Part shown: piece by piece, positions 1-40,413 of the stretch
How positions within the stretch are numbered: the first letter of the stretch is position 1
Layout of the letters: every line of letters begins with the position of its first letter
Origin: Bacteroidales bacterium
GTDB lineage: Bacteria; Bacteroidota; Bacteroidia; Bacteroidales; PUMT01
DNA: 40,413 nt
Assembly (NCBI GenBank): GCA_007132225.1
Contig: SLPB01000039.1
Coordinates: forward strand, 1 to 40,413
Direction: 5' to 3'
Translations under genes and position numbers: made by a program
Notes under the pieces: generated by a model
The model's database searches: none
What the model saw: the letters and a program-made list of their open reading frames with translations, nothing else
Told to the model about the DNA's origin: nothing

Positions 1-337
1 GGCAGACAAAATAACATGAACAAACCATGCGGGTTCCATGGATTGAAAAGTAAAATATCCGAATCATGAATTGGTAACACATTGTTAAACAAATTGCTAA
101 CTATACTTTATACGAATGAATGGTTTAAAGAGTGGAGCCAGAACCCTTCAATGCTAGGATTCAGGAAAATAAACGGCAAAGTTAACAACATATAGTTTTT
201 AAAACGAAACAATAAAGTCCGAAGTATCATGCAAATTGATAAATTTCAAAGTTTTTCAACATAACACTCTTAGGCTTAAATTATTGTAGATTATAAAAAA
301 TTCCTAAATTTTGTTAAATATATCAGGCAGCCCCGGT

Positions 338-2554
338 TTATATTTTTTTTCGTTTCAGCCGCAGACTGTTGCTTATTACAGATACAGAGCTAAAGGCCAT
401 GGCCGCACCTGCAATCATAGGATTAAGAAGATAACCCGTAAAGGGATACAGAACACCTGCTGCAATTGGTATACCTATGATGTTGTAGATAAAGGCCCAA
501 AAAAGGTTCTGCCTGATTGTTTTTACAGTTTTACCGGATAAGCGAAGGGCAGTAACTATTTTATCAATATCACCCTTAATAATTGTAATATCAGAACTCT
601 CCATGGCAATGTCGGTGCCCGATCCCATTGCGATACCCAGATCTGCCTGTGTGAGGGCCGGAGAATCATTTATCCCGTCTCCAACCATTGCAACAGTTCT
701 GCCTGATGTTTGCAGCTCTTTAATGTAGCTAAGTTTATGATCGGGCATGGCATTTGCAATATATTTGTCAATACCGGCCATGCGCGATATTACACGGGCT
801 GTTTCACGGTTATCTCCGGTAAGCATATGAACTTCGAGTCCCATTTTTTTCATTTCCTCCACCGAAACGGAAGCATTATCCCTTAGCCTGTCAGAAACAG
901 CAAACACAATTTCTGCCTTTTCTCCTGAGGCAAAGAAAACAGCAGTCCTGCCCTCTTTTTCATACTCCCGGGCTTTATCCATTAAACCGGAGGAAATTGA
1001 TATATTTTTATCCTCCATGAGCCTGCCGCTACCCGCCAGAAAATCTCGTTCTCCTTTCCTGAATTCAATTCCCCTGCCTGTAATACTATTAAAAGAATCA
1101 ATTTTCTCAGGTTTTATTCCTTTTCCTGTAAGGTAGCGGACAACTGCTTGTCCCAAAGGATGTTCAGACCTTGATTCTGCTTCCAGCAGCAGGCCTTGAA
1201 AGCTTTCCCTGCCACTCTCTCCGCTTTCACTAATATATTCTGTCACCTCGGGTTTTCCTATTGTAAGCGTGCCGGTTTTATCCAGTACAATTGTATCTAT
1301 CTTTCTTGCCATCTCAAGGCTTTGAGCTTCGCGCACCAGGATACCCAGATCTGCTCCCCTTCCTATTCCCACCATAAGGGCAGTTGGAGTTGCCAGTCCA
1401 AGTGCACACGGACAGGCTATTATCAGAACTGATACAGAGGTGACAAATGCATAGGTCAGCGGGGGGTAAGGGCCGGCAAAATACCAGGTAATAAAGGTCG
1501 CAATAGCAATAATGATAACAAGTGGAACAAATATACCCGCGAACTTGTCCACCATCTTTTGAATTCGTGCTTTACTGCCCTGTGCCTCTTCAACAAGTTT
1601 AATTATACGAGCCAGCATGGTTTCTGATCCAACTTTTTCGGCCTTAAAGCTGAAACTTCCGGCTCCGTTTATTGTAGATCCTATAACTTTGTCTCCTGCA
1701 TTCTTCTCCGCCGGCATCGGTTCGCCGGTAATCATGCTTTCATCAATCCATGCCGTACCATCAACAAGTGTTCCGTCAACAGGGATTTTTTCTCCCGGCC
1801 TTACAATAATAAGTTGCCCCGGATATACCTGGTCAACAGGAATATCCTTAACTTCTCCGTCAATCAGCACTTTTGCAAATGCAGGCTGAAGTCCCATTAG
1901 CTTTTTTATTGATCCGGAAGTTTTTGATTTGGCCTTTTGTTCCAAATATCTGCCTGCGAGGATAAGTGTTATTATTACTGCAGCAGCTTCATAGTAAACG
2001 TGAGGCTGATGACCTCGTGCCAGAAGGAAGTCCGGAAAAAGAGTGTTGAAAAGACTGAATAAAAAAGCTGAGCCTGTACCTACGGCCACAAGGGTGTCCA
2101 TACTTGCTTCTGCATGCCTGGCCTTTTTCCATGCAACTATGAAAAAATCCCGCCCAAGAATGGCAATCACCGGAAAGGAGAGCACCAGCATTATCCAGTT
2201 GGCATAGGGGGCATGCATAAAGAACATGCCATAAATAAAAACCGGCAGCGTCAATATTGCCGAGGCTTTAAATCTTTTGCGAAGCGTCTTTAATTTCCTG
2301 TTTTCCCTTTCCTCCCGGGATGCTCCTTGCACGTTTTCTCTCTTTGCAAGGGAAAACCCAGTCTTGCGCAGACGGGCATCAAGATCGGAGAACCCGGTTT
2401 CGTTGTCGTCGTATTCAACCAGCACATTGTTAAGTGCCAGATTGACATTGGCATAATGAACACCTGTGTTATTTTCAAGCAGTTTCTCAACACTGTTAGC
2501 ACAGGAAGCGCATGTCATACCCTCAACGTTCCATGTCTCTTTTGCTGTAGCCAT
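338..2554 (-). CDS. copA: Copper-translocating P1B-type ATPase (CopA-like)
   Basis: N-terminal HMA motif GMTCASC, TGEPMP, CPC metal-transport motif ([17 protein letters not shown]), DKTGTLT phosphorylation motif, [10 protein letters not shown] hinge, and TM8 motif [15 protein letters not shown]. Confidence 0.95.
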
Positions 2555-2571
2555 TATAGTTCTTCTAAAAG

Positions 2572-2781
2572 TTATAGCTCTTCGATTCTGTAACCGGCAG
2601 AAGTAACAAGTTCAATAACTTCCTTGCTTCCAATATCCTCGCTTTCCACAGTAAGAATCTTTTGTTGACTGTCAAGATTGACATCCCATTTGCTTATACG
2701 CGGTTCATTATCCAGAAATGGCCGGATTGCCGTTTTACAGCTATTGCAGTTGATATTGGTTTTGAATTTAAATTTTCCCAT
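2572..2781 (-). CDS. Small heavy-metal-associated (HMA) domain protein, CopZ-like
   Basis: 69 aa; NCNSCKTAI CxxC in the HMA position and a terminal SAGYRIEEL; directly upstream of copA on the same strand. Confidence 0.75.
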
Positions 2782-3091
2782 AAAGACGGATAATTTTCAA
2801 AATGATTTATTATTATTATAATGATTGTCAACTTCCGGTAAAAAAATTACTTAACCCGGTATTTTTTTCTTCCAATATAATAACAATAAACAATTATAAA
2901 GTGAAGTGGTTCAAAAACGGATGGTGCCGGGGAAATATGTTTTGGTGCAATATTAAATATTACTGCGTTTCTATAAAAAAACTGATTTTATTAAGGCCAG
3001 AAAATTTAACCTGGACAAAATCCACAGGAGACAGTTAAACAAAAATTTTCATTTTTTGAGAGATTCATGTATTACTATTTAAAATTATTTT

Positions 3092-3099
3092 TACATTTG
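3092..3099 (+). promoter_or_regulatory. Candidate Bacteroidota -7 element (TACATTTG) for the leader-trpB-his transcript
   Basis: Matches TAnnTTTG about 50 nt upstream of the leader ORF; no good -33 TTTG at standard spacing. Confidence 0.4.
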
Positions 3100-3146
3100 T
3101 TGCTTCTTAATAAGAAAAATTTATTTTTTAAGTTCAATTCAGAATA

Positions 3147-3200
3147 ATGTCAAAGGTGTTTTCTCATATGTGGTTGTGGCACGCCGGAATTTTTCGGTAG
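3147..3200 (+). CDS. Leader peptide MSKVFSHMWLWHAGIFR* (17 aa; alternative in-frame start at 3168 gives MWLWHAGIFR*)
   Basis: Translated directly: ATG TCA AAG GTG TTT TCT CAT ATG TGG TTG TGG CAC GCC GGA ATT TTT CGG TAG. Two Trp and two His codons within six codons, upstream of a strong terminator and the trpB-his operon. Confidence 0.7.
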   Translation: MSKVFSHMWLWHAGIFR

Positions 3201-3237
3201 AGGGAACCCGTATGCATATATTTTATTTTCAGTAAAT

Positions 3238-3267
3238 AAAAAAACCGCAGGGATCCCTGCGGTTTTT
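3238..3267 (+). terminator. Intrinsic terminator / attenuator hairpin upstream of trpB-his
   Basis: Perfect 30-bp palindrome aaaaaaccgcaggga/tccctgcggtttttt ending in a T tract, 38 nt after the leader stop codon. Confidence 0.85.
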
Positions 3268-3430
3268 TGTTTTAATTATTATATATCTGATGTTTATGAA
3301 TTTTATATTTATCAAATGGTGGAGGCGGGTTTCAATTTTATGGTTATTCCCCGGGTGTTTTTAATTATTAAAACGATAAACTGATAATTGAAACATGATA
3401 ATTAATCAATTGAATAAAAAACAACAATAA

Positions 3431-4648
3431 ATGAAAGAAAACAAACAAATTGAAGCTATGGCCGATATAAATCCGGATGTTATTGAAATAGATCAGGCAC
3501 TTTTTTCAGATGGGATGTATGGTAAATTTGGAGGTATGTATGTCCCGCCTCCACTGGAAAGCAAACTTCACAAACTTGCCGGTGAATTTAAATCTGCTGT
3601 TTATGATCCCGGTTTTAGAAATGAATTTATATACTATCTCAAAACATTTGTAGGACGTCCGTCCCCATTATTTTATGCCAGGAACCTTTCCCAGCGGATT
3701 GGCAGTAAAATATACCTTAAACGGGAGGATCTTAATCACACCGGGGCTCATAAAATAAATAACACTATAGGACAGATACTCCTTGCCAGGCGAATGGGAG
3801 CAAAAGAAGTGATTGCTGAAACTGGTGCGGGCCAGCACGGTGTTGCTACGGCAACTGCAGCTGCACTTGTTGGTATCAAGTGCAAGGTGTTTATGGGGAA
3901 GGTCGATGCAGAAAGGCAATCTGTAAATGTAAGCCGCATCAAACTTCTTGGAGCTGAGTTAATAACCACCGATATGGGTACTGCCACCCTTAAGGATGCG
4001 GTAAATGCTGCAATTGAATATTGGGTGGTCAATCCGGATTCTTTCTACCTGCTGGGATCTCAGGTCGGACCCCACCCTTATCCGGTTATGGTAGGATATT
4101 TCCAGCACATTGTTGGTAAGGAGGCCCGGCAACAAATACTTGAAGCAGAAGGACGCCTGCCAGATTCAATATTTGCATGTGTTGGTGGAGGGTCAAATGC
4201 TATTGGCCTGTTTGGCGCATTTTTAAAAGATACCGACGTTGAGATACATGCGGCAGAAGGAGGAGGGTCCGGAAGTAAGCCCAAAACAGCAGCCACATTG
4301 AATTTTGGTGTTCCGGGTGTTTTCCAGGGGACCTATTCATATTGTCTGGTAGATGGGCAGGGTCAGCCCACAGATTCATGGTCGATTGCCGCAGGACTGG
4401 ATTATCCGGGCATTAGTCCCCAACACGCATACCTTAAGGAAACCGGAAGGGCTCATTACCATTCCATAACAGATCAGGAAGCTATAGATGCCTTCCGAAT
4501 GCTGTCTCGGACAGAAGGTATAATACCTGCAATTGAATCATCACATGCCATTTCCCTGGCAGAAAAATTGCTTAAAGACAAAAACAAACTTGCAGTGATC
4601 AACCTTTCCGGCAGGGGAGATAAAGATGTTGAAAGAGATCTGGCATAA
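3431..4648 (+). CDS. trpB: Tryptophan synthase beta chain
   Basis: GKFGGMYVPPPL, KREDLNHTGAHKINN (PLP lysine), ETGAGQHGVATA, CVGGGSNAIG, NLSGRGDKD. Confidence 0.95.
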   Translation: MKENKQIEAMADINPDVIEIDQALFSDGMYGKFGGMYVPPPLESKLHKLAGEFKSAVYDPGFRNEFIYYLKTFVGRPSPLFYARNLSQRIGSKIYLKREDLNHTGAHKINNTIGQILLARRMGAKEVIAETGAGQHGVATATAAALVGIKCKVFMGKVDAERQSVNVSRIKLLGAELITTDMGTATLKDAVNAAIEYWVVNPDSFYLLGSQVGPHPYPVMVGYFQHIVGKEARQQILEAEGRLPDSIFACVGGGSNAIGLFGAFLKDTDVEIHAAEGGGSGSKPKTAATLNFGVPGVFQGTYSYCLVDGQGQPTDSWSIAAGLDYPGISPQHAYLKETGRAHYHSITDQEAIDAFRMLSRTEGIIPAIESSHAISLAEKLLKDKNKLAVINLSGRGDKDVERDLA

Positions 4649-4667
4649 ATATTTTATATAAATCCAT

Positions 4668-5525
4668 ATGGAAAAACTAAAAATTGCAATTCAGAAATCC
4701 GGACGACTAAGTGAAAAATCTCTTGATATAATAACTGAAGCCGGAATAAATCTAATAAACGGCTCCAGGAAACTCATCTCCCAGTCGTCAAATTTTCCAC
4801 TTGAAATACTTTATCTTCGTGATGATGATATTCCGCAATATGTTGCCGACGGAGTGGCCGATGCAGGTATTGTTGGTGAAAATGTGTTTATGGAAACGGG
4901 AATTGAGCTTGAAATACTTGAAAGGCTCGGATTTTCGCGCTGCCGGCTTTCCCTGGCAGTACCGAAATCAGGTAATTATAGCGGACCTGATTATTTTTCA
5001 GGTAAAAAAATTGCAACATCCTATCCCAATATACTGAAAACTTATCTTCAAAAAAGAGGCATTAAGGCAGAGATTCACGTCATAAATGGATCGGTTGAGA
5101 TAGCCACAGGTATAGGATTGGCAGATGCAATTTTTGATATTGTCAGTTCCGGAAGTACTCTTATCAGTAACGGGTTAAAGGAGGTTGAAAAGATCATGGA
5201 TTCAGAGGCAGTATTACTGGCTTCCCCTTTAATGGAGAAAAATAAAACTGTTATAATGACCGATCTTTTATTCAGGCTAAGGACAGTTCTTGCTGCAAGA
5301 AACAATAAGTATATATTGCTCAATGCTCCTGATGATAAGCTGGAACAGATAATAAGCATCCTGCCCGGCATGAAGAGCCCGACTGTTCTGCCTCTTGCAT
5401 TAAAAGGATGGAGCTCCGTACATTCTGTTGTTAACGAGAATGATTTCTGGCAGGTTATTGGCAAGCTGCGGGAATATGGTGCTGAAGGAATACTTGTTAT
5501 TCCTATTGAGAAAATGATATTTTAA
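4668..5525 (+). CDS. hisG: ATP phosphoribosyltransferase (long form, ~285 aa)
   Basis: KIAIQKSGRLSEKSLDI, DVADAGIVGENV-like segment, KKIATSYPNILKTYL, NGSVEIATGIGLADAIFDIVSSGSTL; first his gene in the operon. Confidence 0.93.
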   Translation: MEKLKIAIQKSGRLSEKSLDIITEAGINLINGSRKLISQSSNFPLEILYLRDDDIPQYVADGVADAGIVGENVFMETGIELEILERLGFSRCRLSLAVPKSGNYSGPDYFSGKKIATSYPNILKTYLQKRGIKAEIHVINGSVEIATGIGLADAIFDIVSSGSTLISNGLKEVEKIMDSEAVLLASPLMEKNKTVIMTDLLFRLRTVLAARNNKYILLNAPDDKLEQIISILPGMKSPTVLPLALKGWSSVHSVVNENDFWQVIGKLREYGAEGILVIPIEKMIF

Positions 5526-5539
5526 CTAAATCCTGGCTT

Positions 5540-6859
5540 ATGAAAATAATAATAAACCCGCCGGTTGCTGAGTGGGAAAAACTATGCAGCCGCCCCTTGC
5601 TTGAAAACGTTAAGCTTGAAAGGGAGGTAAGGATCATAATGGATGAGGTGAGAAAAGGAGGCGATGAGATGCTGAGAATATTCAGCCGTAAGTTTGACGG
5701 GGTTGAGATTGACAGGCTGGAAGTTTCAGGGGAGAAGATTGAAGAATCAGCCGGCTTGCTTGATGACCGCTTAAAGGATGCAATTAATATTGCTGTAAAA
5801 AATATCGAAGCATTTCATCTTGCCCAGAAGCCATCTGAAATAAAGGTTACCACCATGCCCGGAGTGGAATGCAGTATGCGTTACCTTCCCATAGAGAGGG
5901 TGGGCCTTTATATTCCCGGGGGAACAGCTCCGCTGTTCTCAACTGTACTTATGCTCGGTATTCCCGCCAGAATTGCCGGTTGCCGTGAAGTTGTCCTGTG
6001 CTCTCCGCCCGGGGAATCGGGCAGTATTCATCCTGCCATATTGTATGCAGCTTCCCAGGCATCTGTGAAATCTGTTTTTTGTGTAGGGGGTGCCCAGGCT
6101 ATTGCTGCAATGGCATATGGTACCGAAAATGTTCCGAAAGTGGATAAGATATTCGGCCCGGGAAACCAATGGGTTACAATGGCCAAGCAGATAGCTGCCA
6201 GTTCGGGAATAGCCATTGATCTTCCCGCAGGACCATCTGAAGTGGTTGTTGTTGCTGATAAATCTGTTCCTCCTGAATTTATTGCTGCAGATCTTCTTTC
6301 TCAGGCAGAGCACGGTCCGGATAGCCAGGTCATGCTTCTTACAACCGACAGGGAGATAATAGAACCGGCCAGGGTGGAAATTGAAAGGCTGTTAAACAGG
6401 TTGCCCCGGAAGGAAATTACTGCAGCAGCACTCAAGTATGGCAGTATTGTTGTATTCGATAACTATGATCTGCTAATGGACTTCGTGAATGATTATGCGC
6501 CTGAACATCTTATAATTGCCACTACCAATTATAATCAGCTTGCAGAAAAAGTGCTAAATGCAGGATCGGTATTTCTGGGTAATTACACACCAGAGAGTGC
6601 AGGAGATTACGCTTCGGGCACGAATCATACCCTCCCCACTAACCGCTTTGCCAGGGCCTGGAGCGGGGTGGGGACAGAAGCATTTATGAAAAGAATAAGT
6701 TTTCAGGAAATATCCGGTGGCGGGTTGCAGGCACTGGGACCGATGATTGAGTTCATGGCCCAGGCAGAGAAACTGGAGGCTCACCGGCAGGCAGTAAAGG
6801 TAAGGCTTGATCATTTAACCAGACAAAGTAATTTTTCATGGGAGCAATCTATTCATTGA
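5540..6859 (+). CDS. hisD: Histidinol dehydrogenase
   Basis: ERVGLYIPGGTAPLFSTVLM, VDKIFGPGNQWVTMAK, DLPAGPSEVVVVAD, AEHGPDSQ, GNYTPESAGDYASGTNHTLPT. Confidence 0.97.
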   Translation: MKIIINPPVAEWEKLCSRPLLENVKLEREVRIIMDEVRKGGDEMLRIFSRKFDGVEIDRLEVSGEKIEESAGLLDDRLKDAINIAVKNIEAFHLAQKPSEIKVTTMPGVECSMRYLPIERVGLYIPGGTAPLFSTVLMLGIPARIAGCREVVLCSPPGESGSIHPAILYAASQASVKSVFCVGGAQAIAAMAYGTENVPKVDKIFGPGNQWVTMAKQIAASSGIAIDLPAGPSEVVVVADKSVPPEFIAADLLSQAEHGPDSQVMLLTTDREIIEPARVEIERLLNRLPRKEITAAALKYGSIVVFDNYDLLMDFVNDYAPEHLIIATTNYNQLAEKVLNAGSVFLGNYTPESAGDYASGTNHTLPTNRFARAWSGVGTEAFMKRISFQEISGGGLQALGPMIEFMAQAEKLEAHRQAVKVRLDHLTRQSNFSWEQSIH

Positions 6860-7884
6860 TACGGCAAAATATAAGGGACCTGAAGCCCTATTCTTCGGCC
6901 CGGGATGAGTATACGGGTGAAGATGCGGTTTTTCTTGATGCAAATGAAAATCCTTATTTTCATCCACTCAACAGGTATCCTGATCCCCGTCAAAGAGACC
7001 TTAAGAAAATGATTGCGGGTATGAAATCTGTTTCTGAAAAAAATATATTTCTGGGAAACGGAAGCGATGAGGCAATTGATATCCTGATCAGGGCCTTTTG
7101 TGAGCCGGGCACCGACAATATAGTTTCAATTGATCCGACATATGGAATGTATGAAGTTTCTGCTGCAATAAACGGAACAGAATACCGCAAAGTTCCTCTT
7201 AAGAGTGACTTTAGTCTTAATGTTGATGCACTTCGTGATAGTTCAGATCAAAACACAAAAATTATTTTCCTATGTTCCCCAAATAATCCCACTGGAAATA
7301 GTTTCACTCATTCAGATATAAATAATATTGTGAAATGGTTTAACGGCATCCTGATTATTGATGAGGCATATATTGACTTTTCCGTAAATCAGGGCTTTAT
7401 TGGTATGATTGACAGGATTAACAATCTGGTTGTTCTTCAGACCATGTCAAAGGCATGGGGAAAAGCAGGGATCAGACTTGGAATGGCATTTGCCGGTGAG
7501 CAGATTACAGATGTTATGAATAAGATCAAACCTCCCTACAACATTAACTCTCTAACAATTCACGAAGGCCTTACCACGCTTGGTAATGAAAATGAAAAGA
7601 ATATGAGGGTTTCACAAATAATTAATGACAGAAACCGGCTTTTTGAGAAAATGCAGAAACTCAAAACTGTTAAAAAAGTTTATCCTTCAGACGCTAATTT
7701 CCTGTTGGTTGAGGTAGATGATGCAGCAGGAATATATAATTACCTGATTTCCAAAAATATTATAATTCGTAACCGTTCGGGAATCGCCCGGTGCAAAAAC
7801 TGCCTGCGGATTACTATTGGTACAACTGAAGAAATCGAGCAGTTACTTAAAGCGTGGATTAATTATGAAACTTCGAACAAATAA
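6838..7884 (+). CDS. hisC: Histidinol-phosphate aminotransferase
   Basis: DANENPY, NGSDEAIDILIRAF, SPNNPTGN, IDEAYIDF, TMSKAWGKAGIRLG; overlaps the hisD 3' end by 22 nt. Confidence 0.95.
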   Translation: MGAIYSLIRQNIRDLKPYSSARDEYTGEDAVFLDANENPYFHPLNRYPDPRQRDLKKMIAGMKSVSEKNIFLGNGSDEAIDILIRAFCEPGTDNIVSIDPTYGMYEVSAAINGTEYRKVPLKSDFSLNVDALRDSSDQNTKIIFLCSPNNPTGNSFTHSDINNIVKWFNGILIIDEAYIDFSVNQGFIGMIDRINNLVVLQTMSKAWGKAGIRLGMAFAGEQITDVMNKIKPPYNINSLTIHEGLTTLGNENEKNMRVSQIINDRNRLFEKMQKLKTVKKVYPSDANFLLVEVDDAAGIYNYLISKNIIIRNRSGIARCKNCLRITIGTTEEIEQLLKAWINYETSNK

Positions 7885-7905
7885 TTTGCTAACCATATCA
7901 TACAG

Positions 7906-9030
7906 ATGAAGAGAGCTTTGTTTATTGACCGCGACGGAACTTTGATTGTTGAGCCACCTGAAGACTACCAGGTTGACTCTCTGGAAAAGCTGGAATTTCT
8001 TCCAGGTGTCTTCAGGGCTATGTACAATATAAGTAAAAACCTTGATTACGAATTGGTAATAGTGACCAACCAGGATGGTCTTGGCACTGAAAGCTATCCC
8101 GAAGCTGATTTTTTGAAGGTGCAGGAAAAAATGCTGAAAGCATTTGAAAATGAAGGAGTGGTTTTTGATGATATATTGATCGATAAATCTTTTCCTCAGG
8201 ATAATCGTCCAACAAGAAAACCCCGGACCGGACTTATGAAGATGTATATGAGCGGAGAGTATGATCTGGCCGGCTCATGGGTTATAGGCGACCGTCTGAC
8301 GGATATAGAGCTTGCAGCTAATCTGGGTGCAAAGGGAATATTAATCGGAAATCAGAACATGTGGAAAGAGATAAAGGAAGCTTCGCTGGGATCCAGTTGC
8401 GTGCTGGTAACCAATAGCTGGGATGAGATATTTACTCATCTTCTTTTACCTGAGAGGATAGCAGTGGTGGAGCGGGAGACTTCAGAGACTAAAATTGGCA
8501 TAAAACTTTCTCTTGACGGCACTGGTAAATCTTTGGCAGATAGCGGACTTGGCTTTTTTGATCATATGCTTGAACAGATTGCCCGCCATTCCGGGTGTGA
8601 TATAGAAATAAAGGTCAAAGGAGATCTTTACCGGGATGAGCATCATACTATTGAGGATACAGGACTAGCCCTGGGAAGTGCTTTCCTTAAGGCACTTGGA
8701 AACAAGAGGGGTATAGAACGCTACGGGTTTTTTCTTCCTATGGATGATTCTGCCGTTCTTGTGGGAATAGATTTTGGCGGTCGTTCCTGGCTTAACTGGG
8801 AGGCTGAATTTAAAAGGGAGAAGATAGGGGATGTGCCTACGGAAATGTTTTCGCATTTTTTCCATTCTTTTTGCGAGGAGGCCAAGTGTAATCTCTTCAT
8901 CAGGGCAAAGGGAGATAATGAACATCATAAGATAGAAGCGATCTTTAAAGCTTTTGCCCGCAGCATAAGGATGGCGGTTAAAAGGGAAGCGCTAAACAAT
9001 GAATTGCCTACCACAAAAGGCTTTTTATAA
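7906..9030 (+). CDS. hisB: Bifunctional histidinol-phosphatase / imidazoleglycerol-phosphate dehydratase
   Basis: N-terminal HAD motif FIDRDGTLIVEP; C-terminal IGPD motifs GLGFFDHMLEQIARHSG, DEHHTIEDTGLALG, DNEHHKIEAIFKAFARSIRMA. Confidence 0.96.
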   Translation: MKRALFIDRDGTLIVEPPEDYQVDSLEKLEFLPGVFRAMYNISKNLDYELVIVTNQDGLGTESYPEADFLKVQEKMLKAFENEGVVFDDILIDKSFPQDNRPTRKPRTGLMKMYMSGEYDLAGSWVIGDRLTDIELAANLGAKGILIGNQNMWKEIKEASLGSSCVLVTNSWDEIFTHLLLPERIAVVERETSETKIGIKLSLDGTGKSLADSGLGFFDHMLEQIARHSGCDIEIKVKGDLYRDEHHTIEDTGLALGSAFLKALGNKRGIERYGFFLPMDDSAVLVGIDFGGRSWLNWEAEFKREKIGDVPTEMFSHFFHSFCEEAKCNLFIRAKGDNEHHKIEAIFKAFARSIRMAVKREALNNELPTTKGFL

Positions 9031-9121
9031 TAATAAAAATTAGCCTCTGGCAGATAATAAAATATGAATACCTTATATGGAACACACATTGACAAGCTGA
9101 ATTAACAATTTGTGTTTGTGC

Positions 9122-9165
9122 AACATATTGATTAATGAGTTTCTGCAATTATTAATCAATATGTT
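9122..9165. repeat. Perfect 15-bp inverted repeat in the hisB-hisH gap
   Basis: aacatattgattaat (9122-9136) and attaatcaatatgtt (9151-9165), 14-nt loop. Confidence 0.85.
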
Positions 9166-9247
9166 ATAAAGTAAGTCTGTGATTTTTTATCTGCGGGATT
9201 AAATTAACTGAGTTTGCTTCAACAATAAGATTAAAAGAAGGATTACC

Positions 9248-9832
9248 GTGAACCAAAAAATAGTTATAATTAAATATAACGCCGGAAATATCAGGTCGGT
9301 CGATTTTGCCCTGCGGCGCATGGGGATAAATGCTGAAATTACCGGTGATCCTGATAAGATAAGAACAGCAGCCAAAGTTATTTTTCCCGGGGTCGGGGAA
9401 GCGAGTGGTACTATGGAGTATCTCAGGCAGCGCGGACTGGATATTGTTATTAGTCAGCTCACCCAGCCTGTTTTGGGAATTTGCCTTGGGATGCAGTTGA
9501 TGTGCAGATATTCAGAAGAAGGATTTACTGATTGTCTGAATATTTTTGATACGGAAGTGATTAAGTTTACAGGGGGTAAGGTTCCCCACATGGGGTGGAA
9601 TGCCCTCGAAAAACTTAACGGGAAGTTGTTTTATAAATTAAACAAGGGAACATATGTATATTATGTGCATTCTTATTTTGTTCCTGAAAACATTAACACA
9701 ACTGCCGTAAGTTTTTATGGTATACCTTTTTCTGCTGCCATGCAGCGTGACAATTTTTATGCCACTCAGTTTCATCCGGAGAAATCCGGCGGCTATGGTG
9801 AACTAATACTTAAAAATTTCATCTCTTTATGA
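9248..9832 (+). CDS. hisH: Imidazole glycerol phosphate synthase, glutamine amidotransferase subunit (GTG start)
   Basis: YNAGNIRSVDFALRR, FPGVGEASGTM, GICLGMQLM nucleophile elbow, QFHPEKSG. Confidence 0.95.
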   Translation: MNQKIVIIKYNAGNIRSVDFALRRMGINAEITGDPDKIRTAAKVIFPGVGEASGTMEYLRQRGLDIVISQLTQPVLGICLGMQLMCRYSEEGFTDCLNIFDTEVIKFTGGKVPHMGWNALEKLNGKLFYKLNKGTYVYYVHSYFVPENINTTAVSFYGIPFSAAMQRDNFYATQFHPEKSGGYGELILKNFISL

Positions 9833-10548
9833 TAGATCTTATTCCTGCAATAGACCTTATAGAAGGTAAATGTGTCCGCCTTATAAAAGGGGATTTCAAA
9901 TATAAAACTGTTTATTCTTCAGATCCTGTTGATATGGCAATGAAATTTTATGATTATGGGTTTACAAGGCTTCATCTTGTCGATCTTGACGGGGCAGAAA
10001 GGGGGCGTCTTAAACATCTGAAGATTATGGAGAGAATTGCAGTAAAAACCGGTTTGCAAATCGATTTCGGGGGAGGAGTGCAAAATTTGTCAGATGTGCA
10101 TTCCATTATTAATGCCGGGGCATTTATGGTGTGCATTGGAAGTATGGCTGTAAAGGACGAGAAGGAGTTTGATAAAGTACTGGAGCATTTTGGTCCGCAA
10201 AGGATCATTCTTGCCGCCGATACGAAAGATGACGAGCTGGTGATTTCAGGATGGAAGGAGTCGGCCGGGGTTTCCGTTTTTAATTTTATAGACAAGATGA
10301 CCGCAAAGAACATTGGCAGCATCCTTTGTACTGATGTTAATAAGGATGGAATGCTGGGGGGAACCGCCCTGTCGCTGTATGAAAGAATTATGGAAAGATT
10401 CCCTGAATTATATCTCATAGCCAGCGGGGGGGTAAGTAATATAAGCGATATAGAAATGCTTGAGAAATCTCCCGTTCCTGCAGTGGTCTTCGGAAAGGCT
10501 TTTTATGAAGGAAAACTGAAGATTGAGGAACTTAAACACCTGTTGTAG
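9829..10548 (+). CDS. hisA: Phosphoribosylformimino-5-aminoimidazole carboxamide ribotide isomerase
   Basis: IPAIDLIEGKCVRLIKGD, HLVDLDGAERG, DFGGGVQ, TDVNKDGMLGG, IASGGVSNISD; 4-nt overlap with hisH. Confidence 0.95.
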   Translation: MIDLIPAIDLIEGKCVRLIKGDFKYKTVYSSDPVDMAMKFYDYGFTRLHLVDLDGAERGRLKHLKIMERIAVKTGLQIDFGGGVQNLSDVHSIINAGAFMVCIGSMAVKDEKEFDKVLEHFGPQRIILAADTKDDELVISGWKESAGVSVFNFIDKMTAKNIGSILCTDVNKDGMLGGTALSLYERIMERFPELYLIASGGVSNISDIEMLEKSPVPAVVFGKAFYEGKLKIEELKHLL

Positions 10549-10590
10549 TTGTTGCTTATTATCTGAATTTTTATCACAAATTACTAAAAT

Positions 10591-11346
10591 ATGCTTGCAA
10601 AAAGAATTATACCCTGCCTTGATGTTTTCAATGGAAAGGTAGTAAAAGGAATAAATTTTATCAACCTGAAAGAAATCGGGGATCCTGTGGAGCATGGTGC
10701 CCTTTATTCTCAGCAGGGAGCAGATGAGCTTGTTTACCTGGATATTACAGCAACACATGAAAAACGAAAGCTGCTTTCGGACCTGGTAAGAAGAATTGCT
10801 GAAAATATTAATATTCCCTTTACAGTTGGCGGGGGTGTTAATCAGCTCTCTGATGCTGATGCACTGTTAAGTGCCGGAGCTGATAAAATAAGTGTTAATT
10901 CAGCTGTTCTTTTGAACCCTTCACTGATAGACCAGATTGCCAAATCTTTTGGCAGCCAGTTTCTGGTAGTGGCTATTGATGCTAAAAATATTGACGGACG
11001 CTGGGTTGTATATCGTAATGGTGGCAGAATAGCTACTGATCGTGAGCTCTTTGAATGGGCAGGCGAAGTGGTCCTTCGGGGAGCCGGTGAAATACTTTTC
11101 ACCTCAATGGATCATGACGGTGTTAAAAACGGTTATGCCTGCAAAGAGCTTGCTATGTTGTCAGATGCTTTGCCAATTCCTGTTATTGCATCCGGCGGTG
11201 CAGGTGCTCCTGAGCATTTTCTTGAGGCATTCAAGACAGGAAAAGCTGATGCTGCTTTGGCAGCCAGTGTATTTCACTATAATGAAATAGCAATTCCGGA
11301 GTTGAAAGAGTATCTTCATCAGAATAATGTTACAGTTAGATTATAA
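10591..11346 (+). CDS. hisF: Imidazole glycerol phosphate synthase, cyclase subunit
   Basis: [79 protein letters not shown]. Confidence 0.97.
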
Positions 11347-11351
11347 AAATT

Positions 11352-11945
11352 ATGGAAATTGATTTTAAAAAGGGCGGCGGACTTGTGCCTGTTATAGTAC
11401 AGCATGCAGATACCATGAGTGTGCTGATGCTTGCCTATATGAACAAAGAGGCATATGATCGGTCTCTTAAAACCCGGAGGGCCACTTTTTTCAGTCGGTC
11501 ACGAAATGAGATCTGGGAAAAAGGGGAGATTAGCGGAAACTGGCTTGAGATTAGGGATTTATCTATTGATTGCGATGGAGATACACTGCTGCTCAGGGTA
11601 GAGCCCAAAGGGCCTGTATGTCATACCGGCACTGATACCTGCTTTGGAAATGTTAAAAAAAGTGATTTCCCCTTTCTTGAGAAACTTGATGAAATTATTG
11701 CCTCACGGAAAAATACACTTCCGGAAAACTCCTACACCACTGCCCTGTTTAAAGCCGGAATAAATAAAGTTGCCCAGAAAGTCGGAGAGGAGGCTGTGGA
11801 GCTTGTGATTGAGGCAAAAGACGATAATGATGAACTGTTTCTGAATGAAGCCGCTGACCTTCTTTATCATTTGATTGTTTTGCTTCGATATAAAGAATAT
11901 TCACTACATGATGTTATATCTGTTCTCAAGAAACGCCATTCCTGA
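11352..11945 (+). CDS. hisIE: Bifunctional phosphoribosyl-AMP cyclohydrolase / phosphoribosyl-ATP pyrophosphatase
   Basis: MLAYMNKEAYDRSL, TRRATFFSRSRNEIWEKGEISGN, DCDGDTLLLRVEPKGPVCHTG; C-terminal KVGEEAVELVIEAKDDN, EAADLLYHLIVLL. Confidence 0.95.
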   Translation: MEIDFKKGGGLVPVIVQHADTMSVLMLAYMNKEAYDRSLKTRRATFFSRSRNEIWEKGEISGNWLEIRDLSIDCDGDTLLLRVEPKGPVCHTGTDTCFGNVKKSDFPFLEKLDEIIASRKNTLPENSYTTALFKAGINKVAQKVGEEAVELVIEAKDDNDELFLNEAADLLYHLIVLLRYKEYSLHDVISVLKKRHS

Positions 11946-12077
11946 AACAATTATCATCTATTCCCACTTGCAGCAGCTTAATATATACAATTAATACATG
12001 GAGCAATATTGAACAAAATCGCCTTCATTATTGTCTTGTTGTTATAAGTGTAATTTATTAACTAAAAACAACAAGTT

Positions 12078-12506
12078 ATGAGTAAGCATTTTGCAAGTGC
12101 ACGCTGGGATGGAAACCTGGCAAAAGGTAATGGCAGTTATGGTTTAAAGACAAGTGGATATAAAGGATCATACAGGTTTTCCACAAGATTTGAGGATGAT
12201 AAAAATGCCTCCAGTCCCGAAGAGCTGATAGGAGCAGCTCATGCAAGCTGTTTTTCAATGGCCTTCGCACATGATCTTGACCAATCCGGATTCAAACCCG
12301 AAAGTATTGAAACAGAGGCTGAAGTAACTCTTTCTAAATCTGAAGGAGGTTTTGCCATAAAAGACATTTTACTCAAAACACGGGGGAAGGTTTCAGGAAT
12401 CGGTAAAGATGAATTTTTAGAAATAGCGGACAAGTCCAAAAATAATTGTCCTGTTTCAAAGGCACTTAAAGGAGTGACAATCTCCCTTAATGCCGAGCTT
12501 CTGTAA
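12078..12506 (+). CDS. osmC: OsmC-family peroxiredoxin
   Basis: NASSPEELIGAAHASCFSMAFAHDL and second Cys region NNCPVSKALKGVTI. Confidence 0.88.
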   Translation: MSKHFASARWDGNLAKGNGSYGLKTSGYKGSYRFSTRFEDDKNASSPEELIGAAHASCFSMAFAHDLDQSGFKPESIETEAEVTLSKSEGGFAIKDILLKTRGKVSGIGKDEFLEIADKSKNNCPVSKALKGVTISLNAELL

Positions 12507-12556
12507 AGGTACTGCCTTGATGACATTTCCTTTCTGAAAGACATTTTTTTTTATTT

Positions 12557-12590
12557 AACGTGGCTATTATAGTAATAGCCACGTTTTTTT
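12557..12590 (+). terminator. Intrinsic terminator after osmC
   Basis: aacgtggctatta-tag-taatagccacgtt followed by ttttt. Confidence 0.9.
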
Positions 12591-12747
12591 GTGAGGTTGA
12601 ATTACCCGGCAATCTTCCCATTCCGAATCATGCTTATCCTTATTTAAAATGTTTAAAAATAAAGCTACTTAACGTGAGCCGTTTTTGACTTAATTCTTGT
12701 ATAGAGAGTTGAAGAGAATTGTTATTTATAATTAAACTAAATAAGCT

Positions 12748-15351
12748 ATGAAAAGAAATTTCGGACTACTACTTTTTGTATCGACTATGCTGATGCTTTT
12801 TACAGCATGTGAAGAAGACGAATTAACACCAGATATAAATATTATTGCAAATGCGGGACCTGATCAGACTGTGGAAACTGGTCAGGAAGTGCTTCTGGAT
12901 GGAACTGCATCGGTTGATGAATCGGGCGAGGGTGTACAGATAGAATGGTCGTTCCAATCACGGCCGTCAGGCAGTGATGCTGTGATCCAGGATGCTGGTT
13001 CAATAATTGCGAGATTTACTCCCGACCTCGATGGATCTTATGTAGTTAAGTTATCGATAAACAATAACCATGGGAGCAGCTCTGATGAAACCACTGTTAT
13101 TGCAACAGCGTCGGGCGGGGCAACCGGCACAATTGAGATCAGCAGTAATATTACAGATGATCTGTTAATGGAGATGATAACCCCCGAAGGAATAGCTGAT
13201 TATATTGTTACTTCCAATATTGATGTTAGGGCAAATCTGGTAATTGAACCCGGGGTTATAGTGGAATTCCGTTCTGATGCAGGTATGAGGGTTCGCCAGG
13301 AAGGCAGCATAAAAGCTGTTGGAAATCAACAGGATTCAATTATTTTCAGGGGTACGGTAAAGGTTCCGGGCCACTGGAGAGGCCTGAGGGTAGACTCTAA
13401 TAATCCGGTCAATGAACTGGCTTATATTGCAATAAAACATGGTGGATCAGATGGAGTCGGAGGAAGTGTTGCCGAAAGAAATCGTAAAGCCAACCTGATT
13501 ATCCAGTCTGATGCAGTAAGGCTCAAGGCTCACAATATGCTCATCGCAGAAGGAAGTGAGCATGGTTTATACATTCATGCTATAAATAACCCCTTTGTCG
13601 AGTTATCCAATAACACCTATACCCGTAATTCAAGGCCGGCCTATGTTGATGCCGCAATGTTTTATCTGCTTGACGGTGAAAGTGATTATACGGGCAATGA
13701 TCATGATTATATTGCTGCTTCAACAGACATGACCCTTTCATCCCCGACTGCCTGGCCTAAACTCAATGTTCCTTTGGAACTCCCCGGGGTAACAGTTGAC
13801 AGTGACCTTGAGATAGAACCAGGCGCACAATTTTTAGTCGCCGGCGGTAAGGGGATCTACGTGAGATCCGGGGGTTCAATCCATGCGGTTGGTGAAGATA
13901 CGGATCCAATAGTTTTAAAAGGCAAAATAGATGTAAGGGGGCACTGGAATGGTATCAGGATCACCAGTAATAACCTCAACAGGCTTGAGTATCTTGAAAT
14001 TCATAATGGGGGCCAGGGAGGTCTTGGCGGCAGCGTAGCAGAAAGAAACAGAAGCACGAGTCTGATGCTTGATGAAAATGCCCGCGTTGTGGTCAGTAAT
14101 GTAACTATTTCAAAAAGTGAAAATTATCCTTTCTGGATCAGGGGTGGAGGCAATATGAATATAGAGTTTGTTTCCAATACAATTACAGATAATAAACATG
14201 CCGGTTGGGTTGATGCCAGGTATTTCCATGTACTGGACGGCAGCAGCAGTTTTACAGGCAATGACACAGAAAGGATATCTTCCGGGGCTGATGTTACTAT
14301 TGCACAGGACCGGACATGGAAAAAAATAGATGTTCCCTATGCTCTTCCGCAGGTAACTTTCACGGAGGGCATTCTCACTATTGAAGCGGGTGCAAGTTTT
14401 CAGGCCAATAACGACGGATATTTATATGTAAGGGGAAACGGAGCCTTAAAAGTTCTTGGCACGCAGAACAATCCTGTTGAGTTCACTGGCCAGACACAGG
14501 TTCGTGGTGCATGGAGGGGAATGAAGATAATCACAAATAATCCCCAGAACCAGCTATCTCATATGATTATTAAGCACGGGGGACAGAATGGTATCGGTTC
14601 CTCGGTAGCAGAGAGAAACAGGGTAGCCTCCCTGATGCTGGATGAAAATGTCAGGATATCAATTGACAACATTGCCATTCACGAAAGCCTTGAATATGCT
14701 TTCTGGATCAGGCATGTAAACAATCTTAATATTGAGTTCTCCAATAACACTTTTACCGGTAATGAAAAGCTTGCCATGGTAGATGCAAGATATTTTCACG
14801 TTCTCGATGGCAACAGTTCCTATTCGGGCAATGATGATGATATTATACGATCAGATGCAAATACAACTGCTTCAGGAAATATAAAATGGGACAGGCTGGA
14901 TGTTCCCTATGAGCTGCCTGATATAGTCCAGGTGGAAGGAAACCTTGAAATTGAAGCAGGAGCCAGGTTCGAAGGTAATAATGATGGGGGACTCGATATT
15001 TTATCAACAGGTTCAATTCGTGCGATTGGTACTCCGGGTGATGAAATTGAATTTGTCGGGGGCATAAATTCACCAGGTCACTGGAGGGGTATAAATGTGC
15101 GGTCGGCAGATTCCGGTAATGAAATCTCTCATTTTGTTATCAGGCATACCGGAAGTAATGGATTTGGGAGCTCCGTCTCGGACCGCAGCCGTCAACAGGC
15201 AATTCAGGTATGGGGTGGATTCCTTAAACTGACCAACGGTGAAATAACCGATGGTGCAGGTGACGGTATAAAATCTCATGCAGGAGGGGTGATTGAAAGG
15301 TCCGGTATCACTTACAGCTCAATTAATGGTGAGAATGAGGTGGGCTTTTAA
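12748..15351 (+). CDS. Large lipoprotein: N-terminal PKD-like domain plus four ~190-aa repeats predicted to form a right-handed beta-helix
   Basis: Lipobox LFTAC followed by EEDE; NAGPDQTVETGQEVLLDGTAS PKD-like start; repeated signature G(H/A)W(R/N)G...GGSVAERNR...VDA.(Y/M)F..LDG.S.(Y/F).GND. Confidence 0.85.
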   Translation: MKRNFGLLLFVSTMLMLFTACEEDELTPDINIIANAGPDQTVETGQEVLLDGTASVDESGEGVQIEWSFQSRPSGSDAVIQDAGSIIARFTPDLDGSYVVKLSINNNHGSSSDETTVIATASGGATGTIEISSNITDDLLMEMITPEGIADYIVTSNIDVRANLVIEPGVIVEFRSDAGMRVRQEGSIKAVGNQQDSIIFRGTVKVPGHWRGLRVDSNNPVNELAYIAIKHGGSDGVGGSVAERNRKANLIIQSDAVRLKAHNMLIAEGSEHGLYIHAINNPFVELSNNTYTRNSRPAYVDAAMFYLLDGESDYTGNDHDYIAASTDMTLSSPTAWPKLNVPLELPGVTVDSDLEIEPGAQFLVAGGKGIYVRSGGSIHAVGEDTDPIVLKGKIDVRGHWNGIRITSNNLNRLEYLEIHNGGQGGLGGSVAERNRSTSLMLDENARVVVSNVTISKSENYPFWIRGGGNMNIEFVSNTITDNKHAGWVDARYFHVLDGSSSFTGNDTERISSGADVTIAQDRTWKKIDVPYALPQVTFTEGILTIEAGASFQANNDGYLYVRGNGALKVLGTQNNPVEFTGQTQVRGAWRGMKIITNNPQNQLSHMIIKHGGQNGIGSSVAERNRVASLMLDENVRISIDNIAIHESLEYAFWIRHVNNLNIEFSNNTFTGNEKLAMVDARYFHVLDGNSSYSGNDDDIIRSDANTTASGNIKWDRLDVPYELPDIVQVEGNLEIEAGARFEGNNDGGLDILSTGSIRAIGTPGDEIEFVGGINSPGHWRGINVRSADSGNEISHFVIRHTGSNGFGSSVSDRSRQQAIQVWGGFLKLTNGEITDGAGDGIKSHAGGVIERSGITYSSINGENEVGF

Positions 15352-15438
15352 AAATGGGGCAATAGTGAAATTTGTTTGCAGGGAAAGATTAAATATGAAA
15401 AATAATGTTGGAACTTATGTTTTAAAATTTAAAACAAT

Positions 15439-16026
15439 ATGCTTATGAAAAAAAAGTTATTGGTTATTTTGCTGATGTTTATTTCCTTAAACTCATTTTA
15501 TCTTGCCTCCCAGGATATGTTTAACTACAGGGGACAGGATATTCTTGGGGGAGGATTATCCCTTGGTTATTACAGTTATGGATTCACTGGTTCCAGAAGT
15601 ATTGGAATTCCCCCGCTATCCGCCTATTATGAGCTGGGACTTCATGACCATATAACTGCCGGGCCCTTCCTGGGATATGCAAGATGGAGTTACAAGTATG
15701 CTGTACAGGATTACAGATATTCCTGGTCATTTATTAATGCCGGTGCAAGGGGAAGTTTTCATATAACCGGCTTTATGAATGAAATTCTTGGTACCGAGAT
15801 TGATGAGGAAAAGATTGACTGGTATCTTACTCTGCTGGCTGGCATGGAATTCAGACAATATTCCGATACCGGGAATAATACACTTGGTTATGCAAACCAA
15901 TCCAATTTTTTCATCGGACCAAGTGCCGGGGTAAGATATTACTTCTCAGAAAATCTTGCCGTTTATCTTGAAGGAGGCAGAGGAGCATTTGGAGCAGTTT
16001 CTTTTGGAGTTTCTCTAAGGAGATAG
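15439..16026 (+). CDS. Small outer-membrane beta-barrel-type protein with signal peptide
   Basis: N-terminal KKKLLVILLMFISLNSFYLASQ; alternating aromatic/Gly pattern (LGGGLSLGYYSYGF, FIGPSAGVRYYFSENLAVYLEGGRGAFG). Confidence 0.6.
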   Translation: MLMKKKLLVILLMFISLNSFYLASQDMFNYRGQDILGGGLSLGYYSYGFTGSRSIGIPPLSAYYELGLHDHITAGPFLGYARWSYKYAVQDYRYSWSFINAGARGSFHITGFMNEILGTEIDEEKIDWYLTLLAGMEFRQYSDTGNNTLGYANQSNFFIGPSAGVRYYFSENLAVYLEGGRGAFGAVSFGVSLRR

Positions 16027-16071
16027 AGTAACATGGCAGTCACGGTTCACAGTCACTATTGATACTACAAG

Positions 16072-16100
16072 ACCCTGATAATTAAATTTATCAGGGTTTT
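16072..16100 (+). terminator. Intrinsic terminator
   Basis: accctgataa-ttaaat-ttatcagggt followed by tttg. Confidence 0.75.
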
Positions 16101-16228
16101 GTTTGAAAATATACTGACCGGCCTTTTTTACCAAAGTGAAGGCGCGGGGACAGATAATATAATTTTTGCTGTATCCATTCTGCATTACAGGGTAGTCTGT
16201 TTTGACTGCATCGAAGCTTTGACCGCAA

Positions 16229-17368
16229 CTATATATAATTCAGGAGGTGTTTAAGGTCTGCTTCCAAAGAGTATACAGTATTGTAGCGTTTGCGGATATC
16301 GGGCACGATGGATCTGTTGAATATTGCACATAGGTCTGCGCCGGCCATGATCGGCAGCATTTTGCTGTACCTGGATTTCAGTAGTCGTGATAAATCTGAT
16401 AAAACCTTTGAAGAGTTTGCTTCATAGTCTTCATATAAACAGAGTTGCGGCAGCTTGCCTGTTATCATCTTATAAAGCAACAGTCCGAGCTGATATATAT
16501 CGGAAGCAGGAGAAAGCTGTTTGCCATTAAGCTGTTCCGGTGAAGCGTAGCAAATGGTACCAGAAAAGTTTGATTTTTTTCCTGGCTGATTTACCCCCTC
16601 TTGTATTATTTCCGATATTCCAAAATCTATTACCTTGACATTCAGGTCATCTGTGACAAGGATATTGGCGGGCTTAATATCCTGATGTATTATCTGATTG
16701 TTATGGGCGTATTTAATTGCCTGACAAACCTTCATAAACAGTTTCAGCCTGTAATTGAGGTTTAATTTATTCTGTTCACAAAAACGGTCTGCCGGAATAC
16801 CATCAATATATTCCATTATTAAAAATGGATATCCGTTATCAGTTATTCCATGGTCAAAAAGAGTTGCAATGTTAGGGTGGTTGATGCTGGAGAGTATTCG
16901 TTGTTCGTTTCTGAATCTTTCAGCATAGGTGTCATTCCGGAAAGATGGTTTCATTATTTTGATTGCTGCCAGTTGTTCAGACCGCCCCCCCGCTTTTTTT
17001 GCCAGATATATCTCCGACATTCCTCCCTGATTAATGATCCTTTTTATAATAAATCTGTCAATTCTGTCACCCTTTTTAAACCCAGGCGGCTTATTGGAAA
17101 GGGATATCTCATTTTCAATACGTTTTCTGAGAATATTAAAATATGCTCCGGCCTTTTTATGGTTATGCAGTAGCTGTTTTACTTCTTCCCGCATCCTGAA
17201 ATTTCCATTTCCGTTAACCTTCAGTAATTCATCCCATTTATGGGGTGAATGATTCTGACAAAGTTCAAACAATATGGATACTTTGTTCATATATTCATCG
17301 CTCTTGTTCATGGCGGGGCTGTTTGGACTTACGGGTAGTGAAATTAAATACCATTCTTCAATGAACAC
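16229..17368 (-). CDS. Hanks-type serine/threonine protein kinase, apparently soluble
   Basis: GGMSEIYLAKK, AAIKIMK, HQDIKPANILV, VIDFGISE, YASPEQL, SDIYQLGLLLYKMITGKLP; no obvious TM segment. Start may be the internal MNKSDEY at 17311. Confidence 0.9.
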   Translation of the reverse strand: MFIEEWYLISLPVSPNSPAMNKSDEYMNKVSILFELCQNHSPHKWDELLKVNGNGNFRMREEVKQLLHNHKKAGAYFNILRKRIENEISLSNKPPGFKKGDRIDRFIIKRIINQGGMSEIYLAKKAGGRSEQLAAIKIMKPSFRNDTYAERFRNEQRILSSINHPNIATLFDHGITDNGYPFLIMEYIDGIPADRFCEQNKLNLNYRLKLFMKVCQAIKYAHNNQIIHQDIKPANILVTDDLNVKVIDFGISEIIQEGVNQPGKKSNFSGTICYASPEQLNGKQLSPASDIYQLGLLLYKMITGKLPQLCLYEDYEANSSKVLSDLSRLLKSRYSKMLPIMAGADLCAIFNRSIVPDIRKRYNTVYSLEADLKHLLNYI

Positions 17369-17425
17369 TGCAATATACTTAGTAACACCCCTTAGACTTG
17401 AAATTTTAGAGCCGCGAAATACACT

Positions 17426-18013
17426 CTAAAAGGAGTTTAGATGGGTGTATAACCATGTTTTTGCCAGATTCCAGGATCGCTTTACCGTTGCAGGACTAAT
17501 GTCAAGTGCAGAAGCGGTTTCCTCAACAGACATACCCCCGAAAAACCGGCATTCAACTATTCTTGCCTGCCTGCTATTTTCATTCTCGAGTTTTTCAAGA
17601 GCGTCATTAACTAAAATCAACTCTTCTGCGGTTTGATCGCTAAGATGAACTGAATTGTGAATATCGTCGAATGATACTCGTTTTTCTGATCCTCCGCGCC
17701 GGAGAGCCCTTTTTTTAATTGATGCATTCACCAGTATTTGCCGCATAGCCTTTGAAGCCACAAAACAAAAGTGCGCCCGGCTCTTATAAGTGGCAGAACC
17801 TGCTCGTATTATTTTTAAATATGTTTCGTGAACAATAGCAGTTGTATTGAGGGTTTCCATATTAAAAAACTGAAACCTCAGGTTGTGTGCATTTTGACGA
17901 AGTTCCCGGTAAACAAACGGGAATAACTTATTAAAAGCGTTTTTGTCTCCCCTGCTAAATTCTTCAAGGTATAAAGTGATTTCATTTTCAGAAACCTCTT
18001 TGTTTTCAGTCAT
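17426..18013 (-). CDS. ECF-subfamily RNA polymerase sigma factor
   Basis: Sigma region 2-like FNKLFPFVYRELRQNAH, region 4 ECRFFGGMSVEETASALDISPATVKRSWNLAKTWLY; resembles the TIGR02999-type group. Confidence 0.85.
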   Translation of the reverse strand: MTENKEVSENEITLYLEEFSRGDKNAFNKLFPFVYRELRQNAHNLRFQFFNMETLNTTAIVHETYLKIIRAGSATYKSRAHFCFVASKAMRQILVNASIKKRALRRGGSEKRVSFDDIHNSVHLSDQTAEELILVNDALEKLENENSRQARIVECRFFGGMSVEETASALDISPATVKRSWNLAKTWLYTHLNSF

Positions 18014-18239
18014 GTCATAAAAGAATTTTGGATACTCTTATATACTTCAATATGTATATGTATACAACTAAATCCTGAAATTGTTGACAAGGTGCAATTA
18101 ATAATTTATTCCGTCACCCTTTATTCTTTCTGTTTTGCCTTATATAGCAGGAGTTCAGTTGTTATTAACAGCCAGGTTAGAGAATCAGGTTTAGGATAAG
18201 GATTAGGTGTTCAGGCAAGTTTTCACTGCCTGTAAGTTT

Positions 18240-18273
18240 AAAAAAAGGGTGGCCGGACAGCACCCTTTTTTTT
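18240..18273. terminator. Intrinsic terminator
   Basis: aaaaaagggtg-gccggacag-cacccttttttt. Confidence 0.7.
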
Positions 18274-18356
18274 ATTAAGGATTTTTTCACCATTGTTTTG
18301 GGGGTACAAATATTATTTATAAATTACATAATCTAAATACTAAGGTACAAGAACAT

Positions 18357-19988
18357 ATGGTAAAAAAAGAGACTAAGCGTCCTGATCCTGAGAAACATCT
18401 GAAAAGTACAAATAAATATTTCGATGTTGATCCACCCATTTTCTGGATTTCGGCTCTTCTTATAGTAATGTTTATCCTGATAACTCTCCTGGTAGGAGAG
18501 CCGATGGATCAGATTTTTAGTATTATCCAGGACAGCATTTCTGAAAATGCCGGATGGTTTTTTGTATTAGCTGTAAATTTATTTCTTGTTTTTTCTCTTG
18601 TTATAGCTTTAGGTAAGTTTGGTGACATAAAACTTGGGGGCAGGACCTCCGAGCCGGAGTTTTCGAGAGCTGCATGGTTTTCTATGCTGTTTAGTGCGGG
18701 AATGGGGATCGGTATACTTTTCTGGAGCGTAGGTGAACCTATACTTCATTATGTGGCACCACCTACGGGTACAGGTGGTACTGTTTTTTCCGCACAGAAA
18801 TCCATGCAGTATACATTTCTTCACTGGGGATTTCATGCCTGGGGAATTTATGCTCTGGTTGGCATGTCGCTGGCTTTTTTTACTTTTAATAAAAAACTGC
18901 CACTTACAATAAGTTCTGTTTTTTTCCCCCTAATAGGTGAACGTATCTATGGTGGGTTGGGTAAAGCCATTAATATCCTTGCAGTTCTGGCTACTTTGTT
19001 TGGGCTGGCAACTTCTCTCGGGCTTGGAGTACAGCAGGTGAGTGCAGGGCTGAACCACCTTACGGGACTGCCTGATACAGTAACGGTACAGGTGATTCTG
19101 ATCTGCGTTATCACTCTTGCCGCCACCGGATCGGTGGTGGCCGGTCTGAGTGCTGGTGTGAAAAGACTTAGCCAGATGAATATCATTATAGGAGCAGTTT
19201 TTCTTCTTTTTATAATATTTGTGGGTCCTACCTTGTTCATTATGGGATCATTTGTTCAGAACATTGGAGCATATCTCCAGAATTTTTTCGAACTGAGTTT
19301 CTGGACCGAAACATATCATCAATCGGACTGGCAAGCAAGCTGGACAGTATTTTACTGGGCATGGTGGATTAGCTGGTCGCCATTTGTAGGGATGTTCATT
19401 GCCCGTATATCCAGAGGACGTACAATACGGGAATTTATACTGGGTGTTCTGATAGTACCTACGTTAATCACATTTCTCTGGCTCTCATCTTTCGGGGGAT
19501 CAGCATTATTTCTTGAACTTAATGGTATTGCCGACCTTACTACTGCTGTGCAAAGCAATGTAGCCACCTCACTTTACGTTTTACTGGAGCAGTTTCCGTT
19601 GAGCACTGTTACATCAATAGTTGGTGTATTGCTGGTCACCAGTTTTTTTGTCACCTCATCTGACTCCGGTTCTTTGGTAATTGACAGCCTCACCGCCGGG
19701 GGCAAACTGGATGCGCCTGTGCCCCAAAGAATATTTTGGGCAATGACCGAAGGTGCGGTGGCAGCTGTACTTCTTATTGGTGGCGGACTGGGGGCTTTGC
19801 AGACAGCTGCAATTATAACCGGATTGCCATTTGCTGTTATTTTGATGATAATGGCATACAGCCTTCTCCAGGGGTTAAGGGAGGAGCATAATAAAATAAC
19901 CCGCTACAAAGTTGAAAAAGAGGAAAAATCTTATCAGGAAAAAATTAAGAACATAATAGCCAAAAGAAATCAAACAAAAAGAAAATAA
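18357..19988 (+). CDS. BCCT-family (betaine/carnitine/choline) transporter
   Basis: Multi-TM; GMGIGILFWSVGEP, FHWGFHAWGIYAL-like LHWGFHAWGIYAL, WAWWISWSPFVGMFIARISRGRTIREFI, TSSDSGS. Confidence 0.95.
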   Translation: MVKKETKRPDPEKHLKSTNKYFDVDPPIFWISALLIVMFILITLLVGEPMDQIFSIIQDSISENAGWFFVLAVNLFLVFSLVIALGKFGDIKLGGRTSEPEFSRAAWFSMLFSAGMGIGILFWSVGEPILHYVAPPTGTGGTVFSAQKSMQYTFLHWGFHAWGIYALVGMSLAFFTFNKKLPLTISSVFFPLIGERIYGGLGKAINILAVLATLFGLATSLGLGVQQVSAGLNHLTGLPDTVTVQVILICVITLAATGSVVAGLSAGVKRLSQMNIIIGAVFLLFIIFVGPTLFIMGSFVQNIGAYLQNFFELSFWTETYHQSDWQASWTVFYWAWWISWSPFVGMFIARISRGRTIREFILGVLIVPTLITFLWLSSFGGSALFLELNGIADLTTAVQSNVATSLYVLLEQFPLSTVTSIVGVLLVTSFFVTSSDSGSLVIDSLTAGGKLDAPVPQRIFWAMTEGAVAAVLLIGGGLGALQTAAIITGLPFAVILMIMAYSLLQGLREEHNKITRYKVEKEEKSYQEKIKNIIAKRNQTKRK

Positions 19989-20145
19989 TAACCAGTAATA
20001 ATAAATTCCGGTCCGCCTTGATTGAACCTAAATTGCATTGTCAAAAAAAACGTATAATCTTTAAAAGGTTGACGGCTGCACCTTAATTGTTTTCCTGTTA
20101 AAAACTTGTCAGGGTGGGTATTAATGAAAATTTAAATATTTAACC

Positions 20146-21066
20146 ATGATCAATAAATTCGATAAAATTCTTATTTGCCTGGATCTGACGGAGATGGACC
20201 ATTTTCTAATCAATTATGCAAATTATATTGTAAAGACATTCAAACCGGGCAGACTTATCTTTATTCATGTGATGGAAATTTATGATATACCTGATGAGAT
20301 AATGGATACATTTGATGATACAGAAAGAGATATTGAAGATGTAATCAGGGAGGAGCTTGAAATGAGAATAGAGCAGAGCCTTACTGTTACCGGTGATGTG
20401 GATTATAACCTGGTAATGGAACGGGGACTTACAACAGATAAAATAGTCGAATATTCAAGAAAAAACAAGGTGGATCTCAGTATTCTGGGTAAAAAGATAG
20501 GCTACAGGGGACAAGGAAGTGTTTCCAGGAAGATAGTCGGATTGATTCCCTCATCGGTTCTGGTTGTTAGTGAAACAAGTCCTCATAAGATTGAAAAATT
20601 GCTGGTTAGAATGGATTTTTCTAAAATGGCTCATTCAACATTGCAAATGGCCAGGATTATATCTGAATATACCGGAGCTGCAATAGAATGCCATCATGTA
20701 TATAAGATTCCTTTCCACTATTATCCAAGACAAACTTCTGAAAATATCAGGAAACTTAAAGAGCAGGTAAAACAACTTATTGATAAGGAATATGCGAAAT
20801 TTATCAAAAAACTGAAAGTTAGTGATGCCCCTCCATGCACTTTCTCTATTGAGACTCAGTCGGAAGAATCAGAGCTTTTGTACCACTATGCAATAAAAAA
20901 CAGTTTCGATTTAATTTTAACAGGAACAAGGATAAAATCGCCGCTTGCCAATCTTATTCTTGATAGTACTTCTGAAAAACTTGTGGGCGGAGAAAAAAAC
21001 CTTCCGGTAATGGTAGTAAAAGATCAAAAAAAATCAGTTGGAATCCTGGATGCAATTTTCGATTAA
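20146..21066 (+). CDS. Universal stress protein, two tandem Usp domains
   Basis: FDKILICLDLTEMDHFLINYA...LSILGKK...SSVLVVSE then IEKLLVRMDFSKMAHSTLQMA...LILTGTR...LPVMVVKD. Confidence 0.88.
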   Translation: MINKFDKILICLDLTEMDHFLINYANYIVKTFKPGRLIFIHVMEIYDIPDEIMDTFDDTERDIEDVIREELEMRIEQSLTVTGDVDYNLVMERGLTTDKIVEYSRKNKVDLSILGKKIGYRGQGSVSRKIVGLIPSSVLVVSETSPHKIEKLLVRMDFSKMAHSTLQMARIISEYTGAAIECHHVYKIPFHYYPRQTSENIRKLKEQVKQLIDKEYAKFIKKLKVSDAPPCTFSIETQSEESELLYHYAIKNSFDLILTGTRIKSPLANLILDSTSEKLVGGEKNLPVMVVKDQKKSVGILDAIFD

Positions 21067-21079
21067 TAAACCTTATAAT

Positions 21080-21952
21080 ATGCAAAAATTATTTTTAGTT
21101 TTTTTTGTTTCCATTTTGGTATTATCAGGATGTCGTACTCCCGTAAGGGAGGCAAATGACAGGAGAGAGATATTTATGAATTATACTGAATGGACAGAAA
21201 GTGTTGCTCTCTCATACCTGGCAGCATCGCTCCTTGAAGACAGGCTTGATTATGAGGTGGTAATGAAACTGACCAATATAGACACTGCCTTTATGGAGGT
21301 AGCTTCCGGAGAAGCAGATGTTTTTGCAGATACCTGGGTGCCTTATACTCATTTGAGTTTTATGGAATTACATAAAGATCAGTTTGAAGATCTCGGACCC
21401 AATTACCGGAAAGCAAGTACCGGTCTTGTGGTGCCTGACTATATGCAGGCAGAATCAATTAATGACCTGACAGATATGTATAGAAGAGCGATTATCGGAA
21501 TTGACATCACTTCGGGTATAATGCAAAATACGATCCGGGCAATTGAAGCCTATGGTCTTGATAATGAACTGCGGGATCTTACAGATGCTGAAATGTCAGA
21601 AATCGTCGAAAATGCGATAAAAAGGAGGGAGGATATAGTTTTTACCGGATGGGAGCCACACTGGTTATTTTACCGTTATAACCTGAGGTATCTTGATGAC
21701 CCCCTGAATGTTTTTCCCGAAGATGAACAGATCCACACAATTGGCCGCAAAGGATTTTCAAAGGATCATCCCAGGGCTGCAGTTTTTTTTGAACGTATGG
21801 TTCTGACCGAAGACCAGATTAATGAATTGTTATATGAGGTCGGACTTGCCCGGGATCCTGTTGAAGGAGTGAGAGAATGGATTATGAAAAATGAATTTGT
21901 TGTGAATCAATGGGTCAGGGGATTAAGACCTGAAAGGGAGAAGATCATGTAA
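21080..21952 (+). CDS. Glycine betaine/proline-type substrate-binding lipoprotein (OpuAC/ProX-like)
   Basis: Lipobox LSGC; YTEWTESVALSYLAASLL, ADVFADTWVPYTH, IIGIDITSGIM, GWEPHWLFYRYNLRYLDDP, IHTIGRKGF. ORF track starts at 21038; ATG at 21080 gives a canonical lipoprotein signal. Confidence 0.9.
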   Translation: MQKLFLVFFVSILVLSGCRTPVREANDRREIFMNYTEWTESVALSYLAASLLEDRLDYEVVMKLTNIDTAFMEVASGEADVFADTWVPYTHLSFMELHKDQFEDLGPNYRKASTGLVVPDYMQAESINDLTDMYRRAIIGIDITSGIMQNTIRAIEAYGLDNELRDLTDAEMSEIVENAIKRREDIVFTGWEPHWLFYRYNLRYLDDPLNVFPEDEQIHTIGRKGFSKDHPRAAVFFERMVLTEDQINELLYEVGLARDPVEGVREWIMKNEFVVNQWVRGLRPEREKIM

Positions 21953-22128
21953 TAGCAATATTATATAATCATTACGGCTTTACGTTTTTAGCCATTGGAC
22001 CATTACCCTGTAGCAGATGTTTCTGCATATTGAAGTATAACTGAACATTAATTATAAAATGTTGTTAATGTAGAAATGATTCCGGTAATTTATACAATTA
22101 AGATTAAGAAGTTTACTGGCATTAACCG

Positions 22129-22761
22129 ATGAAAACAAGCCTGAAAATTATTTTACTTTTTTTAAGTTTTTCCTTTGCTTTTGAAGCAAATACAAATTAT
22201 GAACCAATTATTATGAAAGAACATGAAAGGGATAATGAAACAGTCACCCTGGGAGCTGGCTGTTTTTGGTGTGTGGAAGCTGTATTTAAAAGGATTGATG
22301 GAGTAGCAGATGTTGTTTCAGGTTATTCAGGCGGACAAATTTCTAATCCTGCCTACAGGGAAGTTAGTTCAGGACGTACTGGTCATGCTGAGGTAATTCA
22401 GGTAACCTGGGATCCGAAAGTAATTCCTTTTGCCAAACTCCTGGAGATATTTTTCATGACACATGATCCAACTACACTTAACAGGCAGGGGGCTGACACG
22501 GGAACACAATACCGGTCGGCCATATTCTACCATTCTGATGAACAGAAACTTATTGCACAGGAGATAAAGGCATTGCTTGAAAAAGAAAAAATATGGCCTG
22601 ATCCAATTGTTACAGAGATAACTCCATTCACCGGTTTTTATGAGGCGGAGGATTATCATCAGGATTATTACAGCAATAATTCCAATCAGGGTTACTGCAG
22701 AATGGTAATAGCTCCCAAATTAGAAAAATTTGAGAAACTTTTTCATGACTATTTGCGATAG
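22129..22761 (+). CDS. msrA: Peptide-methionine (S)-S-oxide reductase with N-terminal signal peptide
   Basis: GAGCFWCVEAVFKRIDGV, GYSGG, HAEVIQVTWDP, TGTQYRSAIFY, EDYHQDYY, GYCRMVIAPKL; N-terminus MKTSLKIILLFLSFSFAFEAN. Confidence 0.93.
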   Translation: MKTSLKIILLFLSFSFAFEANTNYEPIIMKEHERDNETVTLGAGCFWCVEAVFKRIDGVADVVSGYSGGQISNPAYREVSSGRTGHAEVIQVTWDPKVIPFAKLLEIFFMTHDPTTLNRQGADTGTQYRSAIFYHSDEQKLIAQEIKALLEKEKIWPDPIVTEITPFTGFYEAEDYHQDYYSNNSNQGYCRMVIAPKLEKFEKLFHDYLR

Positions 22762-22793
22762 ATTTTTAATAATGGCCGGGAATAAATTATAAT

Positions 22794-22826
22794 AAAGAGG
22801 CTGTCCCAAAAGAGCAGCCTCTTTTA
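22794..22826. terminator. Terminator between convergent msrA and gltD
   Basis: aaagaggctg-tcccaaaagag-cagcctctttta; A/T flanks would allow bidirectional use. Confidence 0.8.
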
Positions 22827-22859
22827 TTAAGAAGGCTCCGTAAATTTTTCTCTGAAGGA

Positions 22860-24281
22860 TTATTTTTCCAGGTATTCCATAATTGACAGGGCTGTGTTTC
22901 TGCCTGAAGCAATGGCATTCACGATCAGACTTGCGCCCATTATGGAGTCACCCGTGGCAAAAATCCGGGCATTCCTTGTCTGGTGCTTTTTGTTTACAAC
23001 TATGTTTCCCCTTTCTGTATATTCCATCTCCAGATCATTCAAAAGGCCCTCATGAACAGGATGAACAAATCCCAGTGAGAGAAGTACCAGATCTGCATCA
23101 ATGGCCTTCTTCTTTCCTGGTAAAGCATTCATCTTCATTTTACCATCTTCTGCCATGATCCAACTCACTTCTTCCGTTTCAGCCTTGTTCACATAACCGT
23201 TATTACCTGTAAACCGTTTGGTGGAAATATTCCATATTCTTTTGCATCCTTCCTCGTGAGATGATGTGGTTTTCTTTATTTTAGACCAGTACGGCCAGGG
23301 ATTGTCAAGACTTCTTGCCAATGGAGGTTCAGGCATTATTTCTATTTGTGTTACCGATTTGGCTTGTTGTCTGTTAGCTGTTCCAACACAATCAGACCCG
23401 GTGTCACCACCACCAATTACCAGCACGTGCTTGTTTTTTGCAGTAATCAGGTCTTTACTGTTAATGGCATTGCCGGCAACGATCCTGTTTTGCTGGGTCA
23501 GGTATTCCATGGCAAAATGAATACCTTTTAACTCCCTTCCTTCAACATGAAGGTCCCTGGGCTTCATTGCACCTAAGGCCAGGCATACTGCATCGTATGA
23601 TTTCAGGAGCTCCTCAGCAGAGATATCAGTGCCGACATTTGTACTGGTCCTTATCTCCAGACCCTCTTTGAGAAGAATATTTAATCTCCTGTCTATTACA
23701 CTTTTTGCCAGTTTAAAATCAGGAATCCCATATCGTAGCAGTCCACCTGCCAGCTCGTCCTTCTCAAACAATGTTACAAGATGGCCTGCCTTATTAAGCA
23801 AATCTGCACATGCCAGGCCGGCTGGTCCGGATCCTATTACAGCAACCTTTTTTCCTGTTCTTTTTTTGGGTGGTCTGGGATATATATATCCTTTTTCAAA
23901 TCCATATTCAGCTACAGCAGCTTCATTTTCCCTTATTGTTACCGGTTCCTCATGTAAAGCCAGTACGCAGGCAATTTCACAAGGTGCAGGACAGACTCTC
24001 CCGGTAAACTCCGGAAAATTATTGGTAATATGCAAAAGATCAACTGCCTTTTTCCAGTCCCCCCTGTAAATAGCATCCTGCCATTCAGGCATATTGTTCA
24101 TAACCGGACAGCCCCACTGACAAAAAGGTATTCCGCAATCCATACATCTTGAAGCCTGATCTTTTCTGGCTTCTTCATTCAACGATTGTTCTACCTCTGA
24201 ATAGTCATAGAGGCGTTTATTCAGGGGACGGTTGCCACTTTCCTGCCTTGGTATTTTCATAAAACCTTTTGGATCTCCCAT
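22860..24281 (-). CDS. gltD: Glutamate synthase small subunit
   Basis: CMDCGIPFCQWGCPVMNNMPEWQDAIYRGDWKKA, GRVCPAPCEIACVL, VIGSGPAGLACADLLNKAGHLVTLFEK, VIGGGDTGSDCVGTANRQ. Confidence 0.95.
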   Translation of the reverse strand: MGDPKGFMKIPRQESGNRPLNKRLYDYSEVEQSLNEEARKDQASRCMDCGIPFCQWGCPVMNNMPEWQDAIYRGDWKKAVDLLHITNNFPEFTGRVCPAPCEIACVLALHEEPVTIRENEAAVAEYGFEKGYIYPRPPKKRTGKKVAVIGSGPAGLACADLLNKAGHLVTLFEKDELAGGLLRYGIPDFKLAKSVIDRRLNILLKEGLEIRTSTNVGTDISAEELLKSYDAVCLALGAMKPRDLHVEGRELKGIHFAMEYLTQQNRIVAGNAINSKDLITAKNKHVLVIGGGDTGSDCVGTANRQQAKSVTQIEIMPEPPLARSLDNPWPYWSKIKKTTSSHEEGCKRIWNISTKRFTGNNGYVNKAETEEVSWIMAEDGKMKMNALPGKKKAIDADLVLLSLGFVHPVHEGLLNDLEMEYTERGNIVVNKKHQTRNARIFATGDSIMGASLIVNAIASGRNTALSIMEYLEK

Positions 24282-24351
24282 AATATAGCTGTTTAGTTAT
24301 GACTAACAGGTAAATGAGTGCTGTTTAATTACTCATTTTTACTGTTGCTTA

Positions 24352-27300
24352 TTAATACTGATGCTGGGGTGTATCTTCGGTCGTTTCAATTTTTTTCCTG
24401 AGATTTTCCAGCTTAATCTCCTCAAGTATTTTTTTGTATTCAAACGGTATAACTTTTACGAACCTGGTCATGTATTCCTCCCAGTTTACAAGGATGTCTT
24501 CGGCAACCCCGCTGTTGGTGAAAAGCATATGTTTTCCAATTATTTCCTGTAATTCATTTATATCTTCCATATCTTTCAGTTTTTCAAGCTCTACCAGTCC
24601 CTTATTACAGAAATATTCCAGATTCCCGGTATTATCAAGAACATAGGCAATCCCGCCGCTCATTCCTGCGGCAAAGTTCCTCCCCGTGCTACCCAGGATT
24701 ACAACCCTGCCCCCTGTCATATATTCGCATCCGTGATCTCCCACGCCTTCAACTACAGCTACAGCACCACTGTTCCTTACGGCAAATCTTTCACCTGCCA
24801 TGCCCCTGACATATAATTCGCCATTTGTTGCTCCGTACAACACAGTATTCCCTATAATAATGTTATCCTCGGGCCTGAACAATGATCCCGCAGTGGGAGT
24901 AACCACAATCCTGCCGCCTGAAAGTCCTTTTCCCAGATAATCATTTGCATCGCCTTCCAAAGAAAAGCTTATTCCTTTTATCAGGAATGCTCCGAAACTT
25001 TGTCCGGCTGAACCATAGAATTTTGCATTTATAATTTCATTTTCAAGTTCTGTGGCACCGTATTTTCTTGTTATCTCACCCGAAAGCATTGCACCAACAG
25101 CACGGTCGGTATTATTAATATTTTTTGATATCCAGACTTTTTCTCCTTTATTAACTGCTTTTGCTGAAAGCTTTATTAATTCAACATCCATAATATCATG
25201 TATCTTATGCTCCTGGGGCCGCTGAAAAAACAATGGATATTTTTTCGACTCAGGAGGGAAAAACATCATTTTCGACAGATCGACATGGCTGGCTTTCCAG
25301 TGGTTTATATCATTTCTTTGCTCCAGCAAATCAGTCCGACCCACAATATCTTCAAATTTTCTGAATCCAAGTTCGGCCAGTAATTCCCGCACTTCCCTGG
25401 CAACAAAACGAAAATAGTTTTCAACATAATCTGCTTTCCCCAGGAAACGTTTCCTGAGAAATTCATCCTGTGTTGCCACACCAACCGGACAAGTGTTAAT
25501 GTGGCATTTTCTCATCATTACACATCCCAAAACGATTAGTGCAGAGGTGGAGAAACCAAATTCTTCGCCTCCCAAAAGCCCCATCAGTATTACATCATGT
25601 CCTGTCTTCAGTTGACCGTCGGTCTGGAGCCTGACTCTTCCTCTCAGATTATTTATAACCAGGGTCTGGTGTGCTTCGGATATGCCCAGTTCAACCGGCA
25701 GTCCTGCGTGTTTGATTGAGCTGGAAGGGCTTGCACCGGTACCACCCTCATTCCCGCTTATTGTTATTAGATCTGCTTTTGCTTTCGCTACGCCTGCTGC
25801 AACTGTTCCAACCCCGAATTCAGAAACCAGTTTTACTGAAATAAATGCCCGGGGATTAACACATTTAAGGTCAAATATAAGTTGTGCAAGATCTTCAATG
25901 GAGTATATATCATGATGGGGTGGTGGCGATATCAGGGTAATTCCAGGCGTGGAGTTTCTGAGCTTGCCTATCACATCATTGACTTTGAAACCCGGTAACT
26001 GTCCGCCTTCCCCTGGTTTGGCACCCTGTGAAACCTTGATCTGAATTTCATCAGCATTGACAAGATATCCTGTGGTAACTCCAAACCTGCCTGATGCCAC
26101 CTGTTTTATGGCACTGCGTTTATTAATTTTCCCCTTTTGGGTAATATACCTTTCTTTATCTTCACCTCCCTCACCTGTGTTGCTTCTGCCGCCAATGCGG
26201 TTCATGGCAATAGCAAGGGCTTCATGCGCCTCTTTGCTTATTGATCCGTAAGACATTGCACCAGTTACGAACCTTTTCAATATTGATTCTTCAGATTCCA
26301 CTTTATCAATACTGACTGGATTACTTTTATATTTTAAAAATCCTCTTAAGAATGAAGGTTTCTGATTCTCCTTTTTTACTAAGGAGCTAAATTCTTTATA
26401 TTTAGCATAACTATTTGTTTTTGAAGCCCATTGCAACAAGCCTATCGTTTCAGGATTCCACGCATGGTGCTCTCCGTTTACACGGTATGCGTAGCTGCCT
26501 TCTGTCTCCGGCATAAATTCTTCAACCTGTGAATCCATTGCAAAAGCGCTATTATGAGGGATTGCAGCTTCCCTGGCTATCTCTTTCAGGCCTATGCCTC
26601 CTATACGTGAAGCTGTTCCGCTGAAATATCTGTCAACTACAGATTCACAAATACCAAGGCATTCAAATATCTGGGCACCATGATAACTTCTGAGGGTGGA
26701 TATTCCCATTTTTGAAAGCACTTTTAAAATCCCGTTATCAATAGCTTTAATGTAGTTTCCCCTTGCTTTTTTGTAGTCCAGGGCCAGTTCTCCTTTATTT
26801 GCAAGATCATCAATAGCTGCAAAGGCCAGATAAGGATTAATCACACTTGCTCCAAAACCAAGTAAAAGAGCAAAATGCATTACTTCCCGTGGTTCAGCTG
26901 TTTCTACTATTAATCCGATCTGCATTCTTTTCCTGACCTTTATCAAATGGTGGTGAATGGCTGAAACAGCCAGCAGAGAAGGAATTGGAGCCCTGTCTTT
27001 ATCAATGTGCCTGTCTGATAAAATTATGAAATTGATACTGTTGTCCACTGCCTTTTCCGCCTGGACACAGAGTTTGTCAAGGGCTTCTTCCAATGCATTT
27101 TCTCTGTCTGAGGGATCAAATACCATGGGAATGGTGATATGAGAAAAACCGCTATGGTTTATGTCCTTTATTTTTTTCAGATCGGTATTAATGATGATCG
27201 GACTTTTGAACTTGATAAGTTTACACAATGATGGCGACTCCTGAAGAAGGTTCTTGTTTAATGAGCCAATATAATTGGTAAGCGACATCACCAGACCCTC

Positions 27301-28941
27301 ACGTATGGGGTCAATAGCAGGGTTTGTTACCTGAGCAAACTGCTGCTTGAAATAATTGAATAACCGCTGAGGCTTATCAGATAATACAGCAGGAGGAGCG
27401 TCATTACCCATTGAACCGGTCGGCTCCTTACCTTCGATACACATCGGTTTGATTATCATATCCAAATCATCCCTGGTGTATCCGAAAGTTTTTAGCCACA
27501 AGTTGTATTGACCACCCATGCCCGAGGGGACCCTCTGTTTAACTTTTAAATTCTCAAGCTCCAGGCGGTTCTCTCTAAGCCAGTTACCATAGGGGTTCAT
27601 TTTTGACAGCTGAGATTTCAGCTCCTCATCGGTTATTAAGACACCCAGTTTGGTGTCGACCAAAAGTATCTTGCCCGGCTTAAGCCTGCCTTTTTCCCTG
27701 ATGTGGTCTGCGGGAAAACTCTGCACTCCGGTTTCGCTACCCATCACGATAAGATCATCTTTAGTGATAAGGTACCTTGACGGCCTGAGCCCGTTACGAT
27801 CAAGTGTGCCTCCAACATAGCGTCCATCAGAAAAGAGGAGTGAAGCCGGTCCGTCCCAGGGTTCCATTATTGTGGAATGGTATTCGTAGAAGTCCTTCAG
27901 ACTGGAAGGAATGGGGTTTTTGTCATTAAATGATTCGGGTACAAGCATAGCAAGTGAATGCGGCAGCGTCCTTCCTGTCAGGAAGAGAAATTCAAGTGCG
28001 TTATCCAGAGAAGCTGAATCACTTTTATCTGGTTCAATAACCGGGAAAACCTTTTGCAGATCTTTACCGAACAAGTCCGTTTTTAACAGTGATTCCCTGG
28101 TCTTCATCCAAAGACGATTACCCTTGATTGTATTTATCTCACCGTTATGAGCTATATACCTGAAAGGCTGGGCAAGATCCCAGCTAGGAAATGTATTGGT
28201 ACTGAAACGCGAATGTACCAGTGCTATAGCACTTTTAAATTTTTCATTACGTAAATCCGGAAAATACTCACCAAGCTGAGAGGGGGTGAACATACCCTTA
28301 TAAATAATAACCCTTGTGGACAGGCTGGATATATAAAAATACTCCTTTTGGGAAATACCGGATTTGCGAATCTCGTTTTCGGTCATTTTTCTGACCACAT
28401 ACAGCTTTCTTTCCAAATCATCCTGTTCGTAATCGCCGGAGATGAAAACCTGTTTCATATAAGGTTCTGTCCTGAGGGCTATTTCCCCCAGAATGCTGTT
28501 GTTTACAGGTATATCGCGGGTTCCGATAATTTTAAGGTTTTCACCTTTCACCTTAGCGTAAAATATTTCTTCACATCTCTCCCTTTCCTTTTTATTTACC
28601 GGAAGAAACAAAAAGCCTGCACCATATTTACCAACTTCAGGAAGATTACCTGATTCGGCCTGGAAAAAGTCATGAGGTATCTGAACCTGGATACCTGCTC
28701 CATCACCTGTTACGTTATCATAACTTTCTGCTCCCCTGTGAGCCATATTCAGCAGTACCTGTAATCCGCGTTTTACAATATCATGTGATTTGCATCCTTT
28801 TATGCTGGCAACAAAACCAATTCCACAGCTGTCATGTTCATTTTCGGATGAATATAAGCCTGCTTTTTTATATGTATTACTTAACATTTGTTTAAGTTTT
28901 ATTTCAGTATTTTGAATAATAATTACTGGCAAATCCCGCAA
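24352..28941 (-). CDS. gltB: Glutamate synthase large subunit (start likely 28887)
   Basis: EHDSCGIGFVASIKG, HSRFSTNTFPSWDLAQPFRYIAHNGEINTI, GEGGEDKERY, KPGEGGQLPG, SGNEGGTGASP, CHINTCPVGVATQ. Confidence 0.96.
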   Translation of the reverse strand: MRDLPVIIIQNTEIKLKQMLSNTYKKAGLYSSENEHDSCGIGFVASIKGCKSHDIVKRGLQVLLNMAHRGAESYDNVTGDGAGIQVQIPHDFFQAESGNLPEVGKYGAGFLFLPVNKKERERCEEIFYAKVKGENLKIIGTRDIPVNNSILGEIALRTEPYMKQVFISGDYEQDDLERKLYVVRKMTENEIRKSGISQKEYFYISSLSTRVIIYKGMFTPSQLGEYFPDLRNEKFKSAIALVHSRFSTNTFPSWDLAQPFRYIAHNGEINTIKGNRLWMKTRESLLKTDLFGKDLQKVFPVIEPDKSDSASLDNALEFLFLTGRTLPHSLAMLVPESFNDKNPIPSSLKDFYEYHSTIMEPWDGPASLLFSDGRYVGGTLDRNGLRPSRYLITKDDLIVMGSETGVQSFPADHIREKGRLKPGKILLVDTKLGVLITDEELKSQLSKMNPYGNWLRENRLELENLKVKQRVPSGMGGQYNLWLKTFGYTRDDLDMIIKPMCIEGKEPTGSMGNDAPPAVLSDKPQRLFNYFKQQFAQVTNPAIDPIREGLVMSLTNYIGSLNKNLLQESPSLCKLIKFKSPIIINTDLKKIKDINHSGFSHITIPMVFDPSDRENALEEALDKLCVQAEKAVDNSINFIILSDRHIDKDRAPIPSLLAVSAIHHHLIKVRKRMQIGLIVETAEPREVMHFALLLGFGASVINPYLAFAAIDDLANKGELALDYKKARGNYIKAIDNGILKVLSKMGISTLRSYHGAQIFECLGICESVVDRYFSGTASRIGGIGLKEIAREAAIPHNSAFAMDSQVEEFMPETEGSYAYRVNGEHHAWNPETIGLLQWASKTNSYAKYKEFSSLVKKENQKPSFLRGFLKYKSNPVSIDKVESEESILKRFVTGAMSYGSISKEAHEALAIAMNRIGGRSNTGEGGEDKERYITQKGKINKRSAIKQVASGRFGVTTGYLVNADEIQIKVSQGAKPGEGGQLPGFKVNDVIGKLRNSTPGITLISPPPHHDIYSIEDLAQLIFDLKCVNPRAFISVKLVSEFGVGTVAAGVAKAKADLITISGNEGGTGASPSSSIKHAGLPVELGISEAHQTLVINNLRGRVRLQTDGQLKTGHDVILMGLLGGEEFGFSTSALIVLGCVMMRKCHINTCPVGVATQDEFLRKRFLGKADYVENYFRFVAREVRELLAELGFRKFEDIVGRTDLLEQRNDINHWKASHVDLSKMMFFPPESKKYPLFFQRPQEHKIHDIMDVELIKLSAKAVNKGEKVWISKNINNTDRAVGAMLSGEITRKYGATELENEIINAKFYGSAGQSFGAFLIKGISFSLEGDANDYLGKGLSGGRIVVTPTAGSLFRPEDNIIIGNTVLYGATNGELYVRGMAGERFAVRNSGAVAVVEGVGDHGCEYMTGGRVVILGSTGRNFAAGMSGGIAYVLDNTGNLEYFCNKGLVELEKLKDMEDINELQEIIGKHMLFTNSGVAEDILVNWEEYMTRFVKVIPFEYKKILEEIKLENLRKKIETTEDTPQHQY

Positions 28942-28956
28942 TGCACCTCACAACTC

Positions 28957-30201
28957 TTATCTTATCTGGCCATTTCCGTAAATAACATATTTAGTTGTAG
29001 TAAGTTCTTTTAATCCCATCGGTCCACGGGCATGCAGTTTTTGGGTAGAGATACCTATCTCAGCTCCAAAGCCGAATTCATAACCATCTGTAAAGCGGGT
29101 TGATGCATTCACATATACAGCAGCAGCATCGATTTCGGATAGAAATCTTCGTGCATTTGTGTAGCTTTCTGTTATTATTGTTTCTGAGTGACCTGAACCG
29201 TATTTGTTTATATGGATTATAGCATCGCTGAGAGAATGAACTACTTTAACAGCAATTATCAGGTCCAGATACTCAGTATACCAGTCATCTTCATTTGCGG
29301 GAACAGCATAACCAATTATTTCCCTGACGTACTTGTCTCCTCTTATTTCCACATTGTATTCATATAGTTTATCACATATTACGGGAAGAAAGATGTCGGC
29401 TATGGAAGAATGCACAAGTAAAGTTTCAATGGCATTGCAAACACCCGGGCGTTGAGTTTTGGCGTTTATTATAATATCTTCTGCCATTTTTATATTTGCC
29501 GATTCATCTGCATATGCATGACAATTGCCAACTCCGGTTTCAATAACCGGAACCGTGCTGTTTTCAACAACTGTTTGAATCAACCCTGCTCCACCGCGGG
29601 GGATGAGTATATCCAGATATTGATTTAGTTTCATCATCGCCATGGCACTATCCCTGGTTGTGTTTTCAACAAGCTGTACAGTTTCAGGAGGCACACCTTC
29701 GCTGATAAGTGCCTCCTGAATGGTTTTGACAATGGCCATATTTGAGTTAATGGCTTCTTTACCTCCTCTCAGGATAACGGCATTGCCGGTTTTGATGCAG
29801 AGTCCAAAGGCATCAACAGTAACATTCGGCCTTGCCTCATATATGATTCCTATGACCCCCACAGGAACCCTTATCTGTCCGATTTGCAATCCGTTGGGCC
29901 TCTTCTTCATTGAAATAACTTCCCCTACCGGGTCATCCAGTAATGCTATCTGCTCAAGTCCCACGGCCATACTTTCAACCCTCTCTTTATTCAGCCTTAA
30001 CCTGTCAAGCAGTGCACCTTTAATATTATTGTTTTTTGCTTCCTGTAAATCTATTTCATTTGCACTGATTATAGTTTGTGATCTTTCAACAAGCAGTCCT
30101 GCAACTTTGTTCAGTGCTCTGTTTTTTTCGTCAGACGACATACGTGAAAGGAAATAGGTTGCCTGCCTGGCGAGTTCGCCTTTCTTGTTTAATTCTTCCA
30201 T
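28957..30201 (-). CDS. proA: Gamma-glutamyl phosphate reductase
   Basis: PVGVIGIIYEARPNVTVDAFGLCIKTGNAVILRGGKEA, IPRGGAGLI, VIETGVGNCHAYAD, NASTRFTDGYEFGFGAEIGISTQKLHARGPMGL. Confidence 0.96.
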   Translation of the reverse strand: MEELNKKGELARQATYFLSRMSSDEKNRALNKVAGLLVERSQTIISANEIDLQEAKNNNIKGALLDRLRLNKERVESMAVGLEQIALLDDPVGEVISMKKRPNGLQIGQIRVPVGVIGIIYEARPNVTVDAFGLCIKTGNAVILRGGKEAINSNMAIVKTIQEALISEGVPPETVQLVENTTRDSAMAMMKLNQYLDILIPRGGAGLIQTVVENSTVPVIETGVGNCHAYADESANIKMAEDIIINAKTQRPGVCNAIETLLVHSSIADIFLPVICDKLYEYNVEIRGDKYVREIIGYAVPANEDDWYTEYLDLIIAVKVVHSLSDAIIHINKYGSGHSETIITESYTNARRFLSEIDAAAVYVNASTRFTDGYEFGFGAEIGISTQKLHARGPMGLKELTTTKYVIYGNGQIR

Positions 30202-30204
30202 TTC

Positions 30205-31029
30205 TTAGTGGTTTTTCTGATAAATATTGTTATTGTCTTTCCAGGTGAATAAAGTCCCTGATTCCTTTCCTGAGAGAATACTCCATATTATTTCAGGTTT
30301 AGAACCGTTTGCGATCACCACTTTTATACCTGCCTCCTGACATATTCTTGCCGCAGAAATCTTTGTCACCATTCCTCCCGTTCCAAGTCCGGAACCTGCT
30401 CCGGAGGCATAATTTTCAAGTTTATCTGTAATTTCGCATACTTCCGAAATAAGTTGGGCGCCGGGATTCAATCCGGGGTCTGCAGTATAAAGCCCGTCAA
30501 TATCAGAGAGCAGGATCAGCAGGTCTGTATTAGCCAGGCATGCCACATACGCCGATAATGTATCATTATCACCAAATTCAATCTCATCTGTGGCTACAGT
30601 ATCATTTTCATTTATAATTGGGATAATATTCATTGAAATCAATTCATTCAGGGTGTTGTGTGCGTTCATTCTTCGTTCCGGATTAATTACTACATCCTTG
30701 GTTAAAAGAACCTGGCCGACCTGCTGTCCCTTAGCTTCAAAAAAACGCCTGTATATTCTTATCAGCTCTGCCTGACCTACTGCTGCCAGTGTTTGTTTGT
30801 CCGATATGTCAGGGGGCTGGGAGCTCACACCCAGCCGTCCTGAACCTACTGCTATTGCCCCTGAGGAGACCAGAATAATTCTTTTTCCTGTTTTTTGAAT
30901 TTCTGCAATTGTTTCAACGAGTTTAACCACTTTTTGATAATTAAGCCTGCCATTAGGATAGCTCAGTGTTGAGCTGCCTACTTTTACTACAATTCTTTGA
31001 GAGCTTATAAGTTGTTTCCAGCTGTCCAT
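30205..31029 (-). CDS. proB: Glutamate 5-kinase (AAK domain only, no PUA domain)
   Basis: IVVKVGSSTL, VSSGAIAVG, INENDTVATDEIEFGDNDTLSAYVA, LLSDIDGLYTADP, GTGGMVTKISAARI. Confidence 0.94.
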   Translation of the reverse strand: MDSWKQLISSQRIVVKVGSSTLSYPNGRLNYQKVVKLVETIAEIQKTGKRIILVSSGAIAVGSGRLGVSSQPPDISDKQTLAAVGQAELIRIYRRFFEAKGQQVGQVLLTKDVVINPERRMNAHNTLNELISMNIIPIINENDTVATDEIEFGDNDTLSAYVACLANTDLLILLSDIDGLYTADPGLNPGAQLISEVCEITDKLENYASGAGSGLGTGGMVTKISAARICQEAGIKVVIANGSKPEIIWSILSGKESGTLFTWKDNNNIYQKNH

Positions 31030-31034
31030 ATCAT

Positions 31035-31712
31035 TTAATTAATTCCGGTATATTGGTAAAATTCGGGAAATCCATCAATATCATTATTGATTTTTAGTTT
31101 TATGTTTTCTAATGTATCTGAAAGTTCAAGCAGTTCTTCAAGGGTTATTTCATGTATGGGTGACCTGTCTCTTAATATCAGTTTGAATCTATCCCCCCTG
31201 TCAGTATTTACAATAATGGCATCAGCATCTGTCAGCGAAGCAACAATTAATGCAAGGGGGTAATTATCATTTATAATTATATCGTTTGTGGAAACGGAGT
31301 CATTTTCATTAATAACAGGGATAATATTTCTGGCCAGCAACTTATTGAGAGTGTTTTTTGCATTTTTGTTGCGTAACGGTTTATCAATTACATCCCTTGT
31401 CAGCAGCACCTGGGCTGCAACCTGGTTAAAATCATCGAAATAGTTCTGGTATGCTATAATAAGCTCTGTCTGACCGACAGCTGCAACAGCCTGCTTGGCA
31501 GTTATGCCTTCGGGCAGCTTATTCATTTTAAGTTTTGATGCACCAAGAACTATTGCACCGGAGGATACCAGCAATAACTGAACCCCGGAATTCTGAAGAT
31601 TGGCACAGACCATACTTAAATGCCCCATTTTATCCGGGCTTAACATGCCATTGTTATCAAGCAAAGTTTCTATTTCAATCTTGATAACAGCTTTTACAGA
31701 CTTTTGCATCAT
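31035..31712 (-). CDS. Degenerate glutamate-5-kinase paralogue (putative pseudokinase)
   Basis: Co-linear with the adjacent ProB (SSGAIVLGASKL, AAVGQTELIIAYQNYF, VAAQVLLTRDVI, NTLNKLLARNIIPVINENDSVSTNDI), but the VKVGSS, GDNDTLSA, DIDGLYT and GTGGMVTK motifs are altered or absent. Uninterrupted ORF. Confidence 0.75.
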   Translation of the reverse strand: MMQKSVKAVIKIEIETLLDNNGMLSPDKMGHLSMVCANLQNSGVQLLLVSSGAIVLGASKLKMNKLPEGITAKQAVAAVGQTELIIAYQNYFDDFNQVAAQVLLTRDVIDKPLRNKNAKNTLNKLLARNIIPVINENDSVSTNDIIINDNYPLALIVASLTDADAIIVNTDRGDRFKLILRDRSPIHEITLEELLELSDTLENIKLKINNDIDGFPEFYQYTGIN

Positions 31713-31715
31713 GGA

Positions 31716-33050
31716 TTATTTATAAAGTAAATTTCTGAAAGCATCTTCAACTTTTTTAAATTCAAAACCATCCAGTACCTGGTTCATTTTCCGGGTGATT
31801 AAATCGTTACATAAATTTCCGATACTGCCTTCATGCGTGTGAACGACTTTTTTGGTGGGATGGTAAGTACCGTTTGCCATTTTTGCCGCAACTTCTCTAT
31901 AGGCATTCCTGAAAGAGCTGCCTTCGATTACAAGCTTATTTACCTCTTCAACACTGAAAATATCCTGATACAACGTATTATCAATTATTGCAGGATTGAT
32001 TTTCATCTTGCCGATAATATATTCTGTGATGGAAAGCATATCCTGAAGCATCTTAAAGGCAGGAAGAAAACTTTCCTTTATCAACTGAAAGTCCCTGTGA
32101 TAACCTGAAGGGAGATTTGCATTAATCATGGCTATTTCAAATGGAAGGGCCTGAAGCTTGTTTCCACTGGCCCTGACCAGCTCAAAGAGATCCGGGTTCT
32201 TCTTGTGCGGCATAATGCTTGAGCCGGTTGTAAATTCATCGGGCAGAGTAATGAAGCCAAAATTCTGACCTGACCAGGTACATATATCCATGGACATCCT
32301 TGAGAGAGTTGCACCAAGGGAGCCAATGGCAAATGCAATTGTCTTCTCCAGTTTGCCCCGGTTCATTTGTGCATTCACCACATTAACATGCATCGAATCA
32401 AAACCAAGTAATTCAGTTGTCATCCGGCGGTCGACAGGGAAGGAGGAGCCGAAACCCGCAGCAGATCCCAGAGGATTCTGGTTGGCAATCTTATACGCGG
32501 CCTGCAAAAGTATCATGTCTTCTGCCAGGCTTTCCGCATATGCACCAAACCACAAACCAAATGATGAGGGCATAGCTATCTGCATATGAGTATAGCCGGG
32601 TATAAGTATATCTTTATGCTGATTGCTTAAATTTATAAGTGTTTCAAATAATGTCCGGGCCTGGCTGACAATATCCTTAATTTTGTCTCTTGAGAAAAGC
32701 TTGATGTCAAGAAGAACCTGATCATTCCTTGAACGGGCTGTATGCACCTTTTTCCCCGCATCTCCCAGGGCGTTGGTAAGTAAAAGCTCGATCTGGCTAT
32801 GAATATCCTCAATACCCTTATCGATTTGAAATTCATTCCTCTCAATGCTGGCATAGATATTTTTCAGCTCCCTCTCAAGGGAAGCCAGTTCCTCATCAGT
32901 GAGAAGGCCGATTTTACGTAGCATTTTCACATGAGCGATACTTCCCAGCACATCATACCCGGCCAGTTGAAGATCAAGATCACGGTCCTTACCTGAAGTG
33001 AACTCAATGACCATTTTGCTGGCATTACTACCCTTGTCCCATAGATTCAT
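31716..33050 (-). CDS. argH: Argininosuccinate lyase
   Basis: HTARSRNDQVLLDIKLF, PGYTHMQIAMP, GSSIMPHKKNPDLFELVR, DFQLIKE. Confidence 0.95.
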   Translation of the reverse strand: MNLWDKGSNASKMVIEFTSGKDRDLDLQLAGYDVLGSIAHVKMLRKIGLLTDEELASLERELKNIYASIERNEFQIDKGIEDIHSQIELLLTNALGDAGKKVHTARSRNDQVLLDIKLFSRDKIKDIVSQARTLFETLINLSNQHKDILIPGYTHMQIAMPSSFGLWFGAYAESLAEDMILLQAAYKIANQNPLGSAAGFGSSFPVDRRMTTELLGFDSMHVNVVNAQMNRGKLEKTIAFAIGSLGATLSRMSMDICTWSGQNFGFITLPDEFTTGSSIMPHKKNPDLFELVRASGNKLQALPFEIAMINANLPSGYHRDFQLIKESFLPAFKMLQDMLSITEYIIGKMKINPAIIDNTLYQDIFSVEEVNKLVIEGSSFRNAYREVAAKMANGTYHPTKKVVHTHEGSIGNLCNDLITRKMNQVLDGFEFKKVEDAFRNLLYK

Positions 33051-33234
33051 TCGTATAGTGTATAATTAGCAAATCATTTAACAATATGATATAAACTCAT
33101 GATAAGGCTGTTTTAATATTCGTGATTACCCGGCGCCTCTGCCCATACTGGTAAACTTGCCCGGAAACAGGAGCATTTGACAAAGCCTGTGGCACGTGAA
33201 TTTAATACGGGTGTGTAAAACAATTTATATCTGA

Positions 33235-34479
33235 TCATCCAGATTTTTTGCCGGATCTTGCAATAGCATGATGGGCCATGAGCCTGATAGCATTTATTTT
33301 AATGAACCCTTCGCTGTCCTGCTGATTGAAGCCTCCACCGATATCCATGCTTGAAAGATCCTGATCATATAATGAACTTGGTGATTCCCGGCCGTCTATC
33401 ATTACATTTCCTTTATATAAAGTTATATAAACTATTCCATCAATTAATTCCTGGCTTTTGTTTACCGCTGCCATTAAGAACTCCATTTCGGGACTAAACC
33501 AGAAACCATTATATACAAATTCTGCGAATACTGGAGAGAGCATGTTTCTCAGGCGCATTACCTCCCTGTCCATAGCGATACCTTCAATATCCATATGCGC
33601 TTTCAGAAGAATTTCAGCACCGGGAGTTTCATAAATGCCTCTGGACTTGATGCCAACATATCTGTTCTCTACCATATCCAGCAGTCCGATGCCATTTTCG
33701 GCTCCAAGATGATTTAAATACTTGAAAAGTTCCAGAGGATTGGTTTTAGTTGTATTATCTTCATCATTAACAACCTTAACCGGTGTTCCATCCTTAAAGT
33801 GGATAGAGATATGAGTCTCTTTATCTGGAGCATCCTGGGGCAATTTAATTCTTGATATTATATCACGGCCAGCTTTGTATTTGGGATCTTCGAGTATTCC
33901 TGCCTCGTGGCTTATATGCATAAGGTTGTCATCCTCACTATAGGGCTTCTTTAATGTTGCTTTAACCGGTATTCCCTTATCCTCTGCATATTTTAGCATA
34001 TCTGTTCTTCCCTTGAAAATCTCCAGAAACTCCTTGTTTTTCCAGGGAGCAAAAACTTTAATTTTTGGGTTAAGCGCATAGTATGTCAGTTCAAACCGCA
34101 CCTGGTCATTTCCTTTACCTGTTGCCCCGTGGGAAACATAAGCTGCATTTTCCTTTGCTGCGATCTCGATTTGTCTTTTTGCTATGATAGGTCTGGCAAG
34201 GGCTGTTCCTAAAAGATAGCGGCTTTCATAAACCGCATTTGATTTGATTGCGGGAAAGATGTAATCAGTTACAAATTCACTTTTCAGATCTTCAATATAA
34301 ACCTTGCTTGCACCAATGGATAAGGCTTTTTCCCGGGCATCGTCAAAATCATCATCCTGTCCGACATCTGCTATATATGCAATTACCTCATATCCTTCAT
34401 CAATCAGCCATTTAAGAATTACCGAAGTATCCAGTCCGCCGCTATATGCCAGGACAATTTTTTTATTGTTATTACTCAT
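33235..34479 (-). CDS. argG: Argininosuccinate synthase
   Basis: [50 protein letters not shown]. Confidence 0.96.
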
Positions 34480-34543
34480 GATTTAAATGGATTTTGTTTT
34501 TTTTTAAATTCTATAATATCTAGCAAATTATTAATACAATTTA

Positions 34544-35035
34544 TCAAATCAAGTCCCGCGGCATTGCTGATGTAAGCATGTTATGCAGATACTGCCTGTT
34601 TATTCCTTCTCTTGCAATAATAAGAATCGTGTCATCACCGGCGATTGTGCCTATTATTTCAAATGCCTTCATTCCGTCAATTCTTAAGGCAATGCCACTG
34701 GCAAAACCCGGCAGGGTTTTAATTACTGCCATATTGCCGCTGTATTCTATTGACAAAAACCCTTTACTCACTGCATTAGTTACTAAATCCTCCGTTGAGG
34801 GATCTTCAGGTAATTCGCCCGGCAGAAAATATATCTTACCCTTTTCTTCATCCGCTATCTTTCCGGCTTTCAAATATTTCAGATCGCGTGAGAGAGTTGC
34901 CTGGGTATATTTAAACCCGCATTCATTAAGCTTTGACAGCAACTCTTCCTGATTACTGATCTTACTGTTTTTTATCAGCTTGATAATTGCAAGAAGACGC
35001 TTTGTTCTGTTCATTAATGTCTGTTTTAATGACAA
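34544..35035 (-). CDS. argR: Arginine repressor
   Basis: N-terminal winged-helix FKYTQATLSRDLKYLKAGKI; C-terminal GTIAGDDTILIIARE. Start may be the internal MNRTKRL at 35011. Confidence 0.93.
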   Translation of the reverse strand: MSLKQTLMNRTKRLLAIIKLIKNSKISNQEELLSKLNECGFKYTQATLSRDLKYLKAGKIADEEKGKIYFLPGELPEDPSTEDLVTNAVSKGFLSIEYSGNMAVIKTLPGFASGIALRIDGMKAFEIIGTIAGDDTILIIAREGINRQYLHNMLTSAMPRDLI

Positions 35036-35044
35036 GTTAATTCC

Positions 35045-35085
35045 TTATGCATATTTATGCATAAGGAGTGCAAATATATGCATAA
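35045..35085. promoter_or_regulatory. Tandem ARG-box-like dyads upstream of argR, overlapping a candidate -7 element (TATATTTG, minus strand, 35071-35078)
   Basis: Box 1 ttatgcatatttatgcataa is a perfect 20-bp palindrome (35045-35064); box 2 gtgcaaatatatgcataa (35068-35085); dyad centres 21 bp apart. Confidence 0.75.
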
Positions 35086-35254
35086 TTTTATTTTTTTTCA
35101 GTCATCTGAAATCTTTTTACAGAACAAAATGAATATATTTATTATTAAGACAGGAATCTTACCGGTCCCTTTCTGTTTACCGGTGTTTGACCTTAACAGA
35201 AGGTTTTTTGGATAAAAAAATCATACTCTGTATAATATATCTGGTTTTCCTCGT

Positions 35255-35262
35255 TATATTTG
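35255..35262 (+). promoter_or_regulatory. Candidate -7 element (TATATTTG) for the erythromycin-esterase-family gene
   Basis: TAnnTTTG 33 nt upstream of the ATG at 35296; no convincing -33 box. Confidence 0.4.
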
Positions 35263-35295
35263 AACAGGTTCTGTTTCTAATTTCAAGTATTAAAA

Positions 35296-36633
35296 ATGAA
35301 AAATTTTTCCAGGTCACTTTTTTATTTCTTCTCTCCTTTTTTGTTATTACTGTTTGCTTGTCCCTCCTCAGCATCCGATACTGAAAAACTGGCAGATCAC
35401 TTTAATAATAAAGCCGTACCGCTAAACACCGGTGATGATATTGATGAAATTATTGAGCTTGCCGGATCGCGCAGACTGGTGCTACTTGGTGAAGCATCTC
35501 ACGGAACAACCGAGTTTTATGAATGGCGGTCTGAGATAACCCGGCGACTGATAAGTGAAAAAGACTTCTCATTTGTTGCAGTTGAAGGTGACTGGGCTTC
35601 AATTTACAGGCTTAATGAATATGTTAAAGGCTTACCCGGAGCACTCTCTTCGGCCAAAAGAGTACTCAGGAGTTTTGAAAGGTGGCCGGAGTGGATGTGG
35701 GCTAACAGGGATATTGAAGAACTTGCCGAGTGGATGCGCGATTACAACAGCAATCTGCCTGCTGACCAAAAAATAGGCTTTTATGGAATGGATGTATACG
35801 GGCAGTGGGAAGCGATGGATGATCTCCTGGAATATACAAGAAAATATTTGCCTGACCATCATGAGGAAATAAGCCGGAGTATGCAGTGTTTTGCAAATTA
35901 TGACCGCGATGAATGGACCTATGCACGTGCTGTATCGGGCAGGGGGCATCCCTCATGTGAGGATGAACTCCGGGATGTAGTGGAAATTTTAAATGAATAC
36001 TACGTTCAGCTCACTGATAGAGATGAGAAGAAATTTTTTCGTGCCAGGCAGAATGCTATTGTTGTAAAAAATGCGGAGGATTTTTTCCGCCTGGCTATTA
36101 CTGATAACGCAGGTTCATGGAACAGCCGGGCAACACACATGTGGGAAACTGTTCGCAGACTATTAAGCCATTACGGGGATGATTCAAGAGGAATAGTGTG
36201 GGCACATAATACTCACGTTGGTGATTCTGACGCCACCTCTATGCGTTACCAGGATATGATCAATATCGGACATCTCAGCAGGGGTGAACTTGGTCCGGAT
36301 GAGGTTTTTATTACCGGGTTCGGAACATTCAAGGGAACAGTCAACGCCGGTAGCAGCTGGGGATCACGTATGCATAGAATGAGAGTGCCGGAAGGTATCC
36401 AGGGCAGTTATGAAAATATTTTCGGGCAGCTTACCCACGAGCAATTCTACCTTATTTTTGATGAGGAAGATCGAACTAATCCACTGCTTAACCAATTCAG
36501 GGGCCACAGAGCGATAGGGGTTGTATATAATACTGCACAGGATGCAGGAAACTATGTCCCCACCATCCTGCCCAGGCGTTACGATGCATTTATTTTTATA
36601 AGAGAGACCGGGCCCCTGCAACCAGTCAGGTAA
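35296..36633 (+). CDS. Erythromycin esterase family protein, exported
   Basis: LVLLGEASHGTTEFYEWRSEITRRLI, FVAVEGDWASIYRLNEYV, FYGMDVYGQWEAMDDLLEYT, WAHNTHVGD; N-terminal FLLLLFAC signal or possible lipobox. Confidence 0.88.
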   Translation: MKNFSRSLFYFFSPFLLLLFACPSSASDTEKLADHFNNKAVPLNTGDDIDEIIELAGSRRLVLLGEASHGTTEFYEWRSEITRRLISEKDFSFVAVEGDWASIYRLNEYVKGLPGALSSAKRVLRSFERWPEWMWANRDIEELAEWMRDYNSNLPADQKIGFYGMDVYGQWEAMDDLLEYTRKYLPDHHEEISRSMQCFANYDRDEWTYARAVSGRGHPSCEDELRDVVEILNEYYVQLTDRDEKKFFRARQNAIVVKNAEDFFRLAITDNAGSWNSRATHMWETVRRLLSHYGDDSRGIVWAHNTHVGDSDATSMRYQDMINIGHLSRGELGPDEVFITGFGTFKGTVNAGSSWGSRMHRMRVPEGIQGSYENIFGQLTHEQFYLIFDEEDRTNPLLNQFRGHRAIGVVYNTAQDAGNYVPTILPRRYDAFIFIRETGPLQPVR

Positions 36634-37323
36634 TCAGTCTATGAATCCGGCACCCGGAATTCCCGACAACTGCCTGAATAATTGATTGGCATTAAGAACA
36701 CAAAAGCTGCGCACATCAAGTCCGGCATGCCTGAAAGCCAGGGCAACCCAGGTGTTGCAAGTCCTGAAGAGATGGTATTTCTTTGTTGCCAGAAAGAAAT
36801 GATCAGCCTCGCCATATACTGTACTTGGCTGGATCTCCTCCTTTTGATCACGCATATAACTTTCAGAAACAAATCTGCTGAGGGCCTCAAACTGCTCAGC
36901 TTTTAATGGTATCCTGAGTATTCTGCTATCCCCTCCATAGGCTGAACTCACGGGGGTATTGAAGGCAAATATTTGCAGTACACTTTGTGTAGGCCACAGA
37001 ATCGCCCTTGCTGCAAGAAAAAAGGGATTCCCGGTTGCCTGATAGAATTTTTCGTCACCCCATCCTACATCCACAAAGTTCCTGTCCTGGTAGTTTTCAA
37101 TTTCCGGCCAGTGTCGGGGATCAACATCCCCGACAGGAAAAATTATCCCTGTATGCCAGAATTCCTGAACAACCCATACCTCATAAAACAGATCATCGTC
37201 ATCTGTGGTGGTTGTAAATCCGTAGGTCTGATGAAGAGGGGATAAGACAAAAATCAAAAACAAAAGAAAAAACCATGCAGTCCGGAGTTTGGGGTGCTTT
37301 CTGTTATTTACCATTTTCTTCAT
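36634..37323 (-). CDS. DUF2459 / TIGR02117-like exported protein
   Basis: EFWHTGIIFPV, FVDVGWGDEKFYQATGNPFFLAARAILWPTQSVLQ, YHLFRTCNTWVALAFRHAGLDV. Confidence 0.75.
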   Translation of the reverse strand: MKKMVNNRKHPKLRTAWFFLLFLIFVLSPLHQTYGFTTTTDDDDLFYEVWVVQEFWHTGIIFPVGDVDPRHWPEIENYQDRNFVDVGWGDEKFYQATGNPFFLAARAILWPTQSVLQIFAFNTPVSSAYGGDSRILRIPLKAEQFEALSRFVSESYMRDQKEEIQPSTVYGEADHFFLATKKYHLFRTCNTWVALAFRHAGLDVRSFCVLNANQLFRQLSGIPGAGFID

Positions 37324-39698
37324 GTTTTTCCAAGGTTAGCAACCAGAGTAAGACCATAGGAGAGTGCAGCAATCAACATTACCCAGAAAAAACCTGCTTC
37401 AACCGCGATTATAGTTGCAAGGGCTGTGCTTATTACCGAAAGACAACCGTTTATTCCCCATGCCCAGGGTATGAGCGTTTTGTTTTTTTCAGATAGCCTG
37501 CGCAGGCCAAGGGGAAATGGCATACCCATAAAAAAGGCAGCCGGAGATATAAATAATAATGAGAAAAGAATTTTAACCAAAAGCGGAAGGTTGATGGTAA
37601 GTCTCAGCAAGGGCACAAGCAATGCTATATAGAGAATAATAAAAAATATTACAAGTGAAAGCACTTTGGTTATATCTTTATTGCTGGTGCTTAACCGGGA
37701 TGAAACCAGGCTCCCTGCACCGGAACATATAAGCATTCCGCTAATAACTGCAGCGGCGGCATAAATGGGATTTCCAAAATAGAGAATGAACTGTTGTATG
37801 AGTATTATCTCAATAAACATAAAACCAAGGCCTATACCACTAAAATGCATTACAGTATATGCCTTTCCTCCGCCCTGCCAGCCTATAACAAAAAGCGGAA
37901 GCAGTATGAGAATCACTGCGGCAATTGTGATTTGCAGAAAGGTTATCAGGACAACCATGTATCCTATTTCCAGAAAAGGAACAGCAGACTGGCCAAATAT
38001 TTCCTGCATTTTATTATAACGGCTCAGCTTTAGAAACTGAGAAAAATATGGCATGTTGTCAGTTGCAGGTTTTATATTAAAATCATATTCACGGTAAAAC
38101 TTCTCCCTGTCTCCCGACATTATGTTGTCTGTATAATCAAAAAAATGATCATCCTGTAACCTGTTATAAACGGAACGTTCCTCATGTTTTATACCGGGAA
38201 GAAGGACAGGGTCAAAAAACATTCTCCGGCAGAAACTCCTTATTTCGCTAATTTCGGCAGGAACCAAGGGTGATTTTTTCAAAACGAAGCTTATTGTCCC
38301 CCATCCCCTTATAGCAGCAAGATGATTTTCCACAGGTGAAATACTGTTTTTTTCATGAGTCTCAACAAGGGTTGCCAGTAATTTTAGCGGATTCCTGGAT
38401 GGATAATCCATCCAGGCTGTGACTGCTATCATTCCGTCATCAGAAAGCCGGTTCCACATTTCATCAACTGCTTCCAGGGTAAGGATAAACTGTTCCTCAA
38501 GTGCGTTGACTCCGGAAGTTCCCCCAAAAGACTCAGATGTAGGCATAATAATAAGCTCGTAATCAGAATCATCCTTTAACAGGTAGCTGCGGGAGTGCAG
38601 GCTTACCGGATTAATAGCGGGGAGATGATACATTGAGTCTATCATATAAGCAAGTTCATTCTTTAAAAGGTTTACTGCAACGCGATTTTGCTCCACCACT
38701 GTAATGTTTTCAATTCCCAGGGTCAGTGCATGGGCAGCGAAAAGACCTGTTCCGGCGTCCAGCAACAGCAGGTTCTCAGGCTTATTAATTACATAGGGCA
38801 GGAAGTTAGTGGTATAATCAAGAAAATGGCTTGTATCCGCCCTTGTCCATTCTATGACAGGGCCAAACCAGTTACCGTTGCTGAAAAGTACATCACGCAC
38901 AGGGACCATGCCCTGGTAATTCAGACTTAACCCGGGTGCATATCTGAGTGCAGGTGACCTTACAACATCTATCTGACCATAGGGACTGCTTTTTTTAATT
39001 ACTATTTCCGCATCAGGAAGGTTCATTGCCCCTGAGAGATCTTTATATTGCGACATGGGAAGTGAAGGAGGTGAATACATCAGTATCACGGGCAGCAAAA
39101 AGGCGATAATCAGGGGAGCAATGAAAACTAATCTTAATTTTGAGGGAATAATCAAAATACCTGCAATTACAGGCAGCAAAGCTAAAAATGAGGGTAACTG
39201 TGCAGGGTAAAAAAACCAGAAAACAATCAGAATAAACAATCCTCCTGTTCCTGAACCCAAAAGATCGGCAAAATAAAGTGACCCTATTTTGTCGACAAAC
39301 TTGATATAAACCAGTCCTATAGCCAAAGCTCCCAGGAAAAAGGGAATAAAAAATGCAAAATATGTTATCAGTAATCCCCATACCTGGCTACGGTCAATAA
39401 ATAGCAGATATGAATCAAATCCGCCAAAAACTCTTGATGAAACAAGCATTATAAGGCTCATGGATATTCCGGAAAGAATCATGAGCAATGGCAGGGCGAT
39501 ATTTATATGTTTCACGAACCATTTCCTTCCAATTGCAAGTACAGTCCCGCTTGCCCCAAAACCCAAGAGGGCAACTGATATAACCATGTAGGCAAAATGA
39601 CTCCATTGAATTATGGAGAGCAGTTGCATCAGGGTAAGCTGAAATGCAATTATCGAAGCAGAAAGTAATCCGATACTAAGGTATATCCTTCTTGACAT
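37320..39698 (-). CDS. Multi-pass membrane protein with internal spermidine-synthase-like (SAM-binding Rossmann) domain
   Basis: Multiple TM segments at both ends; central LLLDAGTGLFAAHALTLGIENITVVEQN and YELIIMPTSESFGGTSGVNALEEQFILTLEAVDEMWNRLSDDGMIAVTAW. Confidence 0.75.
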   Translation of the reverse strand: MSRRIYLSIGLLSASIIAFQLTLMQLLSIIQWSHFAYMVISVALLGFGASGTVLAIGRKWFVKHINIALPLLMILSGISMSLIMLVSSRVFGGFDSYLLFIDRSQVWGLLITYFAFFIPFFLGALAIGLVYIKFVDKIGSLYFADLLGSGTGGLFILIVFWFFYPAQLPSFLALLPVIAGILIIPSKLRLVFIAPLIIAFLLPVILMYSPPSLPMSQYKDLSGAMNLPDAEIVIKKSSPYGQIDVVRSPALRYAPGLSLNYQGMVPVRDVLFSNGNWFGPVIEWTRADTSHFLDYTTNFLPYVINKPENLLLLDAGTGLFAAHALTLGIENITVVEQNRVAVNLLKNELAYMIDSMYHLPAINPVSLHSRSYLLKDDSDYELIIMPTSESFGGTSGVNALEEQFILTLEAVDEMWNRLSDDGMIAVTAWMDYPSRNPLKLLATLVETHEKNSISPVENHLAAIRGWGTISFVLKKSPLVPAEISEIRSFCRRMFFDPVLLPGIKHEERSVYNRLQDDHFFDYTDNIMSGDREKFYREYDFNIKPATDNMPYFSQFLKLSRYNKMQEIFGQSAVPFLEIGYMVVLITFLQITIAAVILILLPLFVIGWQGGGKAYTVMHFSGIGLGFMFIEIILIQQFILYFGNPIYAAAAVISGMLICSGAGSLVSSRLSTSNKDITKVLSLVIFFIILYIALLVPLLRLTINLPLLVKILFSLLFISPAAFFMGMPFPLGLRRLSEKNKTLIPWAWGINGCLSVISTALATIIAVEAGFFWVMLIAALSYGLTLVANLGKT

Positions 39699-39722
39699 AA
39701 TTTGATTTAAGGCAGATTAGTA

Positions 39723-40412
39723 TCAGTCCTTTCTGGTGAAAGGTACAAAACGGACAGGCAGAAGGTTTGTTGTCCTTATTTCTTCACCTTTCTTTTCAAT
39801 CAGCATAAGGGTTTGAGTCATAAATGGCGATCCCACGGGTATTACCATTCTGCCGCCATCTTTCAGCTGGGCAATAAGCGGGGGCGGTATGTATTCAGCT
39901 GCAGCGGTTACCACTATGGCATCAAAGGGCGCATGCTCCTTGAGTCCGTAATAACCATCACCAATTATAACCTTAGCATTATCATAATTCAAATCCTGTA
40001 ATACCTGGCGGGCATGATTACCCAGTTCCGGTATTATTTCAATCGTATATACCTGTTCAACTATTTCTGCAAGAACAGCCGCCTGGTAGCCTGAACCTGC
40101 ACCTACTTCAAGAACCCTGTCACCTGGTCCGGGATTAACCAGTTCGGTCATATAGGCCACAATGAACGGCTGGGAAATGGTTTGACCGTAACCTATTGGC
40201 ATCGGGCCATCATTATATGCTCTTCTTTGTTGCCCGCGGGGTACAAACAAATGCCTTTCAACATTCATCATTGCATCTATGGTAGGCTGATGTTCAATTC
40301 CCCGGTTAATTATTTGCTGCTGCACCATATTTTCACGCAACCGATCATAATTCTGACTTTTCACCCCGATAAAAGTCATTGAAAATATTAGTAAAACCAT
40401 TATAATTTTCAT
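39723..40412 (-). CDS. pcm: Protein-L-isoaspartate O-methyltransferase with N-terminal signal peptide
   Basis: MVQQQIINRGI, RHLFVPRGQQRRAYNDGPMPIGYGQTISQPFIVAYMTEL, VLEVGAGSGYQAAVLAEIVEQVYTIEI; preceded by MKIIMVLLIFSMTFIGVKSQ. Confidence 0.93.
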   Translation of the reverse strand: MKIIMVLLIFSMTFIGVKSQNYDRLRENMVQQQIINRGIEHQPTIDAMMNVERHLFVPRGQQRRAYNDGPMPIGYGQTISQPFIVAYMTELVNPGPGDRVLEVGAGSGYQAAVLAEIVEQVYTIEIIPELGNHARQVLQDLNYDNAKVIIGDGYYGLKEHAPFDAIVVTAAAEYIPPPLIAQLKDGGRMVIPVGSPFMTQTLMLIEKKGEEIRTTNLLPVRFVPFTRKD

Positions 40413-40413
40413 A

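Follow-up and report, generated by a model that had tools for sequence, protein, structure and literature searches.

A predicted tryptophan attenuator with flanking histidine codons heads a fused trpB-his operon in a Bacteroidales bacterium

The trpB-his operon of a Bacteroidales bacterium, carried in a contig of 40,413 nucleotides (SLPB01000039.1; this whole stretch is called the window hereafter), is headed by what appears to be a Trp attenuator of known kind, whose termination is probably also relieved by His starvation, as in a Trp-or-His OR gate. Ribosome-mediated attenuation in response to Trp is well supported by the conservation and covariation described below. The leader would thus be the Trp attenuator normally accompanying this clade of trpB genes, now governing a trpB-his unit devoid of its own poly-His attenuator.

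The leader peptide ORF, of 17 codons, is located on the plus strand at positions 3147-3200 and encodes MSKVFSHMWLWHAGIFR*, with TAG as stop codon. An earlier note on this DNA had claimed this ORF and its H-M-W-L-W-H stretch, and both are present. The candidate control codons His7(CAT)-Met8-Trp9-Leu10-Trp11-His12(CAC) occupy 3165-3182 (codon starts: CAT 3165, ATG 3168, TGG 3171, TTG 3174, TGG 3177 and CAC 3180), and the presence of both Trp and His codons matches the products of the operon behind them. Such a density, with two Trp and two His codons in a six-codon stretch of a short ORF, exceeded chance: of 3000 random 650-nt regions with matched dinucleotide composition, 4 contained one. Upstream, a –7-like promoter box of the Bacteroidota TAnnTTTG type, TACATTTG, was found at 3092-3099 on the plus strand, with no clear –33 box seen alongside it. 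This motif was enriched within 110 nt upstream of the leaders of related loci (16 of 37 loci vs 3.3 expected), and the position of the transcription start of the leader RNA is a predicted one. The TAnnTTTG boxes, the Bacteroid-trp matches obtained in genomes of the same order and the named records nearest in TrpB all point to the phylum Bacteroidota.

Three further plus-strand elements complete the putative attenuator. Segment 1 (3165-3175) can pair with 3205-3214, which would form a protective 1:2 stem in the absence of a ribosome. Segment 2, AGGGAACCC, lies at 3201-3209 immediately 3′ of the TAG, exactly as previously described, and represents the antiterminator strand. Between the leader and the first gene, an intrinsic terminator at 3239-3268 presents a 13-bp stem, a GATC loop and six T, and homologous terminators were found in 37 of 37 loci. 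This terminator is the perfect 30-nt palindrome AAAAAACCGCAGGGATCCCTGCGGTTTTTT already reported, although it had been placed at 3238-3267; similarly, the proposed pairing of segment 2 with the terminator held, with its partner GGGATCCCT being located at 3250-3258 rather than at 3249-3257. The fold of the 199-nt leader RNA gave a z of –2.9.

The covariation of these segments among related loci, a check proposed along with the original claim, argues for the mechanism. In a swap test performed on 37 loci, the stretch between the leader codons and the terminator was paired in turn with the terminator of the same locus and with the terminators of the other loci. Pairing of segment 2 with its own terminator averaged –15.4 kcal/mol vs –12.5 kcal/mol for the swapped ones (z –6.6), and none of 20,000 permutations was as good; because the permutation preserves the composition of each partner, this signal reflects covariation and not G+C content. 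After close relatives were thinned to 25 loci, the z was –4.5, and sliding windows revealed that the signal peaked 24-42 nt downstream of the first Trp codon, which corresponds to segment 2 (z –8.0). Moreover, the pairing of the leader codons with the following segment, that is, the protective 1:2 stem, gave a z of –6.2 in the permutation test, so that mutually exclusive antiterminator and terminator structures and the protective stem are all conserved by covariation.

The mechanism that this anatomy predicts is the classical one. With no ribosome, the codon region in segment 1 would pair with segment 2, and the terminator would also form; when a ribosome stalls at the control codons, segment 2 would remain available for pairing with 3250-3258, and this antiterminator would let transcription proceed to trpB and to the eight his genes behind it. 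A ribosome-mask folding model, purely thermodynamic, without kinetics and sensitive to the assumed footprint, reproduced this logic, including termination with the ribosome at the stop codon, as had been proposed: in the window, the antiterminator pairs numbered 11.0 with the ribosome at H7, W9 or W11, 0.1 at H12, 0.0 at the stop codon and 0.6 with no ribosome, and the means over 27 footprint and length settings were 7.2 for H7, 7.8 for W9, 6.2 for W11, 4.8 for H12, 0.2 for the stop codon and 3.3 with no ribosome. In this model, Trp and His codons thus both fall within the stall-permissive zone, a stall at H7 being predicted to free the antiterminator much as stalls at W9 and W11 do and a stall at H12 less reliably; permissiveness was weak for H12 in the window and for H7 in the L004 locus. 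Termination is thus probably also relieved by His starvation, given that a His codon lies on either side of the Trp codons where stalling would be permissive.

Downstream of the leader, family matches bore out the operon as described, that is, trpB followed by eight his genes. The trpB gene (3431-4648, plus strand) matched TIGR00263 with 531.6 bits (cut-off 392) and belongs to a clade whose members usually lie apart from trp operons, and hisG, hisD, hisC, hisB, hisH, hisA, hisF and hisIE (4668-11945, plus strand) presented NCBIfam matches over the cut-off. The junction between trpB and hisG is 19 nt long (4649-4667, plus strand) and lacks the poly-His leader and terminator seen here in relatives; no terminator was found between these genes in the window, and a scan of the window, including the inside of the operon, found no second His-rich short ORF. 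Among 27 other his operons of relatives whose upstream sequence was usable, 25 by hand count present a His-rich leader before hisG. In the G010 and G012 genomes, the trpB-hisG interval contains a poly-His leader (LNHHHHHHYD and ANHHHFID, respectively) together with a terminator, and both genomes also carry the same H-x-W-x-W-H leader before trpB. The poly-His attenuator before hisG is absent in the window genome (G000) and in G011, the latter with a trpB-hisG spacing of about 37 nt, which leaves the trpB leader as the sole attenuator that can be seen ahead of the his genes in either genome.

This clade of trpB was present in 40 of the 393 genomes searched within the order, mostly apart from his or trp genes. 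The matches in a TrpB scan of genome contigs were mostly to unrelated TrpB. Upstream of orthologous trpB genes, 37 regions carried a leader (WW, WWW or W-x-W) with a terminator 22-42 nt past the stop codon. A phylum-wide search yielded one further clade member, the trpB of L170, upstream of which a scripted search found no leader. The W/H codons proved to be conserved where the earlier note had suggested looking: the leaders of the relatives' trpB-his operons read HMWLWH (G010), HIWFWH (G011) and HIWLWH (G012), each followed by a terminator, and in 4 of 4 trpB-his loci, the window included, the H-[MI]-W-[LF]-W-H core is kept while the remaining peptide diverges.

In this order, leaders of plain trp operons contain FWWWHLQ or FWWWHSQ, and the trpE leader of the window genome reads NKIWWWHGFIQ, with WWWHG also occurring in G010, G012 and G002. 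In this trpE leader (L193, contig C117), a near-complete 12-bp match was observed between segment 2 (GCTGTGTTAAGC) and the terminator (GCTTAGCATAGC), which covaries with that of relatives (GCTATGTTAAGC/GCTTAACATAGC). The supposition that the window genome has no trp operon was dropped, as trpE and trpG are present; the contig ends about 150 nt past trpG, and the absent trp genes may therefore represent an assembly gap. In the window genome, G011 and G035, trpA, trpC and trpD were not found, which in G011 and G035 would fit indole salvage if those assemblies are complete.

A second conserved short ORF, MFMNFIFIKWWRRVSILWLFPGCF*, of a W-x7-W class, is placed between the terminator and trpB (3290-3364, plus strand). 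ORFs of this class occupied the same interval in 13 of 31 loci (the window, L143, L145, L146, L149, L159, L161, L165, L166, L167, L173, L177 and L179), against about 0.0003 expected per locus, with MKNEILSWLQKVIFRWHR and MQYIIRWFNKIDFLWRKS as examples of the peptides. Conservation at codon positions 1, 2 and 3 was 0.415, 0.454 and 0.313, and this ORF is probably translated because the first two positions are more conserved than the third. Some of these peptides read W-[LF]-N-x-I-[DE] and may loosely resemble TnaC.

The claim of dual Trp/His sensing stood in part. The dedicated His attenuator is missing, a stall at H7 is predicted to be permissive, and the first His is almost confined to the trpB-his leaders, 4 of 4 of which carry a His at position –2 relative to the first Trp vs 2 of 33 other trpB leaders. 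On the other hand, the second His is ordinary in plain trp leaders, and the same leader occurs beside the poly-His attenuators of G010 and G012. The main alternative is a Trp-only attenuator inherited with trpB, in which the His codons are incidental or fixed at the RNA level and the his genes are either under Trp control or under an unrecognised control of their own; we give this account an appreciable but minor share of probability. It is favored by the leader being unchanged where the his genes own an attenuator (G010 and G012) and by the occurrence of His directly after the Trp run in plain trp leaders, in stand-alone trpB leaders and in leaders ahead of trpB-trpE operons. Moreover, in the 33 other trpB leaders the residue at this +1 position was L in 11, H in 9, Q in 5 and R in 4 (29 of 33), and its codon nearly always begins with C, which suggests a nucleotide-level constraint on the leading C. 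The conservation of the first His codon may likewise be structural, at the RNA level, because CAT 3165 is itself paired in the 1:2 stem, where 3165-3170 pair with 3209-3214. Against a Trp-only account, both His codons occur together in 4 of 4 trpB-his leaders vs 0 of 33 others, in addition to the bias of the first His, and the leader core was preserved while its flanks diverged; these four leaders are nevertheless one lineage, within one genus, and the 4 of 4 vs 0 of 33 therefore counts as one or few events. Furthermore, when His is scarce, ribosomes would be expected to stall physically at a His codon located in the modeled permissive zone.

Two other explanations were considered, both with less probability. 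It is unlikely that the his genes of the window genome depend on an independent internal promoter or control, with the leader serving mainly trpB. A 217-nt gap between hisB and hisH, with a perfect 15-bp inverted repeat with a 14-nt loop at 9122-9165, could accommodate such control, but this repeat was not seen at the hisB-hisH gap of nine relatives (gaps of 14-219 nt), hisG starts 19 nt after trpB with no terminator between them, and the operon contains no His-rich short ORF. Far less credible is the absence of any attenuator, with the palindrome being a bidirectional or small-RNA terminator of a divergent intergenic region and the leader ORF a product of chance. A copper-type P-type ATPase gene is indeed encoded divergently upstream of the attenuator (338-2554, minus strand), and the palindrome has the form of a terminator on either strand; however, leader and terminator co-occur in 37 loci despite their differing neighbors, the pairing segment covaries, and no upstream plus-strand gene of at least 100 aa needs termination here.

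Regarding the origin of the Trp-or-His gate, a tentative scenario, to which we assign somewhat less than an even chance, is that a stand-alone trpB leader gained a second His codon and took over His control as the poly-His attenuator was deleted, perhaps twice. In the concatenated his tree, G011 groups with G002 (100/99), and a clade of G000 and G011 was rejected (p-AU 4.5e-78); the TrpB tree grouped G000 and G011 weakly (77/90). These phylogenies favor the His attenuator having been lost twice independently, with recombination of the trpB end as a possible alternative. If such a gate exists, two separate amino-acid pathways would have been fused under one leader peptide. The relatives provide a natural series, composed of a trpE leader, a stand-alone trpB leader, a trpB leader with a His attenuator and a trpB-his fusion without one, which makes the change from a one-signal to a two-signal attenuator directly testable. 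In a broader context, this is a widespread class of attenuator before stand-alone trpB genes in one order, and Rfam models did not recognise it where tested.

In fact, no Rfam family reached its gathering threshold on the window, and the sub-threshold matches were mostly to the terminator hairpin on either strand. Among the closest known systems is the Bacteroid-trp RNA (Rfam RF01692; Weinberg 2010, PMC2864571), which, in the same phylum, likewise places a Trp leader peptide and a terminator ahead of trp genes; unlike it, the window element precedes a trpB of the stand-alone type fused to his genes and has a W-x-W flanked by His. RF01692 (gathering threshold 49 bits) did not match the window even at E values up to 10, nor the tested trpB relatives of the window, whereas trp operons of the same order scored 50.2 (L007), 49.7 (L020) and 48.5 bits, L007 and L020 serving as positive controls for the search. 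The E. coli trp leader (RF00513) shares the three-way 1:2, 2:3 and 3:4 logic and is unrelated in sequence, matching the window at 3169-3270 on the plus strand with 17.3 bits against a threshold of 41. Both leaders also present a further candidate control codon after the Trp codons, Arg12 in E. coli and His12 in the window; in trpL, a stall at Arg12, the codon following the Trp codons, blocks attenuation (PMC1183508).

Attenuation ahead of his genes is also a feature of the his operon leader (RF00514) and of the poly-His leaders of the order. The former matched the window only on the minus strand, at the terminator hairpin, with 24.7 bits (gathering threshold 49), and in the latter about 3-6 consecutive His codons lie immediately ahead of hisG, in contrast to the two separated His codons found before trpB in the window. 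A literature search, not exhaustive, found no precedent for a combined Trp/His leader. Control codons for several amino acids are nonetheless known to occur in one leader in the case of the ilv operons. Another such leader is thrL, with Thr and Ile codons (title of Lynn 1987, as cited in PMC7041290). The window leader resembles the thrL and ilv leaders in that a single leader peptide bears candidate control codons for at least two amino acids, and it differs from them in that their amino acids belong to linked pathways, whereas Trp and His belong to two separate ones.
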